This document shows, one piece after another, positions 1 to 64,000 of a stretch of 64,000 nucleotides of DNA (the first letter of the stretch is position 1; every line of letters begins with the position of its first letter). The translations under genes and the position numbers were made by a program. Location of the stretch: the NCBI RefSeq assembly GCF_009831455.1, contig NZ_WOWO01000003.1, positions 62,001-126,000 on the forward strand, written 5' to 3'. Source of the DNA: Salinirussus salinus (lineage in GTDB: Archaea; Halobacteriota; Halobacteria; Halobacteriales; Haloarculaceae). The notes under the pieces were generated by a model. That model made no database searches and was not told the DNA's origin. It saw only the letters and a list, made by a program, of their open reading frames with translations.

Positions 1-534
1 CGCCTCGGCGTCGACCTCGTCGAGGAGGCCCGCGACCCACTCCCGGTCCGGGTCGGCGTTCCCGAGGTGTTCCATGAAGTTGACCGGGACTGCCAGGTAG
101 CCCGCCCCCGCCGAGACGCGGGCCATCGGCAGGTCCGCGCCCACGTCCGCGAGTGCGGCGCGGTCGACCCCCAGCGCGTCCGCCACCTCGCTCTCGCTCA
201 CCTCGACCGGGCGGGACCCGCCGGCCGGCAGCCCGACGGTGACGGTCCCGTCGGCCGCGATGTCGACGGACAGGTCGCGGTGACCCCGGACCGTGGCGGC
301 GCCGGGCTCGCGGCCCCGTTCGACCAGCGCCCCGGCGGCGACGGCGACGGCCACGTCCGCCCGGGCGCCGACCGCGTACAGCCCGTCGGGCTCGGCCGCG
401 AGCGTCCCCGCGGCCCCGAGTTCGTCGGCGACCGCGCGGTACTGGTCGTCGGTCAGGTCCGCCTCGGGGAGGACCGCGACGGGGCGGCCGGCCATCGGCT
501 CCGTCGCGAAGGCGTCGACGACGAGCACGTCCAT
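1..534 (-). CDS. PhzF-family protein, 3' end cut by window edge
   Basis: This is the first 178 codons of a PhzF (phenazine biosynthesis-like) fold protein; the C-terminal half lies beyond the left edge. The N-terminus VVDAFATEPMAGRPVAVL matches the family opening (D-A-F, P, G-N-P-A-V). The family's catalytic Glu normally sits in an S-E-T-x-F motif near residue 45. Here the aligned stretch reads GASGTVAAE, so the Glu appears replaced by Gly, and activity as an isomerase is uncertain. The start is the ATG that begins the family motif and is preceded by GGGT, as in many leaderless haloarchaeal genes. The substrate is unknown. Confidence 0.8.
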   Translation of the reverse strand, partial: MDVLVVDAFATEPMAGRPVAVLPEADLTDDQYRAVADELGAAGTLAAEPDGLYAVGARADVAVAVAAGALVERGREPGAATVRGHRDLSVDIAADGTVTVGLPAGGSRPVEVSESEVADALGVDRAALADVGADLPMARVSAGAGYLAVPVNFMEHLGNADPDREWVAGLLDEVDAEA

Positions 535-625
535 ACCCGACGGTCGGCCCGTCGCCGTATCAATGTGTGGGGGACGGCGAGCCGTCGGCCCCGCGGTGCC
601 GCCCGCCGTCGCGGCGACCGGGGGG

Positions 626-2047
626 CTACGTGTGCTCGGCCACGAACGTCGCGATGTCCTCGACGACCCGCTCGGGGGCGTTGTTCGGCCGGAAGTACTC
701 CTCCGGGCCGGGCTGGCCCTCGCCGGGCATGAACAGGTGGTTCAGTTGCTCGTAGCGCTGGAAGCGCACGGAGGGCTGGTCGCCCAGCGCCTCCTGCCAC
801 CGGCTGAAGTCGCCCTCGACGGTCACCTGGTAGTCCCGCTCGCCCTGCATCACGAGCCGGGGCAGCGACAGTTCCTGTGCGGTGGCGACGGGGTCGTACT
901 CCTGGAGGGTCTGCCAGTACTCGTCGCCGCCGAGAAAGAGCACCTCGTCGTCGGGGATGTCGCCGGTCCGGATCCGCTCGACCAGCCGCTCGACCTCGTC
1001 GAGTTGCTGCTGTTCGGCCTCCGTGACGGTGCCGTCGCGCTCGACGAGATACCGGTTCTGCTGGAGCAGGGCGTCGGTCACGGGGCGGGCGAGCGCAGCC
1101 AGCATCACGACCCCGGCGAGGTTGCCGTCGCGGGCCGCGATCCGCGGGGCCAGCGTCGCGCCGATGCTGTGGCCGACGAGGACGACATCCCCGTCGGGCA
1201 CGCGGTCGACGCCGCGGAGCCGCTCGACCGCGGTCAGCGCGTCGTCGGTCACGATGTCGTCGATGGTGGCGTCGGCCAGGTCGACGTCACAGGCCGCGGT
1301 CCGCTTGTCGTAGCGCAGACTCGCTACCCCGCGGGAGGCGAGCCCCCAGGCGAGGTCCTTGAACAGCTTGGTCGGGCCGGCGGTCTCGTCCCGGTCGTTG
1401 GGCCCGGAGCCGTGGACGAAGACAACGCCCGGGATGTCGCCGTCCCCCTCGGGCAGGGTGAGCGTCGCGCCGAGCGAGCAGTCGACCGGCGTCGACAGCG
1501 ACAGCTCCCGCTCGGTGAAGGCGGACTGGTCGACGTAGCCGGGCGGGGACCACTGGCCGCCGCCGGGCCGGACCTGGAAACCGGCGATGCCCTCCTCGCT
1601 GAAGAAGACGACGACCTGCAGCTCCGAGCGCTCGAACCGGGCGGTCCCGGTGACGACGCGGTAGCCGCCGCTCTCGCCGTGGTCGAACCCCGAGACGCCG
1701 AGGTAGCCGCCGAACTGGTCGGTAATCCCCTCCCACGTCCCCTCGAGTTGCTCGACGGAGATCTGCGAGGCCGCGGCGGATTCGAAACGCTCGTGAGCCG
1801 CCTCGAACTCGCCGTCCCGGAGCAGCCCCAGAAACTCCCGGCTCCGGCGTTCGAGTTCGGCGTCGTCGGGCGACCACTCGTCGGGCGTCCCGGGTGTCGG
1901 GGTCGCCGTCCCAGGGTCGGGGGTGTCGGTCCCGGGCGGGCTCGGAGTCCCGTCTGTCGGTGTCTCGCTGGCCGACTGGCAGCCGGTCAGCGCCGCCATC
2001 CCGGCCGCGGCAGCGGTCAACAGCGTCCGTCTGTCTATCCGCGTCAT
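626..2047 (-). CDS. Tat-type lipoprotein with alpha/beta hydrolase domain
   Basis: This is a predicted exported, lipid-anchored serine hydrolase of 473 residues. The N-terminus has a twin-arginine pair (DRRTLLT) and a lipobox LTGC with the lipidated Cys at residue 23. A Thr/Pro-rich linker follows, then a DUF3887-like domain (about 65-165), then an alpha/beta hydrolase (about 190-465). The nucleophile elbow is GHSIG (Ser about 291). An Asp in GERDYQ and a His in LNHLF complete a plausible triad, and HGSGPND is the oxyanion region. The ATG at 2047 was chosen because upstream in-frame codons precede the signal peptide. The substrate is probably an ester or peptide, but none can be assigned. Confidence 0.88.
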   Translation of the reverse strand: MTRIDRRTLLTAAAAGMAALTGCQSASETPTDGTPSPPGTDTPDPGTATPTPGTPDEWSPDDAELERRSREFLGLLRDGEFEAAHERFESAAASQISVEQLEGTWEGITDQFGGYLGVSGFDHGESGGYRVVTGTARFERSELQVVVFFSEEGIAGFQVRPGGGQWSPPGYVDQSAFTERELSLSTPVDCSLGATLTLPEGDGDIPGVVFVHGSGPNDRDETAGPTKLFKDLAWGLASRGVASLRYDKRTAACDVDLADATIDDIVTDDALTAVERLRGVDRVPDGDVVLVGHSIGATLAPRIAARDGNLAGVVMLAALARPVTDALLQQNRYLVERDGTVTEAEQQQLDEVERLVERIRTGDIPDDEVLFLGGDEYWQTLQEYDPVATAQELSLPRLVMQGERDYQVTVEGDFSRWQEALGDQPSVRFQRYEQLNHLFMPGEGQPGPEEYFRPNNAPERVVEDIATFVAEHT

Positions 2048-2180
2048 GCGACGTGCTCGGGCGGGCAGCCACCTATAGCTACGCCGCGACTTGCCGGCCC
2101 GGCGAGTCGCCGACAGGTTTTTTACCAGGGAGCGCGCCGGACCACCAACAGTTATCGGCCCGCAGCCCCCCACCTCGGGT

Positions 2181-3311
2181 ATGACAGACGCCGCAGGCTT
2201 CTCCGAGCGCGTCGAGCGGGTCTCGATCAGCGGCATCCGCGAGGTGTTCGAGGCCGCCGGCGCCGACGCCATCAACCTCGGGCTCGGCCAGCCCGACTTC
2301 CCCGCGCCCGACCACGCCCGCCGGGCAGCGGTCGAGGCCATCGAGGCCGGGAAGGCCGACGCCTACACCTCCAACAAGGGCACCCTGGAGCTCCGGGAGG
2401 CCATCGCCGAGAAACACCGCCGGGACAACGGCCTGGCGGTCGACCCCGAGGACGTCATCGCGACCGCCGGAGGCAGCGAGGCGCTGCACATCGCCATCGA
2501 GGCCCACGTCGACGGGGGCGATGAGGTCGTCATCCCGGACCCGGGTTTCGTCTCCTACGAGGCGCTGACCCACCTCGCGGGCGGCGAGCCGGTCCCCGTC
2601 CCGCTCCGGGACGACCTCACGCTCTCTCCCGCGGACGTCGAGGACGCCATCACCGAGAACACCGCGGCCTTCGTCGTCAACAGCCCCGCGAACCCGACGG
2701 GCGCGGTGCAGTCCCCCGAAGATATGCGGGAGTTCGCGCGGATCGCCGACGAGCACGACGTGCTCTGCATCTCCGACGAGGTGTACGAGCACCAGGTCTT
2801 CGAGGGCGAACACCGCTCGCCCGCCGAGTTCACCGAGGGTGACAACGTCGCGGTCGTGCACGCCTGCTCGAAGACCTACTCGATGACCGGCTGGCGGCTG
2901 GGGTGGATCGTGGCCTCGAACGACCGGGTCGAGCGGATGCTCCGGGTCCACCAGTACGCCCAGGCGTGTGCCAGCGCCCCCGCCCAGTACGCCGCCGAGG
3001 CCGCCCTGACTGGCCCGCAGGACGGCGTCGACGAGATGCTCGCCGCCTTCGAGCGCCGGCGGGACGTCCTGCTCGACGGGCTGGCGGACATGGGCCTGGA
3101 CTGCCCCACACCGAAGGGCGCCTTCTACGCGATGCCCGAGGTGCCCGAGGGGTGGGTCGACGAGGTCATCGACCGGGGTGTCGTCGTCGTGCCCGGCGAG
3201 GCCTTCGGCGCCGCGGGGGAGGGGTACGCCCGGATCTCGTATGCGACGGACATCGAGGAGATCAAGGAAGCCATCGAAATCATGCGGGCGGCGACCGAGG
3301 CCGTGCGGTAA
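2181..3311 (+). CDS. Class I/II pyridoxal-phosphate aminotransferase (AspC-like)
   Basis: This 376-residue cytosolic enzyme has the fold type I aminotransferase pattern: LGLGQPDF near the N-terminus, NSPANPTG in the middle, SDEVYEH (PLP pyridine-binding Asp) and SKTYSMTGWRLGW, where Lys231 forms the PLP Schiff base. The family transfers amino groups between aspartate, aromatic or branched amino acids and 2-oxoglutarate. The exact donor cannot be read from sequence. Archaeal members with the same motifs are usually annotated as aspartate aminotransferases. The ATG at 2181 follows CTCGGGT and starts the conserved N-terminal helix. Confidence 0.9.
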   Translation: MTDAAGFSERVERVSISGIREVFEAAGADAINLGLGQPDFPAPDHARRAAVEAIEAGKADAYTSNKGTLELREAIAEKHRRDNGLAVDPEDVIATAGGSEALHIAIEAHVDGGDEVVIPDPGFVSYEALTHLAGGEPVPVPLRDDLTLSPADVEDAITENTAAFVVNSPANPTGAVQSPEDMREFARIADEHDVLCISDEVYEHQVFEGEHRSPAEFTEGDNVAVVHACSKTYSMTGWRLGWIVASNDRVERMLRVHQYAQACASAPAQYAAEAALTGPQDGVDEMLAAFERRRDVLLDGLADMGLDCPTPKGAFYAMPEVPEGWVDEVIDRGVVVVPGEAFGAAGEGYARISYATDIEEIKEAIEIMRAATEAVR

Positions 3312-3378
3312 CACCGATGTCCCTAACTGCGCGAGTGGTTACCGAAGGACTTAGTCACCGACCCGCCTACACCGGCAC

Positions 3379-3960
3379 ATGCCAGAGGTTGCAGTCGTCG
3401 GCGGTGGCCCCGCCGGCCTGAGCGCGGCACTGTTCACCGAGAAGAACGGGCTCGACACCGCGGTCTTCGACACCGACGGCACGTGGATGCACAGCGCCCA
3501 CCTGTTCAACTATCCGGGCGTGGGCTCCCAGGACGGCTCGGCGTTCCTGGAGACGCTGCGGACGCAGGTCGACGGCTTCGGCGTCGACCGCCACCAGGGC
3601 GTCGAGGTGACCGACGTCGAGAGCGGCGACGGCTTCACCGTCACCACCGAGGAGGAGGAACACGAGGCCGACTACCTGGTGCTGGCGACGGGCGCCAACC
3701 GCGACCTCGCGGAGGCGCTCGGTTGCGAATTCACCGACGAGGAGGTCGTGGACGTGGACGTCACGATGGAGACCAGCGTCGACGGTGCCTACGCGACGGG
3801 CGCGATGGTCCGCGCGGAGGAGTGGCAGGCGGTCATCTCCGCCGGCGACGGCGCGGCCGCGGCGCTGAACATCCTCACCGAGGAGAAGGGCGAACACTTC
3901 CACGACTTCGACACCCCCGACGACGCCGCCGCCCTCTTCGGCGACGGGGACGGCGAGTAG
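3379..3960 (+). CDS. FAD-binding oxidoreductase, thioredoxin reductase-like, single domain
   Basis: This 193-residue protein resembles thioredoxin reductase but is about two thirds of the usual length. Residues 1-30 form a Rossmann dinucleotide fold (VAVVGGGPAGLSAA). VLATGAN near 110 and SVDGAYATGAM near 140 are the second and third FAD contacts. The NADPH domain with its CxxC pair, normally inserted between the two halves of the FAD domain, is absent. It therefore binds FAD but probably does not reduce thioredoxin by itself. TATA-like CTTAGT lies near 3350, about 30 nt before the ATG. Confidence 0.82.
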   Translation: MPEVAVVGGGPAGLSAALFTEKNGLDTAVFDTDGTWMHSAHLFNYPGVGSQDGSAFLETLRTQVDGFGVDRHQGVEVTDVESGDGFTVTTEEEEHEADYLVLATGANRDLAEALGCEFTDEEVVDVDVTMETSVDGAYATGAMVRAEEWQAVISAGDGAAAALNILTEEKGEHFHDFDTPDDAAALFGDGDGE

Positions 3961-4075
3961 TCGGCGACCGCGAGCGGTCGACGACAGCGGGGCGGGCCAT
4001 CTGCCCCGCCGAAAGGAGCGACTACCGCCGCGGCCGGACCCCCTGTTTTTTGCCCGTCTCCACCAACAGTGAGGC

Positions 4076-4927
4076 ATGTTCGCGCGCCACGGGACCGGTC
4101 CGGTCGCGGCCCTGCGGGCGCTCGCCTCGCAGGTCCACCCCGTGTTCATGCTCCCCGTCGTCGCCAGCTCGCTGCTCGGGGCGGCGCTCGCCGGCCCCTT
4201 TTCGGTCGGGCTGGCGGCGCTGCACGTGACGGCGGCTTTCTTCGCGCTGTACGTCGCCCACGTCACCGACGGCTACGTCGACTTCCACGTCCGGGGAGAG
4301 GACGACGACCACCCGCTGACCGCGCGGGGCTGCCGGCTGGCGCTCACCGGCGCGTCGGTCTGCTTTTTCGCGTGTGTGGCGGCCATCGGCTGGCTCGTGG
4401 ACCTCCCGGCGGCGCTGCTGACGCTGCCGGGCTGGCTCATCGCCGTCAACCACGCGCCCCAGCTGGACACCAACCCCGTGGGCGCGACGGTTGGGTACCC
4501 GCTGGGCATCTCGGTGGCGCTACTGGGTGGGTACTACGTCCAGACTCGCTGGCTGTCGGCGACCGTGCTCGCCCTGGCGGCGGTCTTCCTGGTCGTGCTC
4601 TCGGGGATCAAGGTGATCGACGACGCTCAGGACTACGACTACGACCGGTCGATCGGCAAGCGGACGGTGGCGGTGGCGGTCGGCCCCGAGCGCGCGCGGC
4701 TGACCGCCTACGCGCTGATGAGCGCGGGGATGGTCGGCGTGGTGGGGCTTGCGGCGCTGCTGCCGGGGGTTCCGCCCTCGACGGCGCTGTCGGCAGTAGT
4801 CTTCGGCGCGGTCGCCCTGATCGCCCGCCGTGCCGAGCCCGAACTCGCGACCATGCTGTTGATCCGGGGGTCGTACCTCTTCCTCGCGGTGCTCGTGGTG
4901 GGGGTCTGGTTCCGGCCGCTGTCCTGA
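4076..4927 (+). CDS. UbiA-family membrane prenyltransferase
   Basis: This is an integral membrane protein of 283 residues with about eight hydrophobic segments. It carries the two Asp-rich motifs of the UbiA superfamily: DGYVDFHVRGED (about 65-76) and DDAQDYDYDRSIGKRT (about 181-196), which bind the prenyl diphosphate through magnesium. Members attach isoprenoid chains to lipid or quinone head groups. In archaea this includes digeranylgeranylglyceryl phosphate and menaquinone synthesis. The first motif departs from the classic NxxxD form, so the acceptor is not assigned. It ends 53 bp from the convergent downstream gene. Confidence 0.87.
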   Translation: MFARHGTGPVAALRALASQVHPVFMLPVVASSLLGAALAGPFSVGLAALHVTAAFFALYVAHVTDGYVDFHVRGEDDDHPLTARGCRLALTGASVCFFACVAAIGWLVDLPAALLTLPGWLIAVNHAPQLDTNPVGATVGYPLGISVALLGGYYVQTRWLSATVLALAAVFLVVLSGIKVIDDAQDYDYDRSIGKRTVAVAVGPERARLTAYALMSAGMVGVVGLAALLPGVPPSTALSAVVFGAVALIARRAEPELATMLLIRGSYLFLAVLVVGVWFRPLS

Positions 4928-4980
4928 CCGGCGACAGCCCGACCCTCGGCGGCCACCCGGACGCGGGCGCCCCGGTGTGC

Positions 4981-5802
4981 CTACCGTCCCTCGTTCCCGA
5001 AGTCGACGCCGGAGAAGTACCGGGGGGTCTCGCCCTCGGTGCCGTAGACGTAGAGGGCGGTCTTGGCGACGCCGGTCAGCGCGTAGCCGACCAGCAGAGC
5101 CAGCAGGATGGCCGTTCCGCCGCCGACCGCGACGGCCGCGAGACCGGCCGTCGTGTCGGTCGGCAGGGCGACGAAGAGGGCGACCGCCACGAGCACGCCG
5201 AGCGCGGTCAGCAGAAAGGAGACGATGCTGACGCCGGTCTCGGCGCCCAGCGACTCCCCCCAGATGGACCGCACGAGGCTGCCGCTCCGGGAGAAGGCAC
5301 CCCGGACGGAGACGTCCTCGAAGACGATGGCCGGGACCACGAAGTAGGTCACGACGGCCCAGGCCACCGAGAACAGAAGTGCCACTATCTTCCCGCCGAT
5401 GTCGCTGGACTCCTCGATGGCCCTGATGACGACGCCGACGACGGCAGCGAGAAGCGACCACAGCAGCAGCGTGCCGACGTTGCCCCACGCCGCGCCGAGG
5501 CTGCGCCGGACGCTCGGCGCCTCCCCTCGGAAGGCGTCGCGGGTGGCGTGCATCAGCCCCGCGGTGAAGAAGGAGGCGACGAACGTCGACCCCGCGTACA
5601 CCAGAAAGAGCGCGCCGTAGACGACGACCTCGCGCTCGGGCTGGAGGAGCCCGAACGTTCCGCCCAGCAGCGCGCCGACGTAGACGAGCCCGGCGAGGCC
5701 GCCGACCAGCGGAAAGAGCAGCAGCCGCGGGTGGTCGAACAGCACCGCAAGACTCCCCTTCGCCAGCCGCAGTCCCGTGAGAAACCGGCCGAAGATTCCC
5801 AT
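4981..5802 (-). CDS. Polytopic membrane protein, DUF6159-like
   Basis: This 273-residue protein has about six to seven hydrophobic segments and no soluble domain. The N-terminus GRFLTGLRLAKGSLAVLFD followed by a Leu-rich membrane helix resembles the DUF6159 group of archaeal and bacterial membrane proteins, which have no known function. I prefer the ATG at 5802 (preceded by CCGGGT) to a GTG four codons upstream. It lies upstream of and convergent with the UbiA gene. The next gene on the same strand (SppA-like) ends 75 bp away, so co-transcription is possible. Confidence 0.75.
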   Translation of the reverse strand: MGIFGRFLTGLRLAKGSLAVLFDHPRLLLFPLVGGLAGLVYVGALLGGTFGLLQPEREVVVYGALFLVYAGSTFVASFFTAGLMHATRDAFRGEAPSVRRSLGAAWGNVGTLLLWSLLAAVVGVVIRAIEESSDIGGKIVALLFSVAWAVVTYFVVPAIVFEDVSVRGAFSRSGSLVRSIWGESLGAETGVSIVSFLLTALGVLVAVALFVALPTDTTAGLAAVAVGGGTAILLALLVGYALTGVAKTALYVYGTEGETPRYFSGVDFGNEGR

Positions 5803-5877
5803 ACCCGGCCCCACGCCGGCCCGGTACTTACGTCATCCGGCCGACACGGCTCCCGCGGGCCGGGGACCGGCCGCCGC

Positions 5878-6870
5878 TCACTCGAAGCGGAAGCGGCCGT
5901 CGCCGGCCAGTCTCCCGGCGAGGCCGGCACCGAAACCGTAGGCCACGCGCTGGGCGCCGGTCCGGAGGCGGTCGGCCAGCCCCCGCTGGGGTTCGAACTC
6001 CTCGACGACGGCGTCGGCGCCGATCCGCTCGCCGACGGACGCCTCGACGTCCTCGCGCGTGCCGAGTTCGTCCACCAGCCCCAGGTCGGCGGCCTCGCTG
6101 CCCAGGTAGACCCGCGCCTCGGTCTCCCGGACCGTCTCCTCGGCCAGGTCGCGGCCCTCGACCACGTCGGCGACGAACTGGTCGTAGTAGTCGTCGACCA
6201 GCGTCTGGAGGTACTCCCGTTCCTCCTCCTCGAGCTCTTTCAGGGGGACGCCGGCGTCCTTGAACCGGCCGGCGGTGAACTGCTCGTAGCTCACCCCCAG
6301 CCGGTCGGCCAGGTCGGCGGCGTTGACCCGCGAGCCGATGACGCCGATCGAGCCGACGATCGACCCCTCGCGGGCCCAGAGCTCGTCACAGCCGGCGGCG
6401 ATCTCGTAGCCGCCGCTGGCGCAGGTGTCGGTCGCGTAGGCGACCGTGGGGCCGTCGAACCGCTCGGCGGCCAGCCGGATGTCCTGGCTGGGGACGATCT
6501 CCCCGCCGGGCGTGTTCAGCTTCACGAGCAGCGCCTCGGCGTTGCGGTCCGCGTCGGCCCGCTCGATCTGCTCGACGACCTCGTCGGCGCCGGCCCCGCC
6601 CGGGGAGGGCGGGACCGCGCTCCCGCCGCCGTCGCGGGAGATCGGCCCCTCGACCGCGACTTCGGCGACGTTGTAGTCGGGAAACAGCGACCCGGCGAGG
6701 TTCGCGCCGGCGCGGAGCCCGGCGGCGGCGACCCCGACCGCGAGGACGACCCCGAACAGGTCGGTCAGGTCGACGGGGTACGCCAGAAAGAGCGCCCAGC
6801 CCGCGGCGGCCGCGACGGCGGCGACCGCGAACACCAGTACCACTCGGCCGACGGATTTGGCGATGCCCAT
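5878..6870 (-). CDS. sppA: Signal peptide peptidase SppA-like, S49 family
   Basis: This is a membrane-anchored serine protease of 330 residues. Two N-terminal membrane helices (about 10-60) precede an S49 domain. The catalytic dyad is Ser about 152 in TCASGGYEIAAG and Lys about 204 in GRFKDAG. KLNTPGG is the family's conserved turn, and GSIVGSIGVI follows the Ser. The length matches short, single-domain archaeal SppA rather than the duplicated bacterial form. Expected role: clipping of leftover signal peptides in the membrane. The ATG at 6870 is preceded by GGGGGT. Confidence 0.9.
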   Translation of the reverse strand: MGIAKSVGRVVLVFAVAAVAAAAGWALFLAYPVDLTDLFGVVLAVGVAAAGLRAGANLAGSLFPDYNVAEVAVEGPISRDGGGSAVPPSPGGAGADEVVEQIERADADRNAEALLVKLNTPGGEIVPSQDIRLAAERFDGPTVAYATDTCASGGYEIAAGCDELWAREGSIVGSIGVIGSRVNAADLADRLGVSYEQFTAGRFKDAGVPLKELEEEEREYLQTLVDDYYDQFVADVVEGRDLAEETVRETEARVYLGSEAADLGLVDELGTREDVEASVGERIGADAVVEEFEPQRGLADRLRTGAQRVAYGFGAGLAGRLAGDGRFRFE

Positions 6871-6967
6871 ACCCCCCTGTCGGGAGGCAGGCCCGTAAAA
6901 CGCCGGCCGGCAGGTGGGGGACGACAGCGACGGATGGACGGCCGTCACGGCGTCCGGTCTCCCCGGG

Positions 6968-8140
6968 TCACAGCACGCCGAACAGCAGCCAGAACGCCAC
7001 CAGCGCGCCGACCGTCGACAGCAGCGGGACCACGTTCTGCATCAAAATCACGCGGCCGGTCGTCGAGGGGTCGAAGAGGTCCGCGGTCTCGGGCACGTCC
7101 TCCGGGTCCTCCTCGCCGATGTCTGGCACCTCCTCGCCGGGCTCCTCGGCGGTGAGCGCGCCCACGGAGACCGCAGGCTGTTCCTCGCCGCGGACTCCCT
7201 CAGAAACCGTCGTCGACCGGGTCGCCCGGCCCCACCCCAGGCCGACGATCGACATGGTGGCGATGATGACGAAGGAGGCGGGGATGCCGATCGCCGACAG
7301 CGCGACGACGATGGTCGAGGAGACCACGGCGACGACGATCGCGGCGGTCAGCGGGAGGTCGGTGATGTCGTTGCCAAGCGTGTCCAGCGTCCGGCGGGCG
7401 ATCGTGAACGCGCCGACCGCGACCGCGGCCCCGCCCAGCAGGATCAGCAGATCCATCTCCACCCCGACCGCGAAGAGGGGGGCGATAGCGTTCGCGATGT
7501 TCGAGGTGCCCGAGGAGAAGGCCATCAGGCAGCCGATCCCGACGACGACGGCCGCGCCGGCGACCTCACGGCGGGTGGTGTTGGGGCCGGCCCGTGGCAC
7601 CGGTACCGCGCCCGACCGGTCGAGCTCGAGCAGCGGCCCCTCGCTGCTGTCGACCGCCACGCGGCGGTTGATCGCCGGGTAGAGATACCGGCCGACTACC
7701 CCGGACACCCAGAAGCCGACGATCGGGGCGACGACCCACCAGGTGACGATCTCGCCCATCACCGCCCAGTCCAGCGTCCCCGAGGCGACACCCAGCCCGG
7801 CGATGGCGCCGACGGCAGTCATCGACGTCGAGGCCGGGACGCCGGCGTAGTTGCCGACGAACAGTGCCCCGCCGATGAAAAAGAGGGCGATGGCGCTGGT
7901 CTCGAGGGTGAAGACGCTGGCGCCGGAGACCAGGTCCTCCCCGAGCGTGCTCACCACCCGGCGGCCGACGGTCCACGCCCCGGCGAAGAAAAAGACCGAC
8001 ATCAGCGCCGCCGCGGCCACCTTCGAGAGTACGCCCGAGCCCACCGCCGGCCCGAAGGCCGGGCCGGTGGTCGCACCCCCGATGTTGTAGCCGACGAACA
8101 GCGAGACGACGAAGCCGGCGATGAGCAACGGTTCGAGCAT
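6968..8140 (-). CDS. Inorganic phosphate transporter, PiT family
   Basis: This is a membrane permease of 390 residues. It shows the inverted duplication typical of PiT: GYNIGGATTGPAFGP near the N-terminus and SGTSNIANAIAPLFAVG in the second half replace the classic GANDVANA motifs. About ten hydrophobic segments flank a hydrophilic central loop, and the C-terminus has an acidic cytoplasmic stretch (about 335-370) before a last helix. The family carries phosphate (or sulfate) in symport with sodium or protons. No PhoU-like partner gene is adjacent, although PiT genes are often paired with one. Confidence 0.9.
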   Translation of the reverse strand: MLEPLLIAGFVVSLFVGYNIGGATTGPAFGPAVGSGVLSKVAAAALMSVFFFAGAWTVGRRVVSTLGEDLVSGASVFTLETSAIALFFIGGALFVGNYAGVPASTSMTAVGAIAGLGVASGTLDWAVMGEIVTWWVVAPIVGFWVSGVVGRYLYPAINRRVAVDSSEGPLLELDRSGAVPVPRAGPNTTRREVAGAAVVVGIGCLMAFSSGTSNIANAIAPLFAVGVEMDLLILLGGAAVAVGAFTIARRTLDTLGNDITDLPLTAAIVVAVVSSTIVVALSAIGIPASFVIIATMSIVGLGWGRATRSTTVSEGVRGEEQPAVSVGALTAEEPGEEVPDIGEEDPEDVPETADLFDPSTTGRVILMQNVVPLLSTVGALVAFWLLFGVL

Positions 8141-8309
8141 GCCCGCGGGTACGGCTCCGTCGGTTTTAAATGGTATCTGGGACCGTCTCACACAGCCTGG
8201 CGGGGATGGGCGGCCCATGGCTGCAGTGCCGGATGCCGGGAAGTCATGAGACTGGCCCTGGCTTCTGCCCGGACAGTTTGTGACGGCCGCGGGAACGGAA
8301 ACAGACGGT

Positions 8310-9200
8310 TTAGAGCAGGCCGGTGTTCTGCAGCTTCATCAGGTCCTCGGTGTCGAGCGTCTCGCCTTCCTTGAACTTCTGGTAGATCTCCTCGGCCTCC
8401 TCGCGGGCGGCCTCCTCCTTCTGTTCGCGCTCGGCGCGCTCCTCCTCCTCCTCTTTCTTGTCGAGTTCGCGCAGGCGCTTCTGGACGCGGACGAAGTCCT
8501 CGTGGTGGCGGTCGGCGGCCTCCTGGGCATCGACGAACTTCTCGTGCATCTCGTCGGCCTCGTCGCGGATCTCGTCGGCCTCGCGGTAGGCCTCGATCAT
8601 CTGGTTGTGGTGCTCCTGGGCCTCGTCGGCGAGCTCGGTCACCTTCTGGTGGTGTTTCGAGGCCTCGGCGCGCACCTCCTCGGCCTCCTCCTTCAGGGAG
8701 TCGAGATTGTCGGTGTCGTCGAGTTTCTCCTTTTTCTCCTGGAGTTTCTCGCGTTTGTTCTCGATCTTCTCGATGAGCTCGCGTTCCTCCTCGGCGCCGA
8801 GCACCTCGGTCTGCTGTTTGAACTCGAGGTCCTCGATCTCCGACTCCAGTTCCTCGACCGAGGGGCCCTCGTCGAGCTTGAGGTCGTCTTTCTTCTCGTC
8901 GAGCTCGTCGAACAGCTCGTTGGCCTCGGCGTTGAGCTCGTTGCGTTTCTCCTTGTGCTCCTGGACTTTCTCGTTGAGCTCGTCGCGTTTCTCGCGGTGT
9001 TCCTGAGCCTCGTCAACCTTCTCGCGGGTCTTGGCGTTGAGGTCGTCGCGCTTGGAGGCCCGCTCCGACGCCATCTGGTTGAGTTCGTTGCGTCGGTCCC
9101 GGAGCTTGCCGGCGAGCTTGATCAGTTCGCCTTTCGAGTTCTCTTCGAGATCTGTGTCTGTGAGTTCTACGTTTTTGGACTCGTCTATCGAATCTGCCAT
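8310..9200 (-). CDS. Long charged coiled-coil protein
   Basis: This 296-residue protein is almost entirely alpha-helical coiled coil. From residue 20 to about 280 it is rich in Glu, Lys, Arg and Asp with heptad-like Leu/Ala spacing, and it has no membrane segment, Cys or enzyme motif. The C-terminus ends in a short conserved-looking tail (LMKLQNTGLL). The N-terminus (MADSIDESKNVELTDTDLEE) is acidic. Similar proteins are universal in haloarchaea, and I recall them as DUF7121, function unknown. A long 5' region with a TATA-like element at 9358-9363 suggests a leader of roughly 130 nt. Confidence 0.85.
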   Translation of the reverse strand: MADSIDESKNVELTDTDLEENSKGELIKLAGKLRDRRNELNQMASERASKRDDLNAKTREKVDEAQEHREKRDELNEKVQEHKEKRNELNAEANELFDELDEKKDDLKLDEGPSVEELESEIEDLEFKQQTEVLGAEEERELIEKIENKREKLQEKKEKLDDTDNLDSLKEEAEEVRAEASKHHQKVTELADEAQEHHNQMIEAYREADEIRDEADEMHEKFVDAQEAADRHHEDFVRVQKRLRELDKKEEEEERAEREQKEEAAREEAEEIYQKFKEGETLDTEDLMKLQNTGLL

Positions 9201-9357
9201 GATTGTACCTCGATTCCATAACCGCTCCGGCGCTCGGCGGTCGGTCGACTCGCAGAGGGTCGTCGCCGAGAACAAGTGTTCCCTGTCATGCTGGTCTGAG
9301 CGCGGTGCGACCGGAACGCCGGAACGTTCTGGTACGTGGTCATACCGTAGTCCATCG

Positions 9358-9363
9358 CTTAAA
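9358..9363 (-). promoter_or_regulatory. TATA-like element for the coiled-coil gene
   Basis: On the minus strand this reads TTTAAG, a common haloarchaeal TATA form. A start site about 25 nt downstream (near 9335) would give a leader of about 135 nt before the ATG at 9200. Between them lie a tandem repeat of CCGGAACG (9311-9326) and the palindrome GAACGTTC (9322-9329). Confidence 0.45.
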
Positions 9364-9466
9364 CATTCCGGTCGGTACGGGCGGTGTGGCGGTCTCACAC
9401 GGGACATGCCCGGAGCGCGGTCCGGCGAACCGTGACCCGCCGGCCCGAGTCTCGCGCGCCCGCCGC

Positions 9467-11284
9467 CTACAGCTCCGAGCCGGTCGCGACGGTCCAGCCG
9501 TCGACCGCCAGTTCCAGCTCCACGTCCTCGGCGCCGGTGGGAACGGACAGGTCCCCGGCCCACCGGCCCATCGGGTCGGCCTCGAGCTCGCGTTCCCCCG
9601 TCTCGTCGCCGGCCGCCCAGGAGAGCGTCGCCGCGAGGGGTTCGGGCCGGTCGTTGACGACGACCGCCGCCCCGCTCGCGGGGTCGACGAAGGCCTGGAC
9701 CGGTTCGAAGGCCGTCGCGAGCGCGTCGCGGCCGGCCTTGGGCTCGCCGTCGGCGGCGTAGACGCCCATCCCCGCTTTCCGCTCTCCCCGGGCCCCGGAC
9801 CCGGCAGGGTCCCGGAGGGCGAAGGCGACCGCGCCCGCGCCGCGCCGGCGTGCCCGTCCCGCGACCGCCGCGAGCACGCCGGCCTGGTGGGCCTGCGAGG
9901 CCTCCGCGCCGCCGTCGACCCGGGCGTCGTGTTTCGGGCCCAGCGAGTCGCCCTCGTCGGCGAGCGCGCCCGCGCCGAACTCCGCGAGCAGGTCGGCGGG
10001 GTACCGCTCCAGCAGCCGGTCGAGGTCGGCGGCCTCGCCGTAGTCCCAGCCGGGGTAGTAGGCGGCGGCGTCGTGGTCGACACCGGGGCCGCCGACCACG
10101 GGGATGGACGCCAGCCCGTCGGGGACGGCGTCGGCGACGGCCTCGGCGGCCGTCCGGTCGTAGCTCGTCCGCCAGGCCCGCCAGCGCAGCCGCAGCCGGT
10201 CCAGCAGGCCGCTCCCGAGCCCGTCGGTGAAGGCGTCGACGGGGTCGTCGTGGACCCCGACGGCCGCCAGACTGGGGTAGGTGCCGTAGCGGGCGGCCAG
10301 CCGGGCAGCCAGCTCCTCGCCGCGGGCGACGTCGAACTCGCCGGGGCCGGTCAGCGGGAGGTCCTGCCAGACCAGCAGCCCGGCCTCGTCGCAGGCCTCG
10401 TAGACGGCGGGCGGGAGCGCCTGCGCGTGGCCGCGGACGAGCGTGGCGTTGACCTCGAGGGCGCGCTCGACATCGGCGGGGTCGTCGGTGAGAAGGTTCA
10501 CGCCCCGCACGGGCAGGGGCTCGCCGTTGACGAGCAGGCGGCCGTCCTCCCGGGCGACCTCACAGATGCCCGTGGTGACAGAGCGCTCGCTGTCGCCGAG
10601 CTTGGCGGCCAGGGTGTACCGGTGTTGCGCGCCGAGCGGGTGGGGCCACCACAGCGCCGGGTCCCGGACCTCGATGGTGTGCTCGACGGTCGTCAGCCCC
10701 GGACCGTCGACCTCGACGGCCCCGCGCTCCATCATCCCGCGGGTCGACAGCTCGCCCTCCGGGCGCAGCGAGTAGGTCACCCGCTCCTCCAGCGGCCCGC
10801 CGGTGACGACGGTCGTCCGGACGTGCAGGCGGGCGCCCGCCTCGGTGCGTTCGGGGCGGACCTGCAGGTCGGCGACCGCCGGGAGGGGGTGGGTCTCGAG
10901 GCGGGCGTCCCACCAGACCCCGGGGACCGCCTGCTCGTCGGGGACCAGGTCGGTGTCGTGGAGGCCGCCGAAGCGGTCCCGCGGGGCGTGGCAAGTGACC
11001 GCGGCCTCCAGGCTTCCCCCGGGTCGGACGGGGACGCGGACGGGCTCGAAGTAGGCGTCGTGCTCGACGGGCCCCTCGCCGCCGAGGCGGTCCCCGGTCA
11101 CTTCCACCTCGGCGCGGGCGTAGACGCCGTCGAGGACGAGCGTGGCGGCCTCGGCGTCGGCCGGGACGTCCGCGGCGGCGGTGTACCGGACTGCCTCCTC
11201 GCCGGCGAACGCGGCGGGCCGGCCGGGCACGTCCACCGGCTGCTCGGCGCCGCTGTCACCGACCGGGGCGGCGTGCCACTCCAT
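9467..11284 (-). CDS. Glycoside hydrolase family 2-like protein, degenerate active site
   Basis: This 605-residue protein has GH2 (beta-mannosidase/galactosidase) architecture: N-terminal sugar-binding beta domain (about 1-110), immunoglobulin-like domain (about 130-240, ending PALWWPHPLG), then a TIM barrel. The barrel shows NATLVRGHAQ and CDEAGLLVWQDLPL, both typical. The nucleophile region LLAEFGAG (Glu about 434) is kept. The Asn-Glu acid/base pair that follows the H-P-S strand is replaced by VGVHDDP (about 344). The barrel is also shorter than usual. It may act on an unusual substrate or only bind sugars. No signal peptide is seen. Confidence 0.78.
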   Translation of the reverse strand: MEWHAAPVGDSGAEQPVDVPGRPAAFAGEEAVRYTAAADVPADAEAATLVLDGVYARAEVEVTGDRLGGEGPVEHDAYFEPVRVPVRPGGSLEAAVTCHAPRDRFGGLHDTDLVPDEQAVPGVWWDARLETHPLPAVADLQVRPERTEAGARLHVRTTVVTGGPLEERVTYSLRPEGELSTRGMMERGAVEVDGPGLTTVEHTIEVRDPALWWPHPLGAQHRYTLAAKLGDSERSVTTGICEVAREDGRLLVNGEPLPVRGVNLLTDDPADVERALEVNATLVRGHAQALPPAVYEACDEAGLLVWQDLPLTGPGEFDVARGEELAARLAARYGTYPSLAAVGVHDDPVDAFTDGLGSGLLDRLRLRWRAWRTSYDRTAAEAVADAVPDGLASIPVVGGPGVDHDAAAYYPGWDYGEAADLDRLLERYPADLLAEFGAGALADEGDSLGPKHDARVDGGAEASQAHQAGVLAAVAGRARRRGAGAVAFALRDPAGSGARGERKAGMGVYAADGEPKAGRDALATAFEPVQAFVDPASGAAVVVNDRPEPLAATLSWAAGDETGERELEADPMGRWAGDLSVPTGAEDVELELAVDGWTVATGSEL

Positions 11285-11408
11285 GTTCCCCGGCGTGACC
11301 GCCGCGGGCAAAGCCTTTTCGCGTCCACCGCCCGCCGCCCCCGCGTCCACTTTCACTTCCGGTGCGGGGGTGGCGCGGGTTGATACGTGGCCGCGCCGAA
11401 GGGAGGGT

Positions 11409-11561
11409 ATGCTCGACGAACTCGCCTGCACCTGCGACGCCGAGGGCTGTGAGCGCCCGCTCACCGACGAGGAGTGCATGCTCGTCTACCGCACCGAGGC
11501 GGGCGAGCGCCGCGCCTACGAGTGTGCCTGCGGGGCCGTGACGGTCACCGTCCGGCGGTAG
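11409..11561 (+). CDS. Small Cys-rich protein, probable zinc ribbon
   Basis: This is a 50-residue protein starting at an ATG preceded by GAGGGT. Cysteines are arranged as CTCDAEGC near residue 8-14, a single Cys near 23 and CAC near 38-40. This suggests a small zinc-binding fold. It is transcribed ahead of the diphthamide ligase gene with a 62-bp gap and may share a transcript with it. I do not recognise a named family with certainty. Numerous haloarchaeal micro-proteins of this kind have no assigned function. Confidence 0.6.
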   Translation: MLDELACTCDAEGCERPLTDEECMLVYRTEAGERRAYECACGAVTVTVRR

Positions 11562-11623
11562 ACGGGACGTCCGACCGGCAGCGGAGGCGACAGGCGTTTG
11601 CACCGCCGCCTCCGAGGGCCGGT

Positions 11624-12382
11624 ATGACCGACGCGGGGAGCGCGACCGACGACGCCGGGACCGACGCGGGCGCCTGGGCGAGTCTCTTCTCGGGCGGCAA
11701 GGACTCCTCGTGGGCGCTGTACCGGGCGCTTGAGCGTGGCCTGCCAGTCGAGCGACTGGTCACCGTCCACCCCGACGGCGACTCCTACATGTACCACGTC
11801 CCGGAGACGCGGCTGGCCGGCCTGGCCGCCGAGAGCATCGGGATCCCGCTGCTGGAGGTCGAGCCCGGCGACCTCGGCGCGGAGACAGCCGCCGACAGCG
11901 GCCGACAGGGCGACGTCGAACTCGAACCGCTGGAGGCCGCGCTCCGGGAACTCGACGCCGAACTGCCGGGGGGGATCGCCGGGCTGACCGCCGGCGCCGT
12001 CGAGAGCGAGTACCAGACCTCCCGGGTCGAGGCGATGGCCGACCGGCTCGGCGCCGACGTGTTCGCGCCGCTGTGGCAGCGTGACCCCCGGGAACTCGCG
12101 GAGGCGATGCTCGACGCTGGCTTCGAGGTCACCATCATCCAGGTGGCTGCTGCGGGCCTCGACGAGTCCTGGCTGGGCCGGCGACTCGACGCCGGGGCGC
12201 TGGCGGAGCTGGAGGAGCTGAACGAGGACTACGGGGTGCACGTCCTCGGGGAGGGCGGGGAGTTCGAGACGCTCGTGACCGACGGCCCCCACATGGACCG
12301 ACCCCTCGAGCTCGAGTACACGACGGAGTGGGAGGGGACCCGCGGGCGGGTCCGGGTCGAGGACGCCTGGCTGGGGGAGTAG
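11624..12382 (+). CDS. dph6: Diphthine--ammonia ligase (Dph6-type ATP pyrophosphatase)
   Basis: This 252-residue cytosolic enzyme performs the last step of diphthamide formation on elongation factor aEF2, ATP-dependent amidation of diphthine. The PP-loop ATP motif SGGKDSSWALY starts near residue 24. The family signature GEGGEFETLV (about 207-216) and LTAGAVESEYQ are present, and the length is typical of archaeal members. The ATG at 11624 follows GGCCGGT. A Gly/Asp/Ala-rich N-terminal tail of about 18 residues precedes the domain, common in halophile proteins. Confidence 0.9.
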   Translation: MTDAGSATDDAGTDAGAWASLFSGGKDSSWALYRALERGLPVERLVTVHPDGDSYMYHVPETRLAGLAAESIGIPLLEVEPGDLGAETAADSGRQGDVELEPLEAALRELDAELPGGIAGLTAGAVESEYQTSRVEAMADRLGADVFAPLWQRDPRELAEAMLDAGFEVTIIQVAAAGLDESWLGRRLDAGALAELEELNEDYGVHVLGEGGEFETLVTDGPHMDRPLELEYTTEWEGTRGRVRVEDAWLGE

Positions 12383-12434
12383 AGCCGGGAGAGCGGCCCC
12401 GGAGAGCCGGGAGAGCGGCCCCGGAGAGCCGGGC
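12381..12434. repeat. Short tandem repeat, 22-bp unit, 2.4 copies
   Basis: A 22-bp GC-rich unit beginning AGAGCCGGGAGAGCGG is repeated at 12381-12402 and 12403-12424 with a partial third copy to 12434. It begins inside the dph6 stop codon and fills the spacer between the convergent dph6 and nikR genes. It is probably replication slippage. Confidence 0.85.
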
Positions 12435-12448
12435 CCACCCGCGACGGC

Positions 12449-12868
12449 TCAGACCAGCCGGCCGACCTGGTCGACGGGTGTGACGCTGTAGTCGACCGAG
12501 AGGATCTCCTGGGTGGCGCGGACCTGGCCGACGAACGCCGAGATGTCCTCCAGGTCACCCTCGAGGATGAACAGCTCCATGCAGTAGTGGTCGCCGACGT
12601 GGTTGTGGACGTGCGAGACCACGAGGTCGTCGTGGTCGTGACGGAGGTGCATCAGCCGCTGCTCGATGTCCGTGGCCTCGTAGTCGAAGATGACCGTCAC
12701 GAGCCCCATCAGGTCCCGGCCCTCGAGTCCCTCGTCGTCGAATTCCCCGAGCAGGTTGCGGGCGGCCTCCCGCACGACCTCGCTGCGGCCGGTGTAGCCG
12801 TGCTCCTCGGCGAAGGCGTCGATGCGCTCGAGCAACTCGTCCGGCATCGAGACGCTGACAACGGTCAT
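12449..12868 (-). CDS. nikR: NikR-type nickel-responsive transcriptional regulator
   Basis: This 139-residue DNA-binding regulator has an N-terminal ribbon-helix-helix (about 1-45; [17 protein letters not shown]) and a C-terminal ACT-like metal domain. The nickel ligands of NikR are recognisable: a His in LRHDHDD, the [11 protein letters not shown] stretch with two spaced His and the Cys. NikR normally represses nickel uptake genes when nickel is bound. No nickel transporter is adjacent, so the target is unclear. The TATA-like element at 12891-12897 is 23-29 nt before the ATG, fitting a leaderless mRNA. Confidence 0.9.
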
Positions 12869-12890
12869 ACCCGATCCTGCGGCGGCCGGG

Positions 12891-12897
12891 TATAGAG
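12891..12897 (-). promoter_or_regulatory. TATA-like element for nikR
   Basis: The minus strand reads CTCTATAC, centred about 26 nt before the nikR ATG (12868). This places transcription start at or next to the start codon. Confidence 0.5.
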
Positions 12898-13030
12898 CCT
12901 TGTCATCGACCGCCCGGACGGCGCCCGCGGACCGCAGCCGTTCGCGAGTTGCGTCCCTCACGCCACCCCCGTCAACCTCCCTCGCGCTCGGCCGACGGCC
13001 GCGGCGCGCAATATCCGCAGCGACCGGTAG

Positions 13031-13066
13031 AGCTATATAGTGATGTGGTATATCATACCATGTATG
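13031..13066 (+). promoter_or_regulatory. TATA box and overlapping palindromes at HVO_0416-type gene start
   Basis: AGCTATATAG (13031-13040) is a good TATA box 24-33 nt before the ATG at 13064. Immediately downstream lies TGGTATATCATACCA (13046-13060), arms TGGTAT/ATACCA around ATC. A second, overlapping palindrome CATACCATGTATG (13054-13066) includes the start codon. A protein bound here would cover the transcription start. The GTATG/CATAC half-sites resemble the GTATGA/TCATAC half-sites known for bacterial NikR, and nikR is the divergent neighbour. That link is inference. Confidence 0.6.
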
Positions 13067-13240
13067 GCGTCCGCACCGAGCAGCGACGACATGTTCGACG
13101 AGTTCCTCTCGCGGCGCGGTCACGAGACCGAGCCTGCCGGCTGGGAGGAGAGTTACAACAAAAAGCAGTGTCCGGACTGTGGCGGTCTCCACGGAAGCGA
13201 CGCGACACGATGCTCGGTCTGCGGCTGGTCCCCGGTATAG
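13064..13240 (+). CDS. HVO_0416-type zinc finger protein
   Basis: This 58-residue protein has a C-terminal zinc ribbon with two pairs: CPDCGG and CSVCGW, separated by 13 residues. The N-terminal half ([21 protein letters not shown]) matches the haloarchaeal small zinc finger group named after HVO_0416. Such proteins may bind nucleic acid or protein partners, but no function is assigned. I start at the ATG at 13064 rather than one eight codons upstream, because the TATA box at 13031-13040 overlaps the longer version. It is divergent from nikR with overlapping palindromes at its start. Confidence 0.85.
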
Positions 13241-13421
13241 CTCACGGCGACCCCGTTACTGACGCCTGAACGGTCGCCGGTGAGCCCACGGCACAGCGCC
13301 CAGTACGGAAGATTGCAGGCCAGTCCGACCCTGTCCGGGGCGCAGGCTCCGCGCTCCGGGAGACAGTTCGAAGGGGGAATGGAAGGGGGGAACCGCAACG
13401 GTCCCGTCCCGTACCGTGCCG

Positions 13422-13895
13422 TTACACCGTTTCGAGTGCGGCCGCGAGGAACAGTCCGACGGCCAGATGCTGGTGCATCGCGGACTCGAGCCGCTCCCGG
13501 GCCGCCCCCGCGTCGTCGACAGCGTACTGCTTCGTCCGGACGAGGTCGTGTCGCGAGAGCGTACCGCCGGCGTCGAGGTCGTGGAGCCGGGGGTAGACCG
13601 TCCCCGGGCTCGGTTCGACGTCGAACAGGTCTCCCAGGTCGTCGATCAGACCGGTCCCGTGCGTGCCGTCGTCGCGGAGCGCGACGAGCGCGAGCAGGAG
13701 TTCGTCGAGACTGCACGTGACGAGTTCCTCGTCGAACGCGACGTCCGCGTCGACGGCGTCGTCGGTGACTGCCGCCAGGACCTCTTCCGGCGTGTCGTCG
13801 CGTCCGGTCTCCCGGACGCGCCGCAGGAGGCGGGGCGTCGCTGCCGGGATCCCGTCGTCGTACACCGCCGCCGTGTGACTGTCCTCGCCCGACAT
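13422..13895 (-). CDS. PadR-like winged-helix transcriptional regulator
   Basis: This 157-residue DNA-binding protein has a winged-helix domain at about 62-135. LDELLLALVALRDDGTHG starts the first helix, and PSPGTVYPRLHDLDAGG is the recognition helix pattern typical of PadR proteins. A ligand or target cannot be inferred. The N-terminal 60 residues are acidic and unassigned. It is divergent from the winged-helix gene at 14028, with 132 bp between the starts. Confidence 0.82.
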   Translation of the reverse strand: MSGEDSHTAAVYDDGIPAATPRLLRRVRETGRDDTPEEVLAAVTDDAVDADVAFDEELVTCSLDELLLALVALRDDGTHGTGLIDDLGDLFDVEPSPGTVYPRLHDLDAGGTLSRHDLVRTKQYAVDDAGAARERLESAMHQHLAVGLFLAAALETV

Positions 13896-14027
13896 GGTAG
13901 GTGGACCGCATCCGGGAGTTGTTCCCCCAGTCACATAACTCACCGAGCGCGTTTTCTGGCCGTGAAAGAACCCGGCCGGTTGACGCGGCCATAAACGCTT
14001 ATGCTCCCGGCTCGTGACCGTCCGGTA

Positions 14028-14378
14028 GTGGACGACGACAGACCCATCGAGGACATTCTGGACACCATCGGCGACGAGCACGCGCGGCGGGTGCTGGCTG
14101 CCATCAGCCGGGAGCCCAAGCCGGCGAAGGAGCTCGCCGAGGAGTGTGACCTGTCGCTGCCGACCATCTACCGCCGCGTCGAGATGCTCGAGGAGCACGA
14201 CCTCGTGAAAGACCGGACGCTGGTCGCCGACGACGGCAACCACTACAAGGTCTACGAGTGTAACTTCGAGAGCACCGTCATCTCCCTGGACGACGACGAG
14301 TACCGGGTCCGGATCTACCGGGAGGAGAACCTCCCCGACCGGTTCAGCCAGCTCTGGGACGACCTCAGCCCCGACTGA
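14028..14378 (+). CDS. ArsR-like winged-helix regulator
   Basis: This is a small HTH protein of 116 residues. DILDTIGDEHARRVLAAISR opens an ArsR-like winged helix, and LSLPTIYRRVEMLEEHDLV is the recognition helix. I prefer the GTG at 14028 to the in-frame ATG at 14001: the TATA-like CATAAACGCTTA (13990-14001) overlaps the longer form and lies 27-38 nt before the GTG. The predicted C-terminal half has strands rather than a metal site. It precedes a small membrane protein gene in the same direction, a pairing often seen in haloarchaea. Confidence 0.83.
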   Translation: MDDDRPIEDILDTIGDEHARRVLAAISREPKPAKELAEECDLSLPTIYRRVEMLEEHDLVKDRTLVADDGNHYKVYECNFESTVISLDDDEYRVRIYREENLPDRFSQLWDDLSPD

Positions 14379-14528
14379 CGGGCCAGGACGGGCCGGTGGC
14401 GAGCCAGAACGGGCCGGAACACCGGTCAGCGGGAGCGACAGGGTCGGCAGCCGACGGCCGGCAGGCGCGTCGCGGACGAGGGATGTGAGTAGTGGCGTTT
14501 ATTACTGTTCGTGTGACACCTGAAGACG

Positions 14529-14825
14529 ATGGTCGACGCCGCCACGGTCGCGAGGGGGGTCCTGCTGCTCATGCGCTTTGTCGTGTTCGGGCTCTCGCTG
14601 GGCCTCACGGTCATCAGCTTCCAGGCCTACCGCAAGCGCCCCTCACAGCGCCTGCAGTACGCCTTTCTCGGGTTCGCCTTCCTCAGCATGGGCGTGGCGA
14701 TGAGCAGCGTCATCACCCAGCTCGGCGCCGGGGCTGACGAGCTCGTCCGCGTCTTCTTCCAGATGGCCGGGGCGCTCCCCCTCATCATCGGGTTCAGCAT
14801 GCTGTATCTCTCCCTGTACCGGTGA
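14529..14825 (+). CDS. Small three-helix membrane protein, DUF7521-like
   Basis: This 98-residue protein has three hydrophobic helices (about 9-32, 42-66, 74-96) separated by short loops, the first loop basic (YRKRPSQR). There are no catalytic motifs. It resembles the haloarchaeal DUF7521 group, frequently found beside an ArsR-like regulator as here (gene at 14028). The TATA-like element GTTTATTAC at 14498-14506 lies about 27 nt before the ATG, so it has its own promoter. Function unknown. Confidence 0.78.
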   Translation: MVDAATVARGVLLLMRFVVFGLSLGLTVISFQAYRKRPSQRLQYAFLGFAFLSMGVAMSSVITQLGAGADELVRVFFQMAGALPLIIGFSMLYLSLYR

Positions 14826-14910
14826 GTGGTGGGCGGTCCGGCCGAAGAGCCAAACCGGGCCGGACCCGGAGCCGGGTCGTTTATACGTCCCGGTGGTCAC
14901 TAGGTGTGCA

Positions 14911-16752
14911 ATGACCGAGCCCAGTCCAGAGGTCATCCGCCTGTTCGGCGGTCCCGGCAGCGGGAAGACGACCGCGTTGCTGGACCGCGTCGAACAGTTA
15001 CTCGAGGACAACGACGACGTCGAGGTGCGGGACGTCCTCGTCGTCTCGTACACGCGTGCGGCGGCTGCCGAGATCCGCGAGCGCCTGGCCGAGCGCCTCG
15101 ACACCTCCCCCCGGTCGCTCCGGGGCAACGTCTCGACGATGCACGCCAAGGCCTACGACCTGCTGAATCTCTCGCGGGGGGACGTCGTCGGCGAGTCCGA
15201 CAAGGAGGAGTTCTGTGACGAGTTCGGCATCGACTACGAGGACGAGTACGAGGGGTCCCGGCGCCGGTCGGCCCGGTCGACGACACTCGGCAACAAGGTG
15301 ATCGCCACCAGCCAGTGGCTCCAGCGCACCTCCCGGGACGTCGCCGACTGGTACGACGTCCCCTTCCAGTGGGACGACAAGGAGGTCCGCCTCCCCCCCG
15401 AGATCGACGACAACGCCCAGACCGGCAACAAGTACACCCCGACCTGGCCCTCCGACGACGACCGGCTGGACATCCCCGAGGCGATCCGCGCCTGGCGCAC
15501 CTACAAGGGCGAGCACGACCTCGTGGGCTTTGCGGACATGCTCGAGCGGGTCAAGCAGCGCTCGCTCCTCCCGAGTGTCGACTACCTCGTGATCGACGAG
15601 TTCCAGGACATCACCACCCTCCAGTACGAGGTCTACGAGGAGTGGCGCCCGCACATGAAGCGGGTGCTGATCGCCGGCGACGACGACCAGGTGGTGTACG
15701 CCTGGCAGGGCGCGGACCCGGACCTCTTGCTCGACGAGACGGTCACCGACGACGTCATCCTCCCCAACTCCTACCGCCTGCCCTCCCGCATCCTCGACGT
15801 CGTGAACCAGGAGGTCAGCCACATCGAGAAACGCCAGGAGAAGGACCTGGAGCCCCGCAAGGAGGGCGGGACCGTCGAGGCGGTCTCGCGGCCGTCGATG
15901 CTCGACCTGGTCCGGAACGTCCGCGCGACCGTCGAGGACGACGACGGCACGCTGATGATCCTCTTCCGGGCGCGCTACCAGATGTTCCAGTTCATCGACG
16001 AGTTCATCGACGAGGGGATCCCCTTCGCCTGCCTGACCGACCAGCGGATGTGGACCGACCGCCTGTGCCAGTACGTCGACGCCATCGAGGCGCTGGCCGA
16101 CGAGGAACCGGTGACGGGGCTGCAGGCCCGCCGGCTGGCGGACATGCTCGCCGACTCCGCGTTCGGGACGGGCGACCGCGACGAACTGTTCGACGAACTG
16201 GACCAGCTAGAGGAGGAAAGCGGCGTCGAGGACATCACGGACCTGCGGGTCGACCCCGAGACGATCCGGGAACACGCCCCCTTCACCCCCGAGCCGCCCG
16301 CCGCGGCCGACATGCTCCGGAAGGTCACGAACTTCCAGGAGCGCTCCGTGGACGCCTACTTCAACGGTACCTACGAGGGGATGGACCGGGACCGCGTGCG
16401 CCTGGGAACGATCCACTCGGCGAAGGGCCGGGAGGCCGACCACGTCTTCGTCGCCACCGACCTCACCGAGAAGGTCGTCGAGCAGATGGCCGCCACCGTC
16501 GAGCAGGAGGGTCGGGACGTTCCCGGCGACGGGGAGTTCACCAAGCACACCGACCCCGTCCCGACGCTGACCGACAACGAACGTCGCGTGTTCTACGTCG
16601 GGATGTCCCGGGCCCGCGAGCGGCTGGTCCTGCTCGAGAACCTGGTCGACGGCGCCCCCACCCTTCCCGTCGACGTCCTGCTGTACAACGAGCCCAGCGA
16701 GCGCGGCATCGAGGAGGTCCTCGACGCCGACGCCCCGGTCGCCGGGCGGTAA
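14911..16752 (+). CDS. UvrD/PcrA-type ATP-dependent DNA helicase
   Basis: This is a superfamily 1A helicase of 613 residues. Walker A GGPGSGKT is at residues 13-20. Motif Ia is SYTRAAAAEI, motif II VIDEFQD is near 228, and motif III GDDDQVVYAWQGADP is near 252. Motif V (GTIHSAKGREADHVFVATD) and motif VI (VGMSRARERLVL) lie near the C-terminus. No nuclease domain is attached. Such helicases act in DNA repair or replication restart. The start at 14911 was chosen because TTTATACG (14879-14886) is about 27 nt upstream. It is compact for the family. Confidence 0.92.
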   Translation: MTEPSPEVIRLFGGPGSGKTTALLDRVEQLLEDNDDVEVRDVLVVSYTRAAAAEIRERLAERLDTSPRSLRGNVSTMHAKAYDLLNLSRGDVVGESDKEEFCDEFGIDYEDEYEGSRRRSARSTTLGNKVIATSQWLQRTSRDVADWYDVPFQWDDKEVRLPPEIDDNAQTGNKYTPTWPSDDDRLDIPEAIRAWRTYKGEHDLVGFADMLERVKQRSLLPSVDYLVIDEFQDITTLQYEVYEEWRPHMKRVLIAGDDDQVVYAWQGADPDLLLDETVTDDVILPNSYRLPSRILDVVNQEVSHIEKRQEKDLEPRKEGGTVEAVSRPSMLDLVRNVRATVEDDDGTLMILFRARYQMFQFIDEFIDEGIPFACLTDQRMWTDRLCQYVDAIEALADEEPVTGLQARRLADMLADSAFGTGDRDELFDELDQLEEESGVEDITDLRVDPETIREHAPFTPEPPAAADMLRKVTNFQERSVDAYFNGTYEGMDRDRVRLGTIHSAKGREADHVFVATDLTEKVVEQMAATVEQEGRDVPGDGEFTKHTDPVPTLTDNERRVFYVGMSRARERLVLLENLVDGAPTLPVDVLLYNEPSERGIEEVLDADAPVAGR

Positions 16753-16753
16753 C

Positions 16754-17005
16754 TCACGTCTCGCGGTCCGATTCCTCGGGCCGCTTCGCGACCCGGCCGA
16801 CGACCCGCTCGGCCACCATCCCCGGCACGTCCCGTGGCGTGACGAGATACTCCTCGACCAGCACCATCCCGGCGGCGATGGCGAGGAAGGCAGCGCCGGC
16901 CAGAAGCTCCCCACGGGTCAGGAACTGGAGCCCCAGCAGCGCCACCGGAATCGCGAGGACGAGCGTGGCGGCGAGCTGGACCAGCCCGATGATACCCCGG
17001 CTCAC
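16754..17005 (-). CDS. Small membrane protein, DUF7533-like
   Basis: This 83-residue protein starts at GTG (17005). Two hydrophobic helices (about 5-30 and 33-50) are followed by a soluble tail, VTPRDVPGMVAERVVGRVAK. It resembles the haloarchaeal group I recall as DUF7533, which has no function assigned. Its stop lies one base after the stop of the convergent helicase gene. Confidence 0.68.
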   Translation of the reverse strand: MSRGIIGLVQLAATLVLAIPVALLGLQFLTRGELLAGAAFLAIAAGMVLVEEYLVTPRDVPGMVAERVVGRVAKRPEESDRET

Positions 17006-17119
17006 TGTCGGGTGAAGGCGGCCGCCGTCAAAAAGGTCGCCGGTCGCGGGCGGCCGCCACGGGCACGCGGCGGAGCCGGGAAGGGAAAGCGACTTTCGCG
17101 TTCCGGCCCGAGTGTGGGT

Positions 17120-17737
17120 ATGTTCACGGGGATCGTCGAGGAGACCGGGGAGGTGCTCGCCGTGGTGGACGAGCCCGAGGGGCGACGGCTCCGGCTCGGC
17201 ACCAGCTTTGAGGGGCTCACCCGGGGCCAGAGTATCAGCGTCAGCGGCGCCTGCCTGACCGCCGAGGACCACGGCGAAGGGTGGTTCGAGGTCTTCCTTG
17301 CCAGCGAGACCGTCGACCGGACCTACCTCGGCACAGTCGGCGAGGGCGACCGCGTCAACCTCGAGCGCGCGCTCCCGGCAGAGGGCCGGCTGGACGGCCA
17401 CTTCGTGCAGGGCCACGTCGACGGGACCGGCGAGGTGCTGGGGGTCGAGCGCGTCGGCGACGACTGGTACTTCGAGTTCTCCCTGCCCGGCGACCAGGCC
17501 AGATACGTCGTCGAGAAGGGCTCCATCGCGGTCGACGGGGTCAGCCTCACCGTCGCCGACCGCCGGGAGGACGCGTTCACGGTCGCCATCATCCCCGAGA
17601 CCTACGAGGTGACGACCCTCTCGGAGAAGTCGGTCGGCGACCCGGTCCACCTGGAGGTCGACGTGGTCGCGAAGTACGTCGAGAGCCTCCTCGACGCGGG
17701 GATGGTCGAGCGCCTGGCCGAGAGTGTCGAGCGATAA
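17120..17737 (+). CDS. ribE: Riboflavin synthase, alpha-subunit type
   Basis: This 205-residue enzyme makes riboflavin and a pyrimidinedione from two 6,7-dimethyl-8-ribityllumazine molecules. It has the two-fold internal repeat of the family: MFTGIVEETGEV with SGACLT in the first barrel, HFVQGHVDGTGEV with DGVSLTV in the second. A short C-terminal helix follows for trimer contact. Riboflavin also feeds F420/FO synthesis, so the gene relates to GTP cyclohydrolase III at 58.5 kb. A small inverted repeat GAAAG-CGA-CTTTC (17085-17097) precedes the ATG by about 23 nt and may overlap the promoter. Confidence 0.93.
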   Translation: MFTGIVEETGEVLAVVDEPEGRRLRLGTSFEGLTRGQSISVSGACLTAEDHGEGWFEVFLASETVDRTYLGTVGEGDRVNLERALPAEGRLDGHFVQGHVDGTGEVLGVERVGDDWYFEFSLPGDQARYVVEKGSIAVDGVSLTVADRREDAFTVAIIPETYEVTTLSEKSVGDPVHLEVDVVAKYVESLLDAGMVERLAESVER

Positions 17738-17747
17738 CCGGGAGCGG

Positions 17748-17995
17748 CGGCCGCGAGCGCGTGTCGCAGCTGTCGCCGCGACCGCGCGAGAACGGGGAAG
17801 GGCAGGCCCGCAACGAGCATCCGGCGGCCTGCGGCCGCCGGTTCACCGTCAGAGCAGTGCTCTGACGAGCCCTCGTTCGGTCCCCTCACGAGGACACCGG
17901 ACGCGAGCGCAGCGAGCGTCCGGCTTTTTTCACTATGTTTTTTGCGCCGAGCGGTGGCGAGCAGAGCGAGCCACCCGAGGCGCAAAAAAGTAGTC
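17748..17995 (+). repeat. Dispersed multi-hairpin element, copy A
   Basis: This 248-bp element fills the gap between convergent ribE and the SWIM gene. Its order is: left block CGGCCGCGAGCGCG; CCGGCGGCC/GGCCGCCGG (17821-17829, 17833-17841, perfect 9-bp stem); GTCAGAGC/GCTCTGAC (17848-17855, 17859-17866); CCGGACGC/GCGTCCGG followed by T6; and TTTTTTGCGCC/GGCGCAAAAAA (17938-17948, 17979-17989, perfect 11-bp stem). The right end abuts the stop codon of the facing gene. The same order occurs in copies B (31719) and, reversed, C (37778). It contains no credible protein gene. Confidence 0.85.
17897..17930 (+). terminator. Hairpin plus T6 tract after ribE (copy A)
   Basis: CCGGACGC (17897-17904) pairs perfectly with GCGTCCGG (17916-17923), followed by C and six T. 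It looks like an intrinsic-type terminator for ribE transcription. The second T6 (17938-17943) pairs with A6 (17984-17989), so the opposite strand also offers a T-tract right after the SWIM gene stop. Confidence 0.6.
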
Positions 17996-18341
17996 AGAGG
18001 AAATCGCGGACCTCGGAGTACCACATGTCGTGTTCCTCGGCCTCGCCGATGGCGTGGGCGACCCGGGCGGCGATGGCGTGCCAGCACAGCTCCGTGGGGT
18101 CGGCCGCGTCGAGGTTGTACTCGGCGTCCTTGCAGGTGCAGCCGTCGTCCTCGACGACGTACTCGTCCTCGTGGCCCACCACCACCGTGAAATCGCGGTA
18201 CTCCTTCACCCGCCCCTCGCCGACGGCCTCGATGGCGCGGCTGCCACGGTCGCCGTGAAGAGCCACGATACGGTCGACTACACCGGGGGTGAGTTCGCCG
18301 GCGGCCCGCAGGTCGGCCGCCCACTCGTCGACCGCTGTCAC
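17994..18341 (-). CDS. SWIM zinc finger protein
   Basis: This is a 115-residue protein with a C-terminal SWIM motif, CTCKDAEYNLDAADPTELC followed by W-H: the CxC...CxH pattern that binds zinc and contacts DNA or protein. The N-terminal half is a helix plus strands leading to a conserved acidic strand (GHEDEYVVEDDG). I use GTG at 18341 as start, because upstream in-frame codons are poor in conserved character. Its stop codon overlaps the right end of hairpin element A. The partner is unknown; elsewhere SWIM proteins join recombination and helicase complexes. Confidence 0.82.
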   Translation of the reverse strand: MTAVDEWAADLRAAGELTPGVVDRIVALHGDRGSRAIEAVGEGRVKEYRDFTVVVGHEDEYVVEDDGCTCKDAEYNLDAADPTELCWHAIAARVAHAIGEAEEHDMWYSEVRDFL

Positions 18342-18497
18342 GCCCGACGGTTGGCGAGCGGGCGGCAAAACACCGTCGGTGTCTCGGGCCGGCGCGGCGA
18401 CGTCGACGGCCGACCACCGGGCGCGGCCGTCGTGACCGAACCGCGTCGAGGGACGACGGGAACGGTACGGCGACCGACGCCAGCACGTGTCGGATCT

Positions 18498-18526
18498 CTT
18501 CATGAAGTGTAGTTCACCGAATACTT
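18498..18526 (+). promoter_or_regulatory. Palindrome and TATA-like element before FMN reductase gene
   Basis: CTTCATGAAG (18498-18507) is a perfect 10-bp palindrome. It is followed by TTCA, which can also pair with the TGAA of the palindrome. AATACTTAT (about 18519-18527) is a TATA-like element some 40 nt before the ATG at 18565. The palindrome sits just upstream of the TATA/BRE position, where an activator or repressor could act. Confidence 0.4.
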
Positions 18527-18564
18527 ATCGGGCTCTCGTGCGTCTGTTCTCACACGTTCGAGAA

Positions 18565-19143
18565 ATGAGCGAACACACACATGTTGTCGCACTCTGTGGC
18601 AGTCAGGCCGAGAACAGCGTCACGCGGGTCGCCGTCGAGGAGGCACTGGAGGCCGCCGCGGCGGCGGGCGCGTCGACGGAACTGCTCGACCTCAGGCAGT
18701 GGGACCTGCCGACCTTCGACGCCGACGACCGGGACGCCGGCGACGCGCCGGCGTTCCGGCAACGCGTCCGGGAGGCCGACGCGGTCCTGCTGGGGACGCC
18801 GATGTACCACGGCTCCTACGCCTCGCCGCTGAAGACCGCGCTCGACTACTGCGGGTTCGACGAGTTCGAGGACACGACCGTGGGGCTGCTGGCTGTGGCC
18901 GGCGGGAGCTTCCCGCTGCCCGCTCTGGCACACCTCCGGGAGGTCTGTCGCGCACTCGAGGCGTGGACGCTGCCGACCCAGGTCGCCGTGCCGGACTCCC
19001 ACGCCGCGGTCGAGGACGGCCGCCTGGCCGACGAGGGCATCGCCGAGCGGACGGCCACGCTGGGGCGGGAACTGGCCGCCTACGCCAACGTCTCCGCGTA
19101 TCCGGACTGCCCCTCGGCGCCCGCGCCCGCAGTCGGGGACTGA
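18565..19143 (+). CDS. NADPH-dependent FMN reductase family flavoprotein
   Basis: This 192-residue flavodoxin-fold protein has an N-terminal phosphate-binding loop, ALCGSQAENSVTR. TPMYHGSYASPLKTALDYC (about 78-97) is the flavin-binding loop and dimer helix of the family (T/S-P-x-Y-x-G-S-x-x-x-x-L-K). Members reduce FMN, quinones or azo dyes with NAD(P)H. The physiological substrate is not evident. The upstream region carries a palindrome at 18498-18507. Confidence 0.87.
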   Translation: MSEHTHVVALCGSQAENSVTRVAVEEALEAAAAAGASTELLDLRQWDLPTFDADDRDAGDAPAFRQRVREADAVLLGTPMYHGSYASPLKTALDYCGFDEFEDTTVGLLAVAGGSFPLPALAHLREVCRALEAWTLPTQVAVPDSHAAVEDGRLADEGIAERTATLGRELAAYANVSAYPDCPSAPAPAVGD

Positions 19144-19196
19144 CGAGCGCGACGCCGCGCCGGGCGCGGGGCCGCAGGGTCCCGGTCGGCCCCGGT

Positions 19197-20102
19197 CTAT
19201 CCCCACTCCACGCCGGTGACTGTAGCCATCTCGTCGACGGTGACGCGCCCGTCCGGGCCGTCGCCAGCGGTGACCGTGACGGCCACCTCCCGGGGGTCCG
19301 TGGCGGCGAGGTCGACGCAGTCGGCGTCGACCAGACAGTCGAACGACCAGAGCGGCCGGTCCCGGCTGTCGACCCCGTGGTCGTGCAGCCGGCCGACCAC
19401 TCCCGGGTGCCCGAGCGCGAGGACCCCGGTCGGGACGTAGCTGTAGAAACTGCAGTGGTCACAGTCGACCGAGACGAGCGCCGGCTGGTCGCTGGCGTAG
19501 TGTTTCTCGTAGCGCTCGAGCGCCTGGAGCGTGGTCGCATCGGCGACCAGCCCGGCGTCGGTCGGCCCGGCACACACCGGACAGACCCCCGCGGTCGCCG
19601 ACAGCCAGTACCGCCGGGTCCGCGTGTCGAACGCCCGGGCCACCGCCTCGCCCTCGCGACCGGCGAATCCGCCGGGGTCGAACGGGTAGCCCAGGACCGT
19701 CTGTGAACACTCCCGACACCGTATCCGGGCGAGAAACTCCTCGTAGGTAAACGCCAGTTGCGCGTCGCAGTCGGGACAGGTCTCCGACAGCGGAACCGAG
19801 CGGTCCGCGACTTCCTCCTCGAAGACGCCGCTCTGGACCGCGTCGATGACGCGGTGGCCGGGGTAGAGCAGTTCGTACCGGTCGTCGACGTGGGCGAGGA
19901 ACTGCCCCTCGAGCTTCGAGAGGTGGTAGTTGAACTTCCCCGTATCGCGGACGCCGACCGCCCGCCGGAGCTCCGAGAACCGGAGGGCGTGGTTCTCGGC
20001 GTCCCACAGCGCCCGGAGAACCCCCAGCCGTGTCTCCTGGGCGACGACCGAGATGGCCTCCGCCGTACTGGTGTCGGGCTCGCCGTCCCGTTCGCGTCCC
20101 AT
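19197..20102 (-). CDS. HTH regulator with Cys-rich C-terminal domain (DUF7351-like)
   Basis: This 301-residue protein has an N-terminal ArsR-like winged helix (about 10-90; LGVLRALWDAENHALRFSEL, FNYHLSKLEGQFL). The C-terminal domain carries four Cys pairs: CPDC, CREC, CPVC and CDHC, enough for two zinc sites. This pairing matches the haloarchaeal HTH plus DUF7351 proteins. The C-terminal domain may sense metal or redox, but this is inference. The start is ATG at 20102, a few bases before a convergent-free spacer shared with the HerA-like gene. Confidence 0.85.
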   Translation of the reverse strand: MGRERDGEPDTSTAEAISVVAQETRLGVLRALWDAENHALRFSELRRAVGVRDTGKFNYHLSKLEGQFLAHVDDRYELLYPGHRVIDAVQSGVFEEEVADRSVPLSETCPDCDAQLAFTYEEFLARIRCRECSQTVLGYPFDPGGFAGREGEAVARAFDTRTRRYWLSATAGVCPVCAGPTDAGLVADATTLQALERYEKHYASDQPALVSVDCDHCSFYSYVPTGVLALGHPGVVGRLHDHGVDSRDRPLWSFDCLVDADCVDLAATDPREVAVTVTAGDGPDGRVTVDEMATVTGVEWG

Positions 20103-20230
20103 ACGTCCCCTGTTCGGCCGTTCCACTTAGTTCCAGTCGCCCCTGCCGGGGCGTCACCACCGCGTGAGCCGCGGGGTACGGGCCCGGGTAGAGGCGAACC
20201 TTCAAGTCGGAAGACGGGGCCACCGGGCGT

Positions 20231-21268
20231 GTGCCGTTCGTACTCGGGCGCCGGAGCGGGGACGAGGGCGGGCCGGCTGGAGTGCTGGGTCACTTCCTGG
20301 CCCGCGACGGGAGCCACGGGGCGGAGGTCCGGGTGGACCTCGACGGGCCACACGCGTCACTGGTCGTCGGCAAGCGCGGGACCGGGAAGTCCTACACCGT
20401 CGGGGTCCTGGCGGAGGCGCTGGCCGGCACGGCGGGCGTCGCGCCCGTCGTGGTCGATCCGATGGGGGTCTTCGGCGGGCTGGCCGACTGTGGCGCGACC
20501 GTCGTCGGGGAGCCGGCCGTCGCCGCCGGGGCGCTGTCCCCGCGGGCGTGGTGTGACCTGCTCTCGCTGTCCCCGGAGGGGAGCGTCGGCGGGCTGGTCT
20601 GGGAGGCCGCCACGGCCGCGGACACGCTCGCCGGCATGCGCGAGGCCGTCGACGGGGCGGAGGCGCCAGCGCGTGACCGCCGCGCCGCCGCGAACCACCT
20701 CCGGCTCGCAGCGTCGTGGGGCGTCTTCGACCCCGAAGGGCTGGAAGCCGGGAGGCTGGCCGAGCCGGGCGGGACGGTGCTCGACGTCTCGGGGCTGGCG
20801 CCCGCACCGACGAACGCGGTCGCCCGCGCAGCCGCGGACGCGCTCTACCGGGCCCGCGTCGAGGGGGAACTCGCCCGTCTGCCCTGGCTGCTGGTCGACG
20901 AGGCCCACGCTCTCTTCTCGGGGGTGGCGGGCCCCGGCCTCGAGCGGCTGCTCACCCGCGGGCGGGCGCCGGGAGTCAGCCTCGTCGCCGCCACACAGCG
21001 CCCCAGCGCGCTCCCGGGGGTCGCGGTCTCCCAGTCGGACCTGCTGGTCGCTCACCGGCTCACCTCGGGCGCCGACATCGAGGCGCTCCGGCGGACCCGA
21101 CCCACCTATCTCGACGACCTCGACGACCGGCTCCCCGACGGGACCGGCGAGGCGCTGGTCGTCGACGAGGCCACCGAGACCGCACACACCGTGAGCGTTC
21201 GCGAGCGGGAGACGCCGCACGCCGGGGACAGCCCCAGCGCGAGCAGCCTGAGCGAGGAGGTGGGCTGA
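20231..21268 (+). CDS. HerA-like ATPase (DUF87 type)
   Basis: This 345-residue P-loop ATPase starts at GTG (20231). Walker A GKRGTGKSYT is at about 47-56 after a short beta-barrel-like N-terminus. Walker B LLVDEAHALF is near 220. ATQRPSALP is sensor-like, as in HerA and VirB4 translocases. It is shorter than canonical archaeal HerA (about 500 residues), and no nurA nuclease gene is adjacent. A DNA-translocating or DNA-end-processing role is plausible but not shown. It ends 4 bp from the convergent Nudix fusion gene. Confidence 0.82.
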   Translation: MPFVLGRRSGDEGGPAGVLGHFLARDGSHGAEVRVDLDGPHASLVVGKRGTGKSYTVGVLAEALAGTAGVAPVVVDPMGVFGGLADCGATVVGEPAVAAGALSPRAWCDLLSLSPEGSVGGLVWEAATAADTLAGMREAVDGAEAPARDRRAAANHLRLAASWGVFDPEGLEAGRLAEPGGTVLDVSGLAPAPTNAVARAAADALYRARVEGELARLPWLLVDEAHALFSGVAGPGLERLLTRGRAPGVSLVAATQRPSALPGVAVSQSDLLVAHRLTSGADIEALRRTRPTYLDDLDDRLPDGTGEALVVDEATETAHTVSVRERETPHAGDSPSASSLSEEVG

Positions 21269-21272
21269 CGGG

Positions 21273-22574
21273 CTATCCGGTGTCAGTGCCGTCCCCGGCG
21301 TCCCCGGTCCGCCACGCGGCGCGCCGGCGGTGGGCGGCGGCGACCTCGACCGGGTCGAACTCCCCGCCCTCGCCGACAACCGTCACCGCGTCGGCCGGCG
21401 TCACGTCGAAGGTCGGGTTCAGGACGTCGAGGTCCGGCACCCCGTCGCCGCTCTCGCTGTTCCCGTAGACCTCCCCGGGGTCGCGGGGTTCGAGGTCGAC
21501 GACCCCGTCCCGGCGGACCTTGTCGACCGACCCCGCCACGACGACGTCGACCCCCTCCCGGGCCGCCGAGAGGGCGGCCCCGCGGGTTCCGGCCTTGTTG
21601 ACGACGCGGCCGTCCGGGAGGACCGCGTCGGCGCCGACCAGCAGGGTGTCGGCCCCCCACTCGACCAGCTGGTGGGGGAAGGCGGCGTCCGTGGTGAGCG
21701 CGACTGCCGCGTCGAGCGAGTCGGCAGTCGCCTCGGCGACCCCGACCCCCTCGCGTCCGGGCCGGGACTCGGCGACCAGCACCGCGTCGGGCTCGGCGCG
21801 GGCGAGGGTTTCCCGGACGGTGCCCGACCGCGAGAGCGTCGCGACCCGGCCGCCGGCGCGTTCGGCCGCGCTCGCGGCCGCCCGCCCGTCGGCCCGGAGC
21901 GCCCGCTCGATGCCGGCCTCCGCGGCCGCCTCCAGGGCTGCCGCCGTCCGCTCGTCGGCCGCGTGGACCGCGCGGTCGACCCGGTTGGCGACCACGGGCA
22001 TCGCCGGCCGGGCGGTCGCGAGCTCGCGGGCGAGGGCGCCCAGCCGCTGCCAGCCGGCACCGCTCCCGTCGCTGTCGTCCGCCGCCCCCTCGACTCGCAG
22101 GGCCGCCTCGTCCCGGAGCACCTCTAGGGCTCGCACGGAGAGGTAGGCCGCGCCGTGCTCGGTGTCCCCGGCGACCGTCTCAACGCGCGGGCGTATCCGG
22201 TCGTAGGACTCCCAGAGGTCCGTGACTGTCTCCCGCCGGAGGATCGCGGTCGGCGGGACCCACTCGTGGGTCTCGGTCTCCCAGTTGGGCTCGACCGCTC
22301 GGGTCGGGCAGTCGAACAGGTAGGGGTGGACTAGCCACTCCCCCTCGTCGTCGCGGACTTCGAAGGGGTCGCCGGCCCGGACGAAGGCGAGGGTCTCTGG
22401 GTCGATCCCCGTCTCCTCGCGGACCTCCCGACGGGCCGCCACGTCGGGGTCACCCTCGGCGTGGCCCGCGACCCCACCCCACAGCCCCTGGTACGAGCCT
22501 ACCGTCTCGCTCCGGCGAAACAGGAGTACCTCCGCGTCGTTGCGCAGAAAGCAGGTCACGACCGCCGTCGCCAT
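21273..22574 (-). CDS. Nudix hydrolase fused to eIF2B-like domain
   Basis: This 433-residue protein has two domains. The N-terminal Nudix hydrolase (about 1-140) contains the box GHAEGDPDVAARREVREETG (about 37-56). The C-terminal half (about 155-420) is an eIF2B alpha/beta/delta-like (ribose-1,5-bisphosphate isomerase-like) Rossmann domain: GADAVLPDGRVVNKAGT and ALSAAREGVDVVVAG are its conserved ligand-site segments. The fusion hints at a nucleotide or sugar phosphate salvage step, Nudix making the compound that the second domain isomerises. That reading is inference. The fusion is known in haloarchaea. Confidence 0.87.
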   Translation of the reverse strand: MATAVVTCFLRNDAEVLLFRRSETVGSYQGLWGGVAGHAEGDPDVAARREVREETGIDPETLAFVRAGDPFEVRDDEGEWLVHPYLFDCPTRAVEPNWETETHEWVPPTAILRRETVTDLWESYDRIRPRVETVAGDTEHGAAYLSVRALEVLRDEAALRVEGAADDSDGSGAGWQRLGALARELATARPAMPVVANRVDRAVHAADERTAAALEAAAEAGIERALRADGRAAASAAERAGGRVATLSRSGTVRETLARAEPDAVLVAESRPGREGVGVAEATADSLDAAVALTTDAAFPHQLVEWGADTLLVGADAVLPDGRVVNKAGTRGAALSAAREGVDVVVAGSVDKVRRDGVVDLEPRDPGEVYGNSESGDGVPDLDVLNPTFDVTPADAVTVVGEGGEFDPVEVAAAHRRRAAWRTGDAGDGTDTG

Positions 22575-22653
22575 GCCGGGAGTTCGTCGCCGGCCCACTC
22601 AAACCTTGTCGGCGCCGCGGTGGGCTTTTGTCGGCCGCCCGCCACGCACCGGC

Positions 22654-23139
22654 ATGGAACTGGCGATCATCAGCGACACCCACATCCCCTCGCGCTCGTC
22701 GGCTATCCCGGAAGGCTTCCGGGACCGGCTTCGCCGGGCCGACCGGGTGGTCCACGCCGGCGACTTCGACAGTTCCGCGGCGCTGGCGGACGTGGAGGGT
22801 CTCGCCGCGGACCTGACGGCGGTCGCCGGCAACACCGACCCCGACCTCGGGCTGCCGCGGACTGCGACCCTCGAGGTCGGCGACGTCACGCTCGCGGTCA
22901 CCCACGGCGCCGGCTCGCCGCGGGGGTACGAGGGACGGCTGGCGGCGGCCGGCCGGGAGGCCGGGGCGGACGTCGTGGTCGGCGGCCACACCCACGAGCT
23001 TCTGGATACGACCCGCGACGGACTGCGGCTGCTCAACCCCGGTAGCGCCACCGGCGCCTGGCCGGCCGACCTGGCGACCATGCTGACCGTCCGGCCCGAC
23101 GGCGACGGCCTCGAGGTCGAGCGCTACGAATCCTGGTGA
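22654..23139 (+). CDS. Metallophosphoesterase, YfcE/MJ0936-like
   Basis: This 161-residue calcineurin-like phosphodiesterase has all the metal-binding motifs in order: SDTHIPSR (D-x-H), HAGDFD (G-D), GNTD (G-N-x-D), VTHGAG (H) and GGHTHE (G-H-T-H). The length equals small YfcE/MJ0936 enzymes, which hydrolyse phosphodiester bonds with manganese or nickel. The natural substrate is unknown. It is divergent from the Nudix fusion gene, with 79 bp between starts. Confidence 0.92.
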   Translation: MELAIISDTHIPSRSSAIPEGFRDRLRRADRVVHAGDFDSSAALADVEGLAADLTAVAGNTDPDLGLPRTATLEVGDVTLAVTHGAGSPRGYEGRLAAAGREAGADVVVGGHTHELLDTTRDGLRLLNPGSATGAWPADLATMLTVRPDGDGLEVERYESW

Positions 23140-23208
23140 GGCCCGTGTCCGGCCCGGGGCGCGGCGTGGGCGGGGCAGTCTTATGCCTGCCGGCCGCCTT
23201 CATCTGGT

Positions 23209-23493
23209 ATGGAAGACGTCCTCTTCGAGTCCGAGAGCAAGCAGTCCCGTGCGGAGATCGCCGACTACCTGCGGCGGGTCGCCGACAGCCTGGAGGCCGG
23301 CGACGACATCACGCTGCGGGCCGGCGACCAGTCGGTCACCCTCGCGCCACCCCCGACCGCCGAGTTCGAGGTGAAAGCCGAGCGCGAACACGCCGGCGAC
23401 GGCACGCCGGGCGAACTCAGCGTCGAGTTCGAGGTCGAGTGGGACGAGGACAGCGAGGGCGGAAGCGGCGGTGGCGACCTGACGATCGAGTAG
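23209..23493 (+). CDS. Amphi-Trp domain protein
   Basis: This 94-residue protein has the amphi-Trp domain layout: a helix with SRAEIADYLRRVADSLEAGDD, a strand pair, and alternating strands ending in ELSVEFEVEWDED that give the domain its name. A Gly/Ser-rich acidic tail follows. These small proteins are frequent in haloarchaea, often in several copies, and have no known function. Confidence 0.85.
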   Translation: MEDVLFESESKQSRAEIADYLRRVADSLEAGDDITLRAGDQSVTLAPPPTAEFEVKAEREHAGDGTPGELSVEFEVEWDEDSEGGSGGGDLTIE

Positions 23494-23515
23494 GGAGGGC
23501 CCGGCCGGCCGCTTC

Positions 23516-24319
23516 TCAGCACAGCGCGTCCCACAGCGCCGCCAGCGTCGCCTCGTCGCGGGCGAACACCGAGAGCGGGCCGTCCTCCCGGCGGTGACAG
23601 CCGGCCTCGCCGGCCAGCAACTCGCCGGCGACCTGCTCGCGGTCGTCCGGGTGGAAGGTGACGTAGCCGTCGACCCGTCCCCGGGCCAGCAGCCCCCAGT
23701 AGACCACCGGTGCCCACGTCTCGACGACGCGCTTGCAGACCCCCCGGACCGCCCGGACCTGCTCGCGGTGGCGGTCGTAAAGCGTGTCGTCGGCGAGCAC
23801 CGGTCCGCCGATGACCGACGCGACCGTGGCGTGAGAGGGCGGGACGCCGTCGCCCTCGGCGGCCGTCACCGGCCGGCCGTTGTAGGTGACGCCGCCGCCC
23901 CGGCGGGCGAGGTAGGTGTCTCCCAGGGCGGGCACCGTCACCGCCGTGACGACCGGCTCCCCCGCCGCCAGAAGCGTCACCGCGACGCCGAAGGTCGGGA
24001 CGCCGGCGGCGAAGTTGTTCGTCCCGTCCAGCGCGTCGACCACCCAGCAGTAGCCGCCCTCGCACTCGCCGTTTCCCTCGTGGTGGCCCGACTCCTCGGC
24101 CCTGACCGCGTGGCCGGGGTAGGCCTCCCGCAACACCCCGAGCACCCGCCGTTCGGCGCCGCGGTCGGCCGCCGTCTTCACGTCGCCCGCCCCGTAGTCG
24201 GCGTCGAGCGCGCCGTCGGCGAACCGCTCGCGGAGGTACGCGCCCGCGTCGGTCGCGGCCGCGCGGGCGACCGCTGCGAACGCCTCGCGGTCGTCGTCGG
24301 CCGTCGAGCTGTCGTCCAT
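23516..24319 (-). CDS. Inositol monophosphatase-like phosphatase
   Basis: This 267-residue enzyme belongs to the lithium-sensitive phosphatase superfamily. The metal motif DALDGTNNF replaces the classic DPIDGTxNF. RAEESG earlier supplies the first metal Glu, while the C-terminal WD motif (usually W-D-x-A-A/G) is altered: the corresponding region reads HPDDREQVAGELLAGEAG. Archaeal relatives act on inositol-1-phosphate, fructose-1,6-bisphosphate or NADP. The altered WD motif makes the substrate uncertain. It lies opposite the F420 gene cofE, divergent, with 153 bp between starts. Confidence 0.82.
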   Translation of the reverse strand: MDDSSTADDDREAFAAVARAAATDAGAYLRERFADGALDADYGAGDVKTAADRGAERRVLGVLREAYPGHAVRAEESGHHEGNGECEGGYCWVVDALDGTNNFAAGVPTFGVAVTLLAAGEPVVTAVTVPALGDTYLARRGGGVTYNGRPVTAAEGDGVPPSHATVASVIGGPVLADDTLYDRHREQVRAVRGVCKRVVETWAPVVYWGLLARGRVDGYVTFHPDDREQVAGELLAGEAGCHRREDGPLSVFARDEATLAALWDALC

Positions 24320-24472
24320 ACCGGCACCCGCGGCACGCCTCGCCGAATCGGTTTCGGTCCGCGGGCGGCCGGCGAGCCGGGCGAGCCGCAGCGACCGGGA
24401 GCAGCGAGTCACGCGAGCCGGGGACCCTGCCGCGGACGGCGGGCTTTTGGCCCCCCGCGCGAACACCCCGGT

Positions 24473-25222
24473 ATGGAGGTATTCGCCGTCGAGGGGTTGC
24501 CGGAGGTCCGCGCGGGTGACGACCTCGCCGCGATGACCGGAGAGCGGGTCGACCTGCAGCCCGACGACGTGGTCTGTGTCGCGAGCACGGTCGTCTCGAA
24601 GGCCGAGGGCCGGACTGCCGACCTCGCCGACTACGAGGCCGGCGAGCGCGCCCGGCGGATCGCGACCCGGGCCGCCGAGGAGGCCGGCGAGGACAGGGAC
24701 CCCCGGTTCGCGCAGGCGGTCATCGAGGCGAGCGAGGAGCTGCTGATGGACCGGCCGATCATGCTCGCAGTGACGCGCTTCGGGCACGTCACCGTCAACG
24801 CGGGGATCGACCGCTCGAACGTCCCCGGTTCGGACCTCCTCCTGCTCCCCGAGGACCCGGCAGCGAGCGCGCGCCGGCTGCAGGAGGGGCTGGGCGCACG
24901 GGTAGTCGTCACCGACACCTCCGGCCGGCCGTTCCGGTACGGCCAGCGCGGGGTCGCGCTCGGGTGGGCCGGCCTCCCCGCCGCCCGCGACTGGCGGGGC
25001 GAGCGCGACCGGGAGGGCCGGGAGATGGAGGCGACCGTCCAGGCCGTCGTGGACGAACTCGCCGGCGCGGCCAACCTCGTCACCGGCGAGGGCGACGGCG
25101 GGACGCCCGTCGCCGTCGTCCGGGACTTCGACTTCGGCGACCACGCCGGCGACGACGACCTCTTCCGGACCGCTGACGACGACCTGATACGCCCCGCGGT
25201 CCGGGAGTACTACGCGGAGTGA
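24473..25222 (+). CDS. cofE: Coenzyme F420-0:gamma-glutamyl ligase
   Basis: This 249-residue enzyme adds gamma-linked glutamates to F420-0 with GTP and a divalent metal. Family motifs are visible: VEGLPEVRAGDDLA, VCVASTVVSKAEGR, NAGIDRSNVPGSDLLLLPEDP (Asn-Ala-Gly-Ile-Asp-x-Ser-Asn) and VVTDTSGRPFRYGQ. The length is typical of archaeal CofE. The next gene (mer) encodes an F420-dependent enzyme in the same direction 77 bp later, a sensible functional pair. Confidence 0.93.
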   Translation: MEVFAVEGLPEVRAGDDLAAMTGERVDLQPDDVVCVASTVVSKAEGRTADLADYEAGERARRIATRAAEEAGEDRDPRFAQAVIEASEELLMDRPIMLAVTRFGHVTVNAGIDRSNVPGSDLLLLPEDPAASARRLQEGLGARVVVTDTSGRPFRYGQRGVALGWAGLPAARDWRGERDREGREMEATVQAVVDELAGAANLVTGEGDGGTPVAVVRDFDFGDHAGDDDLFRTADDDLIRPAVREYYAE

Positions 25223-25299
25223 CGGCGCCAGCTCCGGTCGGGCGCGCCGGCGCGCGGACAGAACCCTCATACCCGCGCCGACCCACGCTCCGGTAACCG

Positions 25300-26277
25300 A
25301 TGGACGCCATCGAACTCACGCCGGAGCACCCGGTCCCGCAGCTCGGCGAGTGGGCGGAAACTGCCGAGCGGGAGGGCTTTGACACCGCCTTCGTCAGCCA
25401 CCACTACAACAACCGCGACGAGTTCGTCGCGCTCGCGGAGATGGCCCGGGCCACCGACCGGATCCGGCTGGGGCCGGGGGTCGTCAACCCCGCCGAGACC
25501 CACCCGGTGACGCTCGCCTCCCGGATGGCCACCCTGGACGAACTCGCCGGCGGCCGCGGCGTCTTCGGCGTCGGTCCGGGGGACGCCGCGACCCTCTCGA
25601 ATCTGGGACTGGACCCCGAGCGCCCGCTTCGGCTGGTGCTGGAGACGATGCAGGTCGCCCGGGAACTCTGGAACGGCGAGCGCGTCGACCACGACGGGAC
25701 CTTCGAGGCCGTCGACGCCGGGCTGAACTACGAGGCCGGCTCCATCCCCGTCTACGTCGGCGCCCAGGGCCCACACATGACCAGGATGGCCGCCAAGTAC
25801 GCCGACGGACTCCTCTACAACGGATCACACCCACGTGACCTCGCGTGGGCGGCCGAGCGGGTCGCGGAGGGGCTCGACGAGCGGCCCACCGGGCGTGGTG
25901 ATTTCGACTTCGCGGCCTACGCGAGCGTCAGCGTCGCCGACGAGGAGGCAACGGCCCGCGAGGCCGCCCGGCCGCCGGTGGCCTTTATCGCCGGCAGCGC
26001 GCCCGAGCCGGTCCTCGAACGCCACGGGCTGGACGTCGAGCGCGCAGCGAGGGTCGGCGAGCACGTCGCTGCCGGGGCGTTCACGGAGGCCTTCGAAGCG
26101 GTGAGCGAGGAGATGATAGACGCGTTCTCGGTGGCGGGCACGCCCGAGACGGTCGCCGAGCGGGTCGCGGCCCTGCTGGAGACGGCCGACAGCCTCGTCG
26201 TCGGGTCGCCGCTCGGGCCGGAGCCGGGCGAGGCTATCGGGTTGGCTCGCGAGGCTCTGCGTCTGGCCCGCCGGTGA
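25300..26277 (+). CDS. mer: F420-dependent methylene-tetrahydromethanopterin reductase-like (Mer)
   Basis: This 325-residue luciferase-like monooxygenase-fold enzyme matches the archaeal Mer group: SHHYNNRDEFVALAEMA near the N-terminus, IRLGPGVVNPAETHPV (the non-prolyl cis-peptide region) and VYVGAQGPHM. In methanogens Mer uses reduced F420 to convert methylene- to methyl-tetrahydromethanopterin. In haloarchaea it is thought to serve folate-type one-carbon metabolism. It lies downstream of cofE. Its last 44 bp overlap the 3' end of the convergent small membrane protein gene. Confidence 0.88.
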   Translation: MDAIELTPEHPVPQLGEWAETAEREGFDTAFVSHHYNNRDEFVALAEMARATDRIRLGPGVVNPAETHPVTLASRMATLDELAGGRGVFGVGPGDAATLSNLGLDPERPLRLVLETMQVARELWNGERVDHDGTFEAVDAGLNYEAGSIPVYVGAQGPHMTRMAAKYADGLLYNGSHPRDLAWAAERVAEGLDERPTGRGDFDFAAYASVSVADEEATAREAARPPVAFIAGSAPEPVLERHGLDVERAARVGEHVAAGAFTEAFEAVSEEMIDAFSVAGTPETVAERVAALLETADSLVVGSPLGPEPGEAIGLAREALRLARR

Positions 26278-26449
26278 CGAGGTTGGCGACCGCACCGAGG
26301 GTGAGGATGCCGAAGTAACCGACCGACAGAAGCACGAACAGCCCGCCGACGGCGACGAGCAGCGCCGACAGCGGGTCGTGGGTGGCGACGGTCGCGAACT
26401 CGCCGGGCATGTCGAGGACGCTCTGGATGAAGTCCGTGAGCAGGCTCAT
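26234..26449 (-). CDS. Small single-helix membrane protein
   Basis: This 71-residue protein has one strong membrane helix (about 27-58, LLVAVGGLFVLLSVGYFGIL) and a charged C-terminal tail (PDAEPREPTR). The start ATG at 26449 is followed by an amphipathic helix. Its 3' end overlaps the mer 3' end by 44 bp on the opposite strand. I do not recognise a named family. Confidence 0.68.
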   Translation of the reverse strand: MSLLTDFIQSVLDMPGEFATVATHDPLSALLVAVGGLFVLLSVGYFGILTLGAVANLVTGGPDAEPREPTR

Positions 26450-26541
26450 GCCACCCGCTTGCGGCCGGGGTCACTTGGAGTTGTCTCTCCGCCGCGACCG
26501 GGGCCGCCACCGCTAAGACCGGGCGGCCCCCAGGGTCGGGT

Positions 26542-26889
26542 ATGGAGAACCGCTCGCTCGACGACTTCCTCGACGGCGAGGGGTCGGAGTCGGAACCGGC
26601 GGAGCAGGCCGGCCCGGACGCGACGGGGGAAGCGAAGGCGGAGCCGGAAACGGACGGGGAGGCGGACGCACATGCGGAGTCGGGGGCGGACGCGGAAGTG
26701 GATGCGGAGTCGGGGGCGGATGCGGAGTCGAGCGCTGACGGCGACGTGCGGGTAGAGCCGGCGGGCGTGGAGCCGGCGGCGACGACCTACGCCGCCGGAG
26801 AGGGGGAGTGTGCGGCCTGTGGCGGGGCCGTCCGGGAGCGCTGGCGCGGCGAGGCGGGGCTGGTCTGTCCTGCGTGCAAGGAGTGGTAA
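26542..26889 (+). CDS. Acidic protein with C-terminal zinc ribbon (DUF7573-like)
   Basis: This 115-residue protein has a short N-terminal motif (NRSLDDFLDGEG), a long low-complexity acidic linker of Glu/Asp/Ala repeats (about 20-75), and a C-terminal zinc ribbon CAACGG...CPACKEW. This layout matches the haloarchaeal group I recall as DUF7573. The linker repeats (AESGADAE units) are imperfect nucleotide repeats. A role in binding a nucleic-acid machine is possible but unproven. Confidence 0.75.
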   Translation: MENRSLDDFLDGEGSESEPAEQAGPDATGEAKAEPETDGEADAHAESGADAEVDAESGADAESSADGDVRVEPAGVEPAATTYAAGEGECAACGGAVRERWRGEAGLVCPACKEW

Positions 26890-27046
26890 CGCCTGGGAGC
26901 CGGTCCGGAGGCAGGCGGTGTCTGTGACGCCTGCACACAGCCAGTATCCTTACTAACCCAGGCGCCCAAACGGGTGTAGCACTCTCCCGTGCGAGCGGCG
27001 GGCGGCGGCCGCCACCGGCCCGCACACTCGCCACGGTCGCACACCC

Positions 27047-28024
27047 ATGACAGACACCGACACGGACACGGAGCACGACGCCGAGGAGGTAGGGCCGACA
27101 GCCGGCCGGGGGGTCGAGGAGGCGAGCGCGGTCGTCGCCGACGTCGTCGAGAACGTCGAACGCGTCATCGTCGGCCACCACGACGAGGTCGAGCACATCA
27201 TGACCGGGCTGCTCGGCCGGGGGCACATTTTGCTGGAGGACGTCCCCGGCGTGGGCAAGACGATGCTGGCCCGTGCCGTCGCCGAGTCCTTCGACGGCAC
27301 CTTCAAGCGCGTCCAGTTCACCCCCGACCTGCTCCCCTCCGACGTCACCGGCGTCAACGTCTACAACCAGAAGACCAACGACTTCGAGTTCCGCCCCGGC
27401 CCCATCTTCGGGAACGTGGTCCTGGGCGACGAGATCAACCGCGCCCCGCCCAAGACCCAGTCGGCGCTTTTGGAGGCGATGGAGGAACAACAGGTGACCG
27501 TCGACGGCGAGACCCACACGGTCCCCGACCCCTTCACCGTGATCGCGACCCAGAACACCGTCGAGGGCGACCGCGCCTACGACCTCCCGCTGGCGGAGGT
27601 CGACCGCTTCATGAAGAAACTCCACCTCGGCTATCCCGGGGAGGACGAGGAGGTCGAACTGCTGGACCGGGTGGTCGGCCACCACCCCATCGAGGACCTG
27701 GAGGCGGTGACCACGCTGGCGGACCTGTCGGCGGCCCGGACGACGGCCGCGGGCGTCACCGTCGCCTCGCAGGTCCGGGAGTACGCCACCCGGCTCGCGG
27801 GATACACCCGCGAGCACGCCGCCATCGGAGTCAGTCCCCGGGGGAGCATCGCGCTGTTGCGCGCCGCCCAGGGGCGGGCCGTGCTCGACGGACGGGACTA
27901 CGTCGTCCCCGACGACGTCCAGGCGGAGGCCGAGGTGGTCCTGGCCCACCGGATCCGGGCCGACGCCGACCACACCGGCCGGGACCTCGTCGCCGACGCG
28001 CTGGAGCGGGTCCCCGTCGAGTAG
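27047..28024 (+). CDS. MoxR-family AAA+ ATPase
   Basis: This 325-residue AAA+ ATPase has Walker A EDVPGVGKTMLA, Walker B VVLGDEINRAPPKTQSALLEAMEE, sensor 1 VIATQNTVEGDRAYDLPLAEVDRF and a C-terminal lid with SPRGSIALLRAAQ. MoxR ATPases act as chaperones that load metals or assemble partner complexes with DUF58/VWA proteins. It is the first gene of a tight operon: one base separates its stop from the DUF58 gene. Confidence 0.92.
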   Translation: MTDTDTDTEHDAEEVGPTAGRGVEEASAVVADVVENVERVIVGHHDEVEHIMTGLLGRGHILLEDVPGVGKTMLARAVAESFDGTFKRVQFTPDLLPSDVTGVNVYNQKTNDFEFRPGPIFGNVVLGDEINRAPPKTQSALLEAMEEQQVTVDGETHTVPDPFTVIATQNTVEGDRAYDLPLAEVDRFMKKLHLGYPGEDEEVELLDRVVGHHPIEDLEAVTTLADLSAARTTAAGVTVASQVREYATRLAGYTREHAAIGVSPRGSIALLRAAQGRAVLDGRDYVVPDDVQAEAEVVLAHRIRADADHTGRDLVADALERVPVE

Positions 28025-28025
28025 C

Positions 28026-29003
28026 ATGCGGCTGACACTCCGCGGGTGGGGCGTGGTCTGTGTCGTCGGCCTCGCCGCCCTCTTCGCCGCGCTCTCGGGC
28101 GCCCGTGCGCTCAACGCCGTCGCCGCGCCGCTGGTGGTCGCGCTCGGGGTCGGCGCCCTCCAGCTCTCCCGGGCCGGCCTGCCGACGGTCTCCGTCGACG
28201 CGATACGCCCCGGCTTCCCCGACCAGACCCGCCGGCTCCGGGTCCGGCTCGAGGGACGGGCGCTGGCGAGGGTCCGGGTCCCGCTGCCCGACGGCCTGGC
28301 CGGCGACGCCGTCGACGCGACGGTCGACATGCCCTGCACCCTCGAGCGGACGGTCACGCTGCGGGCGCGTGGTGTCCACCACTTCTCGCGGGTCGGGGTC
28401 GTCCAGCGCGGGCCGCTGGGACTTGTGGCCCGCGGCGTCGAGGCGCCGGTCCCGGGCGAGGTGGTCGTCTACCCGCGCCGGTACGCCGTCACGGGCGCGA
28501 CGCTGTCCTCGCTGCTCTCGGATGACGCGGTCGCCGAGCGCCAGGAGTTCGACCGGCTGCGGGAGTACGTCCCCGGCGACCCGCTCCGGAACGTCCACTG
28601 GAAATCGAGCGCCAAACGCGAGGAGTTTCTCGTCATGGAGTTCTCCTCGGGGGAGACCGACGAGACCGTCGAGATAGTCGCCAGCGCCACGGCGGGCAAC
28701 GCCGACGGGATGGCCAGCGCCGCCGCCACCCTCGCCGGGCTCGCGCTCGACGCGAACCGCCCGGTGTCGGTGACGCTCCCGGACGGGGAGATCCCGGCCG
28801 GACAGGGCGAGAGCCACCGCGAGAACGTCCTCCGGCTGCTCGCCGAGACCGGCGGCGGCTCCCTCCCCGAGTACCGCCACGAGGCGGCCGACGTCTCGAT
28901 ACGGGCGACCGACCGCGGGACCACGGTCCGGGTCGGCGACCGGCGCCACGACTTCGCGGCGATCACCGCCGACCGGGTGGCCGACGGGGTGACGCCGGCG
29001 TGA
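28026..29003 (+). CDS. DUF58 (VWA-like) protein, MoxR partner
   Basis: This 325-residue protein has two N-terminal membrane helices (about 7-24 and 28-45), a beta-rich segment, then the DUF58 core with EFDRLREYVPGDPLRNVHWKS (written here in part) and AKREEFLVMEF. DUF58 is a divergent von Willebrand A fold. The gene sits between moxR and a transglutaminase gene, the standard three-gene set. The GTGA overlap with the next start (29000-29003) implies translational coupling. Confidence 0.9.
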   Translation: MRLTLRGWGVVCVVGLAALFAALSGARALNAVAAPLVVALGVGALQLSRAGLPTVSVDAIRPGFPDQTRRLRVRLEGRALARVRVPLPDGLAGDAVDATVDMPCTLERTVTLRARGVHHFSRVGVVQRGPLGLVARGVEAPVPGEVVVYPRRYAVTGATLSSLLSDDAVAERQEFDRLREYVPGDPLRNVHWKSSAKREEFLVMEFSSGETDETVEIVASATAGNADGMASAAATLAGLALDANRPVSVTLPDGEIPAGQGESHRENVLRLLAETGGGSLPEYRHEAADVSIRATDRGTTVRVGDRRHDFAAITADRVADGVTPA

Positions 29004-31300
29004 GCAGCGGGCCCGGACGGGGACCGGCGTCGGCGGAACCGCGAGCCTCGTGGGTCGACCGGGCCGCCGGCTGGCTGTGGTCGTCGCGGACACTCGCGCT
29101 CGCTGGCGTGGCCGGGCTGCTGTTCTCGTTTCTGAGCGTTCTCTACGGCGTGGTGTCGGTGACCGGCGGGCAGGAGCCCTTCCTGGCGCTGGTAGCGGGG
29201 ACGGCGCTGGTGGCCGTGCCCGTCTCCCGGTGGCTGCGCGTCAGGACGGTCGCGTGGCTCGCGCTCCTCCTGCTCGTCGGCGGGCTGGTCGTCTACCTCC
29301 TCTCGCTGCCCCGGACGCCGACGCCGGGGCCGCTGGTCGCGAGCGTCCTCGAACTATTGACCGGGCGGTCGGTCTACCGGATCAGACAGACCGAGCTGTG
29401 GGTGCTTGCGGTCACGCCGGGGCCGGTCTTCCTGACCGTCTACCTCGCCCTGCGGGAGTGGTACGCGAGCGCCGTCGCCGCCGGCGGGCTCGTGCTCGGC
29501 TTTCTGGTGCTCACGGGCGACGCCGGAGCGACGGTCGCCCTGCTCGGGGTCGTCTCCGGCGCCGCCGCCATCGGCTTCGGGGACTTCGCCCGCACGACGG
29601 ACGGAACTGCGACCGGGGGCGGGAGCGAACGGCAGGGGAGTGCCCGGGCAGGTGGCGGGGAGGGGGTCGACCAGGGGCGGCGGACGCTGCTGATGGAGCT
29701 TGCCGGGATGGTAGTCGTCTCGCAGGCGGTCAACCTCTTCCCGACGGGGGAGGCGACGCCGCTGTCGCTGACCGGCGGCGGCGAGCGGACGGTCGAGGCG
29801 TCGCTTTTGACGGCCGACTCCAGCCTCGAGGTGCTCGGCTCGATCAGCCTCTCCCCGGAGGTCCGCTTTACCGTCCAGTCGCCGGTCACGACCTACTGGC
29901 GGGTGGGCAGCTACGACTTCTACACCGGTGACGGGTGGGTCAGGGACGGCGACGCACGGCCGTACTCGAGCCGGCTGTCCGCGCCACCCGGTCCGTCGAC
30001 GACCGTCACCCAGGAGTACACCGTCGAGTCGGAGATGGCGGTGATGCCGGCGGCCTGGCGGCCGGTCAGCGTGGGCGACTCGACCGCTCCGGTCACCCGC
30101 GTCACCGAGGCGGGCGGGCTCCAGCCGGCCTCGGCGTTCGACGACGGCGACACCTACACCGTCACGAGCGAGGTCCCCCGGCCGGACGCGGGGCGGCTGG
30201 CCGGAGCCGGGACCGACTACCCCGAGCGGGTCCGCCAGCGGTACACCCAGCTGCCGGCGGACACGCCCGACCGAGTCGCCGAGCGGACCGCCCGGCTGAC
30301 GGCCGAGGCCGAGAACCCCTACGAGACCGCCCGGACCGTCGAGGCCTGGCTGGAGGAGGAAAAGGAGTACTCGCTGAATGTCGACCGTCCCGAGGGGAAC
30401 ATCGCGGACAGTTTCCTCTTCGAGATGGAGGAGGGCTACTGCACCTACTACGCGACGACGATGGTGACGATGCTGCGGACACAGGGGATCCCCGCCCGCT
30501 TCACCGTCGGCTACACGCCGGGCGAGGAGTCGGGTAGGGACCGGCGGGTGGTGCGGGGATTTAACTCCCACGCCTGGGTCGAGGTGTACTTCCCCGACGC
30601 GGGCTGGGTCCGCTTCGACCCGACGCCGGCCGGCCCGCGCCGCGAGGCCGAACGACAGCGTCTCTCCCGGGCACGGGCCAACGAGGAGGAGGACGTCGAG
30701 CCCGACCGGACCCCCACCCCGACCACGGCGAGTCCCGACGGCCCGAACGACACCACCGGCGGCGGGAACGTCTCCACGCCGACAGTCACCGTCGACGTCG
30801 ACGTGGGCGACCTCCAGCCGGAGACGCCGACCCCGGAGGGCAACGGGAGCGGCGGGTTCGAGCTGCCCGACCCCCCCTCGAGGGAGGAGCTGTTGCTCGG
30901 GGTCGTGGTGGTCGCCGGAGCCGCCGCCGGGATCAGACAGACCGGGCTGTCCCGCCGGGTCTCGCTGTGGGCCCGCGACCGGTTCGGGGACGACGACCCC
31001 GCGGCGGCCATCGAACGGGCGTTCACCCGGCTCGAACTGCACCTCGAGGAGGCCCACCGGGCCCGGGAGCCGGGTGAGACGGTCCGGGCGTACCTCGAGG
31101 ACGTCGACGCCGGGCCGCGCGCCCGCCGGCTCGCGGCCATCCGCGAGCGGGCCCGCTACCGGGAGGAGTCGACGGAGGAACTGGCCGCCGAAGCCACGCA
31201 ACTGCTCGCCGACATCCGGCACGCGCCGGCGGACGGCGAGGACGGCGCTGACGGCGAGGACGGCGCGACGGGCGGTGAGACGCCCGTGTCCGGGAATTGA
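29000..31300 (+). CDS. Membrane transglutaminase-like protein (DUF3488/TGase/DUF4129-type)
   Basis: This 766-residue protein starts at GTG, overlapping the DUF58 stop. Five to six N-terminal membrane helices (about 28-200) are followed by an extracellular transglutaminase-like domain with a complete triad: Cys481 in EGYCTYYA, His524 in NSHAWVEVYF and Asp540 in RFDPTPAG. Next come a Thr/Pro-rich spacer, one more membrane helix (about 632-650) and a cytoplasmic C-terminal domain with FTRLELHLEEAHRAR typical of DUF4129. Together with MoxR and DUF58 it forms a conserved envelope-associated system of unknown substrate. Confidence 0.9.
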   Translation: MSSGPGRGPASAEPRASWVDRAAGWLWSSRTLALAGVAGLLFSFLSVLYGVVSVTGGQEPFLALVAGTALVAVPVSRWLRVRTVAWLALLLLVGGLVVYLLSLPRTPTPGPLVASVLELLTGRSVYRIRQTELWVLAVTPGPVFLTVYLALREWYASAVAAGGLVLGFLVLTGDAGATVALLGVVSGAAAIGFGDFARTTDGTATGGGSERQGSARAGGGEGVDQGRRTLLMELAGMVVVSQAVNLFPTGEATPLSLTGGGERTVEASLLTADSSLEVLGSISLSPEVRFTVQSPVTTYWRVGSYDFYTGDGWVRDGDARPYSSRLSAPPGPSTTVTQEYTVESEMAVMPAAWRPVSVGDSTAPVTRVTEAGGLQPASAFDDGDTYTVTSEVPRPDAGRLAGAGTDYPERVRQRYTQLPADTPDRVAERTARLTAEAENPYETARTVEAWLEEEKEYSLNVDRPEGNIADSFLFEMEEGYCTYYATTMVTMLRTQGIPARFTVGYTPGEESGRDRRVVRGFNSHAWVEVYFPDAGWVRFDPTPAGPRREAERQRLSRARANEEEDVEPDRTPTPTTASPDGPNDTTGGGNVSTPTVTVDVDVGDLQPETPTPEGNGSGGFELPDPPSREELLLGVVVVAGAAAGIRQTGLSRRVSLWARDRFGDDDPAAAIERAFTRLELHLEEAHRAREPGETVRAYLEDVDAGPRARRLAAIRERARYREESTEELAAEATQLLADIRHAPADGEDGADGEDGATGGETPVSGN

Positions 31301-31314
31301 GAGTCCCGACAGTG

Positions 31315-31321
31315 TTTAATA
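31315..31321 (+). promoter_or_regulatory. TATA box for the aIF1 gene
   Basis: TTTAATA lies centred 29 nt before the ATG at 31347, so the aIF1 mRNA is predicted to be leaderless or nearly so. Confidence 0.55.
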
Positions 31322-31346
31322 GGTCCGTTTCGTAGGCTCGGCCGTA

Positions 31347-31640
31347 ATGTCGGAAGTCTGCTCGACGTGCGGGCTACCCGAGGAGCTCTGTGTCTGCGAG
31401 GACGTCGCCAAAGACTCCCAAGAGATCACGATCCGCATCGACGAGCGCCGCTACGGAAAGGAAGTAACGATCATCGAGGGGTTCGACCCGAGTGACGTGG
31501 ACATGGACAGCCTGTCCTCGGACCTGAAATCGAAGTTCGCGTGTGGGGGCACCGTCGACGACGGACAGATCGAGCTCCAGGGGAACCACACCGGTCGCGT
31601 CGAGGATTTCCTCCGGGAGAAAGGGTTCAACGTCGCCTGA
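31347..31640 (+). CDS. Translation initiation factor aIF1 (SUI1)
   Basis: This 97-residue factor binds the small ribosomal subunit and checks start-codon selection. The N-terminus has a zinc-type knot with four Cys (Cys5, 8, 15, 17; CSTCGLP, CVCED). The SUI1 domain follows with [24 protein letters not shown] and IELQGNH, the surface that contacts rRNA. It has its own promoter (TTTAATA, 31315-31321) and is followed by hairpin element B. Confidence 0.93.
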
Positions 31641-31718
31641 CCCACCACCGCACGCTCGAGCACTCAGTTCTGACCGGCACGCTTCACCCCACAGCCACTG
31701 CTACCCGAGCATGACATG

Positions 31719-32020
31719 CGGCCGCGAGCGCGTGTCGCGGCGGCAGCCGCGACCGCGCGAGTCGGGGAAAGGCAGGCGTACCATGAGCATCCGCGGCGCG
31801 CAGCGCCGCGGTTCACCGTCAGAGCTTGCTCTGACGAGCCCTCGTTCGCGGTGCTCACGAGGACACCGGAGCCTCGCGGTGCTCGGCTCCGGCTTTTTTC
31901 ACTATGTTTTTTGCGCCGAGCGAGTTGCGGGCCGGCGGCCCGCAACTGCATGCCGTGGCGGCGAAGCCGCCACGCGGTGCGCGACCGTAGGGAGCGCACC
32001 CGAAGCGGAAAAAAGTAGTC
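31719..32020 (+). repeat. Dispersed multi-hairpin element, copy B
   Basis: This 302-bp copy lies between convergent aIF1 and the PrsW gene, in a 381-bp gene-free gap. It has the same order as copy A: CCGCGGCGC/GCGCCGCGG (31791-31799, 31803-31811), GTCAGAGC/GCTCTGAC (31818-31825, 31828-31835), CCGGAGCC/GGCTCCGG plus T6 (31866-31899), then TTTTTTGCGCC and a distal A6 (32009-32014). Between the T6 and A6 it has three extra perfect stems: 11 bp (31923-31933/31937-31947), 8 bp (31955-31962/31966-31973) and 7 bp (31976-31982/31994-32000). The right end abuts the PrsW stop codon. 31641-31718 shows nothing else. Confidence 0.85.
31866..31899 (+). terminator. Hairpin plus T6 after aIF1 (copy B)
   Basis: CCGGAGCC (31866-31873) pairs with GGCTCCGG (31885-31892), followed by C and T6. 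Compared with copy A the stem differs by a CG-to-GC change on both arms, so pairing is kept. Confidence 0.6.
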
Positions 32021-32021
32021 G

Positions 32022-33056
32022 TTAGGGCTCGAACTCGGTCAGTTCGCTCCGGTACGTGTCCCGGGGGCGGGTGGCGCGGTAGGCAGCCCGGTACCGCGAG
32101 AGCTTGCGGAGCAACACCGCGACCAGGAGCCCGTCGTAGGCGACCACGAAGCCGACGAAGGCGGCGAAGGTGGAGACGCCGAAGGTCGCGGCCAGCAGCT
32201 CCGGCAGCTCCGAGGCGAGGATGTTGTACAGCGCGTGGGCGCCGATGGCGATGAGCAGTCCCTTGAGGACGAGCGGGCCCGCGTACTCGCGGTTGAACCG
32301 GGCGAGCCCCAGGTAGTAGCCGGCGAGCGCGGAGTAGATGACGTGGCCGGGGCCGGCGAGCGCCCGGACCGTGGTGATGGCGCCGCCGGCGACCAGCGCG
32401 TCCCCGCCGGCCGGGCCGATGACGCCGGTGATGTAGAGGGCGTTCTCGATGGTGGCGAAGCCGAGGCCGGCGGCGGCTCCGTAGACGGCGCCGTCGACGA
32501 CCGCGTCGAACTGGGGCGTGCGGTAGGCAGAGAGGCGGACGGCGAGCAGCTTCACCCCCTCCTCGACGGGAGCGACGACGACGATGAAGAAGACCGCGAA
32601 GAGGACCGACCGGGTCGTCTCGACGGAGCCGACCAGCCCGAAGACGAACTCCCCGAGAAGCGAGACGAGTAGCCCGCCGAGCACGGCGTTGAGGACGCCC
32701 GCGAAGCCGGCAAAGAGGAGGCCGAGCACGAACGTGCCGACGAGCAGCCGGAGCGGCTCGTCGGTCGTGATGTCGGCGTAGTGGATGTACGCCGCCAGCA
32801 GGAGCGCCGGAACGACCGAGAGGACGACGAACACGCCCACGACGGGGTCGTCGAGTGCGCCGAAGCCGCCGAGCGCGACCTGCGTGAGCAGGATGAGCGC
32901 GGCCAGCGCGACCAGCGCGGCCCGGGCCACGGGGGCCGCGGCCGCGTAGACCCGGTAGACCAGCCGGTCGACAAGCGAGCGGGGCTCCCAGTCGGCGACC
33001 TCCTGGAGGTCCCGGCTCCCGTCGGCCTGCCGCTGGACCGGGTCGCGGCGGCGCAT
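32022..33056 (-). CDS. PrsW-type intramembrane metalloprotease
   Basis: This is a polytopic membrane protein of 344 residues with about eight helices. PVEEGVKLL holds the EExxK-type motif of PrsW/CAAX-like glutamic-type membrane proteases. Downstream FATIENALYI (E-x-x-x-Y/N) and GPGHVIYSALAGYYLG and GAHALYN supply the conserved His residues. In Bacillus PrsW cleaves an anti-sigma factor. Archaea lack that target, so the substrate is unknown. Its mRNA ends directly in element B. Confidence 0.88.
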   Translation of the reverse strand: MRRRDPVQRQADGSRDLQEVADWEPRSLVDRLVYRVYAAAAPVARAALVALAALILLTQVALGGFGALDDPVVGVFVVLSVVPALLLAAYIHYADITTDEPLRLLVGTFVLGLLFAGFAGVLNAVLGGLLVSLLGEFVFGLVGSVETTRSVLFAVFFIVVVAPVEEGVKLLAVRLSAYRTPQFDAVVDGAVYGAAAGLGFATIENALYITGVIGPAGGDALVAGGAITTVRALAGPGHVIYSALAGYYLGLARFNREYAGPLVLKGLLIAIGAHALYNILASELPELLAATFGVSTFAAFVGFVVAYDGLLVAVLLRKLSRYRAAYRATRPRDTYRSELTEFEP

Positions 33057-33214
33057 GGGCGGTCGGTGGAACGGGAGCCACCTAACAGTTGCCACCCTCG
33101 CATGCCGGGGCCGCGAGACCCCGCCGGTCCCGGGTGACGGGCGAGCAGGTCTCGGAGGTCGCGAGCGACCGGAGCTTCCGAGGGGTTTTTCGCCGGCAGT
33201 GGCCTACGGAGGGT

Positions 33215-33808
33215 ATGACGCTGACAGCGGGGGTGGTGGCCGTGCAGGGCGACGTCAGCGAGCACGCCCGGGCCATCGAGCGGGCGGCAGCCGCACACGG
33301 GCAGGACAGCGAGGTCCGCCAGATCCGCGAGGCCGGGCTGGTCGCCGACTGTGACGCCCTGCTGATGCCCGGCGGGGAGTCGACGACCATCTCCCGGTTG
33401 CTCCGGCGGGAGGGGATCGCCCCCGAGATACAGCGCCACGTCGAAGCCGGCAAGCCGGTGCTGGCGACGTGTGCGGGGCTGATCGTGGCCTGCACCGACC
33501 CCCAGGACGACCGCGTCGACCAGCTCGGGCTGGTGGACGTGACCGTCGAGCGCAACGCCTTCGGCCGCCAGCGCGACAGCTTCGAGGCCCCGCTGGACGT
33601 TCGGGGGCTCGACGAGCCCTTCCCGGCCGTGTTCATCCGCGCCCCGGCCGTCAGCGAGGTCGGCCCCGACGTGGAAGTCCTGGCCGAGTGGGACGGCCGC
33701 CCGGTCGCGGTCCGGCAGGGACCGGTGCTGGGGACGGCCTTCCACCCGGAGCTGACCGGTGACCCGCGGATCCACGACCTGGCCTTCTTCGAGCAGGCGA
33801 CCGTCTGA
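33215..33808 (+). CDS. pdxT: Pyridoxal 5'-phosphate synthase glutaminase subunit
   Basis: This 197-residue class I glutaminase releases ammonia from glutamine for the PdxS synthase in vitamin B6 formation. It starts with GVVAVQGDVSEHARAI, has LMPGGESTTISRLLR, the nucleophile Cys86 in LATCAGLIV, and the His-Glu pair in GTAFHPELTGD. The length is standard. pdxS is not in the window. hisE follows 49 bp later in the same direction. Confidence 0.94.
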   Translation: MTLTAGVVAVQGDVSEHARAIERAAAAHGQDSEVRQIREAGLVADCDALLMPGGESTTISRLLRREGIAPEIQRHVEAGKPVLATCAGLIVACTDPQDDRVDQLGLVDVTVERNAFGRQRDSFEAPLDVRGLDEPFPAVFIRAPAVSEVGPDVEVLAEWDGRPVAVRQGPVLGTAFHPELTGDPRIHDLAFFEQATV

Positions 33809-33857
33809 GCGCCGCGCAGGCGACGGCCTGAAGGGGAGGCGTACCCTCCCGCAGCGT

Positions 33858-34178
33858 ATGAGTGACACCGGCGACGGGTCGGCGGCCGGCAACCACGGGG
33901 ACGTCATCGACGAGGTGTTCGCGGTCATCGAGGACCGCAAGGAGCGGCTGCCGGAGGGTTCGTACACGGCGTCGCTGTTCACACACGAGAAAGGGGAAGA
34001 CGCCGCTCTGGAGAAGCTGGGCGAGGAATCCACCGAGTTTCTGCTCGCGGCGAAAGGCGACGACAGCGACGAACTCGCCCACGAGGCCGCAGACGTCGTC
34101 TACCACCTGCTGGTCGTCCTCGCGATGAACGACGTGACGCTCGCGGACGTACGCGCGGAGCTCGCCGAGCGACGATAG
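33858..34178 (+). CDS. hisE: Phosphoribosyl-ATP pyrophosphatase
   Basis: This 106-residue, all-helical MazG-like enzyme does the second step of histidine synthesis, hydrolysing phosphoribosyl-ATP to phosphoribosyl-AMP. ALEKLGEESTEFLLAAK and LAHEAADVVYHLLVVLA carry the metal-binding ExxE and ExxD motifs. HisE is a separate protein here rather than fused to HisI. The ATG at 33858 follows GCAGCGT. No other his genes are nearby. Confidence 0.92.
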   Translation: MSDTGDGSAAGNHGDVIDEVFAVIEDRKERLPEGSYTASLFTHEKGEDAALEKLGEESTEFLLAAKGDDSDELAHEAADVVYHLLVVLAMNDVTLADVRAELAERR

Positions 34179-34200
34179 GTCAGGCGGCGACGGCGGGGAC

Positions 34201-34566
34201 TCACCCGGCGACGAATCCGCCGACTGCGCCGCCGAGCGCGCTGTCGAGTGCCGCGACGACCGCGATCGCGACGGCGACGACGAACACGCCGGCGCCACCG
34301 AGGAACCCCCCGACCGGGCCGCCGACCGCCAGGCCCAGCGCCGTGCCGGCAATAGTGAACAGAACGGCGAGGACGAGCCCGCCGAGCGCTCCCGCGAGCA
34401 GGCCGTGCCAGGCGCCGCTGAGGATCCCGCCGCCGGCGAGGTAGCCGGCGACGATCCCCGCGACGAGCCCGGAGCCGACGTGGCCGACCACCGGCAGCGC
34501 GAACGCGGCCAGCCCCACGACGACACCCGTGATAAAGCCGTACAGGACCGCGCGCCAGTCAGTCAT
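34201..34566 (-). CDS. Gly-rich four-helix membrane protein (DUF5518-like)
   Basis: This 121-residue protein consists of about four hydrophobic helices rich in Gly, Ala and Val, with small-residue motifs such as GYLAGGG and GGPVGGFLGG. The opening WRAVLYGFITGVVVGLAAFA and pattern fit the archaeal DUF5518 group, for which I know no function. It ends 22 bp from the convergent hisE stop. Confidence 0.78.
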   Translation of the reverse strand: MTDWRAVLYGFITGVVVGLAAFALPVVGHVGSGLVAGIVAGYLAGGGILSGAWHGLLAGALGGLVLAVLFTIAGTALGLAVGGPVGGFLGGAGVFVVAVAIAVVAALDSALGGAVGGFVAG

Positions 34567-34673
34567 ACTGGGGGTTAGCAGTCGGGCGGGTATCACTCCA
34601 CCGACACTGGCCGACAACTGGCAGAGGAACGACAACGAACGGTCTTTAGGCTGTGACCGTCTACGGGTGACCG

Positions 34674-35645
34674 ATGAGCCAGCCGTTCGAGGGGTTGCCG
34701 ACGACGCCGACCGCCGACGAGCTGCTGGACCAGGCCTTCTCGCGGGCAGCCAGGGCGGGACGCGCGAAGTCCGGGGTCGAGGCCCAGCAGTCGATGCTGC
34801 TGACGGCCGCGAACGTCCTCTCGGACAACCTCGAGCACGTCGTGACCGCCTGGCCCGACATCGAGGCGCTCGACCCCTTCTACCGCGACCTCGCCGACGC
34901 GGTCGCCGGCGTCGACGACCTCCGCCAGCACCTCAACGAGGTCGGCTGGGCGGGCCGGAAGGCAGGCGAGATCCGCCGGGAATACGAGGGTCGCTTCGCG
35001 GACCCCGAGACCGCCCGCAAACTCCGCAAGCAGGCGTTCGCGCGGATGGCCGACGTCGTCGAGGAGGTCGACGACGACCTCGCCGCCCTCGCCGAGGCCC
35101 GCCAGGAGCTTCGAGCCCTCCCCGAGATCGACCCCGACCAGCCGACCATCGTCGTCGCCGGCTACCCCAACGTCGGCAAGTCCTCCTTCGTGAACCGGGT
35201 CACCCGCGCCGAGAACGAGACCGACTCCTACCCCTTCACCACCACACAGATCCACGTCGGCCACCTCGAACGCGACCACATCCGCTACCAGCTCGTCGAC
35301 ACCCCGGGCCTGCTCGACCGCCCGGCCGGCGAGCGCAACGCCATCGAGTCACAGGCCGTCAGCGCGCTGACCCACGCTGCCGACGCCGTCCTGGTCTTTC
35401 TCGACCCGACTGGGGAGTGTGGCTACCCGCTTTCGGTCCAGTGGGACCTCCGGGCGGACATCGCCGCCCGCTTCGACGTTCCCGTGCTGACCGTCGCAAC
35501 GATGCGCGACAAGCTCGACGCCGACCTGGACGACGCGCGGGTCGACTACCACATGAGCGTCACGGAGGGCGACGGCGTGAGCGAGGTGCTCGACGCAGCT
35601 ATCGAGGCCGTCGGCTACGAGCCCGACCTGCCCTTCGAGAGCTGA
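34674..35645 (+). CDS. NOG1-family GTP-binding protein
   Basis: This 323-residue GTPase has an N-terminal helical domain (about 1-155; TPTADELLDQAFSRA) and a G domain from about 160. G1 is GYPNVGKSS (about 163-171), G2 includes YPFTTTQIHVGH, G3 is DTPGLLDRP, and G4 is degenerate: TVATMRDK instead of NKxD. NOG1 assists 60S ribosomal subunit assembly in eukaryotes, and the archaeal form probably acts on the 50S subunit. CTTTAGG at 34644-34650 is a TATA-like element 24-30 nt before the ATG. Confidence 0.92.
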   Translation: MSQPFEGLPTTPTADELLDQAFSRAARAGRAKSGVEAQQSMLLTAANVLSDNLEHVVTAWPDIEALDPFYRDLADAVAGVDDLRQHLNEVGWAGRKAGEIRREYEGRFADPETARKLRKQAFARMADVVEEVDDDLAALAEARQELRALPEIDPDQPTIVVAGYPNVGKSSFVNRVTRAENETDSYPFTTTQIHVGHLERDHIRYQLVDTPGLLDRPAGERNAIESQAVSALTHAADAVLVFLDPTGECGYPLSVQWDLRADIAARFDVPVLTVATMRDKLDADLDDARVDYHMSVTEGDGVSEVLDAAIEAVGYEPDLPFES

Positions 35646-35653
35646 GCTTTTTA
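35646..35653 (+). terminator. T5 tract directly after NOG1 stop
   Basis: A run of five T (35648-35652) starts two bases after the TGA. Archaeal RNA polymerase terminates on such U-tracts. No stable stem precedes it. Confidence 0.4.
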
Positions 35654-35771
35654 TACAGAAGCGCGGCCACCGACCGCGTGCGCTGACGAGTCAGGCAGGG
35701 GGGTCAGCGAAACCCCGGCACAGTCGCCCTGCCGCGGTTCGTGTCGGTGTTCGCCATCGAGTGACGACCCG

Positions 35772-37070
35772 CTATCCGCCCTCGGTCCCGACGTAGCGGA
35801 CCTCCGTCTCGATGTCGTGACCGGCCGCCCCGTCGAGGCGGGCGTCGAGCCGGTCGGCCATCCCGGAGACGGTCTCCCCTGGCGGAACACCGACGGTCAC
35901 TACCACCCGGTTCGCCTTCCGGAACAGCGCGGTGTTGGTGTAGTCCACCTGTACGTCGAGCACCCGCAGGTCGACCCCGACGCTGCCCTCCGCCTCCTCG
36001 ACGACCGACGCCGCCGTGGTTCGGATGCGTTCCTCGGTCGTCGCGCGGCTGAACGAGTCCAGAGTGACGCCGCCGAGAAACGCCGAGAGGACGAGGATAG
36101 CGACGACGAGTACCCCGATGCGCTTGAGCGTCGCGCTCCGGGCAGCGCCCCGTCGGAACCACCGCTCCGGCCGGTAGCCGGCGTACCACAGCACCGACAG
36201 TGCCGCGAGGTTGATCGAGAGGACGTTCACCGCCAGCAGCACACCTGACCCGAGTGTCACAAGTGGCGCGCCCCAGGCGGCCCCGATCCCGACGGTCGCG
36301 GCTGGCGGAATGAGCGCCACGGCGATCATCACGCCCACCAGGGCCGTGGAGACGCCGGAGGTGAGACTGAGTGCCCCGGCGACGCCCGCGCCGAGGGCGA
36401 CGGCCAGCGAGAGAAAGTCGGGGGCGAGCCGCTCGCGGATCTGTCCCACGCTGGTAATGTCATCGAGCGGCGGGATCAGGTGGGCGTACCGAACCACCAG
36501 CGCGAACAGCGCCGCGGTCACTACCGCGAGCACGAGCCCGCCGAGCTGGTAGCGAACCCCGCGGACGAACAGCTCGCGGTCGTTGACGACCGTCCCGACG
36601 CTGGCGGCCATCGCGGGCCCGACGAGCGGGGCGATGACCATCGAGCCGACCACGACCGCCGGGGAGTCGAGCAACAGGCCCGCAGTCGCGATCAGTGCGC
36701 TCACGACAGTCATCACGACGTAGGTCCGGGGAGAGGGCGCCATGCTCGATGCGGTACTGGTCAGCTCCTCGCGGGCGATCCGGTCCTCGTCTTCCTCCCC
36801 GGCGTACCGCTCCTCGAGCTCTTCGAAGCGCCGGGAGACGACCGTGTTCGCCTCGAGCACGACGGTGTAGGCGTCGTCGTCGAGGCCGGCGTCCCGGAGC
36901 GCCTCAAGCACCGGTTCGACGGCGTTCGTCGGCAGCGGGACGTACGCGATGGCGGCGTACTCCCGGCTGCTGGTCTCGTCGGAGACCACGTAGTCGACGT
37001 CCTCCTCGTCCAGTGCGCCGAGGATCGTCTCGCGCTTTCCCGAGGGGATGGTGACCTGGACGAGTCGCAC
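35772..37070 (-). CDS. DUF389 / TIGR00341-type membrane protein
   Basis: This 432-residue protein starts at GTG (37070) with a ferredoxin-like N-terminal domain (about 1-75; [18 protein letters not shown]). Then come about six membrane helices (115-340), including [15 protein letters not shown] and [12 protein letters not shown], which are hallmarks of the DUF389 family. A soluble C-terminal domain (about 350-432) follows. Function is unknown; a channel or transporter role has been suggested for the family. The NOG1 to DUF389 spacer (126 bp) holds only a T-tract. Confidence 0.88.
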
Positions 37071-37159
37071 GTCTCCCCCGATGGGAGGGCCGGAAAAAGC
37101 GTTTGGGGGTTCGGCTCCGGAAGTGGTGGGCTTATCCACGCCAGGCGCGTAGCGGCGGT

Positions 37160-37777
37160 ATGTTCGAGACGCGGCCCGACCGGGACAGCGAGGTGGTGCT
37201 CGTGGGCCGGTCGAACGTCGGCAAGTCGACCCTGATGCGCGAGCTCACGGGCCACGACTTCGCGACCGGCCAGCGCCCCGGCGTCACCCGCGAGCCCAAC
37301 CACTACGACTGGGCCAGCGAGGACTTTCTCATCACCGACCTGCCGGGCTTTGGCTTCATGAACGGCGTCCCCGAGGAGGTCCGCGAGCGGATCAAAACCG
37401 ACATCGTCCGGTACATCGAGACCCACGCCGACCACATTCTGGTCGGGGTGCTCGTCGTCGACGGGAAGGCCGTCGTCGACATCATCGACCGCCACTCCGG
37501 CCCCGATGAGGTCCCCTACGACATCGAGATGTTCGGCTTTCTCCGGGACGTGGGTATCCCGCCGGTCGTCGCGGTCAACAAGATGGACAAGGTCGACGAC
37601 CGCGACGCCCGCCTGAACGAGGTCGCCGACCGGTTCGGGCTCGTTCCGCCCTGGCAACAGTGGCAGGACACTATCGCACCCATCAGCGCCAAGCGCGGGT
37701 CGGTCGACGCGCTCACCGGAGCGGTCCGTGAACACCTTCACGAGGCCGGCCGTGACGACCTCTTCCAGTTCTTCTAG
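37160..37777 (+). CDS. engB: EngB-type GTP-binding protein
   Basis: This 205-residue TrmE-Era-EngA-YihA-type GTPase is thought to assist large ribosomal subunit assembly. G1 GRSNVGKST is at about 16-24, G2 includes [12 protein letters not shown]3 is [11 protein letters not shown]4 is VNKMDKVDD and G5 is [11 protein letters not shown]. The start at 37160 is preceded by CGGCGGT, with CTTATCC at 37131-37137 as TATA-like element. The T-tract arm of element C begins right after its stop codon. Confidence 0.93.
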
Positions 37778-38035
37778 ACCACCTTTTCCCGTCGGGGTGC
37801 CTTTGCCTGCGGCGCTGCGGGCACCCCTGACGACAAAAACGTGGGCGAAAAAGACCGGAGGCGACCGAGCGAAGCGGGGAAGCGTCCGGGGTCCTCGTGA
37901 GCACCGCGAACGAGGGCTCGTCAGAGCGTGCGCTGACGGTGAACCGCGGCGCTTAGCGCCGTGGATGCTCGCCAGTCGCTGTCACCGGCGGGCCTGCCCT
38001 TCCCCGGCTCGCGCGATGCAACGCGCTCGCGGCCG
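37778..38035 (-). repeat. Dispersed multi-hairpin element, copy C (inverted)
   Basis: This 258-bp copy lies between convergent engB and the oxidoreductase gene, in the opposite orientation to A and B. Its parts on the plus strand are: CCTTTT right after the engB stop; GGGGTGCC/GGCACCCC (37794-37801/37820-37827); A5 tracts at 37835-37839 and 37848-37852; CCGGAGGC/GCGTCCGG (37855-37862/37882-37889, one mismatch); GTCAGAGC/GCGCTGAC (37920-37927/37930-37937); CCGCGGCGC/GCGCCGTGG (37944-37952/37956-37964); and the end block CGCGCTCGCGGCCG. The end that abuts a stop codon is again the T/A-tract end. Confidence 0.82.
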
Positions 38036-38054
38036 CGATTCCCGCCGCGCGCGA

Positions 38055-39026
38055 CTACGGCTCGACGACGACCTTGCCGACGACGCTCTCCTCCATCACC
38101 GCCCGGTGGGCCTCGCCGGCCTCCGCCAGGCTGTGGGTCCGGTCGATGGCCACCTCGAGCCGGTCCCCGGCGAGCAGCCGTCCGAGCCGGGCGAGGATCG
38201 GCGCCATGTCGGGCATCTCCGGGTGGGTCGCCAGGTTCGACATGCTCATGAGATGGATGTCGAGCTCCTTCGAGCGTGCGGCGGTCACGTCCGGCAGCGT
38301 CGCCCCGTCGCCGGCGATGACCGCCACGTCGCCCTCCTGTCCTGCGAGTTCGACGTCGGCCCCGAAATAGCGGTCGGGCATGTGATCCAGCACCGCGTCG
38401 GCCCCGCCACCCATCGCCTCTCGAGCGGCCTCGGCCAGGTCCTCACGGTCGTAATCGAGGACGGCGCTGGCGCCGAATCCCCGGACCGCGTCGTGGTGTT
38501 CGGGGCGGGCAGTCGCGACCGGTGTCGCCCCCAGCGCGTCCGCGAGGCCGACCGCGACGTGGCCGACGCCGCCGTTGCCGCCGTGGACGAACGCCGTCGC
38601 ACCGGGCTCGAGGCCGGCGTGGTCGACGAATGCGCGCCAGGCGGTGACGCCGACGAGCGCGACCGCCGCACCCTCGGCGAAGGTCACGCCCTCGGGCAGG
38701 GGGGCGAGCAGGTCCGTCGGAACGACGGCGTAGTCGGCGAAGGACCCACCCGAAAAACGGTCGGTGTGCAGGCCCGTCCCGAAGACGCGGTCGCCCGCGG
38801 CGTAGTCGGCGCCCGCGCCGACGGCGGCGACCGTCCCCGCCAGGTCCGAGCCGGTGGTTTTGGGCATCGACGGGACGCCCCACGCCCGGAACTTCGCGTC
38901 AACGGGGTTGACACTCGCCGCCTCGACCTCGACCAGCACCTCCCCTGGCCCGGGCTCGGGCCGCTCGACCTCTTCGAGTTCCAGGACCTCCGGGCCGCCG
39001 GCCTCGTGGTAGCGAACAGCGCGCAT
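38055..39026 (-). CDS. Zinc-less quinone oxidoreductase / medium-chain dehydrogenase
   Basis: This 323-residue medium-chain dehydrogenase/reductase has a GroES-like N-terminal half (VEVEAASVNPVDAKFRAWG) and a Rossmann NADPH domain (FVHGGNGGVGHVAVGLADAL). The catalytic zinc ligands (Cys-His pair) are absent and no structural-zinc Cys cluster is present, so it belongs with quinone oxidoreductases (Qor). The substrate is likely a quinone or enone. It ends close to element C. Confidence 0.88.
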   Translation of the reverse strand: MRAVRYHEAGGPEVLELEEVERPEPGPGEVLVEVEAASVNPVDAKFRAWGVPSMPKTTGSDLAGTVAAVGAGADYAAGDRVFGTGLHTDRFSGGSFADYAVVPTDLLAPLPEGVTFAEGAAVALVGVTAWRAFVDHAGLEPGATAFVHGGNGGVGHVAVGLADALGATPVATARPEHHDAVRGFGASAVLDYDREDLAEAAREAMGGGADAVLDHMPDRYFGADVELAGQEGDVAVIAGDGATLPDVTAARSKELDIHLMSMSNLATHPEMPDMAPILARLGRLLAGDRLEVAIDRTHSLAEAGEAHRAVMEESVVGKVVVEP

Positions 39027-39142
39027 GCCCCGAGATGAGCTGGCGGACCCAAAGACCTGCTGGCGCCCGCCCCGACCGGCGGGATGGCCGACAGCCGACG
39101 CCCAACTGCCAGACTGCCCGTCGGCAGCCAGGGCAGTTACGG

Positions 39143-42100
39143 CTACATGAAGTCGGCGATGCCCGACTGCTTGTTGTTGTCGTCCTCGAAGATCCGGTCG
39201 ATGCGTTTCTCGAGGATCCGCAGGCGCTGTTTGGTGTACGCCCGGGCGCCGAACTCCTCGGCGACCCGGAGGGCGGTGTCCATGTACTTGTTGACCGACC
39301 CCTCGTGGACCGTGAGGGCGACGTCCCCGCCACACTCCCGGCACTCCCCCGTCAGCGGCGGCCGGCGGTACTTCTCGCCACACCCCCGGCAGAGGTACTC
39401 CTGGCTGGTAAAGGCCTTCAGGTTCCCGAGCAGGTCCGGCAGGAAGTGGTACTCGATGATCCGCTCGGCCACGTCGGCCTCGTCGACCGCCCGCAGCGTG
39501 CGGGAGATGGCGAGCTGGGCGTCCATCTTCTCCTCCATCGACCCCAGGGTCTTGTATGCCGACAGCGCCGGCCCGGCCGCGATGTTCCCCGTGTCGTGGG
39601 TGTGCGCGAAGCCGTGGTACTCCCCCTCCGTCCCCAGGCGGTCCTCCGCGATGGTCATGACGTCGGCGACCGCCTCGGGGTCTGCCATCTCCCGGGTCGC
39701 CTCGTAGAACTCCCGGGGATATTCGGCCATGATGTCGACGTTGTGGGCCTCGTCGTCGATCTCCGAGGGGTCGATCCGCGAGGACATCACCAGGGGCGCG
39801 TCCATTCTGCCACCTCGCTGATCCGGCAAGAATTTCCGGCTAAAGTTCAGCAGGCCGTCGAGCAACAGCATCACGCAGTCCTCGTCGCCGTCGCACTGTT
39901 TGACCGACATATCATTTGCTATAAGTGAATGAGTTTCCGAGACGGTGAGACAGTAGACGTGGTCGACATCGGATTCCGTGTAGGACACCTCCTCAACGGG
40001 GTCAAGGACGAACTGGTCAGTCCCACCGTCGAAGGCGTAGGCGGGTGCGTCGCCGACATCGACGGTCTGGACACACTCCTGCAGTCGTCGGTCCTTTCGC
40101 GAGAGGTGAAACCCGACGGTTTCTGCGAAGGTCACGGCGTCGGACCGTGAAACGGATATCTCGTGTCGAGGGCGGCTAAGCGAGTCGTCGTCTTGGTCGT
40201 AAAACCCAGGGAATTTCTCGCGCAGTAGCGCTGGTCCGACGGTGTTGACCGTGGCCGTGATGCCGAGTCGTGTAAGCAACGCCAGCAGGTCCGTCCTGAG
40301 TTCGTCGCTTACCGTCGTTGCGCTGACACGTGGGGCATCCCCGTCGGCCGAACCGTCGCCACTGAAATAGCCGCGGAGGTACGCGGCAACGGTCCGGTCG
40401 GGTGCGTCGAAAATGCACTGGGGGACGCGCTTGGTCGGAGCAGAGACACCCGCATCGAGGACCGTATCGAAGACCGCCCGGAGGAGACGACCGGACGCCG
40501 TCACCTTCGCGTGGTTCTCGACGTACGGGTCGGCACCGAACTCCTCGCGCAACGTGTCGAGGAAGAACCGTCGGGCCTCCTCCTCGGTCCCGCAGAGCGT
40601 CGTCTGGTGGACGGTGCCCTTGGTTGTTTTCTGCTTGCGTGTGAATCCCTCGGCGGCGTAGTAGCCGAGTAGCGTCGCAACCCGGTCCCCAAGCTCAGTC
40701 ATCCGGTCCACCGTCGCAGTGTCCCGCTTGACGCCCAGCGTCACCTCTGCCGGGACGAACGAGCACAGGTCAGAGTCGGTCTCGAAAAACTCCCCGAGTA
40801 GTGAGGCCGGAATACTCTCGCGGTACAGGTAGTTACTCAGCCGCTTCTTCGTCATCCCGAGCCACTCCGCGGTGCTCTGTAGCGGGTAGAACTCGCCCTC
40901 CCACTCGTCAGCGAGACGGTCCTCGAACAGCGTGTAGAGGAGATCCCTATCGAGACCCTGGATTATCAACCGGTCCCGGGCGACTACGTCGCCGTCAAGG
41001 AATTCACGAAGGAGGTCCAATTCGGGTACCGCGTCGGAGTGGGTGATGTCGTCGAGGTGTGCTGGTGTCGCCAGACGGTCGCCCTCGTCGAGAGCCCCGG
41101 CCGCGACTGACACGAGGCGGCCGAGGTCGGGGTCGTACACGTGTACGTCGTGGTCGGGGGTGACGGACAGTTCCCTGCCGGAAACAGTCCGCACGGTGAC
41201 GACGTGGTCGGGTGCGGGGTGCTTGCTGAGCGACTGGACGGGCTGAACCGACTGCGTCCCGTTCTCGGCGAATGCAGGAACGGCGAGGTCACCGTCGAGA
41301 TGGTCGAGCGAGTCGACGAGTGTTCCGAAGGCATCCCGGTCGGCGGCCTCGTCGTCGAGATACTGGTCGGTCAGTTCATCGATCCGCTCGTGGCACCAGT
41401 CGCCGGTTTCGTCTCTGTACCACACCTTCGTCTCCGGGTGGAAACAGTTCCGCCGTTTCGAGGCGTGGAAGTAGGGGTGGGCGTACCCGACGGCGGCACT
41501 CGTAAAGCCGACGACGCGGCCGACGACGGCCGCGGAGGTGTGGGGCGCCATCCCGAAGACGAGTTCGCCGACCAGGTCTTCCCGCTCCTCGAGGTCGTAG
41601 AAGGCGTCGAGCCCGTAGTACTGGGTCAGCAGGTCGTCGACGAAGTCGGCGGTCGCGAGCATGTGCTCGGCGGCCCCGTCCGAGAGGACGACGTCCTGAA
41701 CCTTGAGCTCGACGAGCTGGTCGTCGTGGCGCAGCGGGTCGCCGTGGATGTCGGTCCCGTAGCCGAGCTCGCGGAACTGCTCGGCCGTGACGTCGAGCTC
41801 GGCCGGCCGGACCGACGTGACCGGCAGGTCGGTCATGTCGTAGCGCACGGTGCCGTCCTTGAACGCCGAGACGCCGTGTTTGGCCCGCAGGATGCCCTTC
41901 TCCAAGGGTTCGGGCGCTTTCTCCTCGGAGGTCAGCCCCTTGACCGCTTTCAGCGTGTCGAAGGCGGAAGGGCGCTCGCCGACGTTGTCGAGCGCCGCCT
42001 GGAGCCGGTCGTGGACGTTCAGCGTCGTCGTCTGCGTGGGGGAGGCCAGCGTCCCGCAGGCGGGGCACTCCGCGCGGCCGGACTCGTCGGGCTTGACCTC

Positions 42101-44311
42101 GCGGTCGCAGTCCCGGCAGACGTAGACCGGGTCGGTGACACCCCCACAGTCGGGGCACCGGGCCTCGTGGCCCCGGCTCGCGCACTCGCGACACTCCCGG
42201 CGGCCGACCTCCACCTCGACCTCCCCTCTGGTTCCGTCGACGGCGTCGCCGTGGTCGGCGGCCGCGGCGACGTCGCGCTGGTTCCCGCCGGCGTCGCCGA
42301 TGGGGTACAGCGAGTGGACCGCCGGGGACAGCTCCCGCTGTTCCGATTTCTCCGGTCGGCCCATCCGGTTGCCCACCCGCGTGGGCGCCCGCTCGCGGAC
42401 CCGGAAGGGGGCGAGTTCGTTCACCGCCTCGATGGCGTTGTCGCCGCCGTCGTAGCTGCTGGCCGCCTCCGAGAGGTCCCCGCGGTCCCACGAGCGGGTC
42501 AGGTCCTCGGTAAAGCCCAGCGAACGCGCGAGCGGCCGCCAGTCGGGGACGAGCAGCCGCTCGGACTCCTGGGTGTGCTCGACCAGCAGCGACTCCAGGG
42601 TCTCCCGGACCCCCTCGGTGCGGGGAAGCGCGAGCAGCGTCTCCGTGCCCCCGCGGTCCCCCTCACGGCGGCCGTCACCCCCGCCCTCGTCCATCGCTGC
42701 CCCGTCAGCCGCGACGGCGTCGGCGGCCTCGACGGCGTCGGCCAGCGCACAGAGGTCGTCGACGCTCACGTCGTGCCAGAGGTAGGTGTAGGCCGGGTGC
42801 AGCGGGGCGTCGTACTCCTCTGCCCAGGCGAGTGCCTCCGCCGCGGTCGGGTCCGCGAGGTCGACGGCGACGTCGTCTTCGAGCGCCTGGACGGGGCCGC
42901 CGGCGTCGGCGAACTCCTGGCGCCACCACTCGGCGGTGTAGGAGGCCGGCGCGAGCGGGTGGTTGTTCTCGACGAACTCGCCGTAGTTGACCAGATACTC
43001 CCCCAGGTCGAGCACCGACTCGACGCCGTTTCTGACGGCCAGGGCCTCCTCGGCGTCGTCGATCCGGCGGACCTCGCCGTTTGCCAGCCGGACGGTCGGC
43101 CCTTCGATGGTGTCGACGGGGACGACCCCCGCGGCCTTGCCGGGCCGTTCGGTCTTGATCTGTGTCCCTGTGGCGAGGAAGTCGTCGACCAGGTGCATCG
43201 TCGCCGGGTGGACGCCCGCCGTCGCGTGGCCGTGGTTGCGGGCGCGGCCGTAGCGCAGCCGGAAGCCGCCGGGCTCGCTGGGATGGGAGAACACCGGCCG
43301 GCCGGCGATCAGGTCCCGGAGGTACTTCTTCGAGGGGTCGGGACGGGGCGGGCCGGCCGCCCCGTCCCGGTCGCCGTCCTCCCCCTCGTTCTCTTCGCCT
43401 GCGGGGCCGTCGTCCTCCTCGCCCTCGTCAGCGGCGTCATCGCCGTCGGCCGCGTCGTCTTCGTGGTCCTCCTTGTACGCGCCGTCGATGAGGTCCTGGA
43501 GCCAGGGCCAGTCGACCTCGTCGAGTTCGCGGGTGTACCGCTGGATCTTGGGGGCCTTCAGCGCGATCCCCTCGGCGAAGACCAGACACATCCCCCCGCG
43601 GGAGGCGTTGGTGTCGACCCGCTCGAGGTCGCGGTAGCCCTCGACCTCCTCGTCGCCGGTGGCCTCCCCGTCGAGCATGACCGGCATGTGCTCGGCGATG
43701 AACTCCGCCTCCGGTTCGATGGGGCTGTACTGGAGTCCCGTCTCGGAGTCGTACAGCGCCACCTCCTCGGCGTAGCGCCCGACCTCGTCGCTCCGGGTCC
43801 GGTACTCCTCGATCCCTAAAAGCGTCCGGGCGTAGTCGGCGACGAGCACGGACAGCGCCTGCGCGGTCCCGCCCGCCGAGCGGATCGGGCCGGCGTAGTA
43901 GACGTTGACGAACTCCGTGCCGTCGTCGTTTTCCAGCAGTTCGACGCGGTCGATCCCCTCGATGGGGGCGGCGACGACACCCTCCGTGAGGAGGGCGACG
44001 GCGGTCCGGACCGCGCCCTCCACCTTGCCGGCGCGGGTGTCGTAGTCGCCGACGGTGCCCTCGACGAAGTCCTCGACCAGCGCCAGCGCCGCTTCCTCGC
44101 GGGACATCTTCCCGTCGAGTTCGCGGACCCGCTCGGCGACGCCGTCGATGCCGAGGATGTTCTCGACGCGGTCGGCCATGTCCTTGGCGACGGGGATCTC
44201 CACGCTCTCCGTGGGGTCGCCGCCACGCTCGCGGGCCCGGGTGGCCACGTCGAAGGCGTCGTCGAGGCCGTCCTCGAGTTCCTCGAAGTAGCGGTCGTCC
44301 GCGGGACGCAT
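39143..44311 (-). CDS. polC: DNA polymerase D large subunit (DP2) with intein
   Basis: This 1722-residue precursor encodes the catalytic subunit of the archaeal replicative polymerase D. After removal of the intein (residues 956-1472) the extein is 1205 residues, normal for DP2. FVNVYYAGPIRSAGGTAQAL is a conserved early block. Zinc-binding clusters occur at about 704-751 (CRECASRGHEARCPDC and two more CxxC pairs) and near the C-terminus (CRGCGEKY...CREC). The active site runs ASKRRN then, after splicing, CDGDEDC with the metal-binding Asp residues. Two acidic, low-complexity inserts (about 285-330 and 555-580) are halophile features. Its ATG overlaps the stop of the DUF296 gene by one base, so the two are probably co-transcribed. 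Confidence 0.95.
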   Translation of the reverse strand: MRPADDRYFEELEDGLDDAFDVATRARERGGDPTESVEIPVAKDMADRVENILGIDGVAERVRELDGKMSREEAALALVEDFVEGTVGDYDTRAGKVEGAVRTAVALLTEGVVAAPIEGIDRVELLENDDGTEFVNVYYAGPIRSAGGTAQALSVLVADYARTLLGIEEYRTRSDEVGRYAEEVALYDSETGLQYSPIEPEAEFIAEHMPVMLDGEATGDEEVEGYRDLERVDTNASRGGMCLVFAEGIALKAPKIQRYTRELDEVDWPWLQDLIDGAYKEDHEDDAADGDDAADEGEEDDGPAGEENEGEDGDRDGAAGPPRPDPSKKYLRDLIAGRPVFSHPSEPGGFRLRYGRARNHGHATAGVHPATMHLVDDFLATGTQIKTERPGKAAGVVPVDTIEGPTVRLANGEVRRIDDAEEALAVRNGVESVLDLGEYLVNYGEFVENNHPLAPASYTAEWWRQEFADAGGPVQALEDDVAVDLADPTAAEALAWAEEYDAPLHPAYTYLWHDVSVDDLCALADAVEAADAVAADGAAMDEGGGDGRREGDRGGTETLLALPRTEGVRETLESLLVEHTQESERLLVPDWRPLARSLGFTEDLTRSWDRGDLSEAASSYDGGDNAIEAVNELAPFRVRERAPTRVGNRMGRPEKSEQRELSPAVHSLYPIGDAGGNQRDVAAAADHGDAVDGTRGEVEVEVGRRECRECASRGHEARCPDCGGVTDPVYVCRDCDREVKPDESGRAECPACGTLASPTQTTTLNVHDRLQAALDNVGERPSAFDTLKAVKGLTSEEKAPEPLEKGILRAKHGVSAFKDGTVRYDMTDLPVTSVRPAELDVTAEQFRELGYGTDIHGDPLRHDDQLVELKVQDVVLSDGAAEHMLATADFVDDLLTQYYGLDAFYDLEEREDLVGELVFGMAPHTSAAVVGRVVGFTSAAVGYAHPYFHASKRRNCFHPETKVWYRDETGDWCHERIDELTDQYLDDEAADRDAFGTLVDSLDHLDGDLAVPAFAENGTQSVQPVQSLSKHPAPDHVVTVRTVSGRELSVTPDHDVHVYDPDLGRLVSVAAGALDEGDRLATPAHLDDITHSDAVPELDLLREFLDGDVVARDRLIIQGLDRDLLYTLFEDRLADEWEGEFYPLQSTAEWLGMTKKRLSNYLYRESIPASLLGEFFETDSDLCSFVPAEVTLGVKRDTATVDRMTELGDRVATLLGYYAAEGFTRKQKTTKGTVHQTTLCGTEEEARRFFLDTLREEFGADPYVENHAKVTASGRLLRAVFDTVLDAGVSAPTKRVPQCIFDAPDRTVAAYLRGYFSGDGSADGDAPRVSATTVSDELRTDLLALLTRLGITATVNTVGPALLREKFPGFYDQDDDSLSRPRHEISVSRSDAVTFAETVGFHLSRKDRRLQECVQTVDVGDAPAYAFDGGTDQFVLDPVEEVSYTESDVDHVYCLTVSETHSLIANDMSVKQCDGDEDCVMLLLDGLLNFSRKFLPDQRGGRMDAPLVMSSRIDPSEIDDEAHNVDIMAEYPREFYEATREMADPEAVADVMTIAEDRLGTEGEYHGFAHTHDTGNIAAGPALSAYKTLGSMEEKMDAQLAISRTLRAVDEADVAERIIEYHFLPDLLGNLKAFTSQEYLCRGCGEKYRRPPLTGECRECGGDVALTVHEGSVNKYMDTALRVAEEFGARAYTKQRLRILEKRIDRIFEDDNNKQSGIADFM
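39896..41446 (-). mobile_element. PolC intein with LAGLIDADG homing endonuclease
   Basis: This is an in-frame intein of 517 residues inserted between RRN and CDGDEDC in the polymerase active site. Block A starts CFHPETKVWY. Block B contains VTPDHDVHVYD (T-x-x-H). The endonuclease motifs are LLGYYAAEG (intein residue about 259) and YLRGYFSGDG (about 355), both with their acidic residue, so it may still cut DNA. The end is SLIANDMSVKQ followed by Cys+1: the last residue is Gln rather than Asn, and the residue before it is Lys, not His. A terminal Gln is known for archaeal PolII inteins. The stretch is less GC-rich than the flanking extein. Confidence 0.93.
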
Positions 44312-44733
44312 CAGAGGTTCCAGAGGTCCAGGTCGGTCACGGGGTCGCGCTCGCGGACCAGGTCGGTGTCGAACGCACGGAGGTAGAGCTCGCCGGCGAA
44401 GACCGTCGCCGAGTCCAGGTGGCCGGCGACCGTCGTCCCGTCGGGTCGCGAGAGCGCGACGTGAGTGTGCGCGAAGGGCTCGCCATCCAGCGTCGAGACG
44501 TTCCCCACGGCGGGCACCACCTCCAGCGGTTCCTCGAAGACGATGCTGTCGTACTCCTTGGTGTCCTGGTCGTAGAAGGCGAGTTCGGCGTCCTGGACCG
44601 CGCCCAGCCCGAAGAAGAAGGCGGAGGCGATCCCCTCGTCGGCGGCGAAGGCCTCGATCTGGGCCCGCCAGTCCCCGCCGTGCTCCAGCCGCGCGACGAA
44701 CTCCCGGGTGGCGTCGACTTCCTGGTAATCCAT
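44311..44733 (-). CDS. PPC/DUF296-domain protein
   Basis: This 140-residue protein has a plants-and-prokaryotes conserved (PCC/DUF296) fold: FVARLEHGGDWRAQIEAFA, FFFGLGAVQDAELAFY, and EPFAHTHVALSRPDG with GHLDSATVFAGELYL, the conserved His-rich metal site and trimer strand. In plants the domain is joined to AT-hook motifs; the prokaryotic single-domain form has no established role. It directly precedes polC (one-base overlap), a coupling worth noting. Confidence 0.88.
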   Translation of the reverse strand: MDYQEVDATREFVARLEHGGDWRAQIEAFAADEGIASAFFFGLGAVQDAELAFYDQDTKEYDSIVFEEPLEVVPAVGNVSTLDGEPFAHTHVALSRPDGTTVAGHLDSATVFAGELYLRAFDTDLVRERDPVTDLDLWNL

Positions 44734-44786
44734 GTCCGGGCCGACGGCTGGAGCCCCCAAAAACACACTGGTCGTCACGGTGGGGG

Positions 44787-45353
44787 TCAGGCGGGCAGCG
44801 AGACCCGGCCGGCGACGAGGTTCCGGGTGGCGTCCCAGAACTGGAGTTCGGTGACCGTCCACTCGACGGGCTCGACGGGACCGAGCACCCGCTCGGCGGC
44901 GTCGCGGCTCCCCCCGCGGGCGACCGTCACGTGGGGGGTGTACTCCTCGCTCTCGAGGCGGTCGACGGGCTCGAAGACCCGGCAGAGCCGCTCGTGGAGC
45001 TCCCACAGCCCCGGCGACTCGACGGCCAGATAGACGACGGGCCCGGGGCCGGCGGTGGGTTCGGCGAACTGGTCGACCCGGTCGACCCGGACCTCGAAGG
45101 GCGGGGTCCCCGCGATCGCCTCGCGGGCGCGGGCCTCGACCCGGTGGGGGTCGCCCTCGGGGAGCCGCTTCGCCACGAGCGTCCGGTCGTCGCGAACGCG
45201 CACCCCGCCGGCGTCGGTCCGGGCCTCCCGGGAGCCGGCGGAGCCGACGGCGGAGCCGAGGTCGGTCCCGCCCTGCCTGGCGGTCAGGTCGGCGGCGACC
45301 TCCGCGGCCAGCCCGGAGACGCGGCCCGGCACCGGGACGTTGACGCTGTTCAC
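44787..45353 (-). CDS. 2H phosphoesterase (2'-5' RNA ligase-like)
   Basis: This 188-residue protein starts at GTG (45353; MNSVNVPVPGRV). The C-terminal HxTx motif EYTPHVTVARG is present, and strands around VYLAVESPGLWELHERL match the 2H fold (RNA 2',3'-cyclic phosphodiesterase/ligase). The first His-x-Thr motif is not visible: the aligned stretch is DDRTLVAKRL, without His. One of the two catalytic His thus appears lost, so activity is doubtful. The N-terminal linker (about 25-50) is low complexity. Confidence 0.75.
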   Translation of the reverse strand: MNSVNVPVPGRVSGLAAEVAADLTARQGGTDLGSAVGSAGSREARTDAGGVRVRDDRTLVAKRLPEGDPHRVEARAREAIAGTPPFEVRVDRVDQFAEPTAGPGPVVYLAVESPGLWELHERLCRVFEPVDRLESEEYTPHVTVARGGSRDAAERVLGPVEPVEWTVTELQFWDATRNLVAGRVSLPA

Positions 45354-45451
45354 ACCCGGTCGTCGGTGACGAGGGGCGAAAAGCGCGTCGGGAGCGGCGA
45401 ACGGAAGCGGCAGGCGGTGAGCGGGGAGGGCAAGCGGCGTGGGTGTGACGG

Positions 45452-45631
45452 CTACAACCGGTCGAGCAGGTAGAGGACGATCAGGATGATGATGGCCACC
45501 CCCAGCAGCTTGGGGAGGGGGACGAGGATGAACTGGAGGACGTCGACGAAGGCCTCCAGGACCTCCAGGGCGAGCCAGACCACCACGAGGACGAGGATGA
45601 CCTTCAGCAGCGTGTCGGTCTCGATGTCCAT
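45452..45631 (-). CDS. Small membrane protein, DUF7554-like
   Basis: This 59-residue protein has two hydrophobic helices: LLKVILVLVVVWLALEVL and PKLLGVAIIILIVLYLLDRL, joined by a short loop. It fits the haloarchaeal group I recall as DUF7554. The start ATG at 45631 follows CCGGGT. Function unknown. It is divergent from the membrane HTH gene, with 88 bp between starts. Confidence 0.72.
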   Translation of the reverse strand: MDIETDTLLKVILVLVVVWLALEVLEAFVDVLQFILVPLPKLLGVAIIILIVLYLLDRL

Positions 45632-45719
45632 ACCCGGCGGTTTCCCGCCCGAGGGATAGTCTTTCTGGCCCGCCGTCGGCAACAAGCCATTTCAGCAGTG
45701 GAGGCGAACGCGTGGACCG

Positions 45720-46847
45720 ATGCGAGTTGCAGGACGAGTCGTCGTCGTCGCGTTCGCCGTGGCCGCGCTGGTGCTGACTGTGGCCTCTGTCGGTGTCGCA
45801 GTACAGGATGGCCCCGTCGGACAGACCGGCATCGACGCCGACTCGACGACGCTTTCGGCCGCCGTCGGACCGGACGGCGACGCCGACTGGCGGGTCACCT
45901 ACCGGATCGAACTCGACGACCAGAACGCCACGGACGCCTTCGAATCCCTCCGGCAGGACATCGAGGCCAACCGCTCGCGGTACGTCGCAACCTTCCGCGA
46001 CCGCATCGGGGCCACCGCCGCCAGCGCCGAGAACGCGACCGGCCGCGAGATGTCGGTCGGGAACTTCAGCGTCGAGGCCGAAACCCGGGCACAGCCCGAC
46101 ACCACCTTCGGCGTAGTCACCTACCGCTTCGAGTGGGACGGCTTCGCCGCGGCCGACAGTGACCGCATCGCTGCGGGGGACGCGCTCGACAGGCTGATCC
46201 TCGATTCCGGGACCGCCCTGCGGGTCTCCTGGCCCGACGGCTACGGGGTCACGGGCGTCACGCCCGACGCCACCGAGCGCGAGGAGGGAGCCGTCGTCTG
46301 GCGCGGCCCCGCGGACTTCAAGGCCGGCGAGCCGCGGGTCACTGTCGAGCGGGGCGCCGGGTCCACGCCGACGGAGACGGCGTCGCCGGGCGGCGGTGGA
46401 GGGGACGGCGGGCCGGGCGACGGGACGAACAGCGGGCTCGGCAGCCTGCTCCCGGTCGCGCTCGCCCTGGTCGTCGCGCTGGCCGCCGGGGGCGTCCTCC
46501 TGGCTCGCCGGGGGAACGTCGGGCCAGTAGGCGGGGACAGCGGGAGCGATGGCAGCGGGAGCGACGACGGCGGAGCCGGAGCCGCGGGCGACGACGCGCC
46601 CGCGGCCCCGCCGGAGGAGCTGCTCAGCAACGAGGAGCGGGTGCTCCGGCTGCTGGAGGAGAGGGGTGGTCGGATGAAACAGCAGGAGGCCGCGGCGGAA
46701 CTGGACTGGACGGCCGCCAAGACCAGCCAGGTCGTCGGCGACCTCCGCGACGAGGGCGAACTCGACTCGTTCCGGCTCGGCCGGGAGAACGTCCTCACGC
46801 TCCCCGACGTAGAGATCGACGGCAGCGGTGGCGACGACGAGGAGTGA
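45720..46847 (+). CDS. Membrane-anchored HTH transcriptional regulator (DUF7345/DUF7343-like)
   Basis: This 375-residue protein has a signal-type hydrophobic N-terminus (about 1-27), an extracellular beta-rich domain (about 35-200), a Gly/Thr-rich linker, a membrane helix (about 240-262) and a cytoplasmic winged helix (about 300-360; LSNEERVLRLLEERGGRMKQ, AAKTSQVVGDLRDEGELDSF). This order matches haloarchaeal one-component sensors that read an outside signal and bind DNA inside. The next gene, 157 bp downstream, encodes a secreted protein whose promoter carries a 9-bp inverted repeat, a plausible target. Confidence 0.85.
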   Translation: MRVAGRVVVVAFAVAALVLTVASVGVAVQDGPVGQTGIDADSTTLSAAVGPDGDADWRVTYRIELDDQNATDAFESLRQDIEANRSRYVATFRDRIGATAASAENATGREMSVGNFSVEAETRAQPDTTFGVVTYRFEWDGFAAADSDRIAAGDALDRLILDSGTALRVSWPDGYGVTGVTPDATEREEGAVVWRGPADFKAGEPRVTVERGAGSTPTETASPGGGGGDGGPGDGTNSGLGSLLPVALALVVALAAGGVLLARRGNVGPVGGDSGSDGSGSDDGGAGAAGDDAPAAPPEELLSNEERVLRLLEERGGRMKQQEAAAELDWTAAKTSQVVGDLRDEGELDSFRLGRENVLTLPDVEIDGSGGDDEE

Positions 46848-46907
46848 GGCCGGTGGCACCGCCCGGAACGAGACCCCGGCAGTAAAGCGGCGGAAACCGC
46901 AGGACAG

Positions 46908-46937
46908 AAGCCGGATAAATCCGCGTTAATCCGGCTT
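46908..46937. promoter_or_regulatory. 9-bp inverted repeat, candidate operator
   Basis: AAGCCGGAT (46908-46916) and ATCCGGCTT (46929-46937) are perfect inverted arms with a 12-nt AT-rich spacer. They lie 33 nt upstream of the TATA-like TTATATG (46970-46977) and downstream of the HTH regulator gene. The position suits a regulator binding upstream of TBP/TFB. Confidence 0.55.
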
Positions 46938-46969
46938 GATCGACGCTGATCGGCGTTCGAGGTTTGGGT

Positions 46970-46977
46970 CTTATATG
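46970..46977 (+). promoter_or_regulatory. TATA box for secreted-protein gene
   Basis: CTTATATG lies about 30 nt before the ATG at 47005, implying a nearly leaderless mRNA. Confidence 0.55.
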
Positions 46978-47004
46978 CAGAGGCGGGGACAACGGGGAGA
47001 CACG

Positions 47005-47850
47005 ATGCGACGCACAACCCTGCTCGCGGTCGCCGTCGTCGCCGCCCTGGTCGCGGTCCCCGCCGTGGGGGCAGCGACGGCCGGCAGCGGGCCGGTGGCC
47101 CAGGCCGACAACGCGACGAACACGACGAACGCGACCAGCCCCGGCGAGCGCCTCTCCGGCGTCGTCGGCGTCCAGGGGGCCGAACTCGAGGGGGAGGTCG
47201 AGACGCGGAGCTTCGGCCTGCAGGTCGCCCGTGCCGCCTCCGAGGATGCCCGCGCTGCGGTCGTCCGGGAGCAACTCGGAAACGTCCAGCAACAGGTCGA
47301 AACTGTCCAACGCCGGAAGGCTGCCCTCGAGGAAGCCCGGGCGAACGGCTCGATGAGCGAGGGCGAGTTCCGGGCCCGCGTGAGCGAACTCGCGGTCCGC
47401 GGGGGGACGGCTGCGGAGCTGGCCAACCGGACCAGCGAGACCGCCGGCAGCCTCCCGACCGCAGTGCTCGAGGCGAACGGCGTGAACGTCACGGCGATCC
47501 AGCAGCTACGGCAGGCGGCCGGGAACCTGACCGGGCCCGAAGTCGCGGCGATCGCCCGGTCGATCGCCGGACCGAGCGTCGGCAGACCGGCCGAGGCCCC
47601 GCGCGGTCCGCCGGGAGCGCCGGGGGTGCCCGGGGACGTGACCGAGACACCCGACGGGAACGCCACCGGAACGCCCGACGGCAACGCGACCGTGGCGTCG
47701 GACGGCAACGCGACCGAGGGAAGCGACGGCGACACCACCGCTGGGCCCGGCGGGCAGGGAAGCGACGGGGACGGCGCGTCCGGCAGCCGGGACGGCACCG
47801 CGACGGCGAACGGGACGGACACCCGGGGCGGCGAGCGCTCCGGGACGTAG
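47005..47850 (+). CDS. Secreted Asn/Thr-rich protein of unknown function
   Basis: This 281-residue protein has a Sec-type signal peptide (RRTTLLAVAVVAALVAVPAVG, first 24 residues or so). The mature part starts with N-x-T repeats (NATNTTNATS), has a helical central domain (about 60-185; coiled-coil-like QQQVETVQRRKAALEEARANG), then a low-complexity tail with repeats of PDGNAT/SDGNAT (about 205-240). Multiple N-x-T/S sites suggest surface N-glycosylation. There is no C-terminal membrane anchor. It resembles other haloarchaeal exported proteins of unknown role. It is paired with the membrane HTH gene upstream. Confidence 0.78.
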   Translation: MRRTTLLAVAVVAALVAVPAVGAATAGSGPVAQADNATNTTNATSPGERLSGVVGVQGAELEGEVETRSFGLQVARAASEDARAAVVREQLGNVQQQVETVQRRKAALEEARANGSMSEGEFRARVSELAVRGGTAAELANRTSETAGSLPTAVLEANGVNVTAIQQLRQAAGNLTGPEVAAIARSIAGPSVGRPAEAPRGPPGAPGVPGDVTETPDGNATGTPDGNATVASDGNATEGSDGDTTAGPGGQGSDGDGASGSRDGTATANGTDTRGGERSGT

Positions 47851-47908
47851 CGTCACGGCGGTCGAGCCGGAGCCTGCGAACTCCTCACAGGCCGGCTGAT
47901 TCTCGGAA

Positions 47909-47917
47909 GATATTTGA
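47909..47917 (+). promoter_or_regulatory. TATA-like element upstream of argG leader
   Basis: GATATTTGA is centred about 30 nt before the upstream ORF ATG at 47943 and about 240 nt before the argG ATG. A start near 47939 would leave the upstream ORF nearly leaderless and argG with a leader of about 215 nt. Confidence 0.5.
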
Positions 47918-47942
47918 AGACACACCGGAAAGGAGTAGCCAC

Positions 47943-48023
47943 ATGACGCCGACCCGCGCGTCCGGTCACGCCCGACCCGCCAGCGGGTCCGCCCTTCTCC
48001 GAGTGCGACGACCGGGCCGGTAA
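47943..48023 (+). CDS. Putative arginine-rich leader peptide of argG
   Basis: This is a short frame of 26 codons plus TAA between the promoter and argG. Six residues are Arg, four of the six encoded by CGA, which seems little used in the neighbouring arg genes, and the last seven codons hold four of them (LLRVRRPGR end). The stop codon lies in the loop of a 6-bp hairpin (CGGGCC/GGCCCG, 48013-48018/48024-48029). A second hairpin GACCCGC/GCGGGTC (47974-47980/47983-47989) lies inside the frame. Translation is not proven, and in GC-rich DNA Arg-rich frames occur by chance. Confidence 0.4.
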   Translation: MTPTRASGHARPASGSALLRVRRPGR

Positions 48024-48154
48024 GGCCCGCTTCATCCACTCCCCCAGTCCCGAACCGTCCGACCGCCGCCCACCGTCGGGTCCTTGGGCGGTCAGCCGTT
48101 CAGTCGACACCCGACACCGGAATCACACACCACACCCCAAAACACACCGCACAC
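47943..48154 (+). promoter_or_regulatory. argG: Structured 5' leader of argG
   Basis: This region of the 304-bp gap before argG contains, in order: the Arg-rich frame with two hairpins, a third stem CCGCCCA/TGGGCGG (48066-48072/48085-48091), and a 34-nt tract (48121-48154) with a single G just before the argG ATG. GACCCGC at 47951-47957 can pair with the same GCGGGTC as the 47974 copy, and CGGGTC at 48077-48082 offers a further partner, so alternative folds are possible. No Shine-Dalgarno sequence is seen. 47851-47908 holds nothing I can name. Confidence 0.5.
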
Positions 48155-49375
48155 ATGCCAGAGGAACCATCCCGCGTCGCGCTCGCCTTCTCGGGCGGGC
48201 TCGACACCACAGTCTGTGTACCGCTGCTCGAAGAGGAGTACGGCTACGACGAGGTGGTCGGCGTCACCGTCGACGTCGGCCAGCCCCGCAAGGAGTTCGA
48301 CGAGGCCGAGGAGACCGCCGCCGCGCTCGACGTCGAGCACTACGTCGTCGACGCCCGCGAGGCGTTCGCCGACCTGTGCCTGCGGTCGGTGAAGGCAAAC
48401 GCCACCTACCAGGGCTACCCCCTGGGGACGGCGCTCGCTCGCCCGGTCATCGCGGGAGCGATCCTCGACGTCGCCCTCGGGGAGGGGTGTGACGCCGTCG
48501 CCCACGGCTGCACCGGGAAGGGCAACGACCAGCTCCGGTTCGAGGCCGTCTGGCGGGATTCCCCGCTCGATGTGGTCGCGCCCGTCCGCGAACTCGGCCT
48601 GACCCGCGACTGGGAGCAGGAGTACGCCGCCGAGCGTGGCCTGCCCGTCGAGGGCGGCAGCGAGGGCCGCTACAGCATCGACACCAACCTCTGGAGCCGG
48701 TCGATCGAGGGCTCGGAGCTGGAGGACCCCGCGACCATCCCCGAGGACGACATCTACGACTGGACCCAGACCCCCGGGGGGAAGGCGGCCGAACTCGTCG
48801 AGGTCGAGTTCGCCGAGGGCGAGCCGGTCGCGCTGGATGGCGAGGGGGTCGAACCGGTCGAACTGATCGAGACGCTCAACGAGCGGGCCGGTGCCCACGG
48901 CGTCGGCCGGACCGACATGATGGAAGACCGGATGCTCGGGCTCAAGGTACGGGAAAACTACGAACACCCCGCAGCGACCGTCCTCCTGACGGCCCACGAG
49001 GCCCTCGAACAGCTCGTGCTCACCCAGGAGGAGCGCCAGTTCAAACAGCAGGTCGACGCCCAGTGGGCCCAGAAGGGGTACCAGGGGCTCGTGGATGCGC
49101 CGCTCGTGGATGCGCTGGAGGGCTTTATCGACACGACCAACGAGCGCGTCACCGGCACCGTCACCGTGAAACTGGAGGGCGGGCACTGCCGGCCGGTCGC
49201 CCGCGAGAGCGAGTACGCGGTGTACTCGGAGTCGGCGGCCTCCTTCGACGAGGAGGACGTCACCGGCGGCATCACCCAGGAGGACGCCACCGGCGTCGCC
49301 AAGTACCACGGCTTCCAGTCGCGGCTGGCCAACCGCGCCATCGAGAACGCGCGCGGCACGGACGGGGAGGAGTGA
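48155..49375 (+). CDS. argG: Argininosuccinate synthase
   Basis: This 406-residue enzyme joins citrulline and aspartate with ATP. The PP-loop AFSGGLDTTVCVPLL opens the protein near residue 10. GCTGKGNDQLRFE and YSIDTNLWSRSIEG are the citrulline/aspartate-site blocks, and GRTDMMEDRMLGLKVRENYEHPA is also conserved (quoted in part: MEDRMLGLKVRENYEHPA). It is the first gene of a two-gene unit with argH, one base apart. It has a long structured leader without a Shine-Dalgarno sequence. Confidence 0.96.
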   Translation: MPEEPSRVALAFSGGLDTTVCVPLLEEEYGYDEVVGVTVDVGQPRKEFDEAEETAAALDVEHYVVDAREAFADLCLRSVKANATYQGYPLGTALARPVIAGAILDVALGEGCDAVAHGCTGKGNDQLRFEAVWRDSPLDVVAPVRELGLTRDWEQEYAAERGLPVEGGSEGRYSIDTNLWSRSIEGSELEDPATIPEDDIYDWTQTPGGKAAELVEVEFAEGEPVALDGEGVEPVELIETLNERAGAHGVGRTDMMEDRMLGLKVRENYEHPAATVLLTAHEALEQLVLTQEERQFKQQVDAQWAQKGYQGLVDAPLVDALEGFIDTTNERVTGTVTVKLEGGHCRPVARESEYAVYSESAASFDEEDVTGGITQEDATGVAKYHGFQSRLANRAIENARGTDGEE

Positions 49376-49376
49376 G

Positions 49377-50873
49377 ATGACGGGGGAAGGTGCGGACGAC
49401 GACGGACCCGGGGCGGACGGCGAGAGCGTCGTCCGCCGGGACCGCTTCTCCGGTGGCCCCGCCCGTGCCTTCCTCTCCTCACTTGCCGACGACGAGCGCA
49501 TCTTCGCCGCCGACCTCGCCGTGGACCGGGCCCACGTCGTGATGCTCGCCGAACAGGGGATCATCGAGGGAGAGGACGCCGGGGCCATCCTGTCGGCGCT
49601 CGCCGAAATCGGGGACGCAGGTCACGCCGCGTTGCCCGACGGCGAGGACGTCCACGAGGCCATCGAGACGGCCGTCATCGACCGTGTCGGGCCCGCGGGT
49701 GGGCGGATGCACACCGCCCGCTCGCGCAACGACGAGGTGGCCGCCTGCATCCGCTACCGGCTGCGCGAGGACCTGCTCAAGACGCTTTCGACGCTGGTGG
49801 AGGCCCGCGAGCAGCTGCTGGAGACCGCCGGCGGACACACGGAAACGGTGATGCCCGGCTACACCCACCTCCAGCCGGCCCAGCCCACCACCGTCGCCCA
49901 CTGGCTGTGCTCCTACGAGGAGGCACTGGCGCGAGACACCGCACGGCTGGTCGACGCCTACGACCGGGTCAACCGGTCGCCGCTGGGCGCGGCGGCCTTC
50001 GCCGGGACGAGCTTCGACGTCGACCGCGAGCGGACCGCCGGGCTGCTGGGATTCGACGGGCTGGTCGAGAACGCCACCGACGCGGTCTCCGCCCGCGATT
50101 TCCTCGTCGAGACGACGGCGGGGATGGCCGGGCTGGCGACGACGCTGTCGGGGCTTGCAGAGGACCTGGTGACGATGGCCAGCAAGGGTCACGTCGCACT
50201 GGACGACGACTACGCCTCGACCTCCTCCATCATGCCCCAGAAGAAAAACCCCGACACCCTCGAACTGGTGCGGGGCCGGACCGGCGACGCCGTGGCGGGG
50301 CTACAGGGCCTGCTGACGACGCTGAAGGGGCTGCCCCGCGCGTACAACCGCGACCTCCAGCGGGCCGGCCGGCACGCCTGGGACGTGATCGACAGCACGA
50401 CCGGGAGCGTCGAGGTGGCCGTCGGCGCCGTCGCGACCGCCGAGTGGCCGGCCGACACGCTGGAGGAAGCGGCCGGCGAGGGTTTCTCGACGGCGACGGG
50501 CGCGGCGGACCTCCTGGCCCAGGCTGGCGTCCCCTTCCGGACGGCCCACGAGGTCGTCGCGCGGGCCGCCGAGGGGATGGCCCCCGGGGAGTCGGCGCCC
50601 GGCATCGACGCGCTGGACGCGGCGGGCGAGGCGGTGATGGGCGAGCCGGTGACCGGCCGCGTCGACCGCGAGGCGCTGGCCGGGGCGCTCGACCCCGCCG
50701 CGAACGTCGCGATGCGTGACTCGCGGGGCGGACCCGCCCCCGAGGCCGTCGAGGCCCACCTGGAGCGGGCCCGTGAGGGGCTCGCCGAGGACCGCGAGGC
50801 CCTCGGGCGGCGCCGCGAACGCGTCGAGGACGCAGGCGAGCAACTGAACGCGGAGGTGGCGACGTATGTCTGA
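49377..50873 (+). CDS. argH: Argininosuccinate lyase
   Basis: This 498-residue enzyme splits argininosuccinate into arginine and fumarate. The fumarase/aspartase superfamily signature STSSIMPQKKNPD carries the catalytic Ser in its flexible loop. MPGYTHLQPAQPTTVAHW holds the conserved His, and HTARSRNDEVA the substrate site. The N-terminal 30 residues are acidic. It starts at the ATG at 49377, one base after the argG stop. Confidence 0.96.
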   Translation: MTGEGADDDGPGADGESVVRRDRFSGGPARAFLSSLADDERIFAADLAVDRAHVVMLAEQGIIEGEDAGAILSALAEIGDAGHAALPDGEDVHEAIETAVIDRVGPAGGRMHTARSRNDEVAACIRYRLREDLLKTLSTLVEAREQLLETAGGHTETVMPGYTHLQPAQPTTVAHWLCSYEEALARDTARLVDAYDRVNRSPLGAAAFAGTSFDVDRERTAGLLGFDGLVENATDAVSARDFLVETTAGMAGLATTLSGLAEDLVTMASKGHVALDDDYASTSSIMPQKKNPDTLELVRGRTGDAVAGLQGLLTTLKGLPRAYNRDLQRAGRHAWDVIDSTTGSVEVAVGAVATAEWPADTLEEAAGEGFSTATGAADLLAQAGVPFRTAHEVVARAAEGMAPGESAPGIDALDAAGEAVMGEPVTGRVDREALAGALDPAANVAMRDSRGGPAPEAVEAHLERAREGLAEDREALGRRRERVEDAGEQLNAEVATYV

Positions 50874-50976
50874 GACAGGCAGCGTCGCCGGGCCGGCCGC
50901 CCAACAGGGTCAGCCCCGCCCGCAGCCGCGACCGCCGCTGCCGCCGTCCCCTCCCCGGGGACGAATTACCAGAAAT

Positions 50977-50986
50977 AGTATATACT
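50977..50986. promoter_or_regulatory. 10-bp palindrome upstream of lysW
   Basis: AGTATATACT is a perfect palindrome in the 228-bp space between argH and lysW, about 90 nt before the TATA box at 51068. It could be an operator or a second TATA element. The same spacer also has a direct repeat of CCGTCAG (near 51008 and 51018) and a TCAGA/TCTGA inverted repeat. Confidence 0.4.
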
Positions 50987-51067
50987 GAAACGGAAGAGGC
51001 TACGGAGGCCGTCAGGCACCGTCAGAGTGGCGTCTGAGTCACCAATTCTTTCTGATAGGTTCGAAGG

Positions 51068-51076
51068 CTTTAAGTA
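51068..51076 (+). promoter_or_regulatory. TATA box for the lysW-argXCBDEF operon
   Basis: CTTTAAGTA lies about 30 nt before the lysW ATG at 51102. The AGGGGGGAG sequence between them could serve as a ribosome site only if transcription starts before it, near 51095. Confidence 0.6.
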
Positions 51077-51101
51077 AGTAGGCGCGCGAGGGGGGAGTAC
51101 A

Positions 51102-51266
51102 ATGGCAGACTGCATCGAGTGCGGGGCCGAGGTCTCCCTGCACGAGGACCTCGAAGTCGGAGAGATCGTCGACTGCGCCACCTGCGGTGCCGAACTCGAG
51201 GTCGTCGGGGTCGACCCCGTCGAGCTCGACACGGCGCCCGAACTCGAGGAGGACTGGGGCGAGTGA
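51102..51266 (+). CDS. lysW: Amino-group carrier protein LysW
   Basis: This 54-residue acidic protein carries the growing amino acid on its C-terminal Glu. It has the zinc knuckle with two CxxC pairs (CIEC and CATC) and ends in the diagnostic EDWGE motif. The terminal gamma-carboxyl accepts glutamate from ArgX. It is followed by argX, 31 bp later, with a good GGAGGA site. It is the first gene of the operon that makes ornithine without acetylation. Confidence 0.95.
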   Translation: MADCIECGAEVSLHEDLEVGEIVDCATCGAELEVVGVDPVELDTAPELEEDWGE

Positions 51267-51297
51267 GCACCGCGGCCCGCGCGACCAGGAGGACAGC

Positions 51298-52173
51298 ATG
51301 AAAGTCGGACTCTGCTACTCCCGGATCCGGAAAGACGAGAAACTCCTGCTCGGGGAGCTTCGCGACCGGGGACACGAGGTCGCCAAGGTCGACGTCCGCC
51401 GCCAGCGCTTCGGCCTCGAGGAGCCGCCGGCGGACATGGCCGGCGTCGACGTGCTCGTCGACCGGTGTCTCGCAACCAGCCGGAGCCGCTACGTCACCCG
51501 CTTTGCCGACGCCTACGGGATCCCCATCGTCAACGGCGCCGAGACCGCCCGGATCTGTGCGGATAAAGTCGAGAACTCCCTGGCGCTCGCGGGGGCGGGC
51601 GTTCCCACGCCGAGGACCGAGGTCGCGTTCACCAAGGACACGGCTCTGGAGATCGTCGAGGACTTCGGCTACCCGTGCGTGCTCAAGCCCGTCGTCGGGT
51701 CGTGGGGCCGGCTGATGGCGAAACTCGAGTCCCGGTCGGCCGCCGAGGCCGTCCTCGAGCACAAGGAGACGCTGGGCCACTACGAGCACAAGGTCTTCTA
51801 CGTCCAGGAGTTCGTCGAGAAGCCCGGCCGCGACATCCGCGTGGTCGCCACCGACGGCGAGCCCGTCGCGGCGATGGTCCGCTCCTCGGACCACTGGCTG
51901 ACGAACGCCGCCAAGGGCGCCGACGTCGAGCCCTTCGAGCTGGACGAGGCGGCCCGCGACCTGGTCGCGCGGGCCAGCGACGCCGTCGGCGGTGGGCTGT
52001 TGGGCGTCGATCTGATGGAAACCGGGGTCGACGAGAGCGGCGAGCCCACGGGCTACACCGTCCACGAGGTCAACCACACCGTCGAGTTCAAGGCCCTGAA
52101 CGACGCCGTCGACGCCGACGTCCCCGCGCGGGTCGTCGACTGGCTGGAGACCGTGCCGGAGGTGCACGCATGA
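51298..52173 (+). CDS. argX: Glutamate--LysW ligase ArgX
   Basis: This 291-residue ATP-grasp enzyme ligates glutamate to LysW. It starts MKVGLCYSRIRKDEKLL. PCVLKPVVGSWGRLMAKLES is the glycine-rich ATP loop, and FVEKPGRDIRVVATDGEPV and VHEVNHTVEFK are the nucleotide and metal site strands. The family is RimK-like (LysX/ArgX). No second set of lysine genes is here, so by context it serves arginine synthesis. It has an ATGA overlap with argC. Confidence 0.93.
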   Translation: MKVGLCYSRIRKDEKLLLGELRDRGHEVAKVDVRRQRFGLEEPPADMAGVDVLVDRCLATSRSRYVTRFADAYGIPIVNGAETARICADKVENSLALAGAGVPTPRTEVAFTKDTALEIVEDFGYPCVLKPVVGSWGRLMAKLESRSAAEAVLEHKETLGHYEHKVFYVQEFVEKPGRDIRVVATDGEPVAAMVRSSDHWLTNAAKGADVEPFELDEAARDLVARASDAVGGGLLGVDLMETGVDESGEPTGYTVHEVNHTVEFKALNDAVDADVPARVVDWLETVPEVHA

Positions 52174-53207
52174 CCTACACCGCAAGTGTCGTCGGCGGGT
52201 CGGGCTTCACCGGCGGCGAGCTGCTGCGGGTGCTGGACGGTCACCCCGAGTTCGAGGTCGTCCAGGCCACCAGCCGCTCGCGCACCAACAAGACGGTCGG
52301 GTACTCGCATCCCAACCTCCGGCACCTCGATTTGCGCTTCTCCGATCCCGAAGAGCTGGAGTCGGTAGACGTGCTCTTCGCCGCCACCCCCCACGGCGTC
52401 TCGATGGGCGAGATCGACCGGTTCCGCGAGGCGGCCGAGACGGTCGTCGACCTCTCGGCGGACTTCCGGCTCGACACCGAGGCGGAGTACGAGGAGTGGT
52501 ACGACGGCCACGAGCGGCCCGAACTCCTGGAGGAGTCGGTGTACGCCCTGCCGGAGCTCAACCGCGAGGCGCTGCCCGGCGCCGACCTGATCGCCGCAGG
52601 GGGCTGTAACGCGACGGCGACGATCCTGGGGCTCATGCCGCTCGTGGAGGAGGGCGTGCTGACCGGCGACGAGCAGGTCGTCGTCGACGTGAAGGTGGGC
52701 TCCAGCGAGGGTGGCGCGGGCGGCGGCGAGGCCGCCTCCCACCCCGAGCGCTCGGGCGTCGTCAGACCGTACGCCCCGACGGGCCACCGCCACGAGGCCG
52801 AGATCGAGGCCTTCCTCGGGCTCGACGTCTCCTTTACCGTCCACGCGGTGGACATGACCCGGGGCGCGTCGGCGACGTGTCACGTCTTCCCCGGCGAGCC
52901 CGTCTCGAAAGGGGACCTGTGGGGCGCCTACCGGGGCGCCTACGAGGAGGAACCGTTCGTCGAGCTGGTCGCGGGCGGCGGGGGGGTGTACCGCTACCCC
53001 GAGCCCAAGGCCGTCGCGGGCACCAACCGCGCGGAGGTCGGCTTCGAGCTCGACCCCTCGAACAAGCGTATCGTCTGTTTCGCCGCGATAGACAACATGC
53101 TCAAAGGCTCCGCGGGCCAGGCCGTCCACGCCGCCAACGTCGCGCTCGGGGTCGAGGAGACGGCCGGCCTGGACTTCCGCGGGCTGCACCCTGTCGGCGC
53201 ACCATGA
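52170..53207 (+). CDS. argC: LysW-bound glutamyl-phosphate reductase ArgC
   Basis: This 345-residue NADPH-dependent reductase converts the LysW-linked gamma-glutamyl phosphate to the semialdehyde. Nucleotide binding is at SVVGGSGFTGGELLRVL. The catalytic Cys is in AAGGCNATATILGLMPL, and His is in the VHAVDMTRGASATCHV stretch. It is the LysW-dependent type by its neighbours. Overlaps on both sides are 4-bp ATGA. Confidence 0.95.
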   Translation: MTYTASVVGGSGFTGGELLRVLDGHPEFEVVQATSRSRTNKTVGYSHPNLRHLDLRFSDPEELESVDVLFAATPHGVSMGEIDRFREAAETVVDLSADFRLDTEAEYEEWYDGHERPELLEESVYALPELNREALPGADLIAAGGCNATATILGLMPLVEEGVLTGDEQVVVDVKVGSSEGGAGGGEAASHPERSGVVRPYAPTGHRHEAEIEAFLGLDVSFTVHAVDMTRGASATCHVFPGEPVSKGDLWGAYRGAYEEEPFVELVAGGGGVYRYPEPKAVAGTNRAEVGFELDPSNKRIVCFAAIDNMLKGSAGQAVHAANVALGVEETAGLDFRGLHPVGAP

Positions 53208-54064
53208 TAGTCATCAAGATCGGGGGTGCCCGCGCGGTCGACCCCGCGGGCGCGCTCGCGGACGTGGCAGCGCTCGTCAAAAGCGAGGCGGAGGGCGGGG
53301 ACCACGAGGCCGAGGACGTGGTCGTGGTCCACGGCGGCTCGACGGCCGTCGACGAGACCCTCGAGCGGCTGGGCATCGAGCCGGAGTACGTCGAGACTCC
53401 CTCGGGCGTCAAGGGTCGGTTCACCGACGAGGAGACCATGGAGGTCTTCGAGATGGTGATGCCCGGACTGGTGAACACCGAACTCGTCGCCAGCCTGCAA
53501 AGCGAGGGCGTCGACGCCGTCGGGCTCTCGGGTGTGGACGGCAAACTCCTGCACGGCCCCCGGAAGTCGGCGGTCCGGGTCGTCGAGGACGGCAAGCGGA
53601 AGGTCCGCCGGGGCGACCACTCCGGCACGCCAAGGGAGGTCAACGCCGACCTGCTGGCCGGGCTTGTCGCCGACGGCTACACCCCGGTCGTGAGCCCGCC
53701 GATGGCCGGCGCTGATGACGACGCAATCACGCCGGTCAACACGGACGCCGACCGCGCGGCGGCGGCCATCGCCGGCGCGCTCGACGCGACCCTGCTGTTG
53801 CTGACGGACGTCCCCGGCATCCTCGAGGACCCGGACGACCGGAGCACGCTGGTCCGCGAGGTCGACGAGCCCGCGGAGTGGGACCACCTGCAGTCACTCG
53901 CGGAGGGAGGCATGGGCCGGAAGGTGATGGCCGCCGGCGAGGCCCTGGAGGGCGGCGCCGCCGAAGTGGTGGTCGCGGACGCGAACCTCGACCGGCCGGT
54001 GATGACCGCCCTGGAGGGAGACGGGACACATATCTATCCGGACGCCCTGGAGGGGGACACATGA
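53204..54064 (+). CDS. argB: LysW-glutamate kinase ArgB
   Basis: This 286-residue amino acid kinase phosphorylates the LysW-bound glutamate. IVIKIGGARAVDP and VVVHGGSTAVDETLERLG are the ATP phosphate loops. GLSGVDGKLLHGPRK and LTDVPGILEDPDD are the substrate and divalent site blocks, and GGMGRKVMAAGEALEGGA is the C-terminal Lys motif. It belongs to the acetylglutamate kinase-like LysZ/ArgB family. Confidence 0.95.
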   Translation: MIVIKIGGARAVDPAGALADVAALVKSEAEGGDHEAEDVVVVHGGSTAVDETLERLGIEPEYVETPSGVKGRFTDEETMEVFEMVMPGLVNTELVASLQSEGVDAVGLSGVDGKLLHGPRKSAVRVVEDGKRKVRRGDHSGTPREVNADLLAGLVADGYTPVVSPPMAGADDDAITPVNTDADRAAAAIAGALDATLLLLTDVPGILEDPDDRSTLVREVDEPAEWDHLQSLAEGGMGRKVMAAGEALEGGAAEVVVADANLDRPVMTALEGDGTHIYPDALEGDT

Positions 54065-55191
54065 GCGGCTTCGTCTTCGCCGAGAAGCCCATCCGGATCG
54101 AGGAGGGCGACGGCGTCTACCTCTACGACGACTCGGGGACGGAGTACCTCGACGCCGGCGCCAGCTACGCCTGTGTCCCGCTGGGCCACGGCCACGAGGC
54201 CGTCCAGACGGCCGTCCGCGACCAGCTCGACCGGCTGACCTACGTCCAGGCCTCCTACCCCGTCGGAGTCCGGACCGAGCTGTACGAGCTGCTGGCCGAC
54301 ACCGCCCCCGGCGACATCGGGAAGACCTGGCTCTGTAACTCCGGGACTGAGGCGAACGAGGCCGCGCTGAAGTTCGCCCGCGCCGCCACCGGCGAGGGGC
54401 AGACGAAGATCATCGCCACCATGCAGGGCTTTCACGGCCGCACCATGGGAGCGCTGTCGACGACCTGGAAGGACAAGTACAAGAAACCCTACGAGCCCCT
54501 GGTCGGGGACGTCGACTTCGTTCCGTATGGTGACGCGGACGCGGTCCGGGAGGCCGTCGACGACGAGACCGCCGCGGTGATCGTCGAGCCCATCCAGGGG
54601 GAGGGCGGGATCAACCCCCCCACGAAGGAGTTCCTCGAGGCCGCCCGCGAGGCGACCGACGAGGCGGGCGCGGCCCTGGTCTTCGACGAGGTCCAGACCG
54701 GGATGGGCCGGACGGGGACGCTGTGGGCCGCCGAGTGGACCGGCGTCGTCCCGGACATGCTCACCACCGCGAAGGGGCTGGGCAACGGCCTGCCCGTCGG
54801 CGCCACCCTGTGCCGGGACTGGGTCGCGGAGGACTACGGCTCCCACGCCTCCACCTTCTCCGGCGGGCCGGTCATCTCGGCGGCCGCGAAGGCGACCGTC
54901 GAGACCGTCCGCGGGGAGGACCTGCCCGCCCACGCCGCGGACGTGGGGGCGTACCTCCGCGAGGAGCTGGCGGGAACGCTCGAAAACGCCCGCGAGGTCC
55001 GGGGCGAGGGGCTGATGGTCGGTGTCGAGGTCAAGCGGGGCGCCAACCGCTATCTGAAGCAGCTTGCCATGGACCACCAGGTGCTGGCGCTGCCGGCGGG
55101 CCGGACCGTCGTCCGGTTGCTCCCGCCGCTGACCCTCGAGCGGAAGCACGCCGACCGTATCGTCGAGGCGATGGCGGAGGTGGTCGGATGA
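54061..55191 (+). CDS. argD: LysW-bound semialdehyde aminotransferase ArgD
   Basis: This 376-residue class III PLP aminotransferase works on the LysW-bound glutamate semialdehyde to give the ornithine precursor. NSGTEANEAALKFAR and GFHGRTMGALS are substrate and phosphate sites. FDEVQTGMGRTG holds the PLP Asp. Lys in TTAKGLGNGLPVG is the Schiff base residue. It overlaps neighbours by 4 bp. Confidence 0.95.
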   Translation: MSGFVFAEKPIRIEEGDGVYLYDDSGTEYLDAGASYACVPLGHGHEAVQTAVRDQLDRLTYVQASYPVGVRTELYELLADTAPGDIGKTWLCNSGTEANEAALKFARAATGEGQTKIIATMQGFHGRTMGALSTTWKDKYKKPYEPLVGDVDFVPYGDADAVREAVDDETAAVIVEPIQGEGGINPPTKEFLEAAREATDEAGAALVFDEVQTGMGRTGTLWAAEWTGVVPDMLTTAKGLGNGLPVGATLCRDWVAEDYGSHASTFSGGPVISAAAKATVETVRGEDLPAHAADVGAYLREELAGTLENAREVRGEGLMVGVEVKRGANRYLKQLAMDHQVLALPAGRTVVRLLPPLTLERKHADRIVEAMAEVVG

Positions 55192-56297
55192 CGACCGCCC
55201 AGCGCGCGGCGACCGAGTCCCGGGAGCTGCTGGAGAAGCTGGTCTCGGTCCCCTCGGTCACCGGCGACGAGCGGGCCTGCGCCGAGCAGCTGAAGGGGTA
55301 CTTCGAGCGCCACGGCCGGGAGGCATACGTCGACGAGGTCGGGAACCTCCGGGCGCCCGCCGACGACGGCGTCCTCCTGACCTCCCACATCGACACCGTT
55401 CCCGGGGACATCCCCGTCCGGGTCGAGGAGATGCCCCACGTCGACGTCCGCTGGGGTGGCGACGAACCACCGGAAGGCATCGAGGGTACCGGCACGGTCG
55501 ACGTGCTCTGGGGCCGGGGGAGCGTCGACGCGAAGGGCCCGCTTGCTGCGATGGCCGTCGCCGCGGTCCGGACGGGCGCAAGCTTCGCCGGCGTCGTCGG
55601 CGAGGAGGTCGACTCCCGGGGCGGGCGCCACCTCGTCGAGGACCGCCCGGCCCCCGACGCCGTCATCAACGGCGAACCGTCCGGCTGGGAGGGGATCACC
55701 CTCGGGTACCGGGGCCTGCTCGCGGGCACCTACGTCGCCACCTCCGAGTCCGGTCACTCCTCGCGGCCCGACGCGAACGCCATCCAGGAGGGGATCGCGT
55801 GGTGGAACCGCGTCGAGGAGGAGTTCGGCCACGACGAGTGGGTCCCCGTCTTCGAGCGCGTGACGCCCAAGCCCGTCTCCTTCGAGGGCGGGATGACCGA
55901 CGACGGGCTCTCCGTGGAGACCACCATCGACGTCCAGCTCCGGGTCCCCCCGGAGTTCACCACCGACGAGGTCCGCGAGATCGCGGACGGTCACCTCGAA
56001 CTCGGGACGGTCAACTGGGACGACAGGGTGGAGCCGGTGATGCAGAGCCCCCGGACCCCCGTCGCGCGGGCGTTCCGCGCGGCCATCCGCGGGCGCGGGG
56101 GGGACCCCCGCCTGCTCCGCAAGACCGGCACCAGCGACATGAACGTCTACGCACAGCACTGGGACTGTCCGATGGTCACCTACGGCCCCGGTAACTCCGA
56201 CCTGGACCACGCGCCGAACGAACACCTCGGGCTGGCCGAGTACGACGAGACCGTGGCCATCCTCGAGGACGTCACCGAGCGCCTGCTGGAGGAATGA
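55188..56297 (+). CDS. argE: LysW-ornithine hydrolase ArgE/LysK-like
   Basis: This 369-residue M20 zinc carboxypeptidase releases ornithine from LysW. VLLTSHIDTVPGD has the first metal His and Asp, and GRGSVDAKGPLAAM the metal Asp. VVGEEVDSRGG holds the base and metal Glu. ATSESGHSSRPDA is the dimer domain, and the last metal His is in DHAPNEHLGLAEYD. In this operon it is the LysW-specific form, often also called lysK. Confidence 0.93.
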   Translation: MTTAQRAATESRELLEKLVSVPSVTGDERACAEQLKGYFERHGREAYVDEVGNLRAPADDGVLLTSHIDTVPGDIPVRVEEMPHVDVRWGGDEPPEGIEGTGTVDVLWGRGSVDAKGPLAAMAVAAVRTGASFAGVVGEEVDSRGGRHLVEDRPAPDAVINGEPSGWEGITLGYRGLLAGTYVATSESGHSSRPDANAIQEGIAWWNRVEEEFGHDEWVPVFERVTPKPVSFEGGMTDDGLSVETTIDVQLRVPPEFTTDEVREIADGHLELGTVNWDDRVEPVMQSPRTPVARAFRAAIRGRGGDPRLLRKTGTSDMNVYAQHWDCPMVTYGPGNSDLDHAPNEHLGLAEYDETVAILEDVTERLLEE

Positions 56298-57196
56298 TGG
56301 ACCTGGTAGACATCGACGACCTGAGCGTCACGGACCTGGGCGCCGTGCTCGACCGCGCGGCCGAACTGAAGGCCGGAAGCGGCCCGGAGGCGGGGACGAG
56401 CGCCGGCCAGCCCCTCGACGGACAGACGCTGGCGATGATCTTCGAGAAACCCTCGACGCGAACGCGTGTCTCCTTCGAGACCGGCATGACCCAGCTGGGC
56501 GGGCACGCCATCTTCCTTGGTCCCGACGACATCCACCTGGGCCACGGCGAGCCGATCAGGGACACCGCCCGCGCGGTCTCCCGGTACGCCGACTTCATCA
56601 TGGCGCGGGTGTTCGACCACACGGACGTCGAGGGACTGGCGGAGTACGCCACCGTCCCGGTGGTCAACGGGCTGACCGACGACGCCCACCCCTGCCAGAC
56701 GCTCGCGGACCTTTTGACCGTCCGCGAGAAGTTCGGCTTCGACAGCCACGTCGCGTGGGTCGGGGACGGCAACAACGTCTGCCAGTCCTTCGTGCTCGGG
56801 GCGGCGATGGTCGGGCTGGACGTGACCGTCGCCACCCCCGAGGGGTACGGCATCGACGACGCCGTCTACGAGCGCGCGGCCGAACTCGGGGATCCGCCCG
56901 AGCGCACGACCGACCCCGAAGCCGCCGTGGCCGACGCCGACGTCGTCTACACGGACGTCTGGGTCTCGATGGGCCAGGAGGACGAACGCGAGGAGAAGCT
57001 CCGGGCCTTCGAGGGCTTCCAAGTGACGACCGAACTGCTGGGCGACCGGCCGCTGATGCACTGCCTGCCGGCCCACCGCGGCGAGGAGGTCACCGACGAG
57101 GCCCTGGAGAGCGACAACGCCATCGTCTGGGACCAGGCGGAAAACCGGATGCACGCGCAGAACGGCCTGCTGGTGTGGCTGGCAGAACGGTCGTGA
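56294..57196 (+). CDS. argF: Ornithine carbamoyltransferase
   Basis: This 300-residue enzyme makes citrulline from ornithine and carbamoyl phosphate. MIFEKPSTRTRVSFETGM contains the STRTR carbamoyl phosphate motif. NGLTDDAHPCQTLADLLT has the HPCQ motif. GDGNNVCQSFV is the ornithine site, and LPAHRGEEVTDEALE carries the HCLPAHRG motif. It is the last gene of the operon. The final 23 codons are repeated downstream (57293-57358). Confidence 0.95.
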   Translation: MMDLVDIDDLSVTDLGAVLDRAAELKAGSGPEAGTSAGQPLDGQTLAMIFEKPSTRTRVSFETGMTQLGGHAIFLGPDDIHLGHGEPIRDTARAVSRYADFIMARVFDHTDVEGLAEYATVPVVNGLTDDAHPCQTLADLLTVREKFGFDSHVAWVGDGNNVCQSFVLGAAMVGLDVTVATPEGYGIDDAVYERAAELGDPPERTTDPEAAVADADVVYTDVWVSMGQEDEREEKLRAFEGFQVTTELLGDRPLMHCLPAHRGEEVTDEALESDNAIVWDQAENRMHAQNGLLVWLAERS

Positions 57197-57292
57197 GCGG
57201 AGCGAACGAGCGCTTTTTCACCCACGTTTTTGCCGCGGGGGTCGAAGCGAGCGCAGCGAGCGAGAGCCCCCGCGGCAAAAAGGTGGCTGCCG
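57197..57292 (+). repeat. Short hairpin element D after argF
   Basis: This 96-bp segment shares only the T/A-tract end of the dispersed elements: GCTTTTTCACCCACG, then TTTTTGCCGCGGGGG (57227-57241) pairing perfectly with CCCCCGCGGCAAAAA (57267-57281). The pairing extends outward to 19 of 20 bp through CCAC/GTGG. The loop is 25 nt. The left part of the family is missing. It lies between two copies of the argF 3' end. Confidence 0.8.
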
Positions 57293-57358
57293 GACCGGGC
57301 CGAGAACCGGATGCACGCGCAGAACGGGCTGCTCGTGTGGCTGGCAGAACGGTCGTGA
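57293..57358 (+). pseudogene. argF: Duplicated argF 3'-end fragment
   Basis: This stretch repeats the last 22 codons of argF with the stop, exactly 162 bp downstream of the original. Five differences are seen across about 68 bp; four fall in third codon positions and do not change the residue, and one changes Gln to Arg. It has no start and no ribosome site, so it is not expressed as an intact protein. The pattern points to two alleles that diverged under coding selection rather than to a fresh duplication. Confidence 0.85.
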
Positions 57359-57450
57359 GCGAGCGTCTCTGTGCCAGCTCCCCGTCGCATACTAAACCGC
57401 GGATTTGACTTACGCCAACGGATATACGTCTCTCGCGGCTCTTTGCTGGT

Positions 57451-57879
57451 ATGGAACACCGCTTCTCGGGCCGTCTCGGACGGCGTCAGATGCTCGCCGC
57501 GATGGTGGCGGCTGGTACGACGAGTATCGCGGGATGTTCGTCGTTTCTGGACCGCGGCGGGGTCGGAGACAGTGGCGCGACGGACGTGGTCGTCCACAAC
57601 GTCGCATCCGAAAGCAGGGTAGTCTCGGTCACGGTCACGGACACGAACGCCGAGGAGCCGCATACCGACAGAACGCTGGACATCGCTCCGGGGGAGATCG
57701 TTGACCCGGTGAACTCCGGGAAACTCCCGACCAACACCAGCGGTTACACCGTCGAGGTGGCTGTGGAGAGCGGACCGAGCGAGACGTTCGAGTGGACCGA
57801 CCCCACAGTCCAGCTCGCGCCGCTTTGGGTGCAGATAGACGACACTCGAAACATCAAATTCCTTCTTCAAGCGGGATAG
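57451..57879 (+). CDS. Tat-type lipoprotein, unknown
   Basis: This 142-residue protein has a twin-arginine signal (LGRRQMLAAMVAAGTTSIAG) with lipobox IAGC. The mature part is a single beta-rich domain (about 40-140; TDVVVHNVASESRVVSVTVT, alternating strands) with no catalytic motif. It resembles many small haloarchaeal lipoproteins of unknown role. The upstream GGATATACG (57419-57427) is TATA-like, about 27 nt before the ATG. Confidence 0.75.
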   Translation: MEHRFSGRLGRRQMLAAMVAAGTTSIAGCSSFLDRGGVGDSGATDVVVHNVASESRVVSVTVTDTNAEEPHTDRTLDIAPGEIVDPVNSGKLPTNTSGYTVEVAVESGPSETFEWTDPTVQLAPLWVQIDDTRNIKFLLQAG

Positions 57880-57993
57880 GCTGTCTCGATGGCCGTATGC
57901 TTCTGCCGCGTACCGGTCCCGGAGCGGAAACACACCTCAGAAGCAACCCCCGCTTTCGCCCACCCTTTTGCCCGCTCGACACCAGAGAGGAGT

Positions 57994-58512
57994 ATGCCCA
58001 CAGTCAGACAGCTCTGGACCGCGCCGGCGGGAGGGGAGCCGATGGAGGCCTGCGACTCGGTCACCGCGGTCGCAAACGGCGGCCTGCGCGGCGACCGCTA
58101 CTTCACCGGCGAGGGCTACTACTCGCCCTATGACGTCTGTCAGGTCACCTTCGTCGACAGCCGGGCGCTCGCCCGCATCGACGAGGAGTACGGCATCGAC
58201 CTGACCGACGGGCGCCACCGCCGCAACGTCGTCGTCGACGCGGACGTGGTAGACCTCCTGCAGGTCCGCTTTCGCGTGGGCGGGGCGGTCTTCGAGGGGA
58301 CCCGGCGGCGGCCACCCTGTGCTCACGTCGAGCAGGTCGCCGGCGAGGCGGGCGTGGCGGAGGCGCTGGGCGAGGAACGCGGCGGGGTCTGTGCAGATGT
58401 AGTCGAGGGCGGCGACGTAGCTGTGGGGGACGAACTGGTCGTGGAGGAGCGCTACGACGAGCCGGAGAAGCTGGCCGCGGCGATCCGGGAGCGGTACGAG
58501 AGAGAGGAGTAA
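57994..58512 (+). CDS. MOSC-domain protein
   Basis: This 172-residue protein carries a MOSC (molybdenum cofactor sulfurase C-terminal) domain. The conserved GLRGDRYFTGEGYYS block and TDGRHRRNVVVDADVV are present, and the Cys in RRPPCAHVEQ is the conserved MOSC Cys. These proteins handle Moco-bound sulfur or detoxify N-hydroxylated compounds. The substrate here is unknown. It is convergent with the GTP cyclohydrolase III gene, 15 bp apart. Confidence 0.88.
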   Translation: MPTVRQLWTAPAGGEPMEACDSVTAVANGGLRGDRYFTGEGYYSPYDVCQVTFVDSRALARIDEEYGIDLTDGRHRRNVVVDADVVDLLQVRFRVGGAVFEGTRRRPPCAHVEQVAGEAGVAEALGEERGGVCADVVEGGDVAVGDELVVEERYDEPEKLAAAIRERYEREE

Positions 58513-58527
58513 AGCCCCGAGCGCGGC

Positions 58528-59289
58528 CTACCAGCCGAGTTCGACGCTGGAGCCGTTCTCCCGGCAGTCCTCCAGGGCGTGTTTGGCGTCCATCCCGGCG
58601 GTCTGGGCGGTCCGGGCGCGGCCGACGCCGACCTTGAGCTCGACGCCGACGGCGTCCTCGACGTGGGCGACCGCGTCGCGGTAGCCGGCCTCCTCGACGT
58701 CCGAGCAGACCGCGATGACGTTGTCCCCGCCGACGAAGAAGGCGAGCGAGTCGTGGGCCCGGCGCATGTACCGCATGAGCTCGGCGTAGCCCTGCTCGAT
58801 GTGGATGAAGGTGTCGAACTCGTTGAGCTGGTCGGTGTACTTCCCGGTGGCGTCGTCGACGTCGAAGTGGGCGATCTGGACATCCTCGTCGCTGCGGTCG
58901 GCCTCGGCGAGGGTCTCCCCGCGGAGGATCTCCCGGCGCTCGCTGTCCTGGGCGGAGCCGGCGTCCTGGAGCCGGTCGGAGGCCCGCCCCAGCGCCTCGA
59001 TGGGGGAAGGGCCGGCGGCGACGCTCATGCTCGCGGTCACGGGGTAACGGTTGGCGATGGACTCCTGGATCAGCCGGTGGGCGTCCATCCCGAGCCCGTT
59101 GGTGACGGTGAGCATGTTATCGAAGCGGGCGAAGAAGGCATACCCCTCGCGGTTGCCGACCAGCTGGGAGATGTCGGCGTAGAGCCGCGACTGGAGCGTC
59201 TGCAGGTCGACCTCGCGGCGCGGCTCCGGGGTCGTCGTCCACGGGCCGTAGTTGTCGATCTGGATCAGGGTGACCTGCGTGTTCGTCAC
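58528..59289 (-). CDS. arfA: GTP cyclohydrolase III (archaeal riboflavin/F420 pathway)
   Basis: This 253-residue enzyme opens the GTP ring to a formylamino-pyrimidine, the first archaeal step towards riboflavin and FO. It starts at GTG (59289): VTLIQIDNYGPWTTTPEPRR is the family's opening. FARFDNMLTVTNG and FFVGGDNVIAV are the two GGDN/RFDN-like nucleotide-cyclase-type motifs from its internal repeat. Together with ribE at 17.1 kb it supports a complete archaeal flavin route. Confidence 0.94.
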   Translation of the reverse strand: MTNTQVTLIQIDNYGPWTTTPEPRREVDLQTLQSRLYADISQLVGNREGYAFFARFDNMLTVTNGLGMDAHRLIQESIANRYPVTASMSVAAGPSPIEALGRASDRLQDAGSAQDSERREILRGETLAEADRSDEDVQIAHFDVDDATGKYTDQLNEFDTFIHIEQGYAELMRYMRRAHDSLAFFVGGDNVIAVCSDVEEAGYRDAVAHVEDAVGVELKVGVGRARTAQTAGMDAKHALEDCRENGSSVELGW

Positions 59290-59434
59290 GGTACCCCCGC
59301 TTCGTGAGGGGCCGATATGGGTGTTTTGAAGACTGGCAGGTATCGACGGGCGGGGATCTTGAAGAGCTGTCTTCGTGTCAGCCGCGGCGCCGAAAGCGCG
59401 GCAGATTTTTCCACGGCCAGTGTGGAGCCAGTCC

Positions 59435-61036
59435 ATGCCAGACGAGTGTGGGTACACACACGATGTCTCGACCGAACGGTTCGCCGACATGGCAGGCGGC
59501 ACCTGGGTCTGTACCCGCGAGGCGGTGGCCGACGGCGACCGTTGTGTGTTCCACGCCCCGGTCGACAGCACCGACGACGCGACCGTGCGCGAGTCCCTGC
59601 TCGAAGCGGTCCGCAACGAGCAGGGAGCACTGAGACTCGTAGGCGCACGTCTCGGGGCGCTGGACCTCGATTACGCGTTGCTCAGTGGACGGTCCAACCA
59701 CCCGATAGACCTCAGGGATGCCCACCTCTCGGGTGAGTTCTCGGCACGGTACGCGACGGTCGAGCGCCCGCTCCGGCTGGAGGGTGCCTCGCTCGCCCGC
59801 CTCGACGTTGAGGATGCGACGTTCGAGCGGCGTGTAGACTTCGGCGAGACGACTTTCGAGGGACGGGTCTCCCTCCGGATGGCGGAGTTCAAGTCCTGGC
59901 TCGACATCCGCGACGCGTCATTCGAGGGGGCGGTCTACGCACGGGTCGCTCGCTTTCGGCGCGGTATCTACGGCGTCGACGCAACCTTCCACGCTGCCGC
60001 CGACTTCCTCAACACGTACTTCGCCGACGTCGCCAACTTCTACCGGACCACCTTCCGTGCTGGAGCGGTCTTCAACAGCTCGACGTTCGAGGGGAACGCG
60101 CAGTTCAACGAGGGGACCATCGACGGGCCAGCGGTGCGCCTCGAATCCGCCAGCGGCAGCCCGCGGTCCGAGCGGGAAACAATAGCCGGTGTCGCCCTGT
60201 CGATAGCTGGGGTGACCTGCGGTCGCGACCTCCGGCTGGTCGGGACCGAACTCGGCGGCGATGTGCGGTTCACCGATAGCGACCTCGGCCGCGACCTCCG
60301 GTGTACAGAGGTTTCGACGACCGGCGAGACGGTCGTCGACTGTAGCGGGTCGGCAGTCATCGAGGGGACGGTCGACGGGGAGGTGACCTGTGACCTGACG
60401 GACGCCGAGGTCGGCGAACTCGAGCTGGGTGACGGCGGGTTCTCCGCCACGCGGTTCGAGAAGACGACGTTCAGCGGCTTCGATTTCGGTGCGTACAAGC
60501 GGGAGCTCGCAGCGCGGAACTGGCGGCTCCACGGGGAGACAGACGGGGGAGTGGAGCCGGAGGAAATCGAAAACCTCTATCTCCGCGCAAAAAACGGTGC
60601 GTCCGCCGTCGGTGAGACGCGGGCTGCCGCGGAGTTTTTCATCAAGGAAATGACCTACCGGAAGGCCGGCCACAGACGCCGGGCACTGGGAGAGGGAAGT
60701 CTCGGGCAGCGGCTGCGTGCGGCTGGCCGCTGGCTGTCCAACAAGTCACTTGGCGTCACATGTGGGTACGGCGAGCGGCCGTTCCGTCCAGTACTGTTCT
60801 CGCTCGTGTTGATCGTGGTGTTCGCCGTCGTGTACGCGGCCCTCGACGCGCCGATCACGTACGCGGAGCCGTTCGGGTACCTGACGTTCAGCACCGAGGG
60901 GTTCGTCTCGCTCATCCTCGGGCTCCCGCGCGTGACCGGCTCGGCGCTGAGTTTCGTCCTCGCGTTCGAGGGCTTTCTCGGCGGATTCATCATCGCGCTG
61001 TTCGTGTTCACGCTCACGCGGTCGATCAGCCGGTGA
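59435..61036 (+). CDS. Pentapeptide-repeat protein with C-terminal channel-like region
   Basis: This 533-residue protein has a Cys-containing N-terminus (CGYTHD, WVCTREAV, DRCVFH) that looks like a small zinc knuckle. A long right-handed beta-helix of degenerate pentapeptide repeats follows (about 75-370; LRDAHLSGEF, FEGNAQFNEG). Two C-terminal membrane helices (about 452-475 and 505-528) flank a P-loop-like segment, YLTFSTEGFVSLILG, resembling a two-helix ion channel whose filter lacks GYG. The ATG at 59435 suits the Cys knuckle; an in-frame ATG upstream at 59375 is less likely. Function unknown. Confidence 0.78.
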   Translation: MPDECGYTHDVSTERFADMAGGTWVCTREAVADGDRCVFHAPVDSTDDATVRESLLEAVRNEQGALRLVGARLGALDLDYALLSGRSNHPIDLRDAHLSGEFSARYATVERPLRLEGASLARLDVEDATFERRVDFGETTFEGRVSLRMAEFKSWLDIRDASFEGAVYARVARFRRGIYGVDATFHAAADFLNTYFADVANFYRTTFRAGAVFNSSTFEGNAQFNEGTIDGPAVRLESASGSPRSERETIAGVALSIAGVTCGRDLRLVGTELGGDVRFTDSDLGRDLRCTEVSTTGETVVDCSGSAVIEGTVDGEVTCDLTDAEVGELELGDGGFSATRFEKTTFSGFDFGAYKRELAARNWRLHGETDGGVEPEEIENLYLRAKNGASAVGETRAAAEFFIKEMTYRKAGHRRRALGEGSLGQRLRAAGRWLSNKSLGVTCGYGERPFRPVLFSLVLIVVFAVVYAALDAPITYAEPFGYLTFSTEGFVSLILGLPRVTGSALSFVLAFEGFLGGFIIALFVFTLTRSISR

Positions 61037-61052
61037 GCGGGGCAGCGGTCGG

Positions 61053-63137
61053 CTACTGCGGCGGCTCGTCGGACTCGCCGGGGACGCCCCGGCCCCGGTA
61101 GAACTCCCCGGCCCACTGGCTGACCCAGATGTCCTGATTGGCCAGATAGAGCGCCCACTCCGTGTCGAAGCGGTCGTCGGTGACCGACCACTCGTCGGCC
61201 CCGGCGTCGTACTCGACTTCGGCGTTGTAGACGGCCGCCTGCCCGAACTCACCGCCGGCCATCGGCGGCAGCGGCGGCCGCGGGCTGTCGCTGTCGTCGA
61301 CCGAGTTCGGCCGCTGTGCCCGCTGGAGCAGCCCGCGGTTGAACGTGTTGTCGAACCACCGGGCGTACTTCGGTTTCACGCCCTCGATCCCCAGCACCGC
61401 CTCGGCGGCGTTGACCCCGCCGGTGATGTCGCCGGCGTCCCGGGCCGTGTAGGTGTGTGTACTCGTGTCGGTCCCGGCAGCGAATATCCCGGCGTCCCCG
61501 GCCCAGAGGTCCTCGGCGAGATACCCCAGCACGGATTCTGCTGTCCCGGTGCGGTCGACGCCGTCTAGTCCCTCCGTGGCCCAGAGCAGGCCCTGGCCGG
61601 CGATCCCCTGGGTTGCGGCCTGGTTCGCGGCTCCGCCGGCGACGCGGCCGCTGCTGTCGGTGTTCGCCTCGATGGCGTCCGCGAGGGTGTTGGCGTACCC
61701 GGCCGCTCGCGACACCTGCTCCGACCCGCCGGCCTGTGGCCCGTAGTACCCGACGGCGGCCAGCAGGAGCCCGGCGGTCCGAGTCGACTCGAGGTCGCCC
61801 GCCGGGAAGGCGTTCATCGTCGCCGCGGCCAGCCCGTCGGTCAGTTGCTGGATGCGCCGGGCCGGGACCAGCGGCTCGGGGTTGACGTAGCCGAACCAAC
61901 CGCCCCGTGCGAGGCTGTTGAGGTCGGAGAGGAACCACAGCATCGCCGCGTGGTGGTGGGGGCGGGGCGTCCGGTCGGGGTAGCCCGGTTCCGGCGGGGT
62001 GTAGGGTGAGTCGTCGGTGTAGGCAGAGGGACCGGGGCGGAACTCCGAGACCAGTTCCAGGCTCTCGCCCCTCGTCAGCGCTCCGTTGCTCTCGGGCCCG
62101 CCCTGGAGGAGCGCCGCGTTGACGCCGACCTGGGCCAGCGTCGTGAGCAGTTGCGCACGGAACTGGGGACGGAGCGCCGCTGGCAGGATGTCGAAATGCG
62201 TTTGGAAGTTCTTCGCCCACGTGACGCCCTTGAGGTGTGTCCAGGCCAGCGAGGAGGGGCTGACCACCTGCGAGGACGCTTCGGGGTCCCAGCGCAGGGT
62301 CGCGGCGTTCGGGCGGCCGTCCTGGCCGCCGAAATCCGGCTGCTGTGTGAAGTGAGGGTCCCCCTCGGTGAACGCCGCCATGTTGAGCCAGGGGTTCCGG
62401 ATCGGCGGTTTGTCCGCCTCCGAGTTCGCCAGCATGGCCGGCAGGCGTTGCTCGAAGGCCTGTTGCTGTTGCTCGTTGTGGGGAAAGCGCACGCCGTTGC
62501 CGCTCATCGCGATGTTGGTACTCATGTTGTACAGCGAGTACCAGTAGGAGTCCCAGGTCGCGGCCTCCCAGCCGTACGCCCGGGTCTCGCCGCCAGCGTC
62601 GGGCTGACCGGCGACCACCGCGCCCTTCATTCCCACCCCGCGGTGCGGCGAGCAGAAGTAGCGGGTCGTCCCCTCCGCTTCGAAGGTGTGTTCGAAGGTC
62701 GTGTCGGCACCGCCGGCCGGGTCGCCGCTGCGGAAGGAGTCGTCGGCGGCGACGACGTTGTGCGAGCCGCCCTCGCCGGTCCACTCCCACCGGACGGTCG
62801 TCCCGGGGTCGACCCACACCGCCGGCGGGCCGAAGCCGAAGGCGCCGCCGTTGGCCTCGACGCCCACCCGGACCGTCACCGTCGACTCGCCGCGGGCGTC
62901 GACGGTCGTCCCGTCGTAGTTTTCGGTGTCGGCGAACCAGTCGCCGTAGTCGACCTCGGCGCCGCCCGTGGTGGCGGTCGGCGTGGCGGTGGCCGCCGGC
63001 GTGTCGGCGGGCGTGTCCGCCGGCGTGTCGGCAGCCGTCGGAGTGGCGTCGCCGCCGTCGGTCGGACCGGAGCAGCCCGCAAGCGCCGCGGCGGCAGCGA
63101 TACTTCCGAGGAGGAACTCGCGTCTGTGTCGGGGCAT
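61053..63137 (-). CDS. Halocyanin-domain lipoprotein with large C-terminal domain
   Basis: This 694-residue protein has a signal RREFLLGSIAAAAALAGC (Tat-like, lipid-anchored Cys) and a linker with TPAD repeats. A type I copper domain follows (about 60-165). Copper ligands are His in GSHNVV, then Cys, His and Met in YFCSPHRGVGMKG. The C-terminal 500 residues are a helical, secreted-type domain (WFGYVNPEPLVPARRIQQL, RWFDNTFNRGLLQRAQRPN) that resembles alpha/alpha-barrel folds. I do not recognise a family. The product is an extracellular copper protein of unknown partner. Convergent neighbour 16 bp away. Confidence 0.82.
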   Translation of the reverse strand: MPRHRREFLLGSIAAAAALAGCSGPTDGGDATPTAADTPADTPADTPAATATPTATTGGAEVDYGDWFADTENYDGTTVDARGESTVTVRVGVEANGGAFGFGPPAVWVDPGTTVRWEWTGEGGSHNVVAADDSFRSGDPAGGADTTFEHTFEAEGTTRYFCSPHRGVGMKGAVVAGQPDAGGETRAYGWEAATWDSYWYSLYNMSTNIAMSGNGVRFPHNEQQQQAFEQRLPAMLANSEADKPPIRNPWLNMAAFTEGDPHFTQQPDFGGQDGRPNAATLRWDPEASSQVVSPSSLAWTHLKGVTWAKNFQTHFDILPAALRPQFRAQLLTTLAQVGVNAALLQGGPESNGALTRGESLELVSEFRPGPSAYTDDSPYTPPEPGYPDRTPRPHHHAAMLWFLSDLNSLARGGWFGYVNPEPLVPARRIQQLTDGLAAATMNAFPAGDLESTRTAGLLLAAVGYYGPQAGGSEQVSRAAGYANTLADAIEANTDSSGRVAGGAANQAATQGIAGQGLLWATEGLDGVDRTGTAESVLGYLAEDLWAGDAGIFAAGTDTSTHTYTARDAGDITGGVNAAEAVLGIEGVKPKYARWFDNTFNRGLLQRAQRPNSVDDSDSPRPPLPPMAGGEFGQAAVYNAEVEYDAGADEWSVTDDRFDTEWALYLANQDIWVSQWAGEFYRGRGVPGESDEPPQ

Positions 63138-63232
63138 GACGGGCGGGACTACCCCGACCGGGGGATTATACCCGCGCCGCTATCGCGGGACCGGCACACC
63201 GGGGAGTCGGTTTATTGGTCCCGTGGCGGTCG

Positions 63233-63240
63233 CGTATATA
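63233..63240 (+). promoter_or_regulatory. TATA-like element in divergent spacer
   Basis: CGTATATAA is a strong TATA motif 88-95 nt before the ATG at 63328. If used, the mRNA would have a leader of about 65 nt. The 190-bp spacer also carries TTATAC on the other side (63168-63173; TATA reading on the minus strand near the halocyanin gene). Confidence 0.45.
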
Positions 63241-63327
63241 ACCGTCACCCGTTCGTGCGAGTGTGCGGCAGGCGGGCGCGAGCGCGCGAACGAAGGCTCA
63301 TTACGGTGGCCCCGGTAAGCGGGGACG

Positions 63328-63561
63328 ATGAGCGAGCCACTCGTCATCGACGCGGGCGAGCTGGGAGCCGAGGAACTGCTGGAGACCCTGGAGGCGGGTC
63401 GGCGCGTCGTCGTGAACACGGAGTTTCTCGGCTCGGAGCACACCGTCACGCTGCGCCTGGACGGCGGAACCTACTACTGTGACACCCCCACGCGGCTCCA
63501 CACCCACGACTCCGCCGAGGAGATGCGCGAGTGCATCGTGAACCAGGGCTACGCCGAGTAG
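63328..63561 (+). CDS. Small conserved haloarchaeal protein
   Basis: This 77-residue acidic protein has predicted strands (GRRVVVNTEFL, HTVTLRLDGGTYYCDT) and a C-terminal helix with a Met/Glu pattern (HDSAEEMRECIVNQGY). Two Cys (about 52 and 71) are not in a zinc spacing. It looks conserved, but I cannot give a family with confidence. The start ATG at 63328 was chosen because the next gene starts 62 bp after its stop and the frame is clean. Confidence 0.68.
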   Translation: MSEPLVIDAGELGAEELLETLEAGRRVVVNTEFLGSEHTVTLRLDGGTYYCDTPTRLHTHDSAEEMRECIVNQGYAE

Positions 63562-63623
63562 CGGGAGCGGGGTGAACCGCGGGTAACACGGCGATTTATT
63601 CCGGTGGCAGCCGAACGGGGAGT

Positions 63624-64000
63624 ATGGAGAGCGACCCGTCGCCCGAGCGGTTCCGCGAACTCATGCTGGACGACGAGCCGGGCTTTGCGGACGTGCTGGC
63701 CTGCGTGTTCGACGTCCAGGACCACGAGGTGCGGACCTACCTGGTCCTGCTCGAGACGCCGGGGAGCACCGTCGCCGAGCTGGCCGACCGGCTGGACCGG
63801 GACCGGTCGAACGTCAACCGGTCGCTGTCGACGCTCCGGGAGAAGGAGCTCGCGCGGCGCGAGCGCCGGCTGCTCGACGACGGCGGGCACGTCTACCAGT
63901 ACACCGCCACGCCGCTCCCCGAGGCCCGCGAGCTGATGCACGAGACGCTCGACCAGTGGACCGCCTACGTCCACGAGCGGATCGACGAGTTCGGCCCCGA
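63624..64000 (+). CDS. TrmB/MarR-like HTH regulator, 3' end cut by window edge
   Basis: The first 125 codons of a DNA-binding regulator are visible. A winged helix occupies about 30-105: HEVRTYLVLLETPGSTVAEL leads to DRLDRDRSNVNRSLSTLREK (recognition helix) and the wing RRERRLLDDGGHVYQYT, a TrmB-type pattern. After it starts a helical region (LMHETLDQWTAYVHERIDE). The remaining effector domain lies beyond the right edge. The ATG follows GGGGAGT. Confidence 0.82.
   Translation, partial: MESDPSPERFRELMLDDEPGFADVLACVFDVQDHEVRTYLVLLETPGSTVAELADRLDRDRSNVNRSLSTLREKELARRERRLLDDGGHVYQYTATPLPEARELMHETLDQWTAYVHERIDEFGP

Follow-up and report, generated by a model that had tools for sequence, protein, structure and literature searches.

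The argG leader locus

The window, the whole 64 000-nt stretch of the Salinirussus salinus genome analysed here, encodes argG, whose identity is supported by an NCBIfam profile match, and argH as the next gene of the operon, and a short open reading frame (ORF) lies upstream of argG (Table 1). The ORF encodes MTPTRASGHARPASGSALLRVRRPGR in 26 codons, six of which specify Arg, with CGA used for four of them (codons 11, 20, 22 and 23). An earlier note on this DNA had described a TATA-like element predicting a start at the ATG of this frame, six Arg codons including four CGA clustered toward its end, a 6-bp hairpin whose loop takes in the stop codon, and a location ahead of the arginine gene argG. 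All of these were found as described: ATATTT starts ∼32 nt upstream of the ATG, the hairpin reads CGGGCC-GGTAA-GGCCCG and its loop contains the stop codon, and the gene that follows is argG. From the position of the TATA-like box, the transcription start is expected at or adjoining the leader ATG. The gap between the leader stop codon and the argG start is 131 nt in the window and 70–198 nt in relatives, and an obvious Shine–Dalgarno motif was not found before argG in the window sequence.

At the other end of the operon, a short ORF (ATGTCTGA) overlaps the argH stop codon, both in the window (50866–50988) and in further loci (L370–L391). A hairpin such as CCCCGCGAGGGG sits between argH and argW/lysW, the latter having its own promoter, and CGA codons of the spacer ORF precede the hairpin in some genomes of one family (f9). 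From its sequence, this spacer element may be a terminator or a further leader.

Table 1. Features of the argG leader and its target genes in the window
Feature	Position	Strand	Basis
TATA-like element ATATTTG, leader promoter	47910..47916	+	∼32 nt before leader ATG; same-family leaders alike
Leader-peptide ORF, predicted leaderless, 26 codons, MTPTRASGHARPASGSALLRVRRPGR and stop	47943..48023	+	Layout conserved in same and other families
Hairpin A 5' arm, GACCCGC	47951..47957	+	Pairing and covariation
Second GACCCGC, local competitor for hairpin A 3' arm, not conserved	47974..47980	+	Missing in closest relative (L003)
Hairpin A 3' arm, GCGGGTC	47983..47989	+	Pairing and covariation
Critical Arg codons CGA-GTG-CGA-CGA, directly 5' of hairpin B	48000..48011	+	Codon counts, 146 leaders
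Hairpin B 5' arm, CGGGCC	48013..48018	+	Hairpin B in 90/94 non-redundant leaders
Stop codon TAA of leader ORF, in hairpin B loop	48021..48023	+	Sequence
Hairpin B 3' arm, GGCCCG	48024..48029	+	Pairs with 48013–48018
G-free, pyrimidine-rich tract after hairpin B	48030..48046	+	Base counts, 144 leaders
Predicted H-type pseudoknot stem 1 (GCCGCCCA/TGGGCGGT), loop with GTCGGGT	48065..48092	+	Predicted, compensatory variants
Predicted pseudoknot stem 2 partner, ACCCGAC	48109..48115	+	Pairs with stem 1 loop
argG, argininosuccinate synthase, target gene	48155..49375	+	NCBIfam profile, 651 bits
argH, argininosuccinate lyase, next operon gene	49377..50873	+	Profile match

Conservation of the leader across haloarchaea

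Haloarchaeal families are referred to by the working labels f1–f11, f1 being the family of the window. argG was present in 143 of 146 f1 genomes, and 107 of 110 argG upstream regions from this family contained an ORF of 22–57 codons with an Arg-rich end, in which the distance from the start of a TATA-like box to the ATG was 30–36 nt (mode 33). Of the other three, one ran into a contig end, one probably starts at GTG and one was an expanded copy. The same layout was found before argG in f2, f3, f4, f5, f7, f9, f10 and f11, with GTG starts and other variants occurring in these other families. In total, the leader was found in 9 of the 11 families examined, with the ORF 70–200 nt upstream of argG and a TATA-like leader promoter box in nearly all families. 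It was absent in the single genome read from each of f6 and f8, and before one paralogous argG copy (L158). The peptide sequence was poorly conserved outside the Arg run. The conservation of an Arg-rich frame and its hairpins before argG in other haloarchaea, which had been proposed as a check, was thus observed in nearly all of those sampled. In one locus (L108), the leader region was enlarged, with several inverted-repeat units that look like hairpin B.

We then searched the GTDB genome collection for an exact stop-hairpin pattern and obtained at least 120 matches, where most of those listed were chance matches in bacteria. Among the matches listed, all 21 haloarchaeal exact matches that were checked lay directly before argG, and the carriers were Haloarcula, Halosimplex, Halovenus, Haloglomus, Halomarina, Halogranum, Haloprofundus, Halobaculum, Halovivax, Natronoglomus and other Halobacteriales; two matches listed from Thermoplasmata were not before argG. 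In the window's own genome, a covariance model scored a single strong copy at 69.8 bits and its next match at 21.5 bits, and its strong matches were confined to the order. Weak matches in f28 and one in G199 were chance-like on inspection, and another weak match, in G161, was the argH–argW spacer.

Rare arginine codons at the end of the leader

CGA accounted for 45 of 1217 Arg codons (3.7%) in 45 genes of the window and for 11 of 546 (2.0%) in 30 argG genes. Within the last nine codons of the leaders, the share rose to 305 of 500 Arg codons (61%) in the same family and 133 of 189 (70%) in the other families, a 17- to 30-fold enrichment, while CGA made up 17–19% of Arg codons elsewhere in the leader. 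Counted back from the start of hairpin B in 146 leaders, codon −1 specified Arg in 99%, −2 in 79%, −3 in 69%, −4 in 68% and −5 in 20% of the leaders, with CGA alone at codon −1 in 86%. Given the general size of its footprint, a ribosome holding one of these codons in its A site would be expected to extend over the 5' arm of hairpin B.

Hairpins A and B

Hairpin A pairs the first codons with the middle of the leader ORF. Its arms vary between families while the pairing is kept (GGACCC/GGGTCC, GGACTC/GAGTCC, GGACGC/GCGTCC and CAGACGCC/GGCGTCTG). Since RNAalifold, run on the gapped alignment of leaders, predicted no shared base pairs, the tests were run on a structure named by the analyst, against shuffled and slid controls and by an arm swap. 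With 94 leaders aligned by MAFFT, covariation scored 0.178, compared with 0.124 (sd 0.007) for shuffled and 0.05–0.10 for slid controls. The alignment-free arm swap gave a pairing of 21.0 for own arms against 16.05 (sd 0.35) for permuted arms, the maximum of 5000 permutations being 17.4. Hairpin B, its loop holding the stop codon, was found in 90 of 94 leaders, and in a few leaders the stop codon lay beyond it (e.g. L081, L092 and L103).

The earlier note had also suggested that two copies of GACCCGC compete for a single GCGGGTC in alternative folds. Both copies and the single partner are present in the sequence, and the long-range pair, hairpin A, is conserved, whereas the other alternative pairings, including that of the second copy, are not. 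Hairpins A and B showed no obvious mutual competition, and no conserved antiterminator excluding hairpin B was found; a ribosome occluding hairpin B would by itself be enough.

The same layout at ilvB and valS

A covariance-model match in G176 proved to be a leader of ilvB and pointed the analysis to this gene. A leader of the same layout preceded ilvB in 21 of 24 genomes (L340–L363), the window's own genome included, where the leader (G000:C2) encodes MTLEAGPAVRRAASLAGIVGAL with its stop-hairpin core at 644424–644442 and the ilvB match at 642558–644213 on the minus strand. ilvB leaders end in IVGA(x) or nearly so before the stop codon, and ATT or ATC followed by GTA adjoins GGGGC..stop..GCCCC. 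In the leader core, GTA was used in 20 of 20 and ATT in 14 of 20 cases, the genome use of these codons being 3.0% and 2.5%, respectively.

A scanner requiring a TATA-placed ATG, a short ORF and a stop codon in a hairpin loop identified leaders in 141 of 155 argG, 21 of 24 ilvB, 0 of 24 hisG and 0 of 24 trpC upstream regions, where the rates at argG and ilvB are descriptive because the criteria were set after both had been seen, and hisG, trpC and shuffled sequences serve as controls. The shuffles gave 0–1.3% overall and 0.3% for argG dinucleotide shuffles.

An exact ilvB pattern, GTAGGGGC-n-TAGCCCC, was carried by 167 of the order's 293 genomes, and a reversed control pattern was much rarer; its further sites revealed the leaders at valS. 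Among 17 fetched sites, 10 were located before valS, 6 before ilvB, and 1 was chance-like. The valS leaders (L477, L478, L479, L480, L482, L484, L486, L488, L489 and L493) carried GTA-GTA, GTA-TTC-GTA or GTA-CGT-GTA at the hairpin, thus Val without Ile; the identity of valS as a valine–tRNA ligase gene was checked by profile for 2 of the 10 proteins. The cluster of end-product codons was fixed relative to the hairpin in all three cases, with Arg at argG, Ile/Val at ilvB and Val at valS.

Other short ORFs were seen near leuA genes. At leuA1, located before ilvB, a TATA-placed leaderless ATG is out of frame with the conserved N-terminus RIEFFQGTLDSTSEI and opens an ORF of ∼21–28 codons that overlaps the gene start, in 13 of 13 genomes viewed (L442, L446, L449, L451, L455–L458, L465–L468 and L470). 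Judging from its position, this offset ATG may reflect a programmed frameshift, an overlapping leader or an unusual start. Upstream of a second leuA/citramalate-synthase paralogue (L443–L445, L447, L448, L450, L452–L454, L459–L464, L469 and L471), short ORFs fall into two conserved types, one ending in TEDRGSRHTAAGREILR before the stop with highly conserved DNA, and the other encoding MTRDRFIRGPPRN, in which TTT ATT leads into a GC hairpin and which is possibly an Ile leader.

From hairpin B to argG

In 144 leaders, G made up no more than 1–3% of bases at positions 2–16 after the stem of hairpin B. A run of U, the usual haloarchaeal termination signal, was not found after hairpin B: the longest T run within 55 nt was at most 3 in 139 of 155 leaders and never exceeded 5. 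Further downstream, the predicted pseudoknot was detected in 29 of 54 f1 leaders versus 10 of 94 shuffles, with compensatory variants, and in 5 of 40 leaders outside f1, which is the background level. A second TATA-like box was located 20–37 nt before argG in 26 of 26 cases in f2, f4, f5, f7 and f10, compared with 2 of 129 in f1, f3, f9 and f11.

In f2, f4, f5 and f7 (e.g. L124, L145 and L138), conserved elements resembling CTATAGGCATCTCTG and CGGTTAGCGTCCGCTCT lie before the second argG promoter, and similar GTTAG motifs precede argW/lysW; the elements are possible regulator binding sites. Separately, a motif GTATCGTCCGCGAAC or a near variant occurs between leader and gene at argG in f11 (L121, L123, L131 and L165) and at ilvB in f9 (L336, genome G176).

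Proposed mechanism and alternative explanations

The strongest argument for sensing of aminoacyl-tRNA through the ribosome is that the codons at the hairpin match the downstream gene in three cases. We consider it very probable that the region 47910–48154 acts as an amino-acid-sensing leader-peptide attenuator, and control of argG by codon sensing appears equally probable from these sequence features. The idea of the earlier note that a ribosome-read Arg-codon leader precedes argG in an archaeon is supported by the conserved frame, the terminal Arg codons, the hairpins and the cognate leaders at ilvB and valS.

The mechanism we propose is as follows. When Arg-tRNA, chiefly the CGA-reading isoacceptor, is well charged, the ribosome would clear the CGA run, terminate and leave, upon which hairpin B would refold with the G-free tract and expression of argG–argH would fall. 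Under arginine shortage, a stall on CGA at codons −4 to −1 would bring the leading edge of the ribosome over the 5' arm of hairpin B; the hairpin would then be unable to form, and argG would be expressed. Termination would take place at or after hairpin B, either intrinsically or via aCPSF1/FttA.

Premature termination as the output of the leader is, on these features, an evenly balanced proposition. It is favoured by the retention of the leader also in families with a separate argG promoter downstream of it, by the variable distance between leader and argG, which exceeds the range of 30–40 nt over which translational coupling works in Haloferax volcanii (PMC12548453), and by the ability of a hairpin to direct termination in that species, where 59% termination was reported for structure S12 (PMC7237163). 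Given the missing T-stretch, termination would need a factor (aCPSF1/FttA) or a new signal.

The main competing explanation is translational attenuation, in which a stall at the Arg codons refolds the 5' UTR including the pseudoknot and thereby frees or blocks the argG start while transcription is unaffected. We regard this explanation as possible but rather doubtful. The pseudoknot between leader and argG is found in f1, which lacks the second promoter, with its 3' partner often 9–40 nt before the ATG, and argG has no obvious Shine–Dalgarno motif, both of which are in line with translational attenuation; for the window's own family, translational control through this f1-only pseudoknot is possible. 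On the other hand, the pseudoknot is at background outside f1 whereas the leader is universal, the leader is followed by a separate argG promoter in f2, f4, f5, f7 and f10, and the gap between leader stop and argG throughout its range is longer than the reported coupling distance. Termination–reinitiation would require the leader stop within ∼40 nt of the argG start, and the distance in the window is 131 nt. The earlier note had named the leader a possible translational attenuator, but nothing was found that shows a translational output, and the second promoter past the leader in several families speaks for transcription control, which we somewhat favour over control of argG translation.

Arrest by the nascent peptide, in which an Arg-rich C terminus (RRRRPGR and stop) stalls the ribosome at the stop codon and senses free arginine or another effector instead of codon starvation, in the manner of TnaC or the fungal arginine attenuator peptide, is improbable. 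While RPG(R) is frequent at the C terminus and the position of the stop codon in hairpin B is well kept, what follows the Arg run differs between leaders (RPGR, RALC, RALF, GLLAQ and AVRPE) as set by the stem sequence, the synonymous choice of rare codons (CGA, GTA and ATT) has no role in peptide sensing, and the ilvB and valS leaders end differently yet match their own amino acids. Still less credible is a conserved gene for a small protein or sRNA that merely adjoins argG, since the element, despite its own promoter and ORF, encodes a poorly conserved peptide except for the Arg run, is always directly before argG and has cognate analogues at ilvB and valS. A chance ORF beside an ordinary hairpin in GC-rich sequence, where short ORFs are common, is refuted by the conservation in nine families, the low rate in shuffles, the covariation and the enrichment of rare codons.

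Regarding the proposed attenuation by codon sensing as a whole, there is about an even chance that it represents a general, convergent haloarchaeal system covering at least Arg at argG, Ile/Val at ilvB and Val at valS, with a leaderless ORF, a stop-codon hairpin and a G-free tract acting via archaeal termination. Leader-peptide attenuation is a textbook form of bacterial regulation that needs a ribosome working near RNA polymerase. Its conserved counterpart at argG, ilvB and valS would imply that transcription–translation coupling is used for regulation in archaea and, if true, would extend ribosome-mediated attenuation beyond Bacteria in a distinct architecture. These leaders would provide haloarchaea with a direct amino-acid sensor, and the question is open to testing in the genetically tractable Haloarcula hispanica and H. 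volcanii. In the open-access literature, we found no description of archaeal leader-peptide attenuation, of argG or ilvB leaders in haloarchaea or of equivalents among H. volcanii uORFs, an absence that is no proof of novelty.

Comparison with known systems

The argG leader shares with bacterial ribosome-mediated attenuators (trpL, hisL, ilv/leu and Corynebacterium ilvBNC) a short same-strand ORF before a biosynthetic gene, end-product codons adjoining a hairpin of which a stalled ribosome could occlude one arm, and conserved hairpins with compensatory changes. Unlike these attenuators, it is archaeal, its ORF is expected to be leaderless, its stop codon is inside the hairpin loop, it has no U-tract, no mutually exclusive antiterminator was found, and its codons are very rare; the haloarchaeal leader is also present at valS, an aminoacyl-tRNA synthetase gene. 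Because the U-tract is lacking, no antiterminator was found and the element is known from sequence alone, we did not file it as a member of the bacterial type.

In Rho-dependent regulation of tna by TnaC, and as proposed for the argG leader, use of a G-poor, C-rich tract 3' of the stop codon depends on where the ribosome stands on reaching the end of a short ORF. The argG leader differs in having a run of cognate codons in place of an arrest peptide and in its proposed opposite logic, with expression on starvation. To our knowledge, archaea are without Rho, and a Rho-like role of aCPSF1/FttA at the argG leader is a conjecture.

The fungal arginine attenuator peptide, encoded by the arg-2/CPA1 uORF, likewise involves an upstream ORF that controls an arginine-synthesis gene. 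It senses arginine by peptide sequence, however, whereas haloarchaea conserve the codons and the RNA structure. Rfam, including its T-box and riboswitch families, gave no match in 47600–48400 at E < 5 and none in the whole window at gathering thresholds. Haloarchaeal leaders are comparable to T-box leaders in that biosynthetic and aminoacyl-tRNA synthetase genes would both be under amino-acid-specific control by charging state, but in the haloarchaeal leaders the specificity is carried by the ORF.
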